A stretch of DNA of 51,181 nt. Source: Methanospirillaceae archaeon (lineage in GTDB: Archaea; Halobacteriota; Methanomicrobia; Methanomicrobiales; Methanospirillaceae). The notes beneath the pieces are model-generated. The model saw nothing but the letters and a program-made list of their open reading frames with translations, did not search any database and was not told the DNA's origin. Made by a program: the position numbers and the translations under genes. Shown here piece after piece: positions 1-51,181 of the stretch. The DNA lies in NCBI GenBank assembly GCA_016926505.1, contig JAFGOM010000033.1, positions 1-51,181 of the forward strand, given 5' to 3'. Numbering within the stretch: the stretch's first letter is position 1; each line of letters begins with the position of its first letter.

Positions 1-43
1 CATCATATTCCTCTGCATACTGCTCAAAAATATTCTCTTTCAT
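1..43 (-). CDS. 5' end of a truncated gene, possibly a class I methyltransferase
   Basis: Only the first 14 codons are inside the window; the gene runs off the left edge. The reading starts at an ATG (complement of 41-43) and gives MKENIFEQYAEEYD. That pattern, a short acidic start with Y-A-x-x-Y-D, is common at the N-terminus of small SAM-dependent methyltransferases. A TATA-like element lies about 60 bp upstream on the same strand. The product call is inference from a very short peptide. Confidence 0.4.
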   Translation of the reverse strand, partial: MKENIFEQYAEEYD

Positions 44-98
44 CCCACTCTGCTGCACTGTACAAAGAACCAATTCCCCTTTAATGAAATAATCTTTT

Positions 99-110
99 TC
101 CTTATAAAAA
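99..110 (-). promoter_or_regulatory. TATA-like element of the truncated left-edge gene
   Basis: Read on the minus strand this is TTTTTATAAGG. It is the only strong archaeal TATA candidate upstream of the gene starting at 43. It would place transcription start near 75-80, leaving a leader of about 35 nt. Confidence 0.35.
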
Positions 111-229
111 ACCGATTGCAATTGTTGTTCCATCCTTTATACATCTGCAGACAGATCTGTTCGTGTTTTTCTTTTGAAATATGGTTTTGCATACGAAATA
201 AGGGGATGCTTCTTATCCCTCCCCGATCG

Positions 230-245
230 TACCTGATATCAGGTA
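230..245. promoter_or_regulatory. 16-bp perfect palindrome, probable operator of the J-domain gene
   Basis: TACCTGATATCAGGTA is a perfect inverted repeat ending two bases before the ATG at 248. A site here would cover the transcription start or ribosome-binding region. No second copy was noticed in the window, and the binding protein is unknown. Confidence 0.45.
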
Positions 246-247
246 TC

Positions 248-556
248 ATGGCGATAACGATCGAAGCAATCAGAGAGGCAGCAGAACTGCTCGGCATCAG
301 GGAAAAATCAAGCCTGAATGAGATTCGCAGCAGGTATCACGAGATGATAAAAGAATGGCACCCGGATGTCTCAAAAAATGATCCAGGTGATGCCCATACA
401 ATGACCATCAGGCTTAAAGATGCATATGATATCCTGATCAATTATGCCATGAATTATCCCATATCTTTCAGAACCGAGGATCTTGCAGAGGAGCTGGGCC
501 AGATACCGGCTGATTACTGGACAAGACGGTTTGGTAATGACCCGATTTGGAATTAA
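248..556 (+). CDS. small J-domain (DnaJ-like) protein
   Basis: The protein has 102 residues. It carries a J-domain in its first 70 residues with the diagnostic His-Pro-Asp triad at 38-40, preceded by an R-x-R-Y-H-x-x-x-K-E-W helix. J-domains stimulate the ATPase of Hsp70 (DnaK) chaperones. There is no glycine-rich region, zinc finger or C-terminal substrate domain, so this is a stand-alone type III J-protein whose client is unknown. The frame is open further upstream (to 116), but the ATG at 248 starts the recognisable domain. A 16-bp palindrome lies directly upstream. Confidence 0.8.
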   Translation: MAITIEAIREAAELLGIREKSSLNEIRSRYHEMIKEWHPDVSKNDPGDAHTMTIRLKDAYDILINYAMNYPISFRTEDLAEELGQIPADYWTRRFGNDPIWN

Positions 557-627
557 AAAAAGGAAAGCATGAAAGGCATATCCCCATGCACAACTATTTT
601 TAATCCGGTTCTGATTCGATACCGGAA

Positions 628-1176
628 TTATTGGCCTCTATGAAATTCTGCCATAACCTGTTTCATCCAGTCAGGAATACATGCCTCTGTTACCGGATAT
701 GATTCCGGAATAAATGGTTTAATATCAAGAACCGGGCTGTTATTAATCGCATCAAGCCCGGACACATAAAGACAGCCGGCATCTCTTCTTAACAGTCTGG
801 CAACTTTCATATGAATAGGATTTGGTCGTGCCGGACTGCAGGTTGCAAAAATCCCCTGAACCGGATACAGGGTAAGACCGGCAGGATGTACCTTTTGTAA
901 TGCCCGTCCCGATTCCGGGACTTCATGCCCCCAGTACAGTATCACGAGGTGTGAGTACTCTTCAATACCGTCAAGGAGGTGTGTAAACTCTTGTGCAAGA
1001 ATAATCTCTGACACCAGATTATCGGTCTCTTTCATATCCTTCATTGCACAGACACATGCAGGGTTGTGATGCAATCCGCTAACCCCGGCTACAAGGGGCG
1101 GCAACAGGCGATCATTCCTGATTATTCCGACTTTTTTTATTCTGATATCACCATCTTCTGTTTCCTTCATCTTCAT
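628..1176 (-). CDS. trmO: TrmO-type tRNA (t6A37) N6-methyltransferase
   Basis: A TsaA/YaeB (UPF0066) family protein of about 182 residues. It shows the family's core motifs: an S-H-L-V-I-L-Y-W strand followed by G-I-F-A-T-C-S-P-A-R-P-N-P-I, the SAM-binding signature. E. coli TrmO methylates N6 of threonylcarbamoyladenosine at position 37 of tRNA-Thr. The usual ATRSP motif reads ATCSP here. The frame also opens with a GTG at 1185; the ATG at 1176 follows a GTGAG stretch and is preferred, with another ATG at 1170. Function in archaea is inferred from family membership. Confidence 0.8.
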   Translation of the reverse strand: MKMKETEDGDIRIKKVGIIRNDRLLPPLVAGVSGLHHNPACVCAMKDMKETDNLVSEIILAQEFTHLLDGIEEYSHLVILYWGHEVPESGRALQKVHPAGLTLYPVQGIFATCSPARPNPIHMKVARLLRRDAGCLYVSGLDAINNSPVLDIKPFIPESYPVTEACIPDWMKQVMAEFHRGQ

Positions 1177-1287
1177 CGTACTCACGCAACGTACTTCTCA
1201 GTATACCACGATAATACCGGTTGTAATTTTTTGTCTGACAATGAACAGTCGGTACAAAGGAAAAACCTATCTAATCCCGGGAATAAC

Positions 1288-1698
1288 TCACATCTTCTGA
1301 TTTTCCGGATAATCCTTTCCTTCAAGCATCCTCTCACTCACATAAAGCACGCGATGTACCCATCCTTTTGGATCATCGCAATCTCCGGGATACCGGGGGA
1401 TGAGGTGGACATGCAGATGCATCACCGTCTGTCCGGCGACCGTACCGTCATTTATTCCAATATTATACCCTTCCGGGTGATACAAACAATCGAGATGTTG
1501 TTTACCCATTCTGACAAGATTCCATATTGAAGCATGTTCTTCCTCGGTGATTGCAAAGAAAGATGAAACATGGCGGAAGGGGATAATGAGCAGATGACCC
1601 GGAGTAACCGGGTAATCGTCAAAACGACTGTATGCATATTCATTCTCAAAAACAATATCACAAGCTTCAGGAGAACAGAATACACAAGGCGAATCCAT
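1288..1698 (-). CDS. HIT family nucleotide hydrolase/transferase
   Basis: The protein has 136 residues and a histidine-triad motif, H-L-H-V-H-L-I-P-R, near residue 95. The N-terminal C-V-F-C pair (residues 6 and 9), together with a downstream His, is the zinc site of many HIT hydrolases. The core PGHLLIIPxRH strand is intact. HIT proteins cleave nucleotide phosphoramidates or dinucleoside polyphosphates through a histidine nucleotidyl intermediate. The exact substrate cannot be told from sequence. The ATG start is clear. Confidence 0.85.
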   Translation of the reverse strand: MDSPCVFCSPEACDIVFENEYAYSRFDDYPVTPGHLLIIPFRHVSSFFAITEEEHASIWNLVRMGKQHLDCLYHPEGYNIGINDGTVAGQTVMHLHVHLIPRYPGDCDDPKGWVHRVLYVSERMLEGKDYPENQKM

Positions 1699-1700
1699 AA

Positions 1701-1726
1701 GGGATATCTATTGGTCGGGATATCCC
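1701..1726. promoter_or_regulatory. inverted repeat upstream of the HIT gene
   Basis: GGGATATC and GATATCCC arms (1701-1708 and 1719-1726) are separated by 10 bp. They lie two bases upstream of the HIT start codon on the minus strand. It could be an operator or a leader hairpin; nothing else supports it. Confidence 0.25.
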
Positions 1727-1916
1727 ATTATCATTGCGTACCCGAAAAAAATAACTGAAGAGTATGATTCTTCCTCATATCGCCATTAATTTCATTTCAC
1801 CAATGATGATGGTTTATCTCAAAAGATCCATTCATAATATCTCATATCCTGAATGTTCCTACCACACGACGAGAAAAAAAAGATTCCCATCAGGTATGAT
1901 AGGAACCGGTGTGCAA

Positions 1917-1926
1917 CTTATAAATA
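1917..1926 (+). promoter_or_regulatory. TATA box of the feo operon
   Basis: CTTATAAATA is a good archaeal TATA box. Transcription would be expected to start about 25 bp downstream, near 1946, in the middle of the DtxR-like palindrome. Confidence 0.55.
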
Positions 1927-1937
1927 CTATTTGAGAA

Positions 1938-1955
1938 AATTAGGTATACCTAATT
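1938..1955. promoter_or_regulatory. DtxR/IdeR-like operator controlling feoAB
   Basis: AATTAGGTATACCTAATT is a perfect 18-bp palindrome. Its TTAGG...CCTAA half-sites match the classic DtxR/IdeR iron-box pattern. It lies just after the TATA box and over the expected transcription start, where a bound repressor would block RNA polymerase. The third gene of the operon encodes a DtxR-family protein, so iron-dependent autorepression is the simplest reading. Binding itself is inference. Confidence 0.65.
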
Positions 1956-1979
1956 CAATATCTGCTCGTCGTGAGATCC

Positions 1980-2207
1980 ATGAATGCATTCATAACCGAA
2001 CTAGAGAAAGGCGTATCCGGAAAAATAATTGGACTACAGGGAGGATGCGGGTTTGTGAACCAGTTGCGGTCCATGGGAATACGGGAAGGAAAAATTATCA
2101 GCATTGTTACCATCCACCCGTTTCGGGGACCCGTTGTAGTGAGACTTGATGGTAAATTGATCACTCTTGGGAGGGGGTTTGCAAACCGGATTATAGTGGA
2201 GTTATAA
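1980..2207 (+). CDS. feoA: FeoA, ferrous iron transport accessory protein
   Basis: This is a 75-residue SH3-like FeoA domain covering the whole protein, with the typical L-R-S-M-G-I-R-E-G core near residues 29-37 and an R-G-F-A-N-R-I end. FeoA is a small cytosolic partner needed for Fe(II) uptake by FeoB. The frame can also start at a GTG at 1971. The ATG at 1980 gives the usual family length and has a GTGAG sequence just upstream. feoB begins one base after the stop, so the genes are translationally coupled. Confidence 0.85.
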   Translation: MNAFITELEKGVSGKIIGLQGGCGFVNQLRSMGIREGKIISIVTIHPFRGPVVVRLDGKLITLGRGFANRIIVEL

Positions 2208-2208
2208 C

Positions 2209-3924
2209 GTGAAAAAAATCGTTCTTATGGGAAACCCGAATGTGGGAAAAAGTGTTGTTTTTTCGCGACTCACCGGGACGCGTGTTATTACATCCAATTA
2301 TCCCGGGACAACCGTTGATTTTTCACAAGGGACATCCTGTCTGCATAAAGACCGGGTATATATCATCGATGCTCCCGGAACCTATTCCCTTACTCCATCA
2401 AACATCGCGGAAGAGGTGGCATTACGGGTAGTAAAGGAAGCGGATCTGATAATAAATGTTGTTGATGCCACAAATCTTGAGAGAAATCTCCTTCTTACCC
2501 TGGAACTCCTGTCGCTCAACAAACCCCTTGTCGTTGCCCTTAATTTGTGGGACGAAGCACATCATACCGGTGTCGAAATAGATGTAACCCGCCTGGAAGA
2601 ACACTTAGGTGTACCGGTTATTCCTACCGTGGCAGTGACCGGGGAAGGAATCGCACATCTCGCAGAATACTGTTCAAAACCACTATCCCAACCCACCCCT
2701 CTTTTCCTTACCGAAGATGAAAAGTGGAAAAAAATCGGCCATATTACCCAGGAAGTGCAGCAGATAACCCATCGTCATCATTCGATCCGGGATATCATTT
2801 CCGATGCGACGATAAAACCACTGACCGGAATCCCGATAGCCGTTCTTATCATTCTATCTGCATTATGGGCAGTAATCACCATCGGTGAGACCTGTATCAC
2901 CTCTATCACAGACCCCCTCTTTGAATGCTACCTCCCGTTCATCACATCTCTATCAGATTATATCGGCCCCGGATTTCTCCAGCAGGTACTGATCGGAGAA
3001 TTAATTGACGGACAGGTTGATCTTGAACAGTCAATGGGCATCCTGACAACCGGCCTTTACGTTCCTTTTGGGATCGTTCTTCCCTATGTTATCGCATTCT
3101 ACCTCATTGCAGCGGTTCTTGAGGATTCAGGATACCTTCCCCGGCTTGCAACTCTGACCGATACCTTCTTCCATAAGGTCGGTATGCATGGATACGGGAT
3201 CGTGCCGGTATTTTTGGGCCTCGGGTGCAACGTGCCGGGTATCCTTGCAACCCGGGTTCTTGAGAGCAGGAAACAGCGGTTCATCGCTGCAACACTTATT
3301 GCAATATCGGTTCCCTGTATGGCAAAGACGGCAATGATATTCGGGATACTCGGACAGTATGGCACACTCTATATCCTTATCGTGCTTATCATTCTCGCCC
3401 TCGTATACGTGGTCACCGGTTCGGTTCTGAGCAGGATTCTCAAAGGTGACTGTCCTGAGATATTTCTTGAGATCCCTCCGTACCGACGCCCGCGTCTGGA
3501 TTTGGTTTTAAAAAAGACCTGGATGCGTCTTGTTGCATTTATTGCAGAAGCAGTGCCCTACCTCTTTCTCGGTGTTCTTCTCATAAACATCCTCTATGCA
3601 ACCGGGTTTCTTGCATGGCTCGGAACCGTGCTCTCGCCGCTTATTGTCGGATGGCTTGGCCTGCCCCAGGAAGCATCAGCTGCTCTTCTGACCGGATTTT
3701 TACGAAAGGATCTGGCTATCGGGATGCTGCTTCCCCTGCAGATGACTCCCGGCCAGCTGGTCGTTGCAGTGACGACGCTCACCATGTATTTCCCCTGTGT
3801 CGGTGCATTTGCGGTTCTCTACAAGGAACTCGGTCTTATCGATCTGGGGAAAGCGGTATGTGTCATGGTATGCACCGCATTTCTGGTCGGGGGTCTTGTC
3901 CGGTTTATTTGTATCGGAATATAA
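2209..3924 (+). CDS. feoB: FeoB, ferrous iron transporter
   Basis: A 571-residue polytopic membrane protein with a cytosolic N-terminal G domain. G1 is G-N-P-N-V-G-K-S (8-15), G3 is D-A-P-G-T, and G4 is N-L-W-D. The membrane part holds the two FeoB gate motifs, including P-V-F-L-G-L-G-C-N-V-P-G with its conserved Cys, and a later F-L-R-K-D segment. The protein is shorter than the roughly 650-770 residues of many bacterial FeoBs. It starts with GTG, preceded by GTGGAG. It imports Fe(II) under anoxic conditions and lies between feoA and a DtxR-type regulator. Confidence 0.9.
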   Translation: MKKIVLMGNPNVGKSVVFSRLTGTRVITSNYPGTTVDFSQGTSCLHKDRVYIIDAPGTYSLTPSNIAEEVALRVVKEADLIINVVDATNLERNLLLTLELLSLNKPLVVALNLWDEAHHTGVEIDVTRLEEHLGVPVIPTVAVTGEGIAHLAEYCSKPLSQPTPLFLTEDEKWKKIGHITQEVQQITHRHHSIRDIISDATIKPLTGIPIAVLIILSALWAVITIGETCITSITDPLFECYLPFITSLSDYIGPGFLQQVLIGELIDGQVDLEQSMGILTTGLYVPFGIVLPYVIAFYLIAAVLEDSGYLPRLATLTDTFFHKVGMHGYGIVPVFLGLGCNVPGILATRVLESRKQRFIAATLIAISVPCMAKTAMIFGILGQYGTLYILIVLIILALVYVVTGSVLSRILKGDCPEIFLEIPPYRRPRLDLVLKKTWMRLVAFIAEAVPYLFLGVLLINILYATGFLAWLGTVLSPLIVGWLGLPQEASAALLTGFLRKDLAIGMLLPLQMTPGQLVVAVTTLTMYFPCVGAFAVLYKELGLIDLGKAVCVMVCTAFLVGGLVRFICIGI

Positions 3925-3933
3925 GGAGGCAGG

Positions 3934-4344
3934 ATGAAAACAAAAACGATAGAAGAGTACGTTGAGAACATTCACCAGATTGAAGAGAGAGAAGGCCAGG
4001 TATCTACCAATACTCTTGCTACAGCCATGGGAGTGAAACCTCCGTCTGCCACCGAGGTGCTCAGGAAATTGCAGACTGAAGGATATGTCCATTACATACC
4101 TCATGCCGGGGCCGTGCTTACCACAAAAGGAAAGCGGCTGGCCGAAGAACTAAAAAGAAAACATCGTGCCATCGCTGATTTTCTCATCCTTATCGGGATC
4201 CCGTCACAGATAGCAGAGAGCGATGCCTGCCGGATAGAGCATCACGTAAACAAGGAGACTACCATCCGGCTTGAACTCCTCACCTGTTCAATTCGAAACG
4301 ACCCTGAAATCTGCTCATGGTTTGAAAATTTCAGCAGAACCTGA
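3934..4344 (+). CDS. DtxR/MntR family metal-dependent repressor
   Basis: The protein has 136 residues: an N-terminal winged helix-turn-helix (about 1-65, with L-A-T-A-M-G-V-K-P-P-S-A-T-E recognition helix) and a metal-binding dimerisation domain with C-R-I-E-H-H-V. It lacks the C-terminal SH3 domain, as in MntR-type members. A strong ribosome-binding site (AAGGAGG) precedes the ATG, 9 bp after feoB. As the last gene of feoAB it probably senses Fe(II), or possibly Mn(II), and binds the palindrome at 1938-1955. Metal identity is inferred from context. Confidence 0.85.
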   Translation: MKTKTIEEYVENIHQIEEREGQVSTNTLATAMGVKPPSATEVLRKLQTEGYVHYIPHAGAVLTTKGKRLAEELKRKHRAIADFLILIGIPSQIAESDACRIEHHVNKETTIRLELLTCSIRNDPEICSWFENFSRT

Positions 4345-4361
4345 TACAATACGGGATCATC

Positions 4362-5303
4362 TTACCCGGTCGGGATATAATAAAAAATTCCCCGTTCTCC
4401 GTGTCTTGACGCAATAATACCCTGTTTTTCCAGTATTACAAGTTTTTTTCTGACTTCATTCTGATGGAAACCGGTCATAGAAGCGATATCTTCGATCGTA
4501 CAGGGTCTTCTTTTCAATGTTTCAAAAACAGCACCCAGGAGATCAGAAGAATACCGGGTGGATGATTGGGATGGCACAAGTACGACCGTGTCTACGGGGA
4601 TACCACCTGTTGAAAAGAAGTGACTGATAGAATCCACGAGGGAAGGGGGAGCGGGGCGTACCCATGATTCGGTTCCCGGACGATCCAGGTTATTTATCTG
4701 GATCCGGTCAGGCCTGATGGCATATATAGCATCATTCAGGCTGTGTATCTCCTGATCCGTGGTGTTGTGCGGAGGAACAAGAAAAACTTCAAGCCATATC
4801 TCGCGAGAAAACAGTTCCCGGAACGCAATCATTCCTGATAGTATCTCAGACACTGACAGACTCAAAGAAGGACGATGAATTCGGACAAACGTATCCTGTG
4901 AGGTAGTGGTAAGGGTAGGAATTACCAGATCTGCTGCAAGAAGATCATTCCTGACTTCCGGGACTGACAGGAGGCTTCCGTTCGTAAGAACCGCAACGCG
5001 GTACTGGGGATACCGATCTTTTACATAAGCAAGTACCGGGCCGATTGAGAGAGAAAGAGTTGGCTCACCTGAACCGGCAAACGTGATATAATCCAGCGGA
5101 GGCTCTTTTTTCAGGACATCATCCAGTTCTGCAATAACATCCCCGGTTGGAAAAAACTCGTTCCTCCGGATAGTGAGGTTAGTTGTTGCCCCGCACTCAC
5201 AGTATACACAATTATACGAACAGGTCTTTTCTAAAAGGAGATCAATACCAAGCGATCTCCCCAGTCTTCGCGAGAGTACCGGACCAAAGATATGATTGCT
5301 CAT
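4362..5303 (-). CDS. radical SAM protein with C-terminal winged helix
   Basis: The protein has 313 residues. The radical SAM cluster motif C-S-Y-N-C-V-Y-C is at Cys28, Cys32 and Cys35, followed by G-S-G-E-P-T (the GGE-type motif) and an L-T-N-G-S strand. Residues from about 250 form a winged helix resembling a DNA-binding domain (R-P-C-T-I-E-D-I-A-S-M-T-G). This architecture is seen in a family of archaeal and bacterial radical SAM proteins of unassigned function. It reads convergently toward the DtxR gene and is probably its own transcription unit. The substrate is unknown. Confidence 0.8.
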   Translation of the reverse strand: MSNHIFGPVLSRRLGRSLGIDLLLEKTCSYNCVYCECGATTNLTIRRNEFFPTGDVIAELDDVLKKEPPLDYITFAGSGEPTLSLSIGPVLAYVKDRYPQYRVAVLTNGSLLSVPEVRNDLLAADLVIPTLTTTSQDTFVRIHRPSLSLSVSEILSGMIAFRELFSREIWLEVFLVPPHNTTDQEIHSLNDAIYAIRPDRIQINNLDRPGTESWVRPAPPSLVDSISHFFSTGGIPVDTVVLVPSQSSTRYSSDLLGAVFETLKRRPCTIEDIASMTGFHQNEVRKKLVILEKQGIIASRHGERGIFYYIPTG

Positions 5304-5442
5304 ACAGATCAGACGTATCCGGAAAAGAGACGGGTATCAGGTCTCCCATCGATACCAGGAGCTGCAGTATTTCCGAAAAAACAGTCCTTATTGCAACGCC
5401 TGACCAGAGATTGTAAACATCGTGCCTCTTCCATCGGTTCGA

Positions 5443-5727
5443 TCACCAGAAACAGCGACCTCTGCGGTTGCCGCGACCAAAACCCCTGCCACAACCACGG
5501 GGCATTCCTCCACGACCCAGACCATACACAGGGGAGAAATTTCCCGGGTACTGTGGCATCACGGGCTGTTCCCGCATTTGTGCCGGTTCATCTGCTGTAC
5601 CAATTGTCTCATTACCGGTAACAGGAGCGCGTTGTCCTCCTCTGAAATACCCGGTCTGACAGTATCCAAGTCCTCTTCCGGTCATAGGACCCCTTCCGAG
5701 AGGTCCGGTTCCATTATATCCTGGCAT
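5443..5727 (-). CDS. DUF5320 glycine-rich protein
   Basis: The protein has 94 residues, starts MPGYNGTGPLGRGPMTGRG and ends in a G-R-G-x-G-R-G-N-R-R-G-R-C-F-W tail; this composition is characteristic of the DUF5320 family. These proteins are regularly found beside NifX-like and Mrp-like ATPase genes, but their function is not established. It is separated from that cluster by the CGGC gene and reads away from it. Its promoter carries the CATATGAG element shared with the gene at 6611 and the small ORF at 9177, and its leader holds a hairpin. Confidence 0.75.
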   Translation of the reverse strand: MPGYNGTGPLGRGPMTGRGLGYCQTGYFRGGQRAPVTGNETIGTADEPAQMREQPVMPQYPGNFSPVYGLGRGGMPRGCGRGFGRGNRRGRCFW

Positions 5728-5738
5728 TCATATTCTCC

Positions 5739-5756
5739 TGGTACAGAAAAGTACCA
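5739..5756 (-). promoter_or_regulatory. leader hairpin of the DUF5320 gene
   Basis: A 6-bp stem TGGTAC/GTACCA with a 6-nt loop lies between the promoter element and the ribosome-binding site (AGGAGAA). A hairpin with the same stem position and loop size, but with one A-T pair changed to G-C, occurs in the leader of the small DUF5320-like ORF (9149-9166). Confidence 0.5.
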
Positions 5757-5790
5757 TTATTACTCATATGCGAGAAAATATTTAAAAGTA
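5757..5790 (-). promoter_or_regulatory. promoter with CATATGAG element (site A)
   Basis: On the minus strand a TTTAAATA TATA box (around 5778-5785) is followed by CTCGCATATGAGTAATAA (5774-5757). TATA-to-element spacing is the same as at the promoter near 9121-9148, with close sequence identity. The element lies where transcription would start, as expected for a repressor site. Confidence 0.55.
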
Positions 5791-5913
5791 TGCCTTACAC
5801 CCATCTTCAAAAATCATTACAGCCAGAGACATAAAAACGATCAATATCTCAATCTACCGGCTGGTTCCTGTTGCTCGCGATGATACCGCCGGAAAATGAA
5901 AAAAAGAAAACTC

Positions 5914-5937
5914 AGGAAAAAAATGCCTGAACAGGCA
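5914..5937 (-). terminator. hairpin plus T-tract after the CGGC gene
   Basis: On the minus strand a TGCCTG/CAGGCA inverted repeat (5924-5937) is followed directly by seven T residues. It lies about 35 bp beyond the stop of the CGGC-domain gene and fits an intrinsic terminator. Confidence 0.5.
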
Positions 5938-5972
5938 CCCCGGTTATCGGGATGTCACACACATGAATGCTC

Positions 5973-6419
5973 TTAATTGTATGCTTCCCTGGTATCGGCA
6001 TCGGTCAGGGTCGGAGCTAGCAACTCTTTCCAGGATGAAGAATTCCATGTCCCGAGATTTGTATGGGTATCGTAATAACTCGTCGGGATGGGATGGGTAC
6101 CAACAACAACCCTCAACCCGTACTTCTCTGTAATGAACTCAGAAAAATACCTGATTCGCGGACAGGGCGGATATCCGACAATCATTCCGGTTGCAAGGTG
6201 AATAACCTCTGCTCCGTTTTTTTTCATCTCTGCCGGGGTGTACTCGATATTTCCACCCGGGCATCCGTTGCACGTTGCGAATCCGACAAGTTCGATATCC
6301 CTGCCCCGGTACTGTTCAAATGCTCCTTCCCGGTTATGAAATGCGCGAAGACATTTACCGCCTGCGCAGGTACGGTACCGATCACAGATAATAATGCCAA
6401 TTTTAACGGGTTTATCCAT
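5973..6419 (-). CDS. CGGC-domain protein
   Basis: The protein has 148 residues. It carries the CGGC-family cysteine pattern: Cys12, then C-A-G-G-K-C (18-23), then C-N-G-C-P-G-G (50-56), followed by H-L-A-T-G and a P-P-C-P segment. The clustered cysteines suggest metal or iron-sulfur binding, but no member's function is firmly known to me. It sits between the DUF5320 gene and the NifX/Mrp cluster, divergent from the latter. A hairpin and T-tract follow its stop. Confidence 0.7.
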   Translation of the reverse strand: MDKPVKIGIIICDRYRTCAGGKCLRAFHNREGAFEQYRGRDIELVGFATCNGCPGGNIEYTPAEMKKNGAEVIHLATGMIVGYPPCPRIRYFSEFITEKYGLRVVVGTHPIPTSYYDTHTNLGTWNSSSWKELLAPTLTDADTREAYN

Positions 6420-6578
6420 ATTCCACGTCCTGTATTCTTTATACCATTTAATCGTACTCGTGGATAAAGAGTAGGGATTTAAGAGAGAGACGAAAAGATT
6501 GGGTCATTCGTATTCCATGAATGTGAGAGGATCAATACTTCCAGTCACCTGAACAGACCCGGATGCCGGTAGAGATAC

Positions 6579-6604
6579 AATTATTACTCATATGAGTAGT
6601 AATT
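6579..6604. promoter_or_regulatory. palindromic operator upstream of the NifX/Mrp operon (site B)
   Basis: A perfect 14-bp palindrome TACTCATATGAGTA (6585-6598) extends to a 26-bp inverted repeat with one mismatched pair. It ends 6 bp before the ATG at 6611. It is the most symmetrical of the three CATATGAG elements in this cluster and so best defines the operator. The protein that binds it is unknown; the DUF134 regulator encoded at the end of this operon is a candidate. Confidence 0.6.
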
Positions 6605-6610
6605 ATACCT

Positions 6611-6955
6611 ATGCAGATAGCAATACCAGCATCAGGTCAGACGATAAACGATCCGGTAGACACCCGGTTTGGAAGAGCACCGTACGTCATCATCGTTAAT
6701 CAGGAGTCCGGAGCAACAACTACCCTCTCCAATCCCTATGCCGCTGAGAGCGGTGGCGTCGGACCCCGGCTTGTCCAGCTTCTCGTACAAAACCAGGTGA
6801 CTCAGCTGATAGCCCCCCGAATAGGCGGGAATGCCGAGAATGCCCTGGTTGCTGCCGGGATAGAAGTATTTCTCTTTGAGGGATCAGGATCGGTCTCCTC
6901 TGCCCTGGAACAGTTCAAGGCAGGAAAACTTGTCCTAATGATAGGAAAACAATAA
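6611..6955 (+). CDS. NifX/NifB-type dinitrogenase iron-molybdenum cofactor-binding family protein
   Basis: A 114-residue protein with the single alpha/beta domain of the NifX/NafY/C-terminal-NifB family (D-T-R-F-G-R-A-P-Y near residue 20, then the A-P-R-I-G-G-N-A-E-N-A region). Family members bind iron-sulfur or iron-molybdenum cofactor intermediates. No nitrogenase gene is in the window, so a role in another FeS cofactor is more likely. It is the first gene of an operon with two ferredoxin-ATPases and a DUF134 regulator. Confidence 0.8.
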   Translation: MQIAIPASGQTINDPVDTRFGRAPYVIIVNQESGATTTLSNPYAAESGGVGPRLVQLLVQNQVTQLIAPRIGGNAENALVAAGIEVFLFEGSGSVSSALEQFKAGKLVLMIGKQ

Positions 6956-6971
6956 TTTTCGTGACATCGCA

Positions 6972-7820
6972 ATGCAGATAGCAATTGCAAGCGGCAAAGG
7001 AGGAACCGGAAAAACAACGGTTGCGGTGAACCTTGCCCTGGCCCTTTCAACATCGCACGAAGTGACACTGGCTGACTGCGATGTGGAAGAACCAAACTGT
7101 CATCTCTTCTTCTCTGGTCATCCAGATGAAGAGATTGTTACAAACCCGGTCCCTGAGATTGACACGGATGCCTGCACGCTGTGTGGAACCTGCGGATCCT
7201 TCTGCCGGTACGGTGCCCTCATTGTCCTTACTGACCGGGTACTGCAATATCCCCAGCTCTGCCACTCCTGCGGAGGGTGTGAGATCGTATGTCCCACGGG
7301 AGCGATATCCATGCGACCGGAGAAAGCGGGTGTGGTTCATATCTCAAAACCGAAACCTTCTCTTTCCCTTATCAGCGGTACGCTCGAAGAGGGATCCATA
7401 CACACGACAACGGTTATCAAAGCAGTCCGCAGGCATCTTCTCAGAGAAAACCTTGTTCTTCTGGATGCTCCGCCAGGCTCATCGTGTGCAGCAATGGAGA
7501 CGCTCAAAGATTGTGACTTCTGCCTCATGGTAACAGAACCAACCCCTTTCGGACTACACGATCTCACTCTCATCCACGAAGTAACTGAAATTTTCAACAT
7601 CCCCACCGCTGTAGTAATCAACCGGAGTGATGAGAAAAACAATGACGTGGATATGTACTGCACCGCCCATAATCTTCCGGTTCTCATGCGCATTCCCTTT
7701 GATCGCACGATTGCTCTCATGCAGGGGAGCGGGGAGATCATAAGCGGGCAGGATCCGGTATGGCGTGAACGATTCGTACGGCTTGGTCTACAATGCCTTG
7801 CCCTGACAGGTGCCCGATGA
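6972..7820 (+). CDS. MinD/Mrp-type P-loop ATPase with inserted 2x[4Fe-4S] ferredoxin domain (first copy)
   Basis: The protein has 282 residues. The deviant Walker A motif G-K-G-G-T-G-K-T-T is at 8-16. A ferredoxin domain is inserted at about 60-115 with two cluster motifs (Cys68/71/74/78 and Cys97/100/103/107). The second nucleotide-binding segment is L-D-A-P-P-G-S-S. The fold belongs to the ParA/MinD/Mrp (NBP35-ApbC) group, whose Mrp members carry and transfer FeS clusters. It overlaps the next gene by ATGA, so the two are translationally coupled and probably form a heterodimer. The client is unknown. Confidence 0.85.
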   Translation: MQIAIASGKGGTGKTTVAVNLALALSTSHEVTLADCDVEEPNCHLFFSGHPDEEIVTNPVPEIDTDACTLCGTCGSFCRYGALIVLTDRVLQYPQLCHSCGGCEIVCPTGAISMRPEKAGVVHISKPKPSLSLISGTLEEGSIHTTTVIKAVRRHLLRENLVLLDAPPGSSCAAMETLKDCDFCLMVTEPTPFGLHDLTLIHEVTEIFNIPTAVVINRSDEKNNDVDMYCTAHNLPVLMRIPFDRTIALMQGSGEIISGQDPVWRERFVRLGLQCLALTGAR

Positions 7821-8686
7821 TACAGATAGCAGTGGTAAGCGGGAAGGGAGGGACCGGCAAGACCGTGATAACCGGGGCGATTGGCTCACTCCTGTCAGGC
7901 AGGGTTGTAATGGCTGACTGTGATGTAGACGCTGCCAATCTTGCCCTCATTATACAACCTGATATCGATACAACCGAACCTTTTTTTGGCATGGATCGGG
8001 CACGGATCGATACGAGTCTGTGCAACCTCTGTGAGACCTGTATTGAGTCCTGCCGGTTTGATGCAATAACCCGCCATGAGGATTATGTGCAGGTCGATCC
8101 ACTCCAATGCGAAGGATGCGGTGTATGCGAGTATGTCTGTCCCTCTCATGCAATTACCATGGTTCCGCATACCTGTGGAGAGATACGGACCGGTCATTCC
8201 CGGTATGGTCCGTTTATTGATGGTTCACTATTCCCGGGAAACGGGAATTCAGGGCTCATGGTTCATGATATCAGGAAGAGGGCCCGTGAGATCGCACCGG
8301 ACATCCCTCTGATTCTGGTGGACGGGCCGCCCGGTATCGGTTGCCCGCTCATATCAGCGGTGACCGGTTGTGACATCGTTATCCTTGTCACGGAACCCGG
8401 TTCATCAGGACGGCATGATCTCGGACGGCTTGTCACCGTCTGCCGCTCTCTCCGATCCAGGATGATGATGATTATAAACAAGGCTGACCTCGTCCCGAAA
8501 GGGACTCTTGCATTACAGGAATCGGCAAAAGAATGGGATATCCCCATCCTCTGCGAGATACCCCTTGATCCCGGGATTACCGAGGCCACCAGGAACTGTG
8601 AACCCTTTACCCGGAAAAAAAGCCAGGCTACCGTAATTCTCAAAAAAGCAGTTGATCATCTCAAACAGGATCTCGACCTTACCTGA
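7817..8686 (+). CDS. MinD/Mrp-type P-loop ATPase with inserted 2x[4Fe-4S] ferredoxin domain (second copy)
   Basis: The protein has 289 residues and is a diverged paralogue of the preceding gene with the same layout. Walker A is G-K-G-G-T-G-K-T (9-16). Ferredoxin cysteines are at 69/72/75/79 and 98/101/104/108, and V-D-G-P-P-G-I-G-C follows. The ATG at 7817 overlaps the upstream TGA (ATGA) and opens directly into the Walker A strand; a longer frame from 7793 is less likely. The pair resembles the tandem ATPases found with NifX-like and DUF5320 proteins in other anaerobes. FeS or cofactor handling is inference. Confidence 0.85.
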   Translation: MIQIAVVSGKGGTGKTVITGAIGSLLSGRVVMADCDVDAANLALIIQPDIDTTEPFFGMDRARIDTSLCNLCETCIESCRFDAITRHEDYVQVDPLQCEGCGVCEYVCPSHAITMVPHTCGEIRTGHSRYGPFIDGSLFPGNGNSGLMVHDIRKRAREIAPDIPLILVDGPPGIGCPLISAVTGCDIVILVTEPGSSGRHDLGRLVTVCRSLRSRMMMIINKADLVPKGTLALQESAKEWDIPILCEIPLDPGITEATRNCEPFTRKKSQATVILKKAVDHLKQDLDLT

Positions 8687-8689
8687 CCC

Positions 8690-9088
8690 ATGGAACAAAA
8701 CAACGGTGCCGAACCGTTCCGAAGACGTGGTCGCCCACGGATTCGAAGACAGATGGGCGAGTGCGGACCCTGGCGCTGTTATGCCCCCCAGTGCAATACA
8801 TGGGAGGATAACGGATCAGTGTATCTGTATCCGGAAGAGATCGAACTGTTACGACTCATCGATCTGGTTGGGATGGATCAGGAAGAGGCAGCAACAGTAC
8901 TCGGAGTCTCCCGCAAGACGGTCTGGAAAGATCTCCATGAAGCACGCCTGAAGGTGACCGATGCCCTGGTCAATGGGAAGATGATTAAAATTCATAACTG
9001 CATCATCCAGACCGAGGGATCCTGTCCGAGAGATAATAATAGATTATACGCAGAAAGCGAAACGGTGAATAAAGAAAAGGGAGAATAA
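8690..9088 (+). CDS. DUF134 family helix-turn-helix protein
   Basis: The protein has 132 residues. The N-terminus has R-R-R-G-R-P-R and a cysteine-rich stretch (C-G-P-W-R-C-Y-A-P-Q-C). A sigma-70 region 4-like helix-turn-helix follows (about 45-90: L-V-G-M-D-Q-E-E-A-A-T-V-L-G-V-S-R-K-T-V-W). DUF134 proteins commonly accompany NifX/Mrp/DUF5320 genes and are presumed regulators. The cysteines could sense FeS status. It begins four bases after the second ATPase. It is a reasonable candidate to bind the CATATGAG elements at 5757, 6579 and 9121. Confidence 0.75.
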   Translation: MEQNNGAEPFRRRGRPRIRRQMGECGPWRCYAPQCNTWEDNGSVYLYPEEIELLRLIDLVGMDQEEAATVLGVSRKTVWKDLHEARLKVTDALVNGKMIKIHNCIIQTEGSCPRDNNRLYAESETVNKEKGE

Positions 9089-9117
9089 TCGAAAAACACT
9101 ATCTGCCATATGACAAA

Positions 9118-9148
9118 AGGTAAATACTTTTACGCATATGAGTACTAA
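9118..9148 (+). promoter_or_regulatory. promoter with CATATGAG element (site C)
   Basis: GGTAAATAC (TATA) is followed by CGCATATGAGTACTAATG. The TATA, spacing and element closely match the minus-strand promoter of the DUF5320 gene at 5757-5790, and the element core matches the palindrome at 6585-6598. Confidence 0.55.
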
Positions 9149-9166
9149 TGGTGCTCTGAAGCACCG
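9149..9166 (+). promoter_or_regulatory. leader hairpin of the small DUF5320-like ORF
   Basis: A GGTGC/GCACC stem with a 6-nt loop, extended by a T-G pair, lies just upstream of the GGAAGG ribosome-binding site. It is the counterpart of the hairpin at 5739-5756 with a compensatory A-T to G-C change. Confidence 0.5.
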
Positions 9167-9176
9167 GAAGGTATCA

Positions 9177-9242
9177 ATGCCTGGAATAAACGGAACCGGA
9201 TTATCTGAAACAGACCCACAGGAAAGGCGTCGTAAAAGATAA
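9177..9242 (+). CDS. very short DUF5320-like ORF, possibly truncated
   Basis: A 21-codon ORF begins MPGINGTG, matching the MPGYNGTG start of the DUF5320 protein at 5727, and ends at a TAA at 9240. It has its own promoter (site C), leader hairpin and ribosome-binding site. After the stop the same frame stays open for more than 50 codons and ends in an arginine/glycine-rich stretch (R-G-A-R-F-F-G-C-K-R-R-I-R-G-H). The gene may therefore be a DUF5320 paralogue cut by a nonsense mutation. Whether the short peptide is made is not known. Confidence 0.45.
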   Translation: MPGINGTGLSETDPQERRRKR

Positions 9243-9405
9243 AAGCCGGTGAATGTACCATCTCTTTCACGGGATAAACCGCCGGGATGGACAGACCAGG
9301 AAGAGTTTAATGACAATCGGCCGGAAACCAGTCGCGGTGCCCGTTTCTTTGGGTGCAAAAGACGGATAAGAGGCCATTTTATCAGAAATATAAAGGAAGA
9401 TAATC

Positions 9406-9756
9406 TTGAAGATAGCAATCGCACGTGATGGATCAGAGGTATCAGGACATTTTGGTCATTGCGAGGCATATGCCCTGTATCAGGCAGATGACTCGATGAT
9501 ACGTCATATCGGAGATCTCGATAGTCCCGGGCATGAGCCGGGCATGCTGCCACCTTTCCTTGCTTCCCACGGAGTAAACATCATTATTGCCGGAGGAATG
9601 GGACAGAGGGCAGTAAGTCTCTTCCATGAGAATGGAATCGAGGTCATCCTCGGAGTATCAGGCAGTGTTGACAAAGCTGCACAGGATTACCAGTCAGGAC
9701 TTCTCGTCCCGGGCGGAGGAAGTATCTGCACCGAACATCAATGTAACGGTCATTAA
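9406..9756 (+). CDS. NifX/NifB-type cofactor-binding family protein (second copy)
   Basis: A 116-residue single-domain protein of the same family as the one at 6611. It has V-S-G-H-F-G-H-C-E-A-Y near residue 15 and a C-terminal C-T-E-H-Q-C-N-G-H tail that could bind metal. The start is TTG at 9406, preceded by AAGGAAGA; the first codons read L/M-K-I-A-I-A as in relatives. It lies downstream of the small DUF5320-like ORF and is followed by a clear hairpin-T terminator. Confidence 0.8.
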   Translation: MKIAIARDGSEVSGHFGHCEAYALYQADDSMIRHIGDLDSPGHEPGMLPPFLASHGVNIIIAGGMGQRAVSLFHENGIEVILGVSGSVDKAAQDYQSGLLVPGGGSICTEHQCNGH

Positions 9757-9843
9757 TACCCGAAAAGAACTGCAATTTTGAATAAATGTTGAACGGATAC
9801 CAATCTGTCCTCTTTTTTCTGGAATTTGAGACGAGATTTTGGC

Positions 9844-9881
9844 ATCGTGGCAAAACCCCACGATTATTCCCTTTTTTTTCC
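9844..9881 (+). terminator. intrinsic-type terminator after the NifX-like gene
   Basis: An ATCGTGG/CCACGAT stem (9844-9850 and 9858-9864) with a 7-nt loop is followed by a T8 tract. It separates the plus-strand NifX cluster from the convergent kinase-like gene. Confidence 0.6.
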
Positions 9882-9958
9882 TGAACCATTTGAGCCTGAC
9901 AGCAACCGGCAGAGGCAGGTATGGTCTGTCTCCCCGGCAATATTATTGTATCTTAGAA

Positions 9959-12139
9959 TCACGCATCATTGAGCAGATCAAGATCCCGCAAAAAGTCCAT
10001 GATAGATCGGTACCGGTCCTTCTTCTCCCATGCAAGCATTCGTGAGAGGATCGGATCAAAGGGAGCTAACGACGGATTGATACGGGATGGAAGGATGAGT
10101 TCCTCGTTTGATCGTATCGTCAGACCAACAGCAGCACTGGCCTTCTCTGAATACGGAGGAGCACCGGTCAGGAGTTCATACAGGATGGCACCCACCTGGA
10201 AAATATCAGTCTTCATCCCAACCGGGCCGTACCGTTCAGGGAACCGCTGTTCCGGGGCAAGATAGGGGGCATCTGCCTCAGCCGGGTCACTATCGCCCAC
10301 CGCAAACCCGAACTCGTTCTTTCCCCGTGCAAGCCCGGTCAGCACCGGTTCACGGTTGCTATCAAGAAGGATATTTCCCTGGTGCAGGTGATAATGCCTG
10401 ACCCCCTGCGAGTGCAGGAAAGCAATCCCTTCTGCCACCCCCCGTATCAGTTTCACGGCAAGTCTTCTTGAGACCGGTTTTTTGAACTCTGCAAATGAAT
10501 GGATCGTTTTGTTGCGAACAGCAACTCCGTCTACGTACTCCATCTCAAGATACATCACCGGTTCATACTCAAACCGGTAGATGGGGAGGATTCTTGGATG
10601 TTTCATGGCATGCCAGACTGATATCTCTTTCTCTAGAATCTCACTCGGAGCTTCCCTGTTCTGGGGAAGTTTTACCACGCGGACCTTTTCATCAGCCTTT
10701 CTCCTGACCTGGTATACCCGGGTATAGGGATCAGTTCCGATAAGAGCAAGAGGATCATACCGGTCCCGAAGCTCGTGCGGAAACCCTAAATACAACTCAT
10801 TCTCATACCCGGTCTCTTTGATTGCATCATTACCGGTGATTTTCTCTCGTGCATCTCCTTCTTCCCCGGTCTTTTTTGATCGATCTAAAACGCCTTTGGC
10901 TCCAATCATTCCTTTCTGCTTCTGCTCTTCCTTTCCGGCACTGCTGCCTTTAAACTGCGTTGCCTTTCTCCCACCGGCCTCCTCTTTTATGAATCCTTCA
11001 GCGGAAATGGATCCCTCCCTCCCCTCTTTCCCGGAAGAGAGACCGGTATCGCGGTTTCCTGATGAACCGTTCTTTTCCCGTCCGATACGCGATCCACCCC
11101 CGGATCTCCTGCTTATGAACCTTCCACTTCTGTCCCCGGTCTGAAGATGGAGAAAAACCAAAGCAGACAGGACCAGTACAACCATGATGATGATAGAATG
11201 CAGGTGAGAAAGGAGGAGAGAGACAAGTGAGGCATCAGGAGTTTTTTGCATAATAACTCCCTGACTTTTGGGATCGGTCAGATCAAGGGTGATGGTGGTT
11301 ATCGTGCCCGGCACAACCTCAGCGGTGAAACTGCGTGTAGGAAACCCGGAAAGGGTCAGGTTACCGCGATACATCCCGGGAGAAAGATCCGGAATGATGA
11401 CCGGCGTTGTTCCCCGGGATGTCTGGTTCAGGGATACCGTTGCCCCTTCCGGTGTTGTCCAGATATGTAAGGATCCTACGTCAGGCGAGGATATTCCCCC
11501 TTTCGGGATAACCGTGATCTCCTTCTCATATACCTGGGGGAACTGATGAGTCTGTGCACCCGAACGCACCTGCATCCCGAAGATGACAGGATATGTACCG
11601 GTCGCCTCAGGTGCCTGCAGCATGCAGGCAAAGAGATAGGACTTTCCTGACGTGATAGTGATTTCTTGCGGAATCAGGACAGCAGGGGGATCCATGAAAA
11701 ATCCATCCCCTGAAACGAGTACCAGTTCATAATGTTCACGCCCTTCTTCCCAGACAGCAAGGCCGCTATTGCGAAAACTGATGGTAACCGGGTATATTAC
11801 ACCCGCTTCCATGATACCAGGAATAGAGTCCCCGTCACATACCCCCTTCTGGTACCCGATTCCTGCGATCCCTTCCCCGGTCTGTGCAGAACAGGAAAGC
11901 ATACTGAGTGAAAGAACGATTCCTGCAAGAATAAAAAGCCGGAACAGACGATTCTGTACCAGAGACAGAAAAAATTCAGCCAACGGTACAACCAACCGGG
12001 AGCCCGTCAGGCAATCTGCCGGATTGCAAACCATATCACTCGTTGCTTCTCCTCCCGGTTCATACAAAAAATACCAGAGAGACCTGATACTATTCCCGCG
12101 ATAACGCATCAGGTACTGCAGGGAACCGGGATATTGCAT
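9959..12139 (-). CDS. membrane protein with PEGA domain and degenerate Ser/Thr kinase-like domain
   Basis: The protein has 726 residues. The order is a hydrophobic N-terminal segment (about 65-85), an extracellular beta-rich region (90-210), a PEGA domain (222-287, G-S-L-H-I-W-T-T-P-E-G-A), a membrane helix (315-333), a long charged linker (335-450), and a kinase-like domain (459-726). In the kinase domain Lys490, Asn589, the APE motif (628-630) and Asp645 are kept. The HRD motif reads H-Y-H (582-584), DFG reads L-T-G (600-602) and the glycine loop is lost. It is therefore probably a pseudokinase sensor. The start is uncertain; Met36 is also possible. Confidence 0.75.
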   Translation of the reverse strand: MQYPGSLQYLMRYRGNSIRSLWYFLYEPGGEATSDMVCNPADCLTGSRLVVPLAEFFLSLVQNRLFRLFILAGIVLSLSMLSCSAQTGEGIAGIGYQKGVCDGDSIPGIMEAGVIYPVTISFRNSGLAVWEEGREHYELVLVSGDGFFMDPPAVLIPQEITITSGKSYLFACMLQAPEATGTYPVIFGMQVRSGAQTHQFPQVYEKEITVIPKGGISSPDVGSLHIWTTPEGATVSLNQTSRGTTPVIIPDLSPGMYRGNLTLSGFPTRSFTAEVVPGTITTITLDLTDPKSQGVIMQKTPDASLVSLLLSHLHSIIIMVVLVLSALVFLHLQTGDRSGRFISRRSGGGSRIGREKNGSSGNRDTGLSSGKEGREGSISAEGFIKEEAGGRKATQFKGSSAGKEEQKQKGMIGAKGVLDRSKKTGEEGDAREKITGNDAIKETGYENELYLGFPHELRDRYDPLALIGTDPYTRVYQVRRKADEKVRVVKLPQNREAPSEILEKEISVWHAMKHPRILPIYRFEYEPVMYLEMEYVDGVAVRNKTIHSFAEFKKPVSRRLAVKLIRGVAEGIAFLHSQGVRHYHLHQGNILLDSNREPVLTGLARGKNEFGFAVGDSDPAEADAPYLAPEQRFPERYGPVGMKTDIFQVGAILYELLTGAPPYSEKASAAVGLTIRSNEELILPSRINPSLAPFDPILSRMLAWEKKDRYRSIMDFLRDLDLLNDA

Positions 12140-12277
12140 CTTCTGGTACTATCCCTGTCTGAAGAGATAAATCCATAGGGACGTTCCCATACCCCTGCCA
12201 GATCAGGCATAAAAAAACGGTCTCCCCGGTATCATTGCTCCGGCCCCGGCTTTTGGTGTGAAACCGGGATAAGGGAA

Positions 12278-12290
12278 ACCTTTTTAAAAA
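12278..12290 (+). promoter_or_regulatory. TATA-like element of the AI-2E family gene
   Basis: A CCTTTTTAAAAAA stretch lies about 25 bp upstream of the ATG at 12311, so the transcript would be nearly leaderless. Confidence 0.35.
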
Positions 12291-12310
12291 ACCTAAAACA
12301 TCATCTGTAC

Positions 12311-13366
12311 ATGGCAGATGAGATAATACAGGATGAAGAGAAACACACCCTGATCATTGCAGTTATTATCTTTATCGTAGCCGGGTTATCTTTCTGGCCT
12401 CTCGTTAGTGTTTTTATCCTTGCCTGTTCCCTTGCTGTCGTACTGATACCGATAAAACAGCGGTGCTTACACAAGCTCCCCTCCGGTCATGCTGCCATTC
12501 TGCTTACCGTTGGAGTTTTTATCACCATTGTCGGCGGGATCTTCTGTACCGTGAACGTTTTATATGCAAATCTTGATTATATGAGAGAGATAACTGCAAC
12601 AATCGGGGATGGCTTCTTTGACCTCGTTGCAGAGCTGCAGGCACATTCCTCCCTACCGGGAACCGGGGAAATTCTTAACAAAGAGACGACTCAATCAATA
12701 CTCCTGACCCTCTTTGATGCCTGCAAATATCTTATCCTTGACTTTTTTGCCAGTATCCCTGCACTTCTCATCAGCGGACTTATCTTCTTTCTGGCTCTTT
12801 TTCTGTTTGTACGCAACGGGGAAGAGATTATCAGGATAATAAGGGAAATCTTACCGGAAAAAACTACAAAGACCTTAGACCAGATCAGTACCGTAACCGT
12901 TGACACCATGTACTCGGTCTATATCGTCAACTTTCAATGCGCAATCGTAACCTTCTTCTGTGCAATCCCGTTCTTTGTGATCCTCGGTTATGGACACGTT
13001 CCATTTTATGCCATCCTTGCCGCGATTATGCAACTCATCCCCTTCCTCGGCCCCCAGATACTCATCGCCATACTCCTTATCTATGCTCTGGTAACCGGTG
13101 ACATCACCGGGTTTTTACTGCTCTGTTTTGTGGGATATCCCGCGATCTCAGGATGGATCGACTTTTACCTCAGGCCAAAACTTATGGGAGACCGGGTGGC
13201 AATTCATCCGGTTCTGATGATGATCGGGATCTTTGGCGGAATGATGCTCCTTGGACTGATCGGCATTATTTTAGGACCACTTATCATCACGCTTGTCGTA
13301 TCAGCATTCAATCTCATGATACAGACATTCCATGATATCAAAAACAGACAGAACTCTGCAGGATAG
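12311..13366 (+). CDS. AI-2E transporter (PerM/UPF0118) family membrane protein
   Basis: A 351-residue polytopic membrane protein. It has paired N-terminal helices, a soluble amphipathic segment in the middle and four or five C-terminal helices. The family signature I-M-Q-L-I-P-F-L-G-P is followed by D-F-Y-L-R-P-K-L-M-G. Members have been linked to autoinducer-2 export or Na+/H+ exchange; the substrate in methanogens is unknown. It is a single gene, convergent with cmk, and probably expressed from the T/A-rich element just upstream. Confidence 0.8.
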   Translation: MADEIIQDEEKHTLIIAVIIFIVAGLSFWPLVSVFILACSLAVVLIPIKQRCLHKLPSGHAAILLTVGVFITIVGGIFCTVNVLYANLDYMREITATIGDGFFDLVAELQAHSSLPGTGEILNKETTQSILLTLFDACKYLILDFFASIPALLISGLIFFLALFLFVRNGEEIIRIIREILPEKTTKTLDQISTVTVDTMYSVYIVNFQCAIVTFFCAIPFFVILGYGHVPFYAILAAIMQLIPFLGPQILIAILLIYALVTGDITGFLLLCFVGYPAISGWIDFYLRPKLMGDRVAIHPVLMMIGIFGGMMLLGLIGIILGPLIITLVVSAFNLMIQTFHDIKNRQNSAG

Positions 13367-13450
13367 CAGTCCTCTTGTAATAAAGGAGAAAAAGATGGGT
13401 ATGATACCACCTGGCAAGCAAAAAGAAAAGACTTCTCCTCGAGTATCCTC

Positions 13451-13984
13451 TTATTTTTCAGAAAAATCGGGGATCGCTGATACTACGATGCGTGCAAGAA
13501 GATCCGGAGTGAACCGTGATGAATCGAGCACGAGATCATATAACGAGAGATCACTGATATCAATCCCGTAATACTGCCGGTACCGCTTCTCCTCACTTGC
13601 TTCCCGAGCCTTGGTCTCAAAAAGAGCCTGACTGATATCTGCGGTCTCATCCCGCTCAAAGATCCTGCCGACCCTCACCTCCCGGGGTGCTTTTAACCAT
13701 ATCTTCAGATCGGCTTTTGGAACCTTCCAGCCTGACAGGCGGCCCTCGATGATGATAGCATCTGACTGCAACCCGATCTCACGCTGCCGATCGTCAACCA
13801 TCATATCCACAGCCGGATCTTCTTCACAGTACCTGCCAAACTCGGCAAGGGTCATCCCCTTCTCTGCAGCCATCTGGCGGAACACTTCACCGGCAGATAT
13901 CAGGGGAATCGATAACTCGTGCGAGAGCGTGCGGGCAAGGGTTGTTGTTCCCGAACCAGGAAGCCCGCTTATCGTGATCCGCAT
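13451..13984 (-). CDS. cmk: archaeal cytidylate (CMP) kinase
   Basis: The protein has 177 residues and begins M-R-I-T-I-S-G-L-P-G-S-G-T-T-T with the P-loop at about 7-14. It contains the archaeal CMP-kinase region E-D-P-A-V-D-M-M-V-D-D-R-Q and the I-I-I-E-G-R-L-S-G-W strand. It phosphorylates CMP/dCMP with ATP. The frame opens at 14008, but the ATG at 13984 removes the overlap with the EMC3-like gene and starts exactly at the first strand. It is the last gene of the ribosomal protein operon. Confidence 0.88.
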   Translation of the reverse strand: MRITISGLPGSGTTTLARTLSHELSIPLISAGEVFRQMAAEKGMTLAEFGRYCEEDPAVDMMVDDRQREIGLQSDAIIIEGRLSGWKVPKADLKIWLKAPREVRVGRIFERDETADISQALFETKAREASEEKRYRQYYGIDISDLSLYDLVLDSSRFTPDLLARIVVSAIPDFSEK

Positions 13985-13988
13985 CGGA

Positions 13989-14594
13989 TCATATGCCTCC
14001 GATATCAAGCGCTTTTCTCACGACCTGTGACAGGGAGAGAGAACAGAGCATGTACCAGATGATCCATGCAGGTGCCGGACCTAAAATTGCCTCGGTGAGA
14101 TGAACCGTTCCAAAGAACGGCATGGTTATCAGGGCGTCGAAGTGATCCAGCCGGAAGATGAGCCAGAAGAAGATAGGAAGGGTAAGAATCATGATATACG
14201 CCATGGGTTTGAACTGCTGGGTACTCATCTCCATCTGGTCTTTCATCATCATCTGACGCTTTGCTTCCAGTTTCTTGACCCTTTTGTCATCCTTGGCAAG
14301 CATCGCCTCCCGGTAATCCTTCTGAAATGCCTTCATCCTCTCCTGGACCGCCTTCATTTTGGCATAATCTATCGTATACTTCTGTATTGTTGAGGAATAG
14401 ACTGCCGTGATGGTGGACAGGATGATAATGACAATATAGAAAGGGATGTGGTAGGAATCAACCAGTGGACCGAGAAACACATTGAGACCCTCTCCGATTC
14501 CCTTCCGTACCTCGGGAATACTTGCAATAAGAATCATCCCCATCGCAACGATGAGCGGTGTCATGCTCATATTCTTCGATCCGGTCTGTGCCAT
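13989..14594 (-). CDS. EMC3/TMCO1 family (DUF106) membrane insertase
   Basis: The protein has 201 residues, with an N-terminal helix, a second helix (about 50-70), a cytosolic coiled coil rich in Lys/Met (T-I-D-Y-A-K-M-K-A-V-Q onward) and two further hydrophobic segments. This is the archaeal Oxa1-superfamily protein whose homologues EMC3 and TMCO1 insert membrane proteins. Its place downstream of secY and adk is the usual archaeal order and fits a role in co-translational insertion. Confidence 0.85.
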   Translation of the reverse strand: MAQTGSKNMSMTPLIVAMGMILIASIPEVRKGIGEGLNVFLGPLVDSYHIPFYIVIIILSTITAVYSSTIQKYTIDYAKMKAVQERMKAFQKDYREAMLAKDDKRVKKLEAKRQMMMKDQMEMSTQQFKPMAYIMILTLPIFFWLIFRLDHFDALITMPFFGTVHLTEAILGPAPAWIIWYMLCSLSLSQVVRKALDIGGI

Positions 14595-14601
14595 AACCCA
14601 T

Positions 14602-15174
14602 CTACCTCAAAATGGAACTTAACTGTAGTACAGCCTGTTCGAGCAGGAAATCGGCATTGGCAATATACTGGACCGTGCAACCGGAAACCATTGCATAGGC
14701 AGCTGCAACCGAGCGGTTAAACTGCTGGTGTGCATCAATATCACGGAATCCCTCGATATCCCTTGTTCTTGAGAGATCTGAAAAGCGTCTCTTTAATATC
14801 TGATCAGCGTCTGTCTCGACAAGAACGATGATATCAGGCATGAGCTCCCTGATGACCCATTCGGGAAGACCGGCAAGAAATCCGGTTGCCGTCTTTACCG
14901 ATGCATGAGTATCGATGATAACGTTCCCGTCTATCTTTGCAATGGCCTGGGATGCCAGTTTCTGAAGACGTTTCTGGGTATCCTTCGCAAGGGTCCGCAT
15001 CTGGTCCCGATCAGATACGATACCATCTTTTTGTGCAACCTCGAACATAAACGTGCCGAAGTTGATGTTCTGGTAGAGAACACCCTCATCTTGTAGTTTC
15101 TGAATCGTCCCGTCAATAACGGAAGTCTTTCCAACGCCGGGAACCCCGGTGATGATTACCTTCTTTCCTGCCAT
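14602..15174 (-). CDS. adkA: archaeal adenylate kinase
   Basis: The protein has 190 residues. The P-loop G-V-P-G-V-G-K-T is at about 10-17, followed by the archaeal AdkA pattern (N-F-G-T-F-M-F-E, V-I-I-D-T-H-A-S-V-K-T) and an R-R-x-x-D-x-x-R-x-R-D lid region. It converts ATP + AMP to 2 ADP. The archaeal type is trimeric and unrelated in detail to bacterial Adk. It follows secY in the operon by 18 bp. Confidence 0.9.
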   Translation of the reverse strand: MAGKKVIITGVPGVGKTSVIDGTIQKLQDEGVLYQNINFGTFMFEVAQKDGIVSDRDQMRTLAKDTQKRLQKLASQAIAKIDGNVIIDTHASVKTATGFLAGLPEWVIRELMPDIIVLVETDADQILKRRFSDLSRTRDIEGFRDIDAHQQFNRSVAAAYAMVSGCTVQYIANADFLLEQAVLQLSSILR

Positions 15175-15192
15175 ACTATCTCTGTGTTTTTA

Positions 15193-16635
15193 TCATTCTT
15201 TGCCAAAGAATGTTCGCATAAAGGGATACATCTCCATGATCTGTTCGTTTGCAATCTCTTCGTACAGACGGTAGGTGATGCTTACTGCAAGTAAAAGACC
15301 GGTCCCGCTGACACTGCCGATTACACCGAACAGGTTTGCAACAACACTTAAGAGACCGATAAATGCTCCACCAATGACAGTTACACGGGGGATATACCGG
15401 TCGAGCACCTTCTCAAGGATCTTGGGACTTCTCCGGTAACCGGGAATTGACATCCCTGACATCTGGATCTGCCGTGCCACGGCCTTTGAATCAAGACCGG
15501 CGGTCTTGACCCAGAAGAGAGCAAATATGGCACACCCGACGATCATGATGATGAGATTGATGATGAGCCTGATAATTACCATCCATGCATCAGGCCCGAC
15601 AAACCCGTCAGCCCACCACATCCACTGGCTGGGCCCGTTTATCGGAGCAAGGAAGTACATGAGACCATTAATAGGGGTCTGTCCCTGGAATGCCCCAAGG
15701 ATGGTTATTCCCACATTATTCAGGAACAACCCGACCATCTGGATGTTTGCTAAAAGCACACTGACCAGGATCATCGGGAGCACACTGGCATAAATAAGTT
15801 TTACCGGGAACCTGCTCCGGGCCCCCCGTACCTGGGAATGGGCAAGGGGTATCTCGATACGGGTTGATTCAACAAAGACAATGACCAGGAATATGATGAT
15901 GGTTGTGATAAAGGCGACGATATTGGTACCGAAATACTGGAGAAAGTTCGCTGCCGGATCCATAAGAATCGCAACGAGCCTCGGGAAGAACCCAACCGGG
16001 AACCCGTCTGTAGGAGAGGCGTTCCAGCTGATAAACCCGTTTACCAGTTGCTGTGAGACCCCTGCAATGATAAAGAGACCAACTCCTGAACCGATACCCC
16101 ATTTTGTGACAACCTCATCCATGAAGACGATGAGGAGCCCCCCTACGCAGATCTGGAGAAAGATTATCAGGGTAAGGAGTACGGTACTGCCACCAAAGAA
16201 CTGGGCTGCAAGGACAGAACTCGGGAGAAGAAAACCCCCGACAATCATGGGCAGTGCCTCTATCGCAATCATGACAAATATCAGGAGTTTCTGAAGCCCC
16301 ATGTAAATGACCTGACCACGGGGTTCACTCGTATCAATCTGAAAGATATCTGCACCCTTTAAGAGCTGCAACACGATAGAAGCAGTCACAATGGGACCAA
16401 TACCAAGAGTTATGATAGATCCACTCGCACCAGCCATGAGTACACGGAAGTACTCAAAGAGATCGGTGGACTGAGGATCCAGGCCCCAGACCGGTATATT
16501 CGCTAAAAGAAAATAAACAAGCAGAATTCCAAGTGTCCACATCAGTTTTTCCTTGAAGTGGACATGACCATCAGGGGCACGGACTGCTGGCATCTTTGCC
16601 AGAAGCGGCTCCATTTTATCAAGCAGTTCTCCCAT
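15193..16635 (-). CDS. secY: SecY, protein translocase channel subunit
   Basis: A 480-residue protein with ten predicted membrane helices. The N-terminal plug region, the first-helix P-V-W-G-L-D, a conserved I-V-T-A-S-I-V-L-Q-L helix and a C-terminal cytosolic loop (G-M-S-I-P-G-Y-R-R-S-P-K) are all present. It forms the Sec61/SecY protein-conducting channel with SecE and Sec61-beta. Its position after uL15 is the conserved archaeal and bacterial arrangement. Confidence 0.95.
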   Translation of the reverse strand: MGELLDKMEPLLAKMPAVRAPDGHVHFKEKLMWTLGILLVYFLLANIPVWGLDPQSTDLFEYFRVLMAGASGSIITLGIGPIVTASIVLQLLKGADIFQIDTSEPRGQVIYMGLQKLLIFVMIAIEALPMIVGGFLLPSSVLAAQFFGGSTVLLTLIIFLQICVGGLLIVFMDEVVTKWGIGSGVGLFIIAGVSQQLVNGFISWNASPTDGFPVGFFPRLVAILMDPAANFLQYFGTNIVAFITTIIIFLVIVFVESTRIEIPLAHSQVRGARSRFPVKLIYASVLPMILVSVLLANIQMVGLFLNNVGITILGAFQGQTPINGLMYFLAPINGPSQWMWWADGFVGPDAWMVIIRLIINLIIMIVGCAIFALFWVKTAGLDSKAVARQIQMSGMSIPGYRRSPKILEKVLDRYIPRVTVIGGAFIGLLSVVANLFGVIGSVSGTGLLLAVSITYRLYEEIANEQIMEMYPFMRTFFGKE

Positions 16636-16661
16636 CGTTTCACCAGAAATAAAAAATGTGA

Positions 16662-17090
16662 TCAGGCAGCAGGTACTGCCTCTCCACCCTTAGCCTCTAT
16701 CTTTTCCACGGCCTGACTGGAGAATGCTTTTGCGGTAATGGACATCTTCCGGGTCACCTTTCCACCGCCAAGCACCTTGTCAATACCGATATCGTCCGCG
16801 TTTAGGAGAACCACACCGTCTTCCTGTCGTGCAACCCCGTCAGCGAGGAGAACCGGAACTATCTGATCGATATCTCCAACATCGAGAACCTGTTGTTTCC
16901 CTTTTGTATCATGATAGAATCCATGTTTCCCATAGACGTATCCCTGTTTGAGATAGACCCTGACAAAATGGTGTTTACAGCCACCGGAGTTGCCGCGGCC
17001 ACCCCGGTTTCCTGCACCACGACGGTTCTTGTGTGTACCACCACCACAGGTCCTTGACCCGCGGTATTTTGAGCGTTTGTTAACCGGCAT
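16662..17090 (-). CDS. rpl15: ribosomal protein uL15
   Basis: A 142-residue large-subunit protein. The Gly/Arg-rich N-terminus (S-K-Y-R-G-S-R-T-C-G-G-G-T-H-K-N-R-R-G) threads into 23S rRNA, followed by the globular L15 domain. The archaeal length is typical. It lies 26 bp upstream of secY and 5 bp after uL30. Confidence 0.93.
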   Translation of the reverse strand: MPVNKRSKYRGSRTCGGGTHKNRRGAGNRGGRGNSGGCKHHFVRVYLKQGYVYGKHGFYHDTKGKQQVLDVGDIDQIVPVLLADGVARQEDGVVLLNADDIGIDKVLGGGKVTRKMSITAKAFSSQAVEKIEAKGGEAVPAA

Positions 17091-17095
17091 TCAGA

Positions 17096-17557
17096 TTACC
17101 TCATTTTATACAGGAGATTATTGATATTCTCTCCATGATACCCAAGCGAGCCTCCCTGCTGGAACGTTCTCTTGGTAGTCTTGTGCCCTTTTCGCGGAGG
17201 ATGAAGCCGGAAGACCGGTTTGATACCAGGAATATCAGTCAGACGGGCCTGCCCGCTGGCAAGAGCCTGTGCAAATTCATCGATCCCTGAGTACTGAGAA
17301 TTCTCACTGATATATGCATCAGTGAGTTTCACGTTACCGGTAATCCGTCCCCTGTTCTCGATAATCTCCTTGAGCGTATCTGCATCCACCTCACCATATG
17401 CCACGAAATCCTTCACCTTCCGTATCATACCCATGTATGCCGGGGTATCCGGAACGAGGACACAGTGATTGACATGGTGAAGACGAAGCATCTTTAACGT
17501 ATCCTTAATTTCCCGGGGAGTTTTTACCACACCACGGATCTGAACAACCGCATACAT
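17096..17557 (-). CDS. rpl30: ribosomal protein uL30
   Basis: The protein has 153 residues; archaeal uL30 is about twice the bacterial length, as here. It starts MYAVVQIRG, with the L30 domain in the first 60 residues and the archaeal C-terminal extension (L-H-P-P-R-K-G-H). The ATG at 17557 shares a base with the uS5 stop (TGATG), which indicates coupled translation; a GTG at 17560 also opens the frame. Confidence 0.92.
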
Positions 17558-18174
17558 CACTCATTTCCTCCGACACGAATCATGTTGGTTGCCTTTAATG
17601 CGCTAAATATCGCTTTTGCATAGTTTATTGTAGTCCGGGTCTGTCCACGGGTCTGTGCCCAGACATCCCTGATACCTGCAAGTTCAAGCACCTTCTTCCC
17701 GATATCTCCGGTAACAAGACCGATACCCTGGGGAGCAGGCTTAAGCGTAACCTTGACACTGCCGGCTGAACCGGTAACAAGCATCGGGATGGAGTGGGGA
17801 TTATCGCACCCGCATTCCCAGCTGCCACACCCGCGTCTGACCTTTATCAGGTTCTTCTTTGCATCAAGGATAGCCTTTCTGATTGCATCGCCAACCTGGA
17901 CATCTTTTCCCTGACCAAATCCGATATATCCATCTTTGTTTCCAACGATGACAACAGCCCGAAACTTAACACGACGACCGGAGTCTGTCATACGCTGTAC
18001 CATATTGATGTCTAATACCTCATCTACCAGATCCGGAAGAAAGGTATCGACTATCTCAGGTTCTTTGATGGGTTTTCCGCTTGCAAGCACCTGATCAATG
18101 CTTGTAATATCACCGTTCTGGACCTTTTTCCCCAGACCGGTCAGCGGCACCCATGCTTCCTTTTCATATGCCAT
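17557..18174 (-). CDS. rps5: ribosomal protein uS5
   Basis: A 205-residue small-subunit protein with the double-stranded-RNA-binding-like S5 N domain ([15 protein letters not shown]) and the S5 C domain. It contributes to mRNA entry and decoding accuracy. Start ATG at 18174, one base after the uL18 stop region; its stop overlaps the uL30 start. Confidence 0.94.
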
Positions 18175-18175
18175 A

Positions 18176-18703
18176 TTACTTCAGCTCCTCCATTATTGCA
18201 TCAACGGCTGTTTCGACCTGAACCGGCAGGCTTTGAGCACGTTCCGGAGCATATGATGCGATATGTTCGCCTTTACACCGCTCATCAGAGGGAAGAACAG
18301 ATTCCCCGTGTGGTATGTTAAGGCCTGCCTCAACAGCACCCTTGAGTGCTGCAAAGACACGTGCACCCCGTGTTGCCCGGTGAAGACCAATATCAAGTAC
18401 TGCTCCATCATGCCCGGCATTTAAGGCTTTCACTGCAAAGAGCATCCCGGTAAGATACGCTGCAGGGGTGTTTGAGAGGGATCCTTCGTATCCGAATTTT
18501 CGTAACTCACTCGAGTTTGCAGCTACAAAGGTCCGGTCTCCATTCATTTCTGCAGTTACCAGCTGACAGATGATATGCCGGTTGGTCCTTCGTACTACCA
18601 TCCGTGGAACATCTGCCACAACGAGCCTGGTCCTGGCATGATAATCGGTTCTTCCTTCCCTTCTTCTGCGGAACGGAACAAAATACCTCGGTCCGGTTGC
18701 CAT
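18176..18703 (-). CDS. rpl18: ribosomal protein uL18
   Basis: A 175-residue 5S rRNA-binding protein of archaeal length. The N-terminus [16 protein letters not shown] and the core [19 protein letters not shown] are clear. With uL5 it docks 5S rRNA onto the central protuberance. Its start overlaps the stop of eL19. Confidence 0.94.
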
Positions 18704-19155
18704 TACTTCTCCCTCCCGATCTCAACCTGAGCTTTTAAATGGGATACCGTCCTGAACTGACCACCTGCTGACCGCCGGTAAAATGACCGGTACATGGCAG
18801 GGGTTATCTCTCCGGATACTCGCATCTCACGTAAGACTCTTCTTTGTGCACGTATTTTCCTTATCCAGCGGCGTTTCTTTGGATCCCGGGCACCTGCACA
18901 TCCCTTTTTACGGCCTGGTCCCTTACAATGACCATAACTACGCTTGGCCATCTTTTCCCTGGCACGACCACGGGAGACACCTTTCTTCTGGTGTGCTGCA
19001 ATAGCACCTTCCCCGATGAGTGTTCTGATATCTTCACGTGCAATGGCAGCAGCAATATCTTCTGACCGCTCCGGGTTTAGCCAGACCCGGTTAAGACCAC
19101 ATTTAAGAATTGAGGCAGCCAGGCGTCGTTGATTAATGAGACTATCAGTGCTCAT
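18703..19155 (-). CDS. rpl19e: ribosomal protein eL19
   Basis: A 150-residue archaeal/eukaryotic-specific large-subunit protein with the long basic helix [18 protein letters not shown] and an N-terminal L-x-x-Q-R-R-L-A-A globular part. It reaches toward the subunit interface. It lies between eL32 and uL18 as in other archaea. Confidence 0.93.
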
Positions 19156-19157
19156 GG

Positions 19158-19628
19158 TTAATCCTCCTCATCCCCGATCGTATCCTCGTCTTCGTGTCCA
19201 GGTTCCTCTGCATGGGCCGCTTTCTTCTCCTTCTTCTCCCGGACAACACGGGTCAGGTCTTTTTTGTTCAATACCCTGATACCGGCTGCCGATGCTGCGT
19301 CCTGGATGAGTATTCGTTTCCTTCCACCAACAGATGCAGCAATCCTGACCACGTGAGTAGAAGGATCAACACCGCTCAGATCATCCGGATTATACACAAG
19401 TGTCTCAAAGAACCCGGAAGGATGCATCCCCCGCACCGCAAGCGGACTCCCGTATCCCGGTGTCGGCAGGGGTCCTTTTGCCTTTTTCTGAGCTCTTTGT
19501 TTGCTCTGCAGACCCCGGGGTCTTCTCCAGGAATCCTTTATCCGCTTCTTCTTGTCTACCCCTTCGCGTTTAAACCGGGCTGATTTATTTTTTCTAACAC
19601 GGAGGAGTCTCTGTATCTCTTTTGTCAT
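19158..19628 (-). CDS. rpl32e: ribosomal protein eL32
   Basis: A 156-residue protein with the eL32 core (S-W-R-R-P-R-G-L-Q-S-K and Y-G-S-P-L-A-V-R-G-M-H-P-S-G). Its acidic tail (H-A-E-E-P-G-H-E-D-E-D-T-I-G-D-E-E-D) is longer than usual. Similar acidic ends on uS3 here suggest a lineage habit. Confidence 0.92.
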   Translation of the reverse strand: MTKEIQRLLRVRKNKSARFKREGVDKKKRIKDSWRRPRGLQSKQRAQKKAKGPLPTPGYGSPLAVRGMHPSGFFETLVYNPDDLSGVDPSTHVVRIAASVGGRKRILIQDAASAAGIRVLNKKDLTRVVREKKEKKAAHAEEPGHEDEDTIGDEED

Positions 19629-19634
19629 CTCTCC

Positions 19635-20159
19635 TCACTCCTTCTTGACGATATATATTCCATCCTGAAACACCCTGGGATCACGGTTCCGTATCCGGGT
19701 AGCCCGCTCGATATTTGCTGCAGTGGCACCAACAAGTTCCTTGTTGATACCGGTCACAACAACCTCATCATTGCCGGCCTTAACAGATGTTTCAGGAAGG
19801 ATCTTTGCATACCGCGGATGTTTCTCTCCAAGGAAGTTCACAATCTCAAGCCTTTCTCCCTGGACCTTTATCTGTACCGGAAAGTGACTGTATACAACCT
19901 TCATGGTATAGATATACCCGTTGGTCACACCGGTACACATATTAACAATATGGGATGCAAATGTCCCTATCATCGCATAGGTCTGTTTCTTGGACGAAGG
20001 CGTTGAGATTGTCACTGACTCCGGTTCTATGGAAACAGCAATTCCGGGATACCACATATCCCGCTGCAGGCTGCCTTTCGGACCGGTAACGATGATAATT
20101 GAGTTCTCCTCGGTTACGGTAACTCCGGGGGGAATGGATACTTTTCGCTCTGCGTACAT
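19635..20159 (-). CDS. rpl6: ribosomal protein uL6
   Basis: A 174-residue protein made of two repeated L6 alpha/beta domains; the archaeal start P-P-G-V-T-V-T-E and the C-terminal R-N-R-D-P-R-V-F-Q-D-G-I-Y segment are recognisable. It sits near the GTPase-associated centre of the large subunit. Confidence 0.93.
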   Translation of the reverse strand: MYAERKVSIPPGVTVTEENSIIIVTGPKGSLQRDMWYPGIAVSIEPESVTISTPSSKKQTYAMIGTFASHIVNMCTGVTNGYIYTMKVVYSHFPVQIKVQGERLEIVNFLGEKHPRYAKILPETSVKAGNDEVVVTGINKELVGATAANIERATRIRNRDPRVFQDGIYIVKKE

Positions 20160-20167
20160 CTCTTCCC

Positions 20168-20560
20168 TCAGTATACGTACCCCAGCAGTTCCCCGCCGAT
20201 GCCCATTTTACGGGCTTCCTTGTGATTCAATACTCCTTCGGATGTTGAAATGACCAGGAGTCCGATATTCTTTGACGGCAGGTACATCTGTTCCCATTCT
20301 TCCATCTCGCTCGCACGGACAGAGAACCGGGGAGTGATCACACCACATTTATTGATGGACCCTAAAAGACTGACATCATATTGTCCGCCACGTCCGTCTG
20401 TAATGAGCGTGAAATCCCTGATATACCCGGCCTCTTTCATTATCCGAAGCATCTCACCGATTAACCGGCCTGCCGGCTGGATTATACACTGGGATTTTCC
20501 GGTATCTGCCGCATTTTTGAGTGTGCTCATCGCATCTGCGACCGTATTGAGTCTTGCCAT
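20168..20560 (-). CDS. rps8: ribosomal protein uS8
   Basis: A 130-residue small-subunit primary rRNA binder. It has D-A-M-S-T-L-K-N-A at the start and the C-terminal [13 protein letters not shown] signature. It follows uS14 by 11 bp. Confidence 0.94.
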
Positions 20561-20571
20561 TCCTCTGCCTC

Positions 20572-20727
20572 CTAGTTCAGTTTCTTAAATCCCATCTTCG
20601 GAGCCCATTCCCGGAAACACTGTCTGCAGAAGTAGATATTGTATCTCCTGACAATCCCCTGTTTCCGACCGCACAACTGGCACGAGTGAGCACCGCGACC
20701 AAATACCTTTGTTCGTTCTTTTGCCAT
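20572..20727 (-). CDS. rps14: ribosomal protein uS14 (zinc-binding type)
   Basis: Read directly from the DNA: a 51-residue protein starting [16 protein letters not shown]. Two CxxC pairs (Cys16/Cys19 and Cys34/Cys37) form a zinc ribbon, and the end is [11 protein letters not shown]. The ATG overlaps the uL5 stop (TAATG), and the TAG stop lies 11 bp before uS8. It assembles into the head of the small subunit. Confidence 0.93.
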
Positions 20728-21233
20728 TATGAGACCTCCACGCGGTATGCCTCTGCAACGAACCGTATCGCATCTTCAGGTGTGACACGCTGTTTTTGAG
20801 GCAGTTTCTTCTTCTGAATATGACGACGTGCGATCCGCTTGCCGTTCCGTTTTACCGTGACGTTGAGATCAAGACCAAAGATACCGATCTTTGGATCGTA
20901 CGACATACCCGGGTAATCGGTATGCTCCTCAATCCCGAACGAGAAGTTCCCTTCCTTATCGAACTGGTATGCAGACAGTCTTCTCTCGTTTATCTCAAGA
21001 GAGGTATCAAGAAACTTATCTGCACTCTCTCCCCTGAGTGTTACCCGGCATCCGATAGGCGCTCCTTTCCTGATGCCAAAACCGGGAACGGTCTGTTTTG
21101 CATAACTCCGAAACGGGGTTCCACCGGTTATTGCCGAGAGGATATTCTCACCGTTGACAAGTTTTTCTCCACTCTCACCAACACCCATGTGAACAACGAC
21201 CTTCTCAATAGAGATCTCACGATTCGGGTTCAT
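20727..21233 (-). CDS. rpl5: ribosomal protein uL5
   Basis: A 168-residue 5S rRNA-binding protein with the archaeal core [14 protein letters not shown] and [14 protein letters not shown]. It works with uL18 at the central protuberance. Its stop overlaps the uS14 start, and its own start overlaps the eS4 stop region. Confidence 0.94.
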
Positions 21234-21955
21234 TCTTCAATCCCCCAGGTTTCAAGGGCAGGTTTCTCACGGCCTACCATCACCACATAGTCATCGATCG
21301 TCTCAAACGTTGTGCCCAATGATTCATTTTCCAGAATAACACGGTTAGAAACACTTCCGGGAACCGGCAGTATCTCTTTGATTCTGGCAACCACACCTGA
21401 GTGTTTTCCACCGATCACCATCGCGACATTCCCTTCCAGAAACGGGAAGTGATCAATGATTGAGTTGAAGTTGTCCTCTTTCAGAGACAAAACCACCGAA
21501 TCACGGGTTGCGTATGAAGAGTCTGCAAGGACATTGGAACCGTCACGAAGATTTAACTGGACTTTCCCCCCTTTAACAAGGGTCTTGTTGACGATCTTTG
21601 AGAGGCGGGACTGTGCTGCCGTTTCATCGATCTCGATGGTCTTGTGTCTGCCCTTCTTATCTCTGAGGATCCGGTAATATCTGCCCATCTTTGGCAGGGA
21701 TATGATATCAAATATCCCGATACCCATGGCAGGGTGCCGGCATACATGTCCGTTCACGATGACATCGCGTTGCTGCAGGATCTGTCTGACCTCTTTTTGG
21801 TTCCGTGCAAATCCCATGTGATCCCGAAGCCAGACGGCAATCGGCATGGCATTTGCGTTGTGTGGCCCTGGTGATGGTTTAATCACAAAGGTGTTGACTT
21901 TTCGTGCAATGCTCCAGGAATCAGGGGCCACATATCTCTTGAGATGATCACCCAT
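21230..21955 (-). CDS. rps4e: ribosomal protein eS4
   Basis: A 241-residue archaeal/eukaryotic protein with an S4 RNA-binding domain (about 40-95), a central domain and a C-terminal KOW motif (V-A-M-V-I-G-G-K-H-S-G). The start M-G-D-H-L-K-R-Y-V-A-P matches the family, so the ATG at 21955 is preferred over the GTG at 21964; GGTGAG lies just upstream. Confidence 0.92.
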   Translation of the reverse strand: MGDHLKRYVAPDSWSIARKVNTFVIKPSPGPHNANAMPIAVWLRDHMGFARNQKEVRQILQQRDVIVNGHVCRHPAMGIGIFDIISLPKMGRYYRILRDKKGRHKTIEIDETAAQSRLSKIVNKTLVKGGKVQLNLRDGSNVLADSSYATRDSVVLSLKEDNFNSIIDHFPFLEGNVAMVIGGKHSGVVARIKEILPVPGSVSNRVILENESLGTTFETIDDYVVMVGREKPALETWGIEE

Positions 21956-21956
21956 G

Positions 21957-22322
21957 TTACTCACCTACCAGTTTCTCTTCACGCCGCCGGTCAGAGAGGT
22001 TTAATTTTGTGATGACCACGTTGGACGGGTCGATCGGGCGGGGTACTTCTGTACCGTCTGCCTTCTTGACCGATACCCCGTCGACCACGATCTTTGTCTT
22101 CTCAACAAGGACGATATCGACAAGGCCTTCTTTACCGGCATCGTCGCCCCGGGTAACCCGTACGGTGTCTCCCTTGACTACGCGGAGGCTTCTTTTGGAG
22201 TACTTGTTTTTTAGTTCATCTGCAAGCGGTGCATGCAGGAGTGAACCCCTGAGATGAGGCGGTGCATTGTACCGTGCACGCCGCTGTTTTCTAGGCTGTT
22301 TACTTGCTATTCTGACCATCAT
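21957..22322 (-). CDS. rpl24: ribosomal protein uL24
   Basis: A 121-residue protein with a KOW domain (V-V-K-G-D-T-V-R-V-T-R-G-D-D-A-G-K-E-G) and the archaeal N-terminus S-K-Q-P-R-K-Q-R-R-A. It is an early assembly protein near the exit tunnel. Start may be the first or second of two adjacent Met codons. Confidence 0.93.
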   Translation of the reverse strand: MMVRIASKQPRKQRRARYNAPPHLRGSLLHAPLADELKNKYSKRSLRVVKGDTVRVTRGDDAGKEGLVDIVLVEKTKIVVDGVSVKKADGTEVPRPIDPSNVVITKLNLSDRRREEKLVGE

Positions 22323-22327
22323 CCCAC

Positions 22328-22726
22328 CTATACAATTGTGGTTGCCATCGAGCCGAGACGGGGATACCTGACTGCGACTTCTCGTGCAATCGGTCCTTTT
22401 ATCTCAGTTCCCCGTGGCTCGTTGCGATCATCAACAATGACAACAGCATTATCCTCAAACGAGAGCCGCATGCCATTTGGTCTTCTGATCTCTTTTTTCT
22501 GCCTGATAACAACTGCACGAACAAGTTTCCGCCGCATATCAGGGGTTCCTTTCTTTACACTCGCAATCGCGATATCACCAAGACCTAGTTTTGGCTGTCT
22601 TCTCCTGACACCATGGTAGCCGAGAACCGAGACAACCTGAACCTGGCGTGCACCGGTGTTATCAGCACAGATCATCCGTGTTCCGGTTGATAGGGCCCGT
22701 GGAACCGTAGAACCAAGACCCTTCAT
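22328..22726 (-). CDS. rpl14: ribosomal protein uL14
   Basis: A 132-residue protein. The frame opens further upstream (22780), but family members begin at M-K-G-L-G-S, and the ATG at 22726 forms an ATGA overlap with the uS17 stop. The core [13 protein letters not shown] is diagnostic. It forms part of an intersubunit bridge. Confidence 0.93.
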
Positions 22727-23049
22727 GATTCCTGCACCTCGACAACAACAAACGTTTTCGTCTTTGAGAGCGGTCTGCACTCGGCAATCCGTACTGTATC
22801 GCCGGTATGTGCATTGATGCAGGGTGGATTGTGGGCATGTAATGTCGAACTGCGTTTCTGATACCGCTTATACTTCCTGATATAGTGCAGATAGTCACGT
22901 TTTACGACTACCGTCCCGGTCATCTTATCGCTCACGACTTTGCCGGTGATCACCTGGCCGCGCACCGGCAAGGTGCCATGAAACGGACAGTGCACGTCCT
23001 CGCACTCCTCTTTCGGGAGCGGGACGTTTAATCCTATATTTCTTGCCAT
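22723..23049 (-). CDS. rps17: ribosomal protein uS17
   Basis: A 108-residue protein of the archaeal type (N-I-G-L-N-V-P-L-P start, C-x-D-x-H-C-P-F-H-G, then the OB-fold G-K-V-V-S-D-K-M). It is a primary 16S rRNA binder. It overlaps uL14 by 4 bp and follows rnp1 by 10 bp. Confidence 0.93.
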
Positions 23050-23059
23050 TATTGAACCT

Positions 23060-23335
23060 CTATTTTGTTATTCGCATACTGGTCCGCCGCTGTGGGGAAA
23101 CAGCGATCAGCGATCCAAAAAACGCGACACGTGAGCCGTCCGGCAGCGTGCATGCGAATGTTGTTCCTCTCTTTTGAACCTTTACGATTCCCTTTTTCGT
23201 CCGGATGTGCAGCATATTCCGGGTCTCGTACACAACGAGCCCCTCGATGGAACACTGCGACCGGTTAAGAGCATGCAGTACCAGAACATCCAGTCCAATC
23301 AGTTCGTGAAACAGGATGTTCTGCCTGGTAATCAT
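23060..23335 (-). CDS. rnp1: RNase P protein component 1 (Rpp29/Pop4)
   Basis: A 91-residue Sm-like protein ([10 protein letters not shown] near the start, [11 protein letters not shown], and a V-Q-K-R-G-T-T-F strand). It is a subunit of archaeal RNase P, which removes tRNA 5' leaders. The ATGA overlap with uL29 couples its translation. In many archaea an eIF1 (sui1) gene lies at this junction; none is present here. Confidence 0.9.
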
Positions 23336-23538
23336 GCCCGGTTCTTCCTCTGATTCTGTTCAGTCATCAACCGTGCAATGGTGCGCCGGATCTCACCGAT
23401 CTTACCTGGATTCTCAGGGGCACCACCGGAACTGACTTTTCCACGGTACTGAATCAAGTCCATCTTTAACTTGTCAATCTGTTCAATTATCTCGACATCT
23501 GAAAGTTGTGAGACATCACGAGCCCGAAACAGTGCCAT
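23332..23538 (-). CDS. rpl29: ribosomal protein uL29
   Basis: A 68-residue two-helix protein with L-K-M-D-L-I-Q-Y-R-G-K-V-S-S-G-G-A-P-E-N-P-G-K-I, the archaeal uL29 pattern. It sits at the tunnel exit where SRP and other factors dock. It overlaps both neighbours. Confidence 0.92.
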   Translation of the reverse strand: MALFRARDVSQLSDVEIIEQIDKLKMDLIQYRGKVSSGGAPENPGKIGEIRRTIARLMTEQNQRKNRA

Positions 23539-24287
23539 TACTCTTCATCTCCAATGAGTGGTTCATCGCTAAAGATCTCATCTTCTGACATCTCATCTGC
23601 CTCAAAGATGGATTCATCGTAACCGGTTCCCGGTACGTCTTCATCCCCGATTGCGGTGACACTGATATCAACACGTTCCTTCTTCTTTGCCGGTTTTGCC
23701 GTTATCTCAAAGTGATCAGGAATAATGGCATCGGGCTGGATAATCTTGACCTGAACACCGATAAGACCCAGTTTCTTTATTGCAATGGCATACCCCTTAT
23801 CAACGATGGTGTTGACCGGGTCGCCGGCATGCTTGATGTACCCTTCGGTAAACTTCTGAACACGTCCGCGTGCCCCGGTCAGTTTCCCTGAAAGGACAAC
23901 CTCGCACCCGAGCGCCCGTGAATCCATGACACGACGAAGTGTTGATGAACCTGCTTTTCTGAAATACCATCCGCGTTCAAGTGCACTTGCAAGACGTTCT
24001 GCCATTATCTGGGCATTCAGATTTGGATTTGCTACCTGCTGAACCTCAATCTGGGGTGACTCGACACCGTAGACCGTTGCAAGATCCTGGGTCAGGGCTC
24101 TGACCACCTTACCTCCTTTCCCGATAACGATACCGGGTTTCTCGGCAAAGATAGTCACCTGGGTCCCAAGGGGAGTCCTGACGAGATCCATGCCGCCATA
24201 CCCGGCCCTTTTTAATTCCCGTGCAAAGTGCTTCTCGACCCTGACCTTGCGAACGCTTTCTGCTACAAATTTTCTCTCTACAGCCAT
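23538..24287 (-). CDS. rps3: ribosomal protein uS3
   Basis: A 249-residue protein with an N-terminal KH domain ([11 protein letters not shown]) and the S3 C-terminal domain. A long acidic tail (about 200-249) is rich in Asp and Glu. The frame opens earlier (24311), but the ATG at 24287 gives the usual M-A-V-E-R-K-F-V start and clears the uL22 stop. It lines the mRNA entry channel. Confidence 0.93.
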
Positions 24288-24291
24288 CAAA

Positions 24292-24753
24292 TCACTCCAT
24301 TTCAGCAACAATTATCTCGATATTTACCATCTCCCTGATCTTTGGCGTTGCACGTCCCATTGCACGGGGAAACATTGCACGTCTCTTTACTCCACGATTT
24401 GCAGATACATGGATGATCTCAAGATTTGAAAGATTAAGACCGCTGTATTCTGCATTCTTCCGGACACTGTTTATCAGACGCAGGTATACTTTCGTAGCTT
24501 TCTCCGGGTACCTGCCTGCATCCCACTTCTCGAGTCCGCGTTTATGGGCGACATTACGATTAAACCTCTTAAACGGAATCGCCTTTTTGTGGAGAAGAAC
24601 CTGTCGTAAGTATGATTCTGCCTCATCAAGGTTCTTATTCCTGATAAACGATGCAATCTCAATGGCATGCTTGGGTGATATTGGTGCCTCGTTGACCTTG
24701 GCACGGGCAATATTCTCATTGTCCATCTGTACGGAATACGCAATTTTTGCCAT
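24292..24753 (-). CDS. rpl22: ribosomal protein uL22
   Basis: A 153-residue archaeal uL22 with [17 protein letters not shown] and the beta-hairpin that reaches into the exit tunnel ([16 protein letters not shown]). The ATG at 24753 starts M-A-K-I-A-Y; the frame also opens at 24762. Confidence 0.93.
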
Positions 24754-24758
24754 GATAA

Positions 24759-25175
24759 TCACTTCAGAGGCACGAATTTACTCGACCGGGTAGCACCGAT
24801 ACCAGCGGAACCGTGGCTAACTCTTCTGCGGGTCGGGGCGAATTCACCAAGGAGGTGAAAGACTGCTTCAGGCTGGATGGTAACTTTGATAAACTCCTTG
24901 CCATTATGCACCTCGATCTCAGAGCCGACCATCTCAGGGAGGATGAGCATATCCCGGATGTGAGTCCTGATACGACGATCTCCACCGCTCCTGAACGTCT
25001 CGAGAAACTTCTCCTCGCTCTCCTTCCATCCCCGCTTCACTTTTCTTCTCGCTGATGCCGGCATCACCGGGATGAGATCAGAAAGGCTCATCGCCTTGAG
25101 TTCGTCAATCCGGTAGCCATGGAAGGTAAACTCTTCCTTCCGTCGTGGTAACTTCTTCTGAACTTTTTTTGCCAT
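24759..25175 (-). CDS. rps19: ribosomal protein uS19
   Basis: A 138-residue small-subunit head protein with the archaeal N-terminal extension. The signature ([16 protein letters not shown] and [10 protein letters not shown]) is clear. It begins 6 bp after the uL2 stop. Confidence 0.93.
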
Positions 25176-25181
25176 CCCGGA

Positions 25182-25892
25182 TCACTTCCTTCCTGTCTGT
25201 CGTGCAGCAATATGACCAACCTTTCTTCCGGGCGGTGTATTCCGGCTCACGGTCTTTGGTCGTCCGCAGTGCTGGTGTCCTCCACCACCAAAGGGATGAT
25301 CAATGACATTCATCGCCTGACCGCGAACCCGTGGCCAGTTGCTTGCACTGTTTTTCATCTTGTGGTACTTCTTTCCGGCTTTCACAAACGGTTTCTCGTT
25401 CCTTCCACCGCCTGCAACGATGCCGATCGTGGCCATGCAGTGTGCATTGAACCACTTGGTTGATCCACTCGGCATCCTGACCGCAACTTTGCCGGTTACC
25501 TTATCGGTGACCATGGCCTGAACACCACTGGCACGAACAAATTTACCGCCATCGTTGGGTCTGCCTTCGATGTTGCAGACATAAAACCCGGTTGGTACTT
25601 CCCCGAGAGGGATCGTGTTCCCATTCTTTACCTCGACTCCGCTGCCCCATGCAATCTCATCGCCGATACCCATACCCTCAGTGACAAGGACGTAATTTTT
25701 GCCCCCATCCTCGAGCTGGACACGAGCAATCGGCGTGTTCCTCGCCGGATCATGCTCGATATCAATGATTCTGGCATTGACAGCAGCATCAAATCTTCCA
25801 AGATGCTTGAGTTCTGCCTTATAGCGGTGTGATGGTGCCCGGTATACCGGCCCCCCACGACCCCTGTTCTGTGTAGTAATACGATGTCCCAT
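25182..25892 (-). CDS. rpl2: ribosomal protein uL2
   Basis: A 236-residue protein near the peptidyl transferase centre, with OB-fold and SH3-like domains. The conserved M-N-x-x-D-H-P-F-G-G-G-G-H-Q-H segment carries the functionally important His. Length and the C-terminal R-N-T-P-P-G-R-K-V-G are typical of archaea. Confidence 0.95.
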   Translation of the reverse strand: MGHRITTQNRGRGGPVYRAPSHRYKAELKHLGRFDAAVNARIIDIEHDPARNTPIARVQLEDGGKNYVLVTEGMGIGDEIAWGSGVEVKNGNTIPLGEVPTGFYVCNIEGRPNDGGKFVRASGVQAMVTDKVTGKVAVRMPSGSTKWFNAHCMATIGIVAGGGRNEKPFVKAGKKYHKMKNSASNWPRVRGQAMNVIDHPFGGGGHQHCGRPKTVSRNTPPGRKVGHIAARQTGRK

Positions 25893-25900
25893 CTTCTCAC

Positions 25901-26149
25901 CTACATGATCCCAAGTCGGCTCATGATCTCTTCAGCAGCCTTGTTATCTGCGAAACTAATGGTTGCTTTCTTTCTGCCCTTCGTCGTCATCATGGTATTG
26001 ACAGCGGTGACTTCTTTGCCGAAGGTTTTCTCGATGGCACGCTTGATATCGGCTTTGCTTGCCCGGTTGTCAACGATAAACTGTAACTGACTCTTCTCAT
26101 CAACAGCGGTTGTTGCTTTTTCAGTTGCATAGGGATACTTCAGTACCAT
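25901..26149 (-). CDS. rpl23: ribosomal protein uL23
   Basis: An 82-residue tunnel-exit protein (Y-P-Y-A-T-E-K-A-T start, F-I-V-D-N-R-A-S-K-A-D-I-K core). It is the docking site for SRP on the ribosome. It shares a base with the uL4 stop region. Confidence 0.93.
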   Translation of the reverse strand: MVLKYPYATEKATTAVDEKSQLQFIVDNRASKADIKRAIEKTFGKEVTAVNTMMTTKGRKKATISFADNKAAEEIMSRLGIM

Positions 26150-26901
26150 TACTGATCACCTCCGCCAAGCATTGAGATTGCATTCTCGGTATAGAGTGTC
26201 AGGCGGGCTGACTGTGTTCCTGGTGCAAGCATCTCCACGTTGAGTGAAGAGGCGGATGCGATATCAACACCTGCAATATTCCCTGCCGCCACGAGCGGAG
26301 TGTCTCCGGTGACGATAAGGAGACTCTTTCTCTGTTTGTACCGGCGGCCACGCATTTTTCCTCTGCCGGCACGGACCTTCCGGCTGTTCTCTGCACGGAT
26401 GACATCAGCATAAACACCTATCGCTCTGAGAACACCGATGACATCCTTTGTCTTTTGCAGATCCTCAAACTGGTTATCAAGAACAAAGGGAAGACTCCCC
26501 TCAAACCGGTGACCACGGGATCTGACAAGATCCGGATTTGTTGTTGCAGCGAGTGCTGAAAAAAGAGCTTTTCGCTTTTCTTTCTTGTTTATGTCCCTAA
26601 TGAGGATCTTCGCTACTTTTGGCGGGTGGGCTGCACGACCGCCCCGGGCCTGCGGAATCTTTGCTACCCGTGAGCTGTTTTTTAAACGTGGTACCTGTGC
26701 GACACCCCGTCCTGATCCCCAGGATTCTGCTGATGCGGTTATCCCGGCATACACGTAGGTACCGTGCGGCTGACGCCTTCTGCTCTGGATAGCGATAACT
26801 GCCTTTTTTATGAGATCCGGACGATAGGGCTCGTCAAAGATTTCAGGAAGATCAATCTCATGATCCACCGTTCCGGTTAATGATAAAACCTGTGCTTTCA
26901 T
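26149..26901 (-). CDS. rpl4: ribosomal protein uL4
   Basis: A 250-residue archaeal uL4 with the long tunnel loop (S-G-R-G-V-A-Q-V-P-R and G-G-R-A-A-H-P-P) and the globular domain (R-G-H-R-F-E-G-S-L-P-F-V). The ATG at 26901 starts M-K-A-Q-V-L-S-L-T-G; the longer frame from 26934 would overlap uL3. Confidence 0.94.
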   Translation of the reverse strand: MKAQVLSLTGTVDHEIDLPEIFDEPYRPDLIKKAVIAIQSRRRQPHGTYVYAGITASAESWGSGRGVAQVPRLKNSSRVAKIPQARGGRAAHPPKVAKILIRDINKKEKRKALFSALAATTNPDLVRSRGHRFEGSLPFVLDNQFEDLQKTKDVIGVLRAIGVYADVIRAENSRKVRAGRGKMRGRRYKQRKSLLIVTGDTPLVAAGNIAGVDIASASSLNVEMLAPGTQSARLTLYTENAISMLGGGDQ

Positions 26902-26905
26902 GATC

Positions 26906-27919
26906 TCACCCCTGCTTACTCTGCAGACTGACAAAGCTGACTGCAGGCTCCCTGACCTCGTGTTCTCCCTGCCTCATTGCATGCCGTATCCTGACAACAC
27001 GCTTTGTCGGACCAGGAACGGAACCCTTGATCAGCAGGTAGGGATTGCGAACCTCACCGTAATGGAGAAAACCCCCGGAAGGGTTGACATCTGAACCATC
27101 ATCTCCAATCTTTAAGATCCGTTTGTTAAACTCGGTCCTCTGATGATATCCCATCTGTCCCATCATGGGAACCTGCCATCTGACATGATGCGGTGTCCAG
27201 GGACCTAAGGTACCGATATGGCGTTCTTTTCCACCACGGGAGTGTTTCCGTTTTCTCAGATGAACACCCCAGCGTTTGACCGGACCCTGTGTCCCTTTTC
27301 CCTTGGTGATGGCGGTGATATCAGTATACTGCCCGCATCTGAAGTACGAGGAGACACTGATCTCCTGACCGAGCAGGGAGAGTGCATACGAAAACCTCTC
27401 ATCAATACTGCCACCATCGATCTTGGTCTCCATAAGGTCTGCGACCTTCTTCGGGACTCCGGATATGACGGACGGACGGGTGTAGGTAAGGGCAAATACA
27501 TCGACTGCGTTGCCATTCTCTATTGCTTCACGGGCTTTCTGAAGATTCTTCTCAGTCTCTCTCTGATTCGGCCTGCTGATTCGGCGATACACTTCCGTAT
27601 CCACCTCATCTGCCCAGACATCGGTAAGGACATGTTTTCCATACGAGTCCTGGATGTAGACCCGGACCGCAGCTACTTTCATGGAAGGGACTTCCAGTAC
27701 CGTTACCGGAACCATAACGTCTTTTCCCTCATTCGGGCTCTTGACATGGTCATCGGCCATAATAATATGGGTCATTCCCACTTTGTAGCCGGCAAAACCC
27801 TGAAGGGCTGGTTCTCCCTTGTATACAGGCCAGGAATGGTAACGCGGAACCTGACTCTGCGCTCGTTTCCTTGGGCTGTATGCCAGAGAACCCATACGGG
27901 GCCTGTGTGTTTTTGACAT
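26906..27919 (-). CDS. rpl3: ribosomal protein uL3
   Basis: A 337-residue archaeal uL3, the first gene of the operon. The start [20 protein letters not shown] fixes the ATG at 27919; the frame stays open to 27988. The [14 protein letters not shown] loop that approaches the peptidyl transferase centre is intact. About 550 bp without a gene lie upstream. Confidence 0.95.
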
Positions 27920-28384
27920 GGGTATCTTATTCCTGATTGTTTGCCATCCGATAACGGTACCGCTTAATCGCAACAGCAATACCGGCATCTGGCGGATAGG
28001 ATCGGTACATCCTCAGGTATGAGAGTCAGTCTGCCTGATTGTAGCAGGCCTGACAGAGATGGTAACTCTTCCGAATTCTCCAGAAACATCACACAGGCAC
28101 CTGTTCGGCCTTCACGCAGGATATCCTGCCAGAATCCATTCCCTGTGATGCGGATAGAATACGTAAATAGTACTCATCTGACGACCGGTCTTCGGTAAAG
28201 AGATGCGTGACGGGTAAGCAGTTCTAAAGGATTTTTAATCCCACAGACACGGGCCTGTCACGGGTGAGTCGCAATCACCAATGACACTCAACCCTTGCTA
28301 TCATCACATCCCACTGATTCAGCCCGGTTGTATAAACAACTCCGTTTTCTTCCTTCTCTCTCAAAGAAAAGGATATCGGGATCT
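27920..28384 (-). promoter_or_regulatory. leader/promoter region of the ribosomal protein operon
   Basis: No credible gene was found here. On the minus strand a TTAAAAATCC stretch (around 28229-28238) is a possible TATA box, which would give a leader of roughly 280 nt. The stretch is rich in CAGG/CCTG inverted repeats: GCAGGATATCCTGC (28116-28129, perfect 14-bp palindrome), ACAGGCACCTGT (28093-28104), and an imperfect stem at about 28030-28058. These could fold into a structured leader. Confidence 0.35.
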
Positions 28385-28416
28385 GGGAAGGCATCCTGTG
28401 AAGCAGGATGATTCCC
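28385..28416 (-). terminator. hairpin downstream of the Tfx gene
   Basis: A CATCCTG/CAGGATG stem with a 5-nt loop (28392-28410) is extended by GGGAA/TTCCC. It lies about 50 bp past the stop of the Tfx gene on the minus strand. A T-rich but interrupted stretch follows, so terminator function is tentative. Confidence 0.35.
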
Positions 28417-28468
28417 GGGCTTCTTATGTAATTGCCTAAAATAGTATAAAAGAGTATGGGAAAGAGTT

Positions 28469-28873
28469 CTACTCAAGATAGAGATCTCCGTCCTCTTTGA
28501 GATAAACATTGATAGGATGCCTAATCAGCCGTGATTTGGATTTTTCATGGATCTCATCACGGATCTTATTCATCAGTTCAACCGAATCATACTGGACCTT
28601 GATACCTTCCTTCTCTGCTGCATCATAAATAACGTGAACCGCATCAAGGAGGTCTGTTCCCCGTTCAATAACACAGAGATGTTTTGCATCAAGGGAATAT
28701 AAAAAATCAAGTGTCTCACGTGCACGCCTGATATTTTCCCATGCAGACTTCTCAACGGTACAGACATTTGCCTTCGAGGTTTCAATAATATCTGCGATCT
28801 GCTGCTGTGTCATGCCTGATTTCCGGTATCTCAGGACTTCTTTTTGTCTATCAGTTAATAGACCATCCTTCAT
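28469..28873 (-). CDS. tfx: Tfx family DNA-binding protein
   Basis: The protein has 134 residues. An N-terminal helix-turn-helix (about 5-50: L-T-D-R-Q-K-E-V-L-R-Y-R-K-S-G-M-T-Q-Q-Q-I-A) resembles LuxR/sigma-4-type helices. The archaeal Tfx C-terminal domain follows. Methanothermobacter Tfx binds the promoter region of the molybdenum formylmethanofuran dehydrogenase operon. Here the gene is divergent from mtd, another CO2-reduction gene, which suggests control of methanogenesis genes. The target is inferred. Confidence 0.8.
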   Translation of the reverse strand: MKDGLLTDRQKEVLRYRKSGMTQQQIADIIETSKANVCTVEKSAWENIRRARETLDFLYSLDAKHLCVIERGTDLLDAVHVIYDAAEKEGIKVQYDSVELMNKIRDEIHEKSKSRLIRHPINVYLKEDGDLYLE

Positions 28874-29120
28874 ATGAGATCAATATGCCCCGGTAAGGTA
28901 AATCACTTTTCCTTAGTTACTCCGGGAGGCCTCATAGGGATCGGTTAAAAAAACTACGTGAAAACCGGCTGAATTGTTTAAAAAAAAGTACCATCAGACC
29001 AAAAAACCAATCCGATTATGATCTGCCCTGCCGGTGCAAAAAAGGGTTATATCCGGTTGATTTAACGGACCGGTTATTATCAGGCAAAAGAAATCGGGTC
29101 TGCTCCAGAACGAATTCAAA

Positions 29121-29141
29121 ACTTTTATTAGGTTATCTAAT
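29121..29141 (+). promoter_or_regulatory. mtd promoter with overlapping inverted repeat
   Basis: ACTTTTATTA (29121-29130) is a likely TATA box. An ATTAG-N5-CTAAT inverted repeat (29127-29141) overlaps its downstream edge. The rest of the 300-bp gap between tfx and mtd (28874-29173) is AT-rich with no convincing gene. Confidence 0.4.
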
Positions 29142-29173
29142 CCAATACTCGTTGTAAAACCTTTAGGTGCAAC

Positions 29174-30016
29174 ATGGTAGTAAAAGTAGGAATAGCAAAA
29201 TTAGGTAACATCGCAAGTGGTGTTATGGCAGAACTGCTGCTCGACGAGCGTGCAGACCGTGAAGACATGCAGACATTCATGGCAACCAGTGGGACCAAGT
29301 TACAGCCCGAGGATATCGACCGCGTCGTCACGAACATGAAGGCATGGGCTCCTGATTTCTGTATCGTTGTATCACCGAACGGCGTTCTTCCTGGTCCAAA
29401 AGGTGCACGGGAAGCACTCGCAGCAGCCGGTATCCCGGTCGTTGTCATCACTGATGATATTACAACAAAGAAGGAAGACTTTGAGGCACTCAAGGCAAGT
29501 TCTTTTGGATATATCATCATGAAAGCCGATGCAATGATCGGTGCACGGCGTGAATTCCTCGACCCTATCGAGATGGCAGACTACAATGGCAACCTGGTTA
29601 AGGTTCTCGCTCTTACCGGCGCTTTCCGCAAACTTCAGAACGCGCTGGATGACGTTATTGATCAGGTCAAGGCCGGGAAGAAAGGTGCAGACTTAGTCCT
29701 GCCAAAGATCGTCATGACCTCGGACAAGGCAGTCGAAGGAGAGTTTTCCAACCCCTATGCCCTTGCAAAGGCACGCGCAGCATATGAAATGGCCTCATCA
29801 GTTGCAGGCATCAACGTGAAAGGCTGCTTCATGACCAAGGGACATGAGAACTATACCCCCATCGTTGCATCAGCACACGAAGTTATGAGACAGGCCATGC
29901 TCATCTGTGATGAAGCACGTGAGATCGAGAAGTCAGTCGACGGTGTCATCCGCAAACCCCACAAGAACGACGGAACACGCGTTGAGAAGAAAGAACTCAT
30001 CTCAAAACCCTGGTAA
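29174..30016 (+). CDS. mtd: F420-dependent methylene-tetrahydromethanopterin dehydrogenase
   Basis: The protein has 280 residues, covering the full Mtd family: [11 protein letters not shown] at the start, [22 protein letters not shown], and [15 protein letters not shown]. It oxidises or reduces methylene-H4MPT/methenyl-H4MPT with coenzyme F420, a central step of CO2-reducing methanogenesis. High expression is likely, given the strong promoter and terminator. mer lies 1.2 kb downstream on the other strand. Confidence 0.96.
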
Positions 30017-30040
30017 AACCAGGGGAAAATCACTTTTTTT
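30008..30040 (+). terminator. intrinsic-type terminator of mtd
   Basis: A CCCTGG/CCAGGG stem (30008-30013 and 30019-30024) overlaps the stop codon region and is followed by a T7 tract at about 30034-30040, with a second T-run ten bases later. Confidence 0.55.
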
Positions 30041-30248
30041 CTGCGTTTTTTCCCGTCCCGCTATCGTATTCGTAACCGTTTTTTCCGAACTCACTCCTGT
30101 CTCTTTACGGATATCAGATCTCGGAATATCAGGTATTTCTATCATTAAGAAACGAATTTCTCTATCAGGGCATCTGCATACAAACCCGCTCGTGATGAAT
30201 ATCAACGGGACTGGAGGTGTTTCCTGCATCCGAAATTCGGTTTGCGGA

Positions 30249-31220
30249 TCAGACCCCGTACGAACCCTGACAGATCGATCTGAACTCTTCACCCACTCTT
30301 TCCGGAGATGTCATGATAACCGGTTCAAGGTGTATCCGTTCCATATATGTTGAGTCTGAGCGGGAATCACGGTTCGGATTGATGCGGGCAATAATAATAC
30401 AAAATGCGGTGTAACCCCGGGATTTTTTATTCTTTTTCTCTTCTCTCTGCTCATCAAAGAAGAGAGAAAGGGTAAAGGCATTGGAACCGGTAGCACGGTA
30501 AAAATGAAGAATCCTGAGAAGATCTTCTGCAAACCGGTTGATATAAGGTATGAATGAACCGATCTCAGAGAAGGGTAAAAGACACCTGATATCACGCTCA
30601 CCTGCCGGTACCGGGTGTGCATACCAGAAGAGATCATCACCAAAGAGGTATTGTGGTGACTGCCGTATCTCTTCCTTAAAGGAATCCCGGTACAGGATCC
30701 CGTGATCCCGGAAATACTGTCTACCGGCCTCGAGATATCTCTGATAGAAAAAGCAGGGATAATCATCAGCCAGACCCTGCATATGAGGATGATTCAGACT
30801 TGCACCTGCACTTACCAGGTAGTTCCAGTTAATGGAAGGAAATCCGGGTTCATCCCGAAGAAGGGTAACCTGGGCATGTAATGCATCAGCAATCTGATTC
30901 ACTAAAAATGACTCTGTTCTATGATCCTTCGTGATAACCGTGACCGTATGAAATCGTGCAAAGGGAAACCGGTTCGGGAAGGTAACGCTCTCGCCCCGGC
31001 AGAAACGGCTGCCATCAGGAAAGGTCGGAGTAACCATATGTACCTGCGGAGAACAGAACGGGCAGGGAATATTCTCAAAGGACTCGGGAGGTGCTGCTAG
31101 TTTTTTCCGGATCCGAAGGGGAGCTATGCGTGATACAAATCCGGTATAACACTCTTTCCGATACTCGATGCCATATCCAGAAATGCCCGGTTTCCCGATA
31201 CAATAAAACCGGTCATCCAT
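30249..31220 (-). CDS. HIT-like/GalT-related nucleotidyltransferase (DUF4931-like)
   Basis: The protein has 323 residues. A C-P-F-C zinc pair is near residue 54. The GalT-type motif H-P-H-M-Q sits at about 142-146, equivalent to the histidine active site H-P-H-x-Q of galactose-1-phosphate uridylyltransferase. The overall similarity is to GalT-like proteins of methanogens whose substrate is not defined. It is located between mtd and mer, 35 bp downstream of mer on the same strand, so it may be co-transcribed with mer. Confidence 0.65.
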   Translation of the reverse strand: MDDRFYCIGKPGISGYGIEYRKECYTGFVSRIAPLRIRKKLAAPPESFENIPCPFCSPQVHMVTPTFPDGSRFCRGESVTFPNRFPFARFHTVTVITKDHRTESFLVNQIADALHAQVTLLRDEPGFPSINWNYLVSAGASLNHPHMQGLADDYPCFFYQRYLEAGRQYFRDHGILYRDSFKEEIRQSPQYLFGDDLFWYAHPVPAGERDIRCLLPFSEIGSFIPYINRFAEDLLRILHFYRATGSNAFTLSLFFDEQREEKKNKKSRGYTAFCIIIARINPNRDSRSDSTYMERIHLEPVIMTSPERVGEEFRSICQGSYGV

Positions 31221-31255
31221 AACACGGTCTCTTAAAAAAGGGATGGTTTTTGATA

Positions 31256-32245
31256 TCAGACGATGTACTTTCCAAGGAGGCGGATGGAGTTGGTCATGTC
31301 TGGTCCGAGTGGTGAACCAAAGATGATCTGGGTAACACCTGATTTCATCAGGTCATCACATTTCTGCTTCACTATGTCAGGAGTTCCTGCAATCGTGAAT
31401 GCATCGATCTCTGCATCTCCGACAAGTCCACCGACAGCCTTGAAATCAAACCGTCCAAGTGCTTCTTTTATCTTTGCCACGTTGTTTAAATCAAGACCGT
31501 GACGCTGTAAGAGCTCAGGTGGTGAGCCGGCTGCAATAAATGCTGCAACAATCTTTGCTGCGTTGCGTGCTTTCTTCTCGTCCATGTCAATTGACATTGC
31601 GGTATAGGCACCAACATCAAACTTCTTCTTGCCGACGGCCTCACATGCCTTCTTGATGATTGGGATGGCAATATCGAAATCTTTTGGATTTGATGCGTTG
31701 ATGAGTGCTCCTTCTCCGATCTCACCTGCGAGTTCCAGCATCTTGGGGCCCTGTGCACCAATGTAGACGGGAATACCTGCCTTTCCGGGGAGGGTTACAC
31801 CGGTCAGCTTTGCACCGTCATAATCAAAGAATTCCATGTTCCCGGTCTTTTTAACCTCTTCACCGGTACAGAGTGCTTTTATCTGCTTGACACCTTCTTT
31901 CAGACGTGCAACCGGTTTCTCTGCTTTAATTGCAAGTTTCGGAAGGGTTGAAAGGTCACCTGGTCCGATACCAAGTACTGCACGGCCATCAGAGATCTCA
32001 TTCAGCGTGCAGGCAAAGGATGCAATGGCTGCAGGGGTGTCTGTGAACGTGTTCATGATACCCGGACCCATCTTCAGGCTGTCTGTTGCCTGTGCAATAG
32101 CTGCAAGGGTAGGATAGCAGTGGCGGTTGTTGTAGTGATTGGTAATCCAGGCATAGTCAATGTCTTTCTGTTCGGCAAGCTTACAGTAATTAACTACCTG
32201 TTTTACTGATATGTTGCCTGGAACGAATTCAATTCCATAACTCAT
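31256..32245 (-). CDS. mer: 5,10-methylene-tetrahydromethanopterin reductase
   Basis: A 329-residue protein of the bacterial luciferase-like TIM-barrel family, Mer subgroup: Y-G-I-E-F-V-P, A-W-I-T-N-H-Y-N-N-R, G-P-G-I-M-N-T-F-T and G-I-G-P-G-D. It reduces methylene-H4MPT to methyl-H4MPT with reduced F420, the step after Mtd. A TGAGGTG ribosome-binding site precedes the ATG at 32245. Confidence 0.96.
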   Translation of the reverse strand: MSYGIEFVPGNISVKQVVNYCKLAEQKDIDYAWITNHYNNRHCYPTLAAIAQATDSLKMGPGIMNTFTDTPAAIASFACTLNEISDGRAVLGIGPGDLSTLPKLAIKAEKPVARLKEGVKQIKALCTGEEVKKTGNMEFFDYDGAKLTGVTLPGKAGIPVYIGAQGPKMLELAGEIGEGALINASNPKDFDIAIPIIKKACEAVGKKKFDVGAYTAMSIDMDEKKARNAAKIVAAFIAAGSPPELLQRHGLDLNNVAKIKEALGRFDFKAVGGLVGDAEIDAFTIAGTPDIVKQKCDDLMKSGVTQIIFGSPLGPDMTNSIRLLGKYIV

Positions 32246-32625
32246 GGGGTTTACACCTCAGTGGAATGTAAAACACCTGACATTAAATAAATTATCATTT
32301 GATCCTTGTGTATTTATCAAAAAATACTCAATTTTTCTTTTTTTTCCCGTAATCATATCCTGATTTCCCCCGTACCCGGTCATTTAAGACAAAGGCGCAT
32401 TGATATTTTTCTAAAAAAAGACCATATCTATGAGTTAAGAGGATCGGAGACTTTCATGATCATGCAAAACGCTCTTATCCCACACTACGCAATATCTCTA
32501 AGCACCATACAACAAAGTATGCACGATTCTTATATCTCATTGATAAGAACAATATATTGGTGAGAACCCATAATTTTCGGGATAATACCAGTACTACTAC
32601 CATAATACCATATCCAGGAATCCTC
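32246..32625. promoter_or_regulatory. divergent promoter region between mer and the FtsZ-like gene
   Basis: For mer, a minus-strand AATTTATTTAATG (about 32281-32294) is a good TATA box. For the FtsZ-like gene, TTCTTATATCTC (about 32527-32538) is the best candidate. The AT-rich stretch between them holds no convincing gene. Confidence 0.45.
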
Positions 32626-33771
32626 ATGAAAGTATTAGCCATTGGTCTTGGAACAGCCGGAAGCAGGATAGCAGATACCATCGCATCACAGGCGGGAAAC
32701 ACAAAAAACCGTGGAGTTAACGCAATTGCTATCGATAATGACGGATTATTCCTTGAAAGTCTGGAATATATCAACCCTAATGCCAAGTTTTACTTCCCTG
32801 TAGAAGAGTTACATAACCCCGACTGCCTCACAAAAGCGTTGACTATCGAGGAGGTCAGTACAAAGATACGAGCGTTTGATACCGAGGATCACGATGCAAT
32901 TCTTATCTGTGTCGGTCTCGGGGGATTCCTCATCGATATCCTTCCTGATATTGTAAAGATTCTCCGTTCAACCCTGGTTGAACCTGTTTTTGGTCTGTGT
33001 ACAATCCCGGAGGCATCTGAAGATGATGCAGTGTTACAGAAGGCAACCCATGATCTCGTGAGAATAAAAAAAATACTTGATGGTATTATCCTGTTTGATA
33101 ACGAGGTCTGGTGCAGCAAAATCAGAAACCATCTTACATTAACAGGGACACCAATCGAAGGGAAGACCGGTTCAAACAGCAGAAAGGAATCATCTGAAAA
33201 GACAGTTCCTGATCCCTACCATCTGGTAAATCGGGAGATTGCACAACGCATGAACCTTCTTATTCATGCCGGAGAGATCCAGGACAGGGCACCTGAGATG
33301 GTCCTTGATACCAACGAGATACTCAACACCATAACGAAAACAGGGTTTATTTCCATTGGGTACGCAACAGAAGACCTCAAAGCTGATTCTCTCTTTAGCA
33401 GGTTTATCCCAAAAGATGTCTCCCTTATTGAACGACAGGAACGTGCAACCCGGATCGTAAACCTGGCACAAACAGCAGTTTTTCGGAATAATTCTGTCAA
33501 TTGCGATCTGACAACGGCAAAAAAAGCGCTGGTTCTTCTGACCGGGCCGGAACAGGAACTCTCGATGAAGGGGTTTATGGCTGTCCGTACCTGGCTTGAT
33601 TCGAGTATTGCAGGGTACGAACTCAGGTCAGGAGATTTTCCCATCTCGGTCAGGGAAGGAAACCAGGTGGCGGTCCTGATAATCCTTGCCGGCCTTCGCG
33701 GTATTCCCCGGTTGCAGGAGCTCAATGACCGGTTTTTATGTCAGAATAAAGAGAACTCTTCTGCAGAATAA
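32626..33771 (+). CDS. divergent FtsZ/CetZ (tubulin superfamily) protein
   Basis: The protein has 381 residues. The N-terminal nucleotide-binding strand M-K-V-L-A-I-G-L-G-T-A-G-S-R-I is FtsZ/CetZ-like. The C-terminal half (C-D-L-T-T-A-K-K-A-L-V-L-L-T-G-P) matches the tubulin/FtsZ C-terminal domain. The T4 loop, which should read GGGTGTG, is V-G-L-G-G-F-L-I-D here, so canonical GTP binding is doubtful. The ATG at 32626 is chosen because it opens the conserved strand; the frame continues to 32557. A role in cell shape or division is inference. Confidence 0.75.
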   Translation: MKVLAIGLGTAGSRIADTIASQAGNTKNRGVNAIAIDNDGLFLESLEYINPNAKFYFPVEELHNPDCLTKALTIEEVSTKIRAFDTEDHDAILICVGLGGFLIDILPDIVKILRSTLVEPVFGLCTIPEASEDDAVLQKATHDLVRIKKILDGIILFDNEVWCSKIRNHLTLTGTPIEGKTGSNSRKESSEKTVPDPYHLVNREIAQRMNLLIHAGEIQDRAPEMVLDTNEILNTITKTGFISIGYATEDLKADSLFSRFIPKDVSLIERQERATRIVNLAQTAVFRNNSVNCDLTTAKKALVLLTGPEQELSMKGFMAVRTWLDSSIAGYELRSGDFPISVREGNQVAVLIILAGLRGIPRLQELNDRFLCQNKENSSAE

Positions 33772-33883
33772 GGTTTAAGGAACTGAATCATTCTTTCCTG
33801 ATTTTTTCTTTGTATTGCCTGGCACCAGGTTTTAAAAGATTCTTGTTCGGGAACAGTGAGAAGAAAAAGAACTGCCGTAAGGG

Positions 33884-34831
33884 TCACTCAGATATCTTTG
33901 CAAACGGGATGTTCCCCGCTCCAATCTCGTTCGTTACCGGGATCTGGTTCTCGATAGCGTGACCCACATAGTTCATCCCTGAATAGGAGACAAGGGATAT
34001 CCGGTTCGGATCTCCCACGAGATTGTAGATATTGCCGGATCTCATCTCCAGGGGAAAAATAAACCCGTTTGACTGCATGCTTTCCGAGACTTCCAAAGCC
34101 CTTTTCTTTGCATACACCGGGATCTCCCGTACATTTGCAAGGAGTATGCCGGTTCCTGTCCCGATATAACCGGTAATTGATGTCAGGCCGGATGAGATGA
34201 ATAATGCTAACGGATCAATGGTTGTACCCTGATACCTGATGAGATCCGCAAAGTATTGCGGTTTTTTCTCTTCAACCATTATCCTGCCACCATATGCCAT
34301 CTGTACCGGTATGCCGTTGTGCTGCAGGACACCATCCATGGTGATGCTGCAGACGGTCATGATACCGGCATTCCCGGGAGGAATGCGATAATCAGAGTAA
34401 ATGACCCGGTATGAGTTAAAAAAACCACATCCTGCCCTTTTAACATCTTCAAACGAGTCCAGGAGTGGTTCGAGGTTATCCTCATCGACAATGGTCAGAT
34501 TATAGGCAATGTCACCGGTTCCGGTAAAGGGATCAAATGTACTGCGGAATGCAAGACGTTCGAGCTTTGATATCACGAACCCGATGCGTTCGTCTACAAG
34601 GGCACTCTCTGTCTCCTGCAGTCCTTCAGGCGTCAGAACACGGCCAAGATTGCCGATTTTCCTGGTAAATCCACACTCATCAAGGTACCGGAGATAGTAC
34701 TGAACTGCACGATCGGTCATTACATACCCCCTCTCTGCAAGCAGCTCGCTGAGCCGTTTTGCTCCCATGGGTTCCTGATGTTCTTTCAATATCATCAGTA
34801 TCTCGACGTATTTCCGTTCAGTCCGTATCAT
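33884..34831 (-). CDS. NrpR-type regulator (winged helix plus DUF128 domain)
   Basis: The protein has 315 residues. An N-terminal winged helix (about 1-65) is followed by a single NrpR regulatory (DUF128) domain (P-F-T-G-T-G-D-I-A-Y-N, G-T-T-I-D-P-L-A-L-F, G-A-G-N-I-P-F). NrpR represses nitrogen-assimilation genes in methanogens and senses 2-oxoglutarate; some species carry one domain per polypeptide, as here. It overlaps the dCTP deaminase-family gene by 4 bp. Target genes are not visible in the window. Confidence 0.8.
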   Translation of the reverse strand: MIRTERKYVEILMILKEHQEPMGAKRLSELLAERGYVMTDRAVQYYLRYLDECGFTRKIGNLGRVLTPEGLQETESALVDERIGFVISKLERLAFRSTFDPFTGTGDIAYNLTIVDEDNLEPLLDSFEDVKRAGCGFFNSYRVIYSDYRIPPGNAGIMTVCSITMDGVLQHNGIPVQMAYGGRIMVEEKKPQYFADLIRYQGTTIDPLALFISSGLTSITGYIGTGTGILLANVREIPVYAKKRALEVSESMQSNGFIFPLEMRSGNIYNLVGDPNRISLVSYSGMNYVGHAIENQIPVTNEIGAGNIPFAKISE

Positions 34832-35265
34832 CGTGCCTCAATTGCCCCTACACTGTCCTGATATTGTCCGTTATACCAATGATCACCGTCTGTTACTTCA
34901 TGAAAGATCATCTGCACGATCCGCTCACCTGACTGAAAGGAGACGCTTTGTGATCCCATATGTACCAGACACAGCGTCAGGTGTCCCCGAAATCCGGGAT
35001 CGACATATCCTCCCCCGATAAGAACCCCCTTACGACCAAGCGAAGACCGGCACATCAGTGTGGCAGCTAGATCTCCTGGCAGTTCTACCCATTCAAGACT
35101 TGATACAAGCGTTACGGCATGGGGAGCCAGGGTCACCGAATCGGCACAACGGAGGTCATATGAGGCAGGCTGCTGTGATTCTGTGCTGTAGTCGGTTATA
35201 ACAATACGCCGGGATGTATCGGGTTCATGAATTCGATCCTGAATGGATCGTGATGAAAGGATCAT
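34828..35265 (-). CDS. dCTP deaminase/dUTPase family protein, probably dUTPase-like
   Basis: A 145-residue protein of the trimeric dUTPase/DCD fold: P-A-S-Y-D-L-R (34-40), R-S-S-L-G-R-K-G-V (73-81), G-Y-V-D-P-G-F-R-G (86-94) and a flexible tail Y-Q-D-S-V-G. It is shorter than the 170-204 residues of most archaeal DCDs. The Glu that activates water for deamination, expected in the T-L-E strand, is Cys99 here. That argues against dCTP deamination and for dUTP hydrolysis. It overlaps the NrpR-type gene. Confidence 0.7.
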   Translation of the reverse strand: MILSSRSIQDRIHEPDTSRRIVITDYSTESQQPASYDLRCADSVTLAPHAVTLVSSLEWVELPGDLAATLMCRSSLGRKGVLIGGGYVDPGFRGHLTLCLVHMGSQSVSFQSGERIVQMIFHEVTDGDHWYNGQYQDSVGAIEAR

Positions 35266-35323
35266 ATGTACTATACAGATCGATAAAAAAGGTTTAATAG
35301 GTTATGATGGAAATCTGTTGAGA

Positions 35324-35395
35324 GGATCCATGGGGTAGCGGATATCCTTCCGGGCTTCGGACCCGGGGACGTGGGTTCGATTCCCACTGGGTCCG
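35324..35395 (+). tRNA. tRNA-Arg (anticodon TCG)
   Basis: A full cloverleaf can be folded: acceptor GGATCCA/TGGGTCC, anticodon stem CCGGG/CCCGG with loop CTTCGGA (anticodon TCG, reading CGA), and T stem GTGGG/CCCAC with loop TTCGATT. The discriminator base is G and CCA is not encoded. A TATA-like TTTAATA lies about 30 bp upstream. Confidence 0.93.
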
Positions 35396-35399
35396 TAAT

Positions 35400-36944
35400 T
35401 CATATTCTGCTCATCCGCCAGGAAGATGACTGGGTGTGAGGAACGCGATCAAGCAGCATTCCTTCAACAACTACCGGCATAAGTCTTCTTCCTTCCTGTA
35501 TTGCATTCTCAAGCCGCCATCTTCTCTCTGCATAAATAGAGAATATCGGTTCCCCTTCTTTTAGATACGTTCCCTGCTTTGCATGCAGATATACCCCGGC
35601 ACTATGATCACTGGGGGCTCCTGCAACACGTGCAATCGTGATGAGTGCTTTGTTATGAAGTGAGATGACATAACCGTCACTTGCTGCACGGACAACATAA
35701 ACGTGATCTCCCGGTTTCACATCATTGCTGGTTATATCAGGGTTTCCTCCCTGAACCTCTATCATCTCCTTAAATTTTGCAAGTGCCCTGCCACTCTTCA
35801 GAATCTCGAGAGCAACCCGCTCCCCGTCGTTCTTTCCGGCCTTCCCAGCCATCTCAAGGGCCATGCCGGCAACCGCAGTGCTCTTCTGGATGAGTGATCT
35901 CGGGTGATCTGCTCCTTCCAGCACGGCTAATGCTTCTTTTACCTCGAGTGCCGGTCCGATGGCATGCCCGACCGGTGCATCGCCATAGGTCAGGGAACAC
36001 TCAACCTGCATGCCAAGACGCTCCCCGAGTTCAATAAACATTCTGGCCAGTTTTCTCGCCTCTACGACATCATGCACCTTACAGTATTTACCGACCGGAA
36101 TGTCTATAACGATAATATCAGCACCCACGGCACATTTTTTTGCCATAACACTTGCTATCATCTGACCGATGGCATCTATCTTAAACGGATACTCCTGCAG
36201 GATTATCTTGTCATCAGCAGGAGCGATGTTGGTCGCACCACCCCAGACAATGACCCCGCCGGTCTTCTCGGTCATCACCTGGATCTCAGAAGCCGGAAAA
36301 GCAACCGGAGCAAGGACCTCCATCAGATCAGCGGTTCCACCGGCTCCCGTTATCGCACGTGAAGAGGTTTTTGGTATTAAAAGACCGGCTGCAGCAATGA
36401 TGGGAACAACCAGAAATGAGATCTTGTTGCCGGGAACACCACCAATGGAGTGCTTGTCAACAATCGGACTTGTATGAAACGATAATTTCTCTCCGGTATC
36501 AACCATGGCACGGGTCAGGAACTCAATCTCATCGATATCGAGGGTATTGATATACGTTGCCGTAACAAAAGCAGTCACTTCACAGGGGGAGAGATCATCG
36601 TTTACGATATCCCGGACAATTGTTGTTATCTCATCATGAGTAAGTCGTGCTCCGTCCATCTTATTCCTGATATATTCAAGTGATACAGGACGTATTGCGA
36701 CCCTGACCTCAGTGGTATCTCCGTCAATAAGACCAACCATATCATTGGTCTTCCGGTAGATTCCACAGGTCCCTTTCACCAGAAGTGAAGAGGTTGTCAT
36801 CACAAAATCTGCGGTTGCGGTACCGGTCTTCTCGTTGAGTATCTTGACACGGTCACCCTCAAAGACACCAATCTGTTTGGCATCATCGTAGTGAAGTAAT
36901 ACGCCGCGTGATGCAATATCGAGTATTTTTACACTCAGTTTCAT
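35400..36944 (-). CDS. deoA: AMP phosphorylase (archaeal DeoA-like)
   Basis: The protein has 514 residues, the archaeal AMP phosphorylase length; it is longer than bacterial thymidine phosphorylase because of an N-terminal double-psi-like domain (about 1-85). The catalytic region has [12 protein letters not shown] and [15 protein letters not shown]. It converts NMPs plus phosphate to ribose-1,5-bisphosphate plus base, feeding type III RuBisCO. A CTCATATGAG palindrome lies five bases before the start. Confidence 0.9.
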
Positions 36945-36949
36945 AAAGA

Positions 36950-36959
36950 CTCATATGAG
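36950..36959. promoter_or_regulatory. CTCATATGAG palindrome before AMP phosphorylase
   Basis: A perfect 10-bp palindrome matches the core of the operator at 6585-6598. It is five bases upstream of the start codon. No matching TATA box arrangement was recognised, so it may be chance. Confidence 0.25.
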
Positions 36960-37039
36960 CCTCTTCCTATAAGACAATGATGATAAAATTCAAAAAACGC
37001 TATCTACCCGGATCTCTCAAATGGGGGTAGAAACAACGA

Positions 37040-37059
37040 AAAAAAAGGATTAGTCAGGA
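37040..37059 (-). terminator. T-tract after the S-layer-like gene
   Basis: Read on the minus strand, a T8 run follows the stop codon by about 12 bases. Oligo-T tracts alone can terminate archaeal transcription. Confidence 0.35.
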
Positions 37060-39633
37060 TTAGCTGCGGCGCACTACAAGGAATGCAACTGCAACAAGTC
37101 CGCTTAATGCAACAAGTGCACCAAATCCTGGAGACTGCGTTGGAGTTGGAGTCTCGGTTGGAATTGGTTCAGGGGTCTCTTCTGGAATAACTTCCGGAGT
37201 TACTTCCGGAGTTACTTCAGGGGTTGCGATAGGGGTCACTTCAGGGGTTGGTGCAACGATCGGCTGACCGCTGAACTCAACAACGTTGAAAATGCCTGTC
37301 TCAACAACCTCGTTGGTGATACCTGAAATTCTGACGATGTACTCGTCAGGCTTGAAGGTTGATGCATCAACTGGGAATGACCACTTGTTCACACCATCGG
37401 TACCCTTGACAACCGGAACAGTTCCGGATACGCCACTGAATTCGCCACTCTGGCTCTTGTCAGTTGGCTTGAATGAGGATGATGTAACTTCAACGAGGAG
37501 GTCATCGTCATCATACATAAGGTTGGTTGTACCACTGATGTCGAACTTTGAACCGACCATCTGCTCACCGATTGGGAGGATGGTGATCTTGGGCTCTTCT
37601 ACCAGGAACTGCATCTTGGTATAGGTATCATCAATCATTGCCTGGTTCAGTGCAGTGACGAGTGCTTCTGCAGCGTCGGTGCCCTGAAGGCTGCCTGGTC
37701 CTGCAAGTTTGAATATCTCAGATCCTGCCTGTGGGTAGGTACCGAGCACATACTGTGGGTCGGTTGAGTCATCTGGATAGACATCGAACTGATCGTTGTA
37801 CATCGGGTGCTGGATGACCACGAAGTACTGACCACTGTACAGGGTCTGGGTGGTTGCGCCTTTAACCTCATACTCAAAGGTCATGTCATCGTTGACACTT
37901 TCTGTTGAGTAGAGAGCTTTGTTCTTTCCAAGGATCCATATTGCAACACCGGCTGACGGGTCACCCTCTGCAGTTCCGCGGATCACAAGCTTGTCACCCT
38001 TTGCAACGACACCGGTTGATGCCTGTGCACTGATGAACGGCTTCTTGATTACGACTGAGACGGTTCCATACTGGGCGTCACTTAATGATTCCCTGTTGTT
38101 TGGCGCACTTAATGCGTAGATGGTATACGTTCCTGCGTCAATCTCAAGGTTTGCAGTCTGCCACTTGTAATCCCAGGTAAAGTCATCCTGAACATCTGCA
38201 ACGGTAAAGGTTGCGGGCTGTCCGTTGATTACCGGATCACGCGGGGAGATTAACTGTCCACCATTGGTTGGCAGGTTTGGACCTGTAATGAACAGGTACG
38301 TGTAGCTGGTTTCGGAGTTGGTACCGACGAGTTTGACTTCCTCACCGAGGTAGTAGCTCTGTGTACCTTCTGCAACAACAGTCACTTCACCCTCTTCAAC
38401 CAGAATGTCGACTTCATCAGACTTGTACTGGTTACCTGAGAGCTTCTCTACACGGATTGTGTACTTCTTGTCTTTGGTGTCTTTTGAGGTTGTGAATCCA
38501 ACAGTTCTGGTTCCACTGGTACTGGTCTCAACCTGAGCATAGTACTTGACACCGTCCTCTGGAGCTTTGGGGACATCTTCTTTCAGTGTCTTGCCTGCGC
38601 CACCCTCATACTGGTATGAACCAATGGTATACGGGCCACCTGGCTGGTCCTGATAGACGCTTGCCTGTGCCAGTGAGATCATTGGAGGCTGGTCGGTAGG
38701 CTGACCACTCATTGAACCGGTTCCTTTTACCCACAGGTAGTAGAGCTGTGAGGGGATACCGGTAACGGTGACTGAGAATTGGTTACCACGGGTAACTGAG
38801 TCCTCGCTTGCTTCAATGTTGACTGAGTCTGTTGCAATCGTAACAGTTGCTAATCCGGTAACAGTCTTTCCGGTGTAGTCAGAGCCATCAGGTGCAACAT
38901 AGTTGTCCTTCATGCCGTTGAGGTTGCACTCTGCCCATGCAGTGTACACGCCTGACTTGTAGTAACGGTTCTCGTTGTCATCAACAGCTGCGGTGTTCCA
39001 CCCGTCTGCTGCTGCCATCGAGGCGCCGCCTACCCAGTACCAGATCTGTCCACCGGGAGTGACACCCACAAGAGAGTGTACAGCGTTGTTTGCACCGTAC
39101 AGGCTTGAGTAGGTTGCACCATCGCGGCTCTTGACCTTGATTTTGACTGGACCATCTGCAGCCTGGAACTGTGCCCTGTCTGCAATGGAATACATGTTCG
39201 TTTCAAGACGGAAGTTTCCGAAGTGACCTACGGGAATTGCCTTGCCGGTTACATCCTCACCGGTGGATCCATCCATAATCTTTGCACTGATTGATGGTTC
39301 CTTAACGGTGAATGCAACGGTCTGGGTCCCGTTGATGAATGGATACTGATACCAGTTTCCGGTCTGACCAACAAAGTCTGCTGGTGCGACATAGAAGCTG
39401 GATGCATCTCCAATGTTCATGGTGTCACTGGGGACATCCTTCGCGGGGTCAGTTCCTGACGCCCACCATGCTATCTGGCTTGCACCACCAAGTGCACGGG
39501 ATACATCGAGTCCCTGTTCACCAATGAACACGACATCTCCCTGTGAAATGATGTTGGTTGCTGCTGCTGCCGGCAGAACAAGAAGTGCCAGAGCAACGAA
39601 TGCTACCAGAGCGATACTAATTTGTTTGTTCAT
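37060..39633 (-). CDS. S-layer-like surface protein with PGF-CTERM anchor
   Basis: The protein has 857 residues. A signal peptide (1 to about 25, M-N-K-Q-I-S-I-A-L-V-A-F) is followed by an N-terminal domain typical of Methanomicrobiales surface proteins (DUF3821-like, G-D-V-V-F-I-G-E-Q-G-L-D-V). Several beta-sandwich modules come next, then a Thr/Pro/Glu-rich stalk (about 795-830, T-P-E-V repeats). A C-terminal P-G-F-G-A-L-V-A-L-S-G-L tail is the archaeosortase PGF-CTERM signal. It is probably a major cell-surface protein. The ATG at 39633 follows GGAGGACACAC; the frame runs on to 39711. Confidence 0.85.
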   Translation of the reverse strand: MNKQISIALVAFVALALLVLPAAAATNIISQGDVVFIGEQGLDVSRALGGASQIAWWASGTDPAKDVPSDTMNIGDASSFYVAPADFVGQTGNWYQYPFINGTQTVAFTVKEPSISAKIMDGSTGEDVTGKAIPVGHFGNFRLETNMYSIADRAQFQAADGPVKIKVKSRDGATYSSLYGANNAVHSLVGVTPGGQIWYWVGGASMAAADGWNTAAVDDNENRYYKSGVYTAWAECNLNGMKDNYVAPDGSDYTGKTVTGLATVTIATDSVNIEASEDSVTRGNQFSVTVTGIPSQLYYLWVKGTGSMSGQPTDQPPMISLAQASVYQDQPGGPYTIGSYQYEGGAGKTLKEDVPKAPEDGVKYYAQVETSTSGTRTVGFTTSKDTKDKKYTIRVEKLSGNQYKSDEVDILVEEGEVTVVAEGTQSYYLGEEVKLVGTNSETSYTYLFITGPNLPTNGGQLISPRDPVINGQPATFTVADVQDDFTWDYKWQTANLEIDAGTYTIYALSAPNNRESLSDAQYGTVSVVIKKPFISAQASTGVVAKGDKLVIRGTAEGDPSAGVAIWILGKNKALYSTESVNDDMTFEYEVKGATTQTLYSGQYFVVIQHPMYNDQFDVYPDDSTDPQYVLGTYPQAGSEIFKLAGPGSLQGTDAAEALVTALNQAMIDDTYTKMQFLVEEPKITILPIGEQMVGSKFDISGTTNLMYDDDDLLVEVTSSSFKPTDKSQSGEFSGVSGTVPVVKGTDGVNKWSFPVDASTFKPDEYIVRISGITNEVVETGIFNVVEFSGQPIVAPTPEVTPIATPEVTPEVTPEVIPEETPEPIPTETPTPTQSPGFGALVALSGLVAVAFLVVRRS

Positions 39634-39800
39634 GTGTGTCCTCCGTACATCCACGTGTACGTTCAATCCGCATACAACAACCGTCTCCGGCATAGACAGG
39701 ATACCGGTCATTGAGATGCTGCATACTCCGATAAAATCGGAATATGATCAAATATTTGGGGAAGCCCTAATATATCCTTTTTGGTCTTACACCCTGAAGA
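39634..39800 (-). promoter_or_regulatory. promoter and long leader of the S-layer-like gene
   Basis: On the minus strand GGATATATTAGG (about 39767-39778) is a strong TATA candidate. This implies a leader of roughly 110 nt. The leader contains a CCGAT-AAA-ATCGG inverted repeat (39728-39740) and ends with a GGAGG ribosome-binding site. Long leaders are common for highly expressed surface-protein mRNAs. Confidence 0.4.
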
Positions 39801-39896
39801 AAAACAAAATTACTGCAGAGAATTTTAGGATTTGAGCAGATATAAACCTTCTTGAGAGAAGAACGATCCCAGGTTTTTCAGACAGGAGGATTACTT

Positions 39897-40010
39897 TTGA
39901 CCGGGAACTGCATATCTCGCGCAGGAATCAATATTTTATCCCCTGATAAAACGGTGTCCCGGATTCAGATCAGGATGAGGCAGGCATTTTTCCGGTGTGA
40001 TACCGGATAA
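39897..40010 (+). CDS. possible small protein of 37 residues
   Basis: A TTG-initiated ORF is preceded at 7 nt by GGAGG (39885-39889). A GATATAAACC TATA box (39839-39848) lies about 27 bp before the expected transcription start. The predicted peptide (M-T-G-N-C-I-S-R-A-G-I-N-I-L-S) matches no family I know. Two hairpins (39934-39951 and 39991-40007) fall inside, so the transcript could instead be a non-coding RNA. Confidence 0.25.
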   Translation: MTGNCISRAGINILSPDKTVSRIQIRMRQAFFRCDTG

Positions 40011-40055
40011 CAGTAATATTTTAATCGTTTCAACTCGTACAAAGTAAGGCACAAA

Positions 40056-40128
40056 AGCCCGATAGTGTAGAGGTCAATCATACAAGGCTCTGGACCCTGT
40101 GACAGCAGTTCGAATCTGCTTCGGGCTA
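40056..40128 (+). tRNA. tRNA-Gln (anticodon CTG)
   Basis: Acceptor AGCCCGA/TCGGGCT, anticodon stem CAAGG/CCCTG with loop CTCTGGA (anticodon CTG, codon CAG), and T stem AGCAG/CTGCT with loop TTCGAAT. There is one A-C mismatch in the anticodon stem, otherwise complete. The discriminator is A. An AATATTTTAATC TATA element lies about 35 bp upstream. Confidence 0.9.
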
Positions 40129-40204
40129 TTATCTCATCTTTTTAATCCAATCCCCTTTAATACAAAATTCCTCATCCCGGTACCATGTCTGATTAAAACC
40201 ATTG

Positions 40205-40810
40205 TTATCGCTTCATACAAACGATTCCTGCATGATCCGGGTAGTATGGTTCCAGCAACCGGTGCGCCAGTATTTGAAAATGTCCGGTAAGTCTGGTTAC
40301 TGTTCTCTCTACGATAACCCCGGGTGAGTCTCCGGCCGAGATACTCCTCGTTTTTAATACAAGGATTAGGATGCCGGAATCACGAAGAAAGATACGGTTT
40401 GCTATCGCAATTCCTGCCTGGTCCGGTTGTGCCACATCCATGTACAGGTAATCTACCGGTTCAACCACTGGCAGGTATAACGCAGGGTTCCTGGCATCAG
40501 CCATGATGGGAATGATATTGTTTCGCTGCAATGCGAGGAGGATTAAATCCTTCATGGGCCACGGTGCAAACTCAACCGCATACACAACCTCGCAATAATC
40601 TGCAAAGAACGAGGCTGTAGATCCATTACCGGCACCAAGATACAGGATACGGGTATCTTTGGTAAGATCGATCCTGTCCCTTCCCACCCCGGCATACCAG
40701 AGTGCGGCGAACTTGCTTTTTTGGGGCTGCCAGACCCGGTATCCCTGGATATTCCGGTCAGCGGGTCCGGGCTTTCCCGGGGATACTAATGTGCCATCAA
40801 TGCATATCAT
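40205..40810 (-). CDS. flpA: fibrillarin-like rRNA/tRNA 2'-O-methyltransferase
   Basis: A 201-residue Rossmann-fold SAM methyltransferase with Y-L-G-A-G-N-G-S-T-A-S-F-F as SAM loop, A-V-E-F-A-P-W (acidic ribose contact), M-D-V-A-Q-P-D-Q-A and a V-L-K-T-R-S-I strand carrying the catalytic Lys. It is the catalytic subunit of C/D box sRNPs, acting with Nop5 and L7Ae. It lies 27 bp after nop5. Confidence 0.92.
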   Translation of the reverse strand: MICIDGTLVSPGKPGPADRNIQGYRVWQPQKSKFAALWYAGVGRDRIDLTKDTRILYLGAGNGSTASFFADYCEVVYAVEFAPWPMKDLILLALQRNNIIPIMADARNPALYLPVVEPVDYLYMDVAQPDQAGIAIANRIFLRDSGILILVLKTRSISAGDSPGVIVERTVTRLTGHFQILAHRLLEPYYPDHAGIVCMKR

Positions 40811-40837
40811 GGTAGGGAATATCTTGTTTTATCGGGT

Positions 40838-41716
40838 TCATCTCAACCCTGCCTTCTTTATCTTTGCCTCAGCCCGGGCAAGAAAAACCGGATCCTTCTC
40901 TTTACGATACCAGTCGATCCGTGCAGCGATCACAACGACTGCAGCAAGAGCCCGCGATACCCGCCCCCTTCTCTGTGCCGGTGCACGATGAACACGGCTG
41001 TGCTGGTACAGGATACCATGTTTTGGAGGAGGTGTTCCGGCAACGAGGTGGGAAAAGAGTGCTGATCTGGCTCCCATTACCTGAACTGTGGATGCAGGAA
41101 GTTCAGCCAGTCGGGAAAGACCTCCGGCGGCAGTCATGAGACGCGAAGCAACAAGAGGGCCGAGAAGGGCTGAGGTGTTTGGCATGAGATCACCTGCAAT
41201 CTCCTGTACCTGACAGGAGAGGAGCCTGCGAATCTCGTAGAGATGCACCATCTCTTCTGCAACCGGTGCAATAACCGGATCGTTACCGGCTGACAGATCC
41301 TCCATGATCCCCTTCATTGAACGGGATTGCTGCTTTCTCTCAAACGTCAGGGTACGGATATCGTGCCACTGTACTACATGATCCCCGAGACTGCCTGCCA
41401 TCCGGTCCAGTTCATCTATAATCGTTACCAGGTGTATCAGCTCCTGGTCCCCTGTCTTATACTTCTCCTCAACCATCTCTCTGGCAAGAAGGATAGAAAC
41501 ACGACGGAGCCGGGACAGATAATCCGACCGGTCCTGGTGTTTGTATACCAGCTGCATATCACGGGAGGTCAGGGGAACAGAAGTCGCCTTCTTCTCCTGT
41601 ACATATCTGATCCTGGCTACCAGATCCGCGTCATCTCCCGGTGCAGGGATAAGTTCCGCTCCTGATTCGTTCTTTCTGATATCACCAAACCAGTACTGTT
41701 GCATCGTATCTATCAC
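40838..41716 (-). CDS. nop5: Nop5 (Nop56/58 family) C/D sRNP scaffold protein
   Basis: A 292-residue protein with coiled-coil helices and the Nop domain (about 150-250; L-G-P-L-V-A-S-R-L-M-T-A-A-G-G-L and G-A-R-S-A-L-F-S-H-L). It has a basic C-terminus and a reduced N-terminal fibrillarin-binding part. It bridges fibrillarin and the guide RNA. It is co-directional with flpA, the usual archaeal pair. Confidence 0.9.
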   Translation of the reverse strand: MIDTMQQYWFGDIRKNESGAELIPAPGDDADLVARIRYVQEKKATSVPLTSRDMQLVYKHQDRSDYLSRLRRVSILLAREMVEEKYKTGDQELIHLVTIIDELDRMAGSLGDHVVQWHDIRTLTFERKQQSRSMKGIMEDLSAGNDPVIAPVAEEMVHLYEIRRLLSCQVQEIAGDLMPNTSALLGPLVASRLMTAAGGLSRLAELPASTVQVMGARSALFSHLVAGTPPPKHGILYQHSRVHRAPAQRRGRVSRALAAVVVIAARIDWYRKEKDPVFLARAEAKIKKAGLR

Positions 41717-41871
41717 TCATCTGACACGAGATTATTAGAGTGCATCGGAGCCCTGCTGATTTTATTCCGGTGAAATAAGAAGATGGGAATGTTCGATACA
41801 TAAGAGGATACAGCCATCCAAAAATACCGCATTAATACCGTTATTCTCAAATCAGGATGTTCCAGGAATCT

Positions 41872-43077
41872 TCACCCCAACAAATCAAATGAGTACAGAA
41901 TAACCGGAACGGTGATACACCCGATGCAATAGATGTGTGGTATCTGGACGAGATAGGGAATCAATCCGACAAGTATCGCGAGAATCAGGATAAAAAGACC
42001 GAATGGTCCGGTAAGAATCGCACAGAGGACAAAAACAAACCCGATAACAAAAAGACTGATTTTTCGTGCATCATGCCCGCTAAAGAGTCCGGATGTTCCT
42101 GACAGGAGTATCGTCACCACGTAGGCACACAGTCCGGCGAGAGCTCCTGCAAAGAGAAGCGTGAAAAACGGGGGAATCTCTATCGATGCAAGGATAACCA
42201 TGATCCCGTTCCGCTGACGTGATATGGCATACAGTACCGCAAGACCAAGAACTGCATTCGCCGTGTTGGCAGCACCGGTTGCTACCAGGTACCGTCTTTT
42301 TTCATTCCCGATGGGAAATACTGCTGAGAGAAGGGCGTTTGCCGATGCATTTGAGAGGCCGGGCAACCAGCCGACCACAATTCCGGCGATCGTGCCGGGA
42401 ACAGCACTCATAATTGTGGTCTTTGCCGGAAATGAGAGACCGCTGTATCGCTGAACCGGTATCGGGCCTGCGGATGAGACCATAAGAACAGAAACACCAA
42501 AAAGACCGGTGAGCAATGGCATGAGGATACTGCTTCCGGGGAGATGCCATGAGAGGGGTTCATACGTAAATGCAAAGATACCAAGAGCTCCTGATACGAA
42601 AAAGAGAGAGAAGGCAAAGAAAGGGGCTTGTGAAAGAACGATGAGCAGACCCATTACCGCAATGAGAATCAGACCGATACCCCAGTCAAGAAAGGGTTGC
42701 AGGGATTGTATGCAGAACAATGCCAGAACCGAGAGCGGAATGGCAAATAAAAGGCCCCATAACCCGCCAAGGGCAGACAAACGGATTGCCTCCTCTGCCC
42801 TGCCTTCGATGCAGAGTTCATGAGCCGGAAGTACCGCAAGTGCGGTGTCAGGATCGGGAAGACCAAAATAGGTTGCAGGGATAATATCAACAAAAGTATG
42901 AGTGATTAATGTCGAGAAGAGAGCTGCTGCGAGCATATAAGGACCGGTCAGCGGAAACAGAACAGGGGAAGCACCCATGAGGATGCCGGCCATGGTGTTT
43001 GCATGGATTCCCGGTATAAGACCACTTAAGGCCCCAAGGAGAACACCGGCAACAACACCCGCCATTATCTCGAACAT
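41872..43077 (-). CDS. TctA-family (DUF112) membrane permease
   Basis: A protein of about 401 residues with ten or more membrane helices. The family motif G-A-L-S-G-L-I-P-G-I-H-A-N-T near the N-terminus recurs in inverted form as G-W-L-P-G-L-S-N-A-S-A-N-A. It belongs to the tripartite tricarboxylate transporter large-subunit family, but archaeal members lack TctB and TctC partners, so substrate and mechanism are unknown. The start at 43077 has a GGTGA site just upstream; the frame also allows 43107. Confidence 0.75.
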   Translation of the reverse strand: MFEIMAGVVAGVLLGALSGLIPGIHANTMAGILMGASPVLFPLTGPYMLAAALFSTLITHTFVDIIPATYFGLPDPDTALAVLPAHELCIEGRAEEAIRLSALGGLWGLLFAIPLSVLALFCIQSLQPFLDWGIGLILIAVMGLLIVLSQAPFFAFSLFFVSGALGIFAFTYEPLSWHLPGSSILMPLLTGLFGVSVLMVSSAGPIPVQRYSGLSFPAKTTIMSAVPGTIAGIVVGWLPGLSNASANALLSAVFPIGNEKRRYLVATGAANTANAVLGLAVLYAISRQRNGIMVILASIEIPPFFTLLFAGALAGLCAYVVTILLSGTSGLFSGHDARKISLFVIGFVFVLCAILTGPFGLFILILAILVGLIPYLVQIPHIYCIGCITVPVILYSFDLLG

Positions 43078-43168
43078 ATTCACCAGAAAATACCAGTTTG
43101 TTCTCATGGTTTAAGTGGATGAACCACATAAAGTAACCGGTAATCATGAGAGAGAGGGAAAGGCAATC

Positions 43169-43861
43169 ATGAAGATCGCAATAACCAGGCTAAAAGATAA
43201 GGATACCGATGACAGCAGCCGGTGTCTCAGACTTGGACATGACTGCTACTCGGTCTCTCCACTCATATCAGAGATAAACCAGGACACTATTGACGACTTT
43301 ATCAGGGATGTAAAATCAGGCAGTTTTGACTGCATATTCTTCTCAAGTGCCCTTCCTGCAGCCAGGATCGCACCCCTTTTATCAAAAATGAGCCTCCCGC
43401 GGGTCGTTGCAATCGGGCCACAGACTGCAAAGGTCCTGCGATCCCATGGGATACTCTGCGAAATTCTGCCGAAATTCTATTCCCATGCCTTTGTCCCTTA
43501 TCTCGGGGAATGGATAAAGGAGAAGGATATCGGACTCCCCCGTGCTAACGTTCCCAACCAGAACCTCATCGGTGCTATCACGGATGCCGGTGGAACGCCA
43601 CATGAGTATCCGTGTTACCGCCTCATCCCTACCCACGAGGAACTGGACCTCTCCTCTGCTGAAGCACTTCTGTTTACCAGTGCATTCTCATTTACCTCTG
43701 CCATCTGGAGAAGACGGACTGATTTAATCCTCCTCGCAATCGGCGATACAACCGCTGCTGCAATGCTGCAGGCCGGACTGACTCCTGATGTTGTCGGGGA
43801 CGGATCGCTTGAGGGAACACTGAAAGAACTGAATATGTATATGATCCAGACAGAATTGTAG
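43169..43861 (+). CDS. hemD: uroporphyrinogen-III synthase
   Basis: A 230-residue HemD-like protein: M-K-I-A-I-T-R start, F-F-S-S-A-L-P-A-A in the first domain, V-A-I-G-P-Q-T-A-K-V-L at the hinge, and a second-domain L-L-F-T-S-A-F-S-F with A-I-G-D-T-T-A-A-A. It closes hydroxymethylbilane to uroporphyrinogen III, the precursor of siroheme, F430 and cobamides needed for methanogenesis. The ATG at 43169 is preferred over the upstream 43115 because the domain begins there. Confidence 0.82.
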   Translation: MKIAITRLKDKDTDDSSRCLRLGHDCYSVSPLISEINQDTIDDFIRDVKSGSFDCIFFSSALPAARIAPLLSKMSLPRVVAIGPQTAKVLRSHGILCEILPKFYSHAFVPYLGEWIKEKDIGLPRANVPNQNLIGAITDAGGTPHEYPCYRLIPTHEELDLSSAEALLFTSAFSFTSAIWRRRTDLILLAIGDTTAAAMLQAGLTPDVVGDGSLEGTLKELNMYMIQTEL

Positions 43862-43876
43862 GGAAGGTCAGGGAAT

Positions 43877-44797
43877 TTGAGCGAAATACCCATCCCGCTA
43901 AAAGGCGGAATTATAATCATTGACAAACCACGGGGACCTTCAAGCCATCAGGTCGCCGCCTGGGTCCGTGATATGCTTGGCATCTCTTCAGTCGGGCATA
44001 CCGGAACCCTTGACCCCCAGGTGTCCGGCGTTCTGGTTGTTCTTCTTGGAAAAGCAGTCAGGCTGACCGAAGTTTTACACCTTGATGACAAGGAGTATGT
44101 CTGCCTGCTCCGACTCCATCATGAGGTATCTGATGAGGAACTACAGAAGGCTGTCACCTTTTTTACCGGGAAGATATATCAGCGTCCCCCAAAGAGGAGT
44201 GCGGTGAAACGAAACTTACGGATCAGGGAGATCATTGATCTTCGGATCCTCGACCGCGACGGGCGGGATGTCCTTCTCTTTGTCGCCTGTGATTCAGGCA
44301 CCTACATCAGATCGCTTTGTCATCATATCGGCCTGTACCTCGGGACCGGTGCACACATGCAGGAGCTGCGACGGATCCGGTCAGGCCTCTTTCCCGAATC
44401 TGAGGCACACAGTCTGTATGAACTGCAGGAGGCAGTTATTCGTGCCCGGGAAGGGGATGCAGACCAGATAGAAAAAATGATTCTTCCCCTTGAGACGGTT
44501 ACATCCCATCTCCCCGGTATCGTTATAAAAGACAGTGCAGTCGATGCACTCTGCCATGGTGCTGCACTCGCCGGAACCGGGGTCGTCTCCCGTGATGATA
44601 TCCAGATGGGTGAGACGGTTGCAATGAATACAACCGATGGCAGGATCATCTGTATCGGGAAGACGACCATCAGCTCATCACGATATAAACCCGGGGATCA
44701 CGGGATCGTTGCCCGCCCCGGGATTGTCTTTATGAACCCCGGGACATATCCCAGGATGTGGGGAAGAACGAAAAGAGAGCGCCCTGATTCTTCGTAA
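43877..44797 (+). CDS. cbf5: archaeal tRNA/rRNA pseudouridine synthase Cbf5 (TruB family)
   Basis: The protein has 306 residues. The catalytic domain has G-H-T-G-T-L-D-P-Q-V-S-G-V-L with the essential Asp, the K-I-Y-Q-R-P-P motif and D-S-G-T-Y-I-R-S-L. A C-terminal PUA domain (about 215-290) follows. It is the catalytic subunit of H/ACA sRNPs and can modify tRNA U55. The start is TTG at 43877. In many archaea it sits in the ribosomal operon, but here it is next to hemD. Confidence 0.9.
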   Translation: MSEIPIPLKGGIIIIDKPRGPSSHQVAAWVRDMLGISSVGHTGTLDPQVSGVLVVLLGKAVRLTEVLHLDDKEYVCLLRLHHEVSDEELQKAVTFFTGKIYQRPPKRSAVKRNLRIREIIDLRILDRDGRDVLLFVACDSGTYIRSLCHHIGLYLGTGAHMQELRRIRSGLFPESEAHSLYELQEAVIRAREGDADQIEKMILPLETVTSHLPGIVIKDSAVDALCHGAALAGTGVVSRDDIQMGETVAMNTTDGRIICIGKTTISSSRYKPGDHGIVARPGIVFMNPGTYPRMWGRTKRERPDSS

Positions 44798-44843
44798 CTG
44801 GCATACCATTAAAGGTCTTGGTTTCCAATACCATAAGGCACAT

Positions 44844-44928
44844 GCTGAGGTAGTCTAGTCTGGTAGGGCGCAGGACTGGAAATCCTGTGGGGCTTTGCCC
44901 CTCGGGAGTTCAAATCTCCCCCTCAGCG
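44844..44928 (+). tRNA. tRNA-Ser (anticodon GGA)
   Basis: A class II tRNA with a long variable arm (GGGGC/GCCCC). Acceptor GCTGAGG/CCTCAGC, anticodon stem CAGGA/TCCTG with loop CTGGAAA (anticodon GGA), and T stem GGGAG/CTCCC. The discriminator is G. A T6 tract follows within ten bases. Confidence 0.93.
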
Positions 44929-45007
44929 TCTATTTTTTCTGAATCAGAACAAGAGCGCTCACGTAACGGTTGCGTGTAAAAAAAGAGAACAAAAAAGAGA
45001 CGGGATC

Positions 45008-46123
45008 TCACGATGAACGGATGGTATCAGCCACAAACCGGCCGACACCGCTGGTAGAACCGGTTCCGCCCATATCTTTTGTGACAACACCACTGGTGAT
45101 TGCAGTCTCGATGGCTGAGACGACTGCTGCTGCTGCTTCCCGCTCACCGAGGTTCTCAAGAAGCATCGAACCTGCCCAGATGGTCGCAAAGGGGTTTGCT
45201 ACATTCAACCCCTTGTACTTGGGAGCTGAACCGTGAATCGGTTCAAACATCGAGGTTCCGGAAGGATTGATGTTACCTCCCGGTGCAAGTCCGAGTCCTC
45301 CCTGGATCATGGCTCCCAGATCGGTAATGATATCACCGAACATGTTCGGGGTGACCACGACGTCAAACCATTCAGGGTTCTTGACAAACCACATCGTCAC
45401 CGCATCGACATAGGTAAATTCGGTAAAGAGTCCGGGATAGGATCGGGTGGTCGAGGTAAAGACATCCCTCCAGAGGCCATAGATATCAGAGAGCACATTT
45501 GCCTTGTCGACCGAGGTCAGTTTCTTCTTCCGGGTCATGGCAAGATCACAGGCATACCTGATAACCCGCTCTGACCCTTCCCGTGTGACAACACCGATCT
45601 GGTACGCGAGCTCTTCGGCATCACTCTGTATATCAAGTCCGAACTTCACCGAATAGAGATTCCGGAGAACCTCAAGACTGGTCTTCTGCGTCCCTGAAAA
45701 CCGGGAACCGATTCCTACGTAGAAATCCTCTGTATTCTCACGGACAACGACAAAATCGATATCCTCAGGTTTTTTCCCTGCAAGCGGAGTATCGGCTCCT
45801 GCAAGCATCCGGATCGGCCGCAGGTTGATGTACTGATCAAAGGCAAACCTGATGGCAAGCAATATCCCTTTCTCAAGTATGCCGGGCTGTACCCGGTCAT
45901 CTCCGATTGCACCAAAATAGATAGATGAGAACCGTGAAAGATCCGAGAGATCATCCTCGGTCACAAGCTCGCCGGTGGCGAGATACCGGTCTGCACCGAT
46001 ATCAAAAGGTTCCCATTCGATATCAAACGAGAACTTCTCACCGGCGGCATCAAGAACCATTCTCCCTGCATCGATGATCTCAGGACCTATCCCGTCACCG
46101 GGAATGACCGCTACCTTGTACAT
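45008..46123 (-). CDS. leuB: isopropylmalate dehydrogenase family protein
   Basis: A 371-residue beta-decarboxylating dehydrogenase: [43 protein letters not shown] and the adenine-binding G-S-A-P-K-Y. In methanogens this family serves leucine (LeuB) or coenzyme B (AksF) synthesis. It overlaps leuD by 13 bp, the last gene of the operon. Confidence 0.85.
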
Positions 46124-46602
46124 ATATCCTCTCCGTGTAACTGGTTTGCATAGCTGACGAGACCACCGGCATCGATGATCTTTTTGAGGAATTCAGGGAC
46201 CGGTTCAATGGGTAACTGCCTGCCTGATGCTTCCAGGTATCCCGCGGCCAGGTTGGGAACAATGCTGTCGTTCTCCCCGATAAAGTCGGCATCCGGACAG
46301 ATGACCGGCAGGAGACCCACGTTGATACTGTTCCGGTAAAAGATTCGTGCAAAGGACTTTGCTATCACCATTCCAATACCGGCTCCTTTTAACGCAAGAG
46401 GGGCATGTTCCCGTGATGAGCCGCACCCGAAATTCCGTCCGGCAACAATGACGTCACCAGGCGATACTTCCCGTGCAAATGCATCATTAGTCCCTTCAAA
46501 TGCATGTTTTGCCAGTTCTGCAGGATCATTAATGGTCAGGAACCGTCCCGGGATGATAGCATCAGTATCGATGTCATCACCAAAACGCCACACTCTCATC
46601 AT
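46111..46602 (-). CDS. leuD: isopropylmalate isomerase/homoaconitase small subunit
   Basis: A 163-residue swivel domain with [25 protein letters not shown] and F-Y-R-N-S-I-N-V-G. The substrate-loop equivalent reads R-F-L-T-I here. Methanogen homoaconitase small subunits carry Y-L-R-T at this loop, so absence of the Arg favours isopropylmalate. It overlaps leuC by 4 bp. Confidence 0.85.
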
Positions 46603-47852
46603 GCCACCTCCCGCGGATCCGTAATTTTCCCGGTTATCGCTGTTGCTGTGGCTGTTGCCGGAGAACCCAGGTATACCTCACCTGAAGTACTCCCCTGTCT
46701 GCCCCTGAAGTTACGGTTCGATGTTGCAAAAGAGACTTCTCCTGCAGCTATTAACCCGAAAGAACCGCCCATACAGGGACCACAGCAGGGTGCCTCAACG
46801 AGAGCTCCTGCCTCAACGAACCGCTCGATAATCCCTGCCCGAAGTGCTTTTAAATACTCGGTCCGTGATGCAGGGATGACTAATACCCTGACATCGTTCG
46901 AGAACGAACGGTACTTGAGAACCTGGGCAGCCTCTGCGAGATCCTCGTACCTGCCGTTGGTACAACTCCCGATAAACACCTGGTCAACCGGAGTCCCGGC
47001 AACAGCAGTGACATCAACCACATGATCCACGTTATGAGGAACTGCCACCTGTGGCACAAGGTCAGATACATCAAACGAACGGGTCGAGTGGTACGTTGCC
47101 CCGGGATCACTGACGAACTCTTTCCAGGTGCAGGATGTATACTCTTCGCACCATCTCCGGGTGACTGCATCAGGAGGAACGAGACCTGCCTTTGCCCCCA
47201 TCTCGATCGCCATGTTACAGCAGGTCATCCGGCCTGCCATACCCATCCTCTCAATTGTCTCACCGCAAAACTCAATTGCCCGGTAGGTTGCACCATCTGC
47301 CCCGATATCCCCGGTCATCTTCAGGATGAGATCCTTTGGTCCTACCAGGTCTGAAAACCTGCCTGAAACCTCGGCCCTGATGGTCTCCGGAACCCTGAAA
47401 TACAGGCAGCCGAACCTGAGAACAAACCCGAGATCGGTCGAGCCGATACCGGTGGCAAAAGCTCCTGCAGCACCATACGTGCAGGTATGGGAGTCACCGC
47501 CGACGACGATGTCGCCAGGACTGACCCTTCCTTTCTCCATGGTCACCTGGTGGCAGACTCCTTCCTTGATATCATAATTATATATCCCCTGCTCCTTTGC
47601 AAAGATACGCATCTTTTTCTGGTTCTCAGCTGCATCCAGTGAGTCAGCCGGAGCCTGGTGATCAAACATCATGATGACCTTTGCAGGATCAAATACGCGA
47701 TCTCCACCCATTTCGTAGAACTTATCGATTGCCAGCGGGCCGGTGATATCATGGAGCATTGCTCCTGACACCGGTGCCATCACTACATCACCTGCAGAAA
47801 TATTCCTGCCGCACTGTTCTGAGAAGATCTTCTCAACGATTGTTTTTGCCAT
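46599..47852 (-). CDS. leuC: isopropylmalate isomerase/homoaconitase large subunit
   Basis: A 417-residue aconitase-family subunit with [4Fe-4S] ligands in F-I-G-S-C-T-N-G-R and A-P-C-C-G-P-C-M-G-G, plus V-V-G-G-D-S-H-T-C-T-Y-G-A. The length is that of the archaeal two-subunit enzymes. Its start overlaps the leuA stop by 20 bp, so translation is coupled. Confidence 0.87.
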   Translation of the reverse strand: MAKTIVEKIFSEQCGRNISAGDVVMAPVSGAMLHDITGPLAIDKFYEMGGDRVFDPAKVIMMFDHQAPADSLDAAENQKKMRIFAKEQGIYNYDIKEGVCHQVTMEKGRVSPGDIVVGGDSHTCTYGAAGAFATGIGSTDLGFVLRFGCLYFRVPETIRAEVSGRFSDLVGPKDLILKMTGDIGADGATYRAIEFCGETIERMGMAGRMTCCNMAIEMGAKAGLVPPDAVTRRWCEEYTSCTWKEFVSDPGATYHSTRSFDVSDLVPQVAVPHNVDHVVDVTAVAGTPVDQVFIGSCTNGRYEDLAEAAQVLKYRSFSNDVRVLVIPASRTEYLKALRAGIIERFVEAGALVEAPCCGPCMGGSFGLIAAGEVSFATSNRNFRGRQGSTSGEVYLGSPATATATAITGKITDPREVA

Positions 47853-49368
47853 GTCGGTATACCATATTCAATGCATGTATCATTGCCTCAACCGAGGCCA
47901 GTACGATGTCTTCACCTGATGCTCCTGCATCAAAGATTCTGCCCTTGTCATCCTCTATCGCAATGGTAACATGACCGATAGCATCACTGCCACCGGAAAT
48001 TGCTGATATCGAGAACTCTTTCAGCTCTGCTTCATTGGGCAGGATGCCAATCAGTGCTTTCATTGCAGCATCGACCGGGCCTGCTCCGGTCATACAGCAG
48101 ACACGTTCATTGCCTTCGATAAAGGCCCGTACGGTTGCTGTCGGAATGAGATGACTGCCGGTCATAATAGCGATATCATCGAGGATCACGTGGGTCTCAG
48201 AAGACTCTATCCCCATAACCGACTCGGCGACGGCATACAGATCGTTCTCCTCTACTTTCCTGCCTTTGGCAGCAATATTCTTGATTCGAACAACGATCTC
48301 ATCTACCTGTTCATCAGTAGGACGGATCTGAACCTGTTCAAGCATCTCGCGGACTGCATGTCTGCCGACATGCTTGCCCAGTTTAAACCGCCGGCGATGA
48401 CCAACCATCTCAGGAGTCATGATACCGGGTTCAAAGGTACTCGAGTGTTCGATGACACCCTGGGAGTGAATGCCGCTCTCATGTGAGAAGGCAAATGAGC
48501 CAACCACCGGATAACTGGGAGATACCGATATGCCTGAGTACCGGGATATCAGGTGGGATGTCTCGACCAGCCGTTCGGTCACTATCCCGGTATCACAGCC
48601 GTAAATCGAAGTGAGCGCCATTACAGTACAGGCCAGGTCTGCATTGCCCGCACGTTCCCCGATTCCGTTCACGGTGACCTGAACCTCTGTTGCTCCTCCC
48701 TCGACTGCCGCGATGGTGTTTGCAGTGGCCATACCAAAATCATTATGGCAATGAACATCAATCGTGGCATCGATCTGAGGGGCAAGCATCCGGATCAGTG
48801 CCTTCATTGAACTCGGTGTTGCAATCCCAACCGTATCAGGAACGTTTATTATCGTTGCACCTGCATTGACTGCTGCCTGGTTAACTGCAACCAGAAATGA
48901 CGGATCGGTCCGTGTTGCGTCCATGGCAGAGAATACGATGGTATCAACGTGATCACGCGTATAACTGACAATATCACTGGTTATCGAGAGAACCTCTTCA
49001 GGGGTTTTTTTGATGGTATGGATACGCTGGATATCAGATGTCGGAATAAAGACATGAACGACATCAACACCGGCATCAATACACCGGTCTACATCAGAAC
49101 GAACGGATCGGGCCAGTCCACAGACACAAGCACCTATTCCCTCTGATGCGATGGACTTAATGGTATCAAACTCGTCCTGTGATGACGCAGGAAATCCGGC
49201 TTCGATGACGCCGACACCAATATCTGCCAGCTGATGGGCGATGGAGATCTTCTCATCAAGGGTGAATGAAACACCGGGTGTCTGTTCTCCGTCACGGAGC
49301 GTGGTATCGAAAACAGTAATTTTTTTAGCTACGTTACTTCGGTCGACAAAGAAAGCGACCTGCCGCAG
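47833..49368 (-). CDS. leuA: 2-isopropylmalate synthase family protein (LeuA/CimA/AksA)
   Basis: The frame holds the DRE-TIM catalytic motif F-D-T-T-L-R-D-G-E-Q-T-P-G (near 49313), the H-C-H-N-D-F-G metal site and a C-terminal LeuA dimer/allosteric domain. With leuBCD it most likely makes leucine precursors; citramalate or homocitrate synthase cannot be excluded. No ATG, GTG or TTG lies in frame between the upstream stop near 49426 and a Met well inside the TIM barrel. The nearest plausible start is a CTG at 49368, giving L/M-R-Q-V-A-F-F-V-D-R. The start is therefore provisional. Confidence 0.75.
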   Translation of the reverse strand: MRQVAFFVDRSNVAKKITVFDTTLRDGEQTPGVSFTLDEKISIAHQLADIGVGVIEAGFPASSQDEFDTIKSIASEGIGACVCGLARSVRSDVDRCIDAGVDVVHVFIPTSDIQRIHTIKKTPEEVLSITSDIVSYTRDHVDTIVFSAMDATRTDPSFLVAVNQAAVNAGATIINVPDTVGIATPSSMKALIRMLAPQIDATIDVHCHNDFGMATANTIAAVEGGATEVQVTVNGIGERAGNADLACTVMALTSIYGCDTGIVTERLVETSHLISRYSGISVSPSYPVVGSFAFSHESGIHSQGVIEHSSTFEPGIMTPEMVGHRRRFKLGKHVGRHAVREMLEQVQIRPTDEQVDEIVVRIKNIAAKGRKVEENDLYAVAESVMGIESSETHVILDDIAIMTGSHLIPTATVRAFIEGNERVCCMTGAGPVDAAMKALIGILPNEAELKEFSISAISGGSDAIGHVTIAIEDDKGRIFDAGASGEDIVLASVEAMIHALNMVYRHGKNNR

Positions 49369-49437
49369 AACACGAGTCTGCGACGTCTCCGGAAACTGCC
49401 TTATTATAAGACATGGACAATAATGTTATCACCGGGA

Positions 49438-49448
49438 TCATAAAAAGG
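49438..49448 (-). promoter_or_regulatory. TATA-like element of the leu operon
   Basis: On the minus strand CCTTTTTATGA lies where it would place transcription start near 49412-49416. This limits where the leuA start codon can be. Confidence 0.35.
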
Positions 49449-49550
49449 TATTGAAAAAAATGAATATACGACAAAAAAAAATGGTACCTGTTCATTTTCT
49501 GCCGGCATCGTCTTCTGCTGATCTCTTTTGATGCTGATCGCCCGAAAATA

Positions 49551-49561
49551 GGTATATATAC
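49551..49561 (+). promoter_or_regulatory. TATA box of the PAS-domain gene
   Basis: GGTATATATAC is a near-ideal archaeal TATA box. Transcription would start near 49580, about a dozen bases before the ATG at 49593. Confidence 0.55.
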
Positions 49562-49592
49562 TCGTACAATGCCATATAATTCGTGTGATTCT

Positions 49593-51181
49593 ATGATCGA
49601 GGATGTCTTATTCAAATATCTCTCTGAAACGAATGCAAACGGTCAGGTTATCCTGGATCCAGACAAGAAGATACAGTATGCAAATACTGCATTCTGCTCC
49701 CTTTTAGGCCTCGACCCTGATAAAATAAAGGATAAAAGTATCGCTTCGTTTGAACAGGACGGTACAATCAGGGTTTTATACCAGAGTTCTGATTCGGTTG
49801 CAACTGCTCTTTTGAAAAAAGAACCTGCAGCAGACAAGGCAATAATCCAGTCATCAACCGGACGGTTTAATATTCGAAGGGAAGCGGTTCCCTGGTACGA
49901 CAAGGAAGGTGAGCTCTCCTCTATCTTTGTGCAGTATAGTGATATGACCGGCATTGTCAGGCAGTTGGATGATGCAAAACTTTACCGTGCCATGTTTGAC
50001 AAGAGCCAGGTAGCACAGGTCGTTCTTGATAAGAACTTTACCATCCTCGATCTGAACGATACCTTCTGCACCATTGTCGGATATTCCCGCGAACGTCTCA
50101 TGAAGATGGATTTCCGGGACTTTAAAGGGAAGAGGATGCTTGAGTACCTGTATGATGAAGGACAGAGTATCGATGACGCTATCCAAACAAAAAAACCCGT
50201 GACCGCCCATACCGCATGGATCGCTTCAAACGGAACCCATATCGTTGACCGGATGATTATTCCGTTCTATGATGAGGAAGGAGAGTTATCACGATGGTAT
50301 ATCACCTACAACGAGACCACGGAGATCGAGAACCGGCTTGAAGAAGTCTCCCTGTATCATGCTCTGTTTGAGAAGAGTCAGGTCGCACAGGTTGTATTGG
50401 ATGAAGAGTTTCGCATTCTTGATCTCAACGATGCATTCTGCACCATCGTTGCCTATCCCCGTGAACGTCTCATGAAGATGGATTTCCGGGACTTTAAAGG
50501 GAAACGGATGCTTGAGTACCTCTTTGACCGGGGTCAGGGTATCGCTGATGCCCTCGAACTGAAAAAACCGGTAACCGCACACGCCGCATGGATCGCTTCA
50601 AACGGAACCCATATCGTTGATCGGTACGTCATCCCGTTCTATGACAAGAAGGGAAACCTGAAGAGATGGTACATCATCTACAATGAAGTAACTGAACTTG
50701 AGAACCGTATCCAGGAAGCACGACTGTTTCAGTCATTATTTGAGAATAATCATGTCGCACAGGTCATTCTCGATCCCAATCTTCAGATCCTGCACGCAAA
50801 TAATGCCTTCTGTTCTCTTGTCGGAATGCCGATGGATACCCTGCTCACAATGTCATTCCGTGACTTCCGCGAGAAGAATCTTCTCACGTACAAGAGTGAT
50901 ACCGGCAGCACCATAACCGATGCAATCGCTGAGAAGAAGATGAAAAAAGGCGAATCAACCTTTGTCTCTTCAACCGGCACCCATGTTGTTGAACGATACA
51001 ATATTCCCTTTTTTAATACAGACGGGGAACTGAAGAATCTCTTCATCATCTACAATGATATCACCGAGATCTCGGCACTGATGGAATCTATCCGGGAGAA
51101 TGAGAAGCGCCTGTCTCAGAGTGCACAGGAGGTATCGGAATGTCTCTCTGCCATTGCCAAAGGAGATCTGACGAAGGTGCC
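49593..51181 (+). CDS. soluble multi-PAS signalling protein, truncated by window end (probable methyl-accepting-type receptor)
   Basis: At least 529 codons are open to the right edge. There is no signal peptide or membrane helix. Four PAS domains follow one another (about 5-125, 129-250, 254-375, 378-500); the second to fourth begin with A/L-M/L/F-F-x-K/N-S/N-x-V-A-Q-V. The last visible residues (S-E-C-L-S-A-I-A-K-G-D-L-T-K-V) look like the HAMP-like start that precedes a chemoreceptor signalling domain. It is therefore probably a cytosolic methyl-accepting protein. PAS2 and PAS3 share long identical DNA stretches 372 bp apart. Confidence 0.75.
   Translation, partial: MIEDVLFKYLSETNANGQVILDPDKKIQYANTAFCSLLGLDPDKIKDKSIASFEQDGTIRVLYQSSDSVATALLKKEPAADKAIIQSSTGRFNIRREAVPWYDKEGELSSIFVQYSDMTGIVRQLDDAKLYRAMFDKSQVAQVVLDKNFTILDLNDTFCTIVGYSRERLMKMDFRDFKGKRMLEYLYDEGQSIDDAIQTKKPVTAHTAWIASNGTHIVDRMIIPFYDEEGELSRWYITYNETTEIENRLEEVSLYHALFEKSQVAQVVLDEEFRILDLNDAFCTIVAYPRERLMKMDFRDFKGKRMLEYLFDRGQGIADALELKKPVTAHAAWIASNGTHIVDRYVIPFYDKKGNLKRWYIIYNEVTELENRIQEARLFQSLFENNHVAQVILDPNLQILHANNAFCSLVGMPMDTLLTMSFRDFREKNLLTYKSDTGSTITDAIAEKKMKKGESTFVSSTGTHVVERYNIPFFNTDGELKNLFIIYNDITEISALMESIRENEKRLSQSAQEVSECLSAIAKGDLTKV
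50091..50621 (+). repeat. near-identical 372-bp tandem repeat units within the PAS gene
   Basis: About 41 identical bases starting at 50091 recur at 50463, and about 35 identical bases starting at 50214 recur at 50586. Both pairs are exactly 372 bp (124 codons, one PAS domain) apart. The identity includes third codon positions, so the copies arose recently or are kept alike by conversion. Confidence 0.8.

Follow-up and report, generated by a model that had tools for sequence, protein, structure and literature searches.

A candidate family of receptor-type pseudokinases in Methanospirillum and a neighbouring archaeal genus

The PK1 locus and its predicted receptor plan

The window, by which we mean the whole stretch of DNA analysed here, is 51,181 nucleotides long and constitutes contig C35 of G000, the 2.9-Mb genome of a relative of Methanospirillum (121 contigs; completeness 99.97 percent). 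Its reverse strand carries, at 9959..12139, an uninterrupted frame of 726 amino acids for a transmembrane pseudokinase, PK1; the start codon is uncertain, since homologues can be aligned only from about residue 53-60 onward. Ordinary neighbours lie on one side: a dinitrogenase iron-molybdenum cofactor-type protein (9406-9756) and a DUF134 protein (8690-9088). On the other side, a divergent AI-2E family transporter (12311..13366, forward strand; Pfam) is followed by cytidylate kinase (cmk; 13451..14008, reverse strand) and an EMC3/TMCO1-like membrane protein (13989..14594, reverse strand), both identified by Pfam and locus comparison and both useful as syntenic markers. None of the genes near PK1 in the window names a pathway. 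A role as a defence kinase was considered and rejected: the PADLOC/NCBIfam list (MAD6, PD-T4-6, PglW, and others) consists of general kinase-domain matches, and the NCBIfam scores fall far under their cut-offs, as with 93.2 bits for the anti-phage kinase MAD6 (NF047741; equivalog cut-off 460). No defence genes were seen beside PK1 in the open reading frame lists, where the Pfam search covered part of the neighbours.

PK1 is predicted to be a single-pass receptor. Two hydrophobic stretches bracket its outer part: residues 65-83 (11891..11947, reverse strand, as are all PK1 features below; hydropathy 2.13), a predicted N-terminal signal peptide or anchor, and residues 314-332 (11144..11200; hydropathy 2.52), a predicted transmembrane helix that corresponds to helix 229-250 of the structure model (residues 313-334). 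Between them lie an FW-like immunoglobulin (Ig) domain (residues ~95-211; 11507..11857) and a PEGA domain (residues 222-288; 11276..11476), the latter matched by PF08308 at E 1.1e-7 and 32 bits (cut-off 20.8). A linker of Gly, Ser, and charged residues, assigned to the cytoplasm and recognised by composition (residues 337-450; 10790..11131), leads into the pseudokinase domain (residues 451-724; 9968..10789), which is defined by Pfam profile and by structure model and matches. The Pkinase match (PF00069, residues 464-710; E 2.2e-24, 86.7 bits, cut-off 31.7) is far from chance. Hydropathy and models agree with a plan of FW and PEGA domains outside, one transmembrane helix, the linker, and the kinase domain inside, a topology that is a prediction throughout.

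The sequence-only reading had proposed a preserved kinase fold, and the predicted structure bears this out. An AlphaFold2 (AF2) model from an 11-row alignment has an intact fold (pLDDT 83.5, pTM 0.85), with pLDDT below 50 in residues 606-623, part of the activation loop. The best match among solved structures is Mycobacterium tuberculosis PknB (5u94; Z 24.0, rmsd 2.9, 239 residues aligned, 26 percent identity). Profile score and two-lobed fold both place PK1 in the protein kinase superfamily.

The model of the outer part (12 rows) reaches a pLDDT of 78.6 with a pTM of 0.51, so that the relative placing of its parts is unreliable. Its first domain has the Ig-like fold of FW domains, as in ILRUN (6vhi; Z 12.2, rmsd 2.2, 105 residues aligned) and NBR1 (Z 10.6). 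The profile for NBR1-type Ig domains (PF16158) matches residues 120-195 at 18.8 bits, under its cut-off of 28, and the outer part, when searched against PDB sequences, had no match below E 0.2. FW domains are named for four tryptophans (PMC9582228); a single one is invariant across the 12 rows aligned. Among the open reading frames examined, the full outer region occurs only on family members, and the PEGA part is also present on active kinases. Separately, 22 of the 108 genomes of the taxonomic family have FW/NBR1-type Ig domains (Pfam, E 0.001) in large open frames, with up to 7 in a genome.

Catalytic residues in the family and in active kinases

The comparison of catalytic residues started from 111 distinct kinase-domain sequences: 31 in which the HRD aspartate is lost and 80 with HxD. 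Thinning by identity dropped 3 and 32 rows, respectively, and left 76 rows, 28 of the family and 48 of active kinases. The sequences were chosen because they scored best against the family profile or against the window protein, with some neighbours added, and the active set is a selection rather than a census. The label "pseudo" was assigned by the HRD residue; because rows were grouped in this manner, the results for the DFG motif and the glycine loop are the independent ones.

Both catalytic aspartates are missing from PK1, as the sequence-only reading had claimed. In the HRD position stands HYH (residues 582-584; 10388..10396), with H584 replacing the aspartate; the aspartate is lost in all 28 family rows (His in 21, Leu in 7) and kept in all 48 active rows. 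In the DFG position stand G602-L603-A604 (10328..10336), and the aspartate column holds glycine in 28/28 family rows versus aspartate in 48/48 active ones. The losses are fixed in the homologues, and the outcome that the sequence-only reading had set as a refutation, an outlier among homologues with intact HRD and DFG, did not arise. The lysine of HRDxK follows the same division (0/28 versus 48/48). The glycine loop, previously described as not recognisable, can be identified in degenerate form at residues 468-476 (10712..10738), reading G468-T-D470-P-Y-T-R-V475-Y. Both central glycines are missing from it, and the column of the second, occupied by D470, holds Asp in 27 family rows and Tyr in 1, versus Gly in all 48 active rows.

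Other elements of the fold are retained, and here the earlier claims for K490, N589, the APE motif, and D645 stand in the alignment. The beta3 lysine, K490 (10670..10672), is Lys in 24 and Arg in 4 of the 28 family rows and Lys in 48 active rows; the alpha-C glutamate, E505 (10625..10627), is kept in 21/28 and in all 48, respectively. The alignment also recovers the APE motif (residues 628-630; 10250..10258) and the F-helix aspartate D645 (10205..10207; 28/28 in the family), and P629, E630, D645, and R709 are invariant in family and active rows alike. N589 is kept in PK1 but is no family trait, with Asn in 3/28 family rows versus 48/48 active rows. The whole family has lost the catalytic base, the metal ligand of DFG, two glycines of the loop, and the lysine of HRDxK, and the residues that keep the fold remain. 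The family also has residues of its own: among 28 rows, D470 occurs in 27, E524 in 28, R581 in 26, Y583 in 26, G602 in 28, and G641 in 27.

The register of the DFG motif required correction. It had been read as L600-T601-G602; MAFFT alignments and HMMER comparison with PDB kinases put the DFG aspartate on G602. We adopt G602-L603-A604 because N589 and G602 are 13 residues apart, the same Asn-Asp spacing as in an active kinase of the same genome. An alternative register, with a two-residue deletion of D-F and retention of the G, is possible. Whichever register applies, Asp and Glu are absent between residues 598 and 606. A column table in which D-W of the active DWG rows became an insert and their glycine fell under G602 was discarded, as this arrangement arises artificially when the profile is made from pseudokinases; the full alignment is gapless there.

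Measured against an active Hanks-type Ser/Thr kinase, PK1 lacks the HRD aspartate, the DFG aspartate, and the glycine-rich loop, and it has the beta3 Lys and alpha-C Glu pair (K490, E505). Pseudokinases are defined by the lack of at least one of the beta3 Lys, the HRD Asp, and the DFG Asp (PMC12599244). PK1 lacks two of these three and is a pseudokinase by this usual residue definition. Phosphotransfer by PK1 would not be expected, because the base and the DFG aspartate are missing and an acidic residue sits in the glycine loop; judging from the same residues, binding of Mg-ATP by PK1 is probably poor or absent.

The retained K490 and E505 count against the non-catalytic, partner-binding role that we favour for PK1 (below), in that a nucleotide pocket may remain. 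Metal-free ATP binding through this pair could serve as a conformational switch, which would make PK1 a nucleotide sensor. The retention of Lys in 24 and Glu in 21 of 28 rows accords with such a role, as does the metal-independent ATP/GTP binding suggested for EphB6 (PMC7586955). However, Asp occupies the second loop glycine in 27/28 rows, and Lys is changed to Arg in 4/28 and Glu to Gln in 4/28 rows, all of them PK3; we regard nucleotide sensing as doubtful. The residues of the replacing motif are in turn conserved (R581, Y583, G602, D470, and E524, at the frequencies given above), as might be expected of an enzyme that performs other chemistry on the kinase fold in the manner of SelO or SidJ. 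This reading is highly improbable, since the canonical metal ligands are missing (DFG Asp 0/28, Asn 3/28, HRD Asp 0/28) and SelO and SidJ retain the DFG aspartate (PMC12599244).

Gene row, origin, and selection

The pseudokinase family is present in 13 of the 108 genomes of the taxonomic family: the window's own and all 12 of genus g12 (Methanospirillum). An outlier or a sequencing error was rejected as an explanation, since each of the 12 searched genomes of Methanospirillum has relatives with these losses. In a search of 41 genomes, full-length matches to PK1 outside G000 came only from G011 (M. stamsii) and G023 (which we take to be M. hungatei JF-1), both of g12.

The relatives are mostly arranged as a gene row, PK1-PK2(-PK3), next to cmk, which is also the location of PK1 in the window. 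G011 and G023 each have a row of three, with PK1 of 680/681, PK2 of 823/831, and PK3 of 845/829 amino acids, followed by a TPR protein. Counted by locus in the 12 g12 genomes, PK1 is found in 11, PK2 in 12, and PK3 in 9, where the G106 contig starts within PK2 and those of G104 and G105 stop ahead of the PK3 position; in G103 the locus is complete and PK3 is missing from it. In the rows of G100, G107, and G098, PK3 is far more diverged (HNL in L077, HYL in L079, and HFL in L084, respectively), and PK1 and PK2 retain HYH. The window genome has PK1 alone, without PK2 or PK3. EMC3 and cmk adjoin PK1 in all 9 loci with a visible flank, the window included, and this shared placement makes the window gene the positional counterpart of PK1. 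What lies between cmk and PK1 differs among the loci. G011, G023, G099, G101, and G103 have a PaaK-like gene there, and G102 has none. In the window, G100, and G107, the place is taken by the AI-2E transporter, which is oriented head to head with PK1; this divergent pairing is conserved across genera.

The PK2 and PK3 frames share 4 bases at 7 of 9 junctions, with open reading frame starts taken mechanically, which suggests coupled translation, and a TPR protein follows PK3 in 6 of 9 loci (G011, G023, G099, G101, G102, and G107). Both features would suit a part in envelope or secretion assembly, in which the pseudokinase domain, like EssB/YukC, would hold a membrane complex together and sense nothing. 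The beta-rich outer domains of the PK1 model are consistent with it, and a transmembrane pseudokinase in such a role is known (EssB/YukC; PMC12599244). However, the row contains no secretion gene and the window has PK1 alone, and the varying gene between cmk and PK1 leaves a SecY/EMC3/cmk operon link unsupported. An assembly role is unlikely, if worth keeping in view.

Profile score alone was tried as a means of delimiting the family and rejected: the weakest full-length PK3 scores 207 bits, and there are active kinases with scores as high as 239 bits within the order and 263 bits in the phylum sample. Only motif and tree tell the pseudokinase family from active kinases. By profile score, the nearest active kinases belong to families f8 and f9 and to three Methanomicrobiales genomes (G188, G179, and G029), at 226-263 bits, and those inspected retain HxD and D-F/W-G. 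In an unrooted kinase tree of the 76 rows, built without the HRD and DFG stretches, the 28 family rows form one side of a branch (support 100/99; 100 percent of 200 bootstrap trees). On these sequences, the pseudokinase family is of single origin. The window gene groups with PK1 (support 86/79); a placement outside the rest of the family also withstands the test (p-AU 0.093), and more than one order of duplication and loss would fit.

Selection on the kinase part of PK1 is purifying, in line with the earlier proposal that the domain is kept for function. Its dN/dS (Nei-Gojobori) is 0.033 for G023/M59, 0.061 for G023/L045 (dS 1.8, near saturation), and 0.071 for G100/G107 (dS 1.2), lower in each of the three pairs than that of the N-terminal part. 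The other kinase parts give 0.108 for PK3 and 0.246 and 0.132 for PK2, and the controls give 0.076 for cmk and 0.637, over few changes, for fdhD. The PK1 kinase domain is constrained about as tightly as cmk, and that of PK2 less so. On these values, a decaying relic was rejected for PK1. For the family, the strongly diverged PK3 copies of G098, G100, and G107 (HFL, HNL, and HYL) are what a decaying kinase relic might look like, yet the frames are open, PK1 dN/dS is 0.03-0.07, and the replacing motif and the locus are conserved; decay is barely credible. Readings of PK1 as a degenerate copy, an outlier, or a relic are disfavoured, and the best reading is that of a conserved, membrane-bound, non-catalytic kinase family.

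A receptor-type reading and its place among known systems

The best explanation is that PK1 belongs to a family of receptor-type pseudokinases specific to one lineage, which comprises Methanospirillum and the neighbouring genus from which the window comes. We think it rather likely that PK1 acts by binding partners, without phosphate transfer. The FW-like Ig and PEGA domains would be displayed outside and joined by one transmembrane helix and a flexible linker to the folded kinase domain inside. An event outside the cell would alter how the receptor clusters or which state it adopts, and the pseudokinase domain would then scaffold a partner or tune it allosterically by its shape. In Methanospirillum, the candidate partners are the row-mates PK2 and PK3; in G000 they are the one canonical kinase, its HTH-FHA proteins, and a PP2C phosphatase.

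G000 has three Pkinase matches: PK1, the canonical kinase on contig C23 (HLD, DWG), and a 1421-amino acid protein on contig C79. The canonical kinase has two HTH-FHA-type neighbours, the second FHA-type protein named by eye, and a PP2C. At L036:116-6600, an HTH-FHA protein, a PP2C, an acyl-CoA synthetase-like gene, an FHA-like protein, and a canonical membrane kinase stand together, and in G023 (L039) an HTH-FHA-type protein, recognised by eye, lies directly ahead of a canonical kinase. By eye, the 1421-amino acid protein of C79 (L037:4782-9047) adjoins a PP2C-like gene and has two kinase-like stretches; in the second, the catalytic aspartate is apparently missing, and this protein is perhaps another half-dead kinase.

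A more specific scheme, which we offer tentatively, is that PK1, PK2, and PK3 form a non-catalytic, three-part membrane receptor complex in Methanospirillum: three dead kinases with their own outer domains, encoded by neighbouring and partly coupled genes, in which D470, E524, R581, Y583, and G602 would replace the catalytic machinery for mutual docking or switching. Since the window has PK1 alone, such a complex cannot be general; the window lineage would keep the PK1 part in a simpler form.

Several known systems share parts of this predicted plan. PknB is a membrane kinase with an outer repeat part that keeps HRD and DFG. Bacterial PASTA kinases of its type, which are receptor Ser/Thr kinases, are like PK1 in kinase fold; in contrast, the outer part of PK1 is FW-like plus PEGA and its kinase domain is C-terminal, and PK1 scores 86.3 bits with the Stk1/PknB model (NF033483), far from the equivalog cut-off of 450. 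Other methanogens have active kinases (e.g., L015, L095, and L103) that combine PEGA stretches and kinase in one protein, as PK1 does, and that are among its nearest sequence relatives, with up to 263 bits against the family profile; unlike PK1, the rows checked all have HxD and D-F/W-G, and none has a full FW-like domain. Animal receptor pseudokinases such as HER3 pair an outer sensor with one transmembrane helix and a dead kinase inside. EphB6, another animal receptor pseudokinase (PMC7586955), has a plan like that predicted for PK1; both EphB6 and HER3 are distant from it in sequence and outer domains, and only the plan is alike. Bacterial pseudokinases (ActPs1-3, GLW, CP1, DYD, and DLHK) have lost catalytic residues, like PK1, and are often membrane-bound, as is predicted for PK1, and EssB/YukC is a transmembrane pseudokinase (PMC12599244 for both). 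Among the motifs in Table 1 of that paper, none equals the HYHLxxGx with G-L/F-A of the PK1 family, and its accessible text describes no FW-PEGA outer part for bacterial pseudokinases.

The non-subscription literature on archaeal, Methanospirillum, and Euryarchaeota pseudokinases, screened by title or abstract start among the papers listed, does not describe the PK1 family, and searches for Methanospirillum with PEGA returned unrelated papers only. Pseudokinases from every domain of life were reportedly found by Kwon and others (2019), so that their occurrence in archaea may not in itself be new.

What is known of pseudokinase biology comes chiefly from eukaryotes and, to a lesser degree, from bacteria. 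The FW-like outer domain of the PK1 family would bring into an archaeal receptor a fold most familiar from NBR1, an autophagy receptor. With active relatives, a three-paralogue row, and a single origin visible in related genomes, a conserved receptor-type family in archaea would make the transition from a kinase to a non-catalytic signalling part testable in one small lineage.
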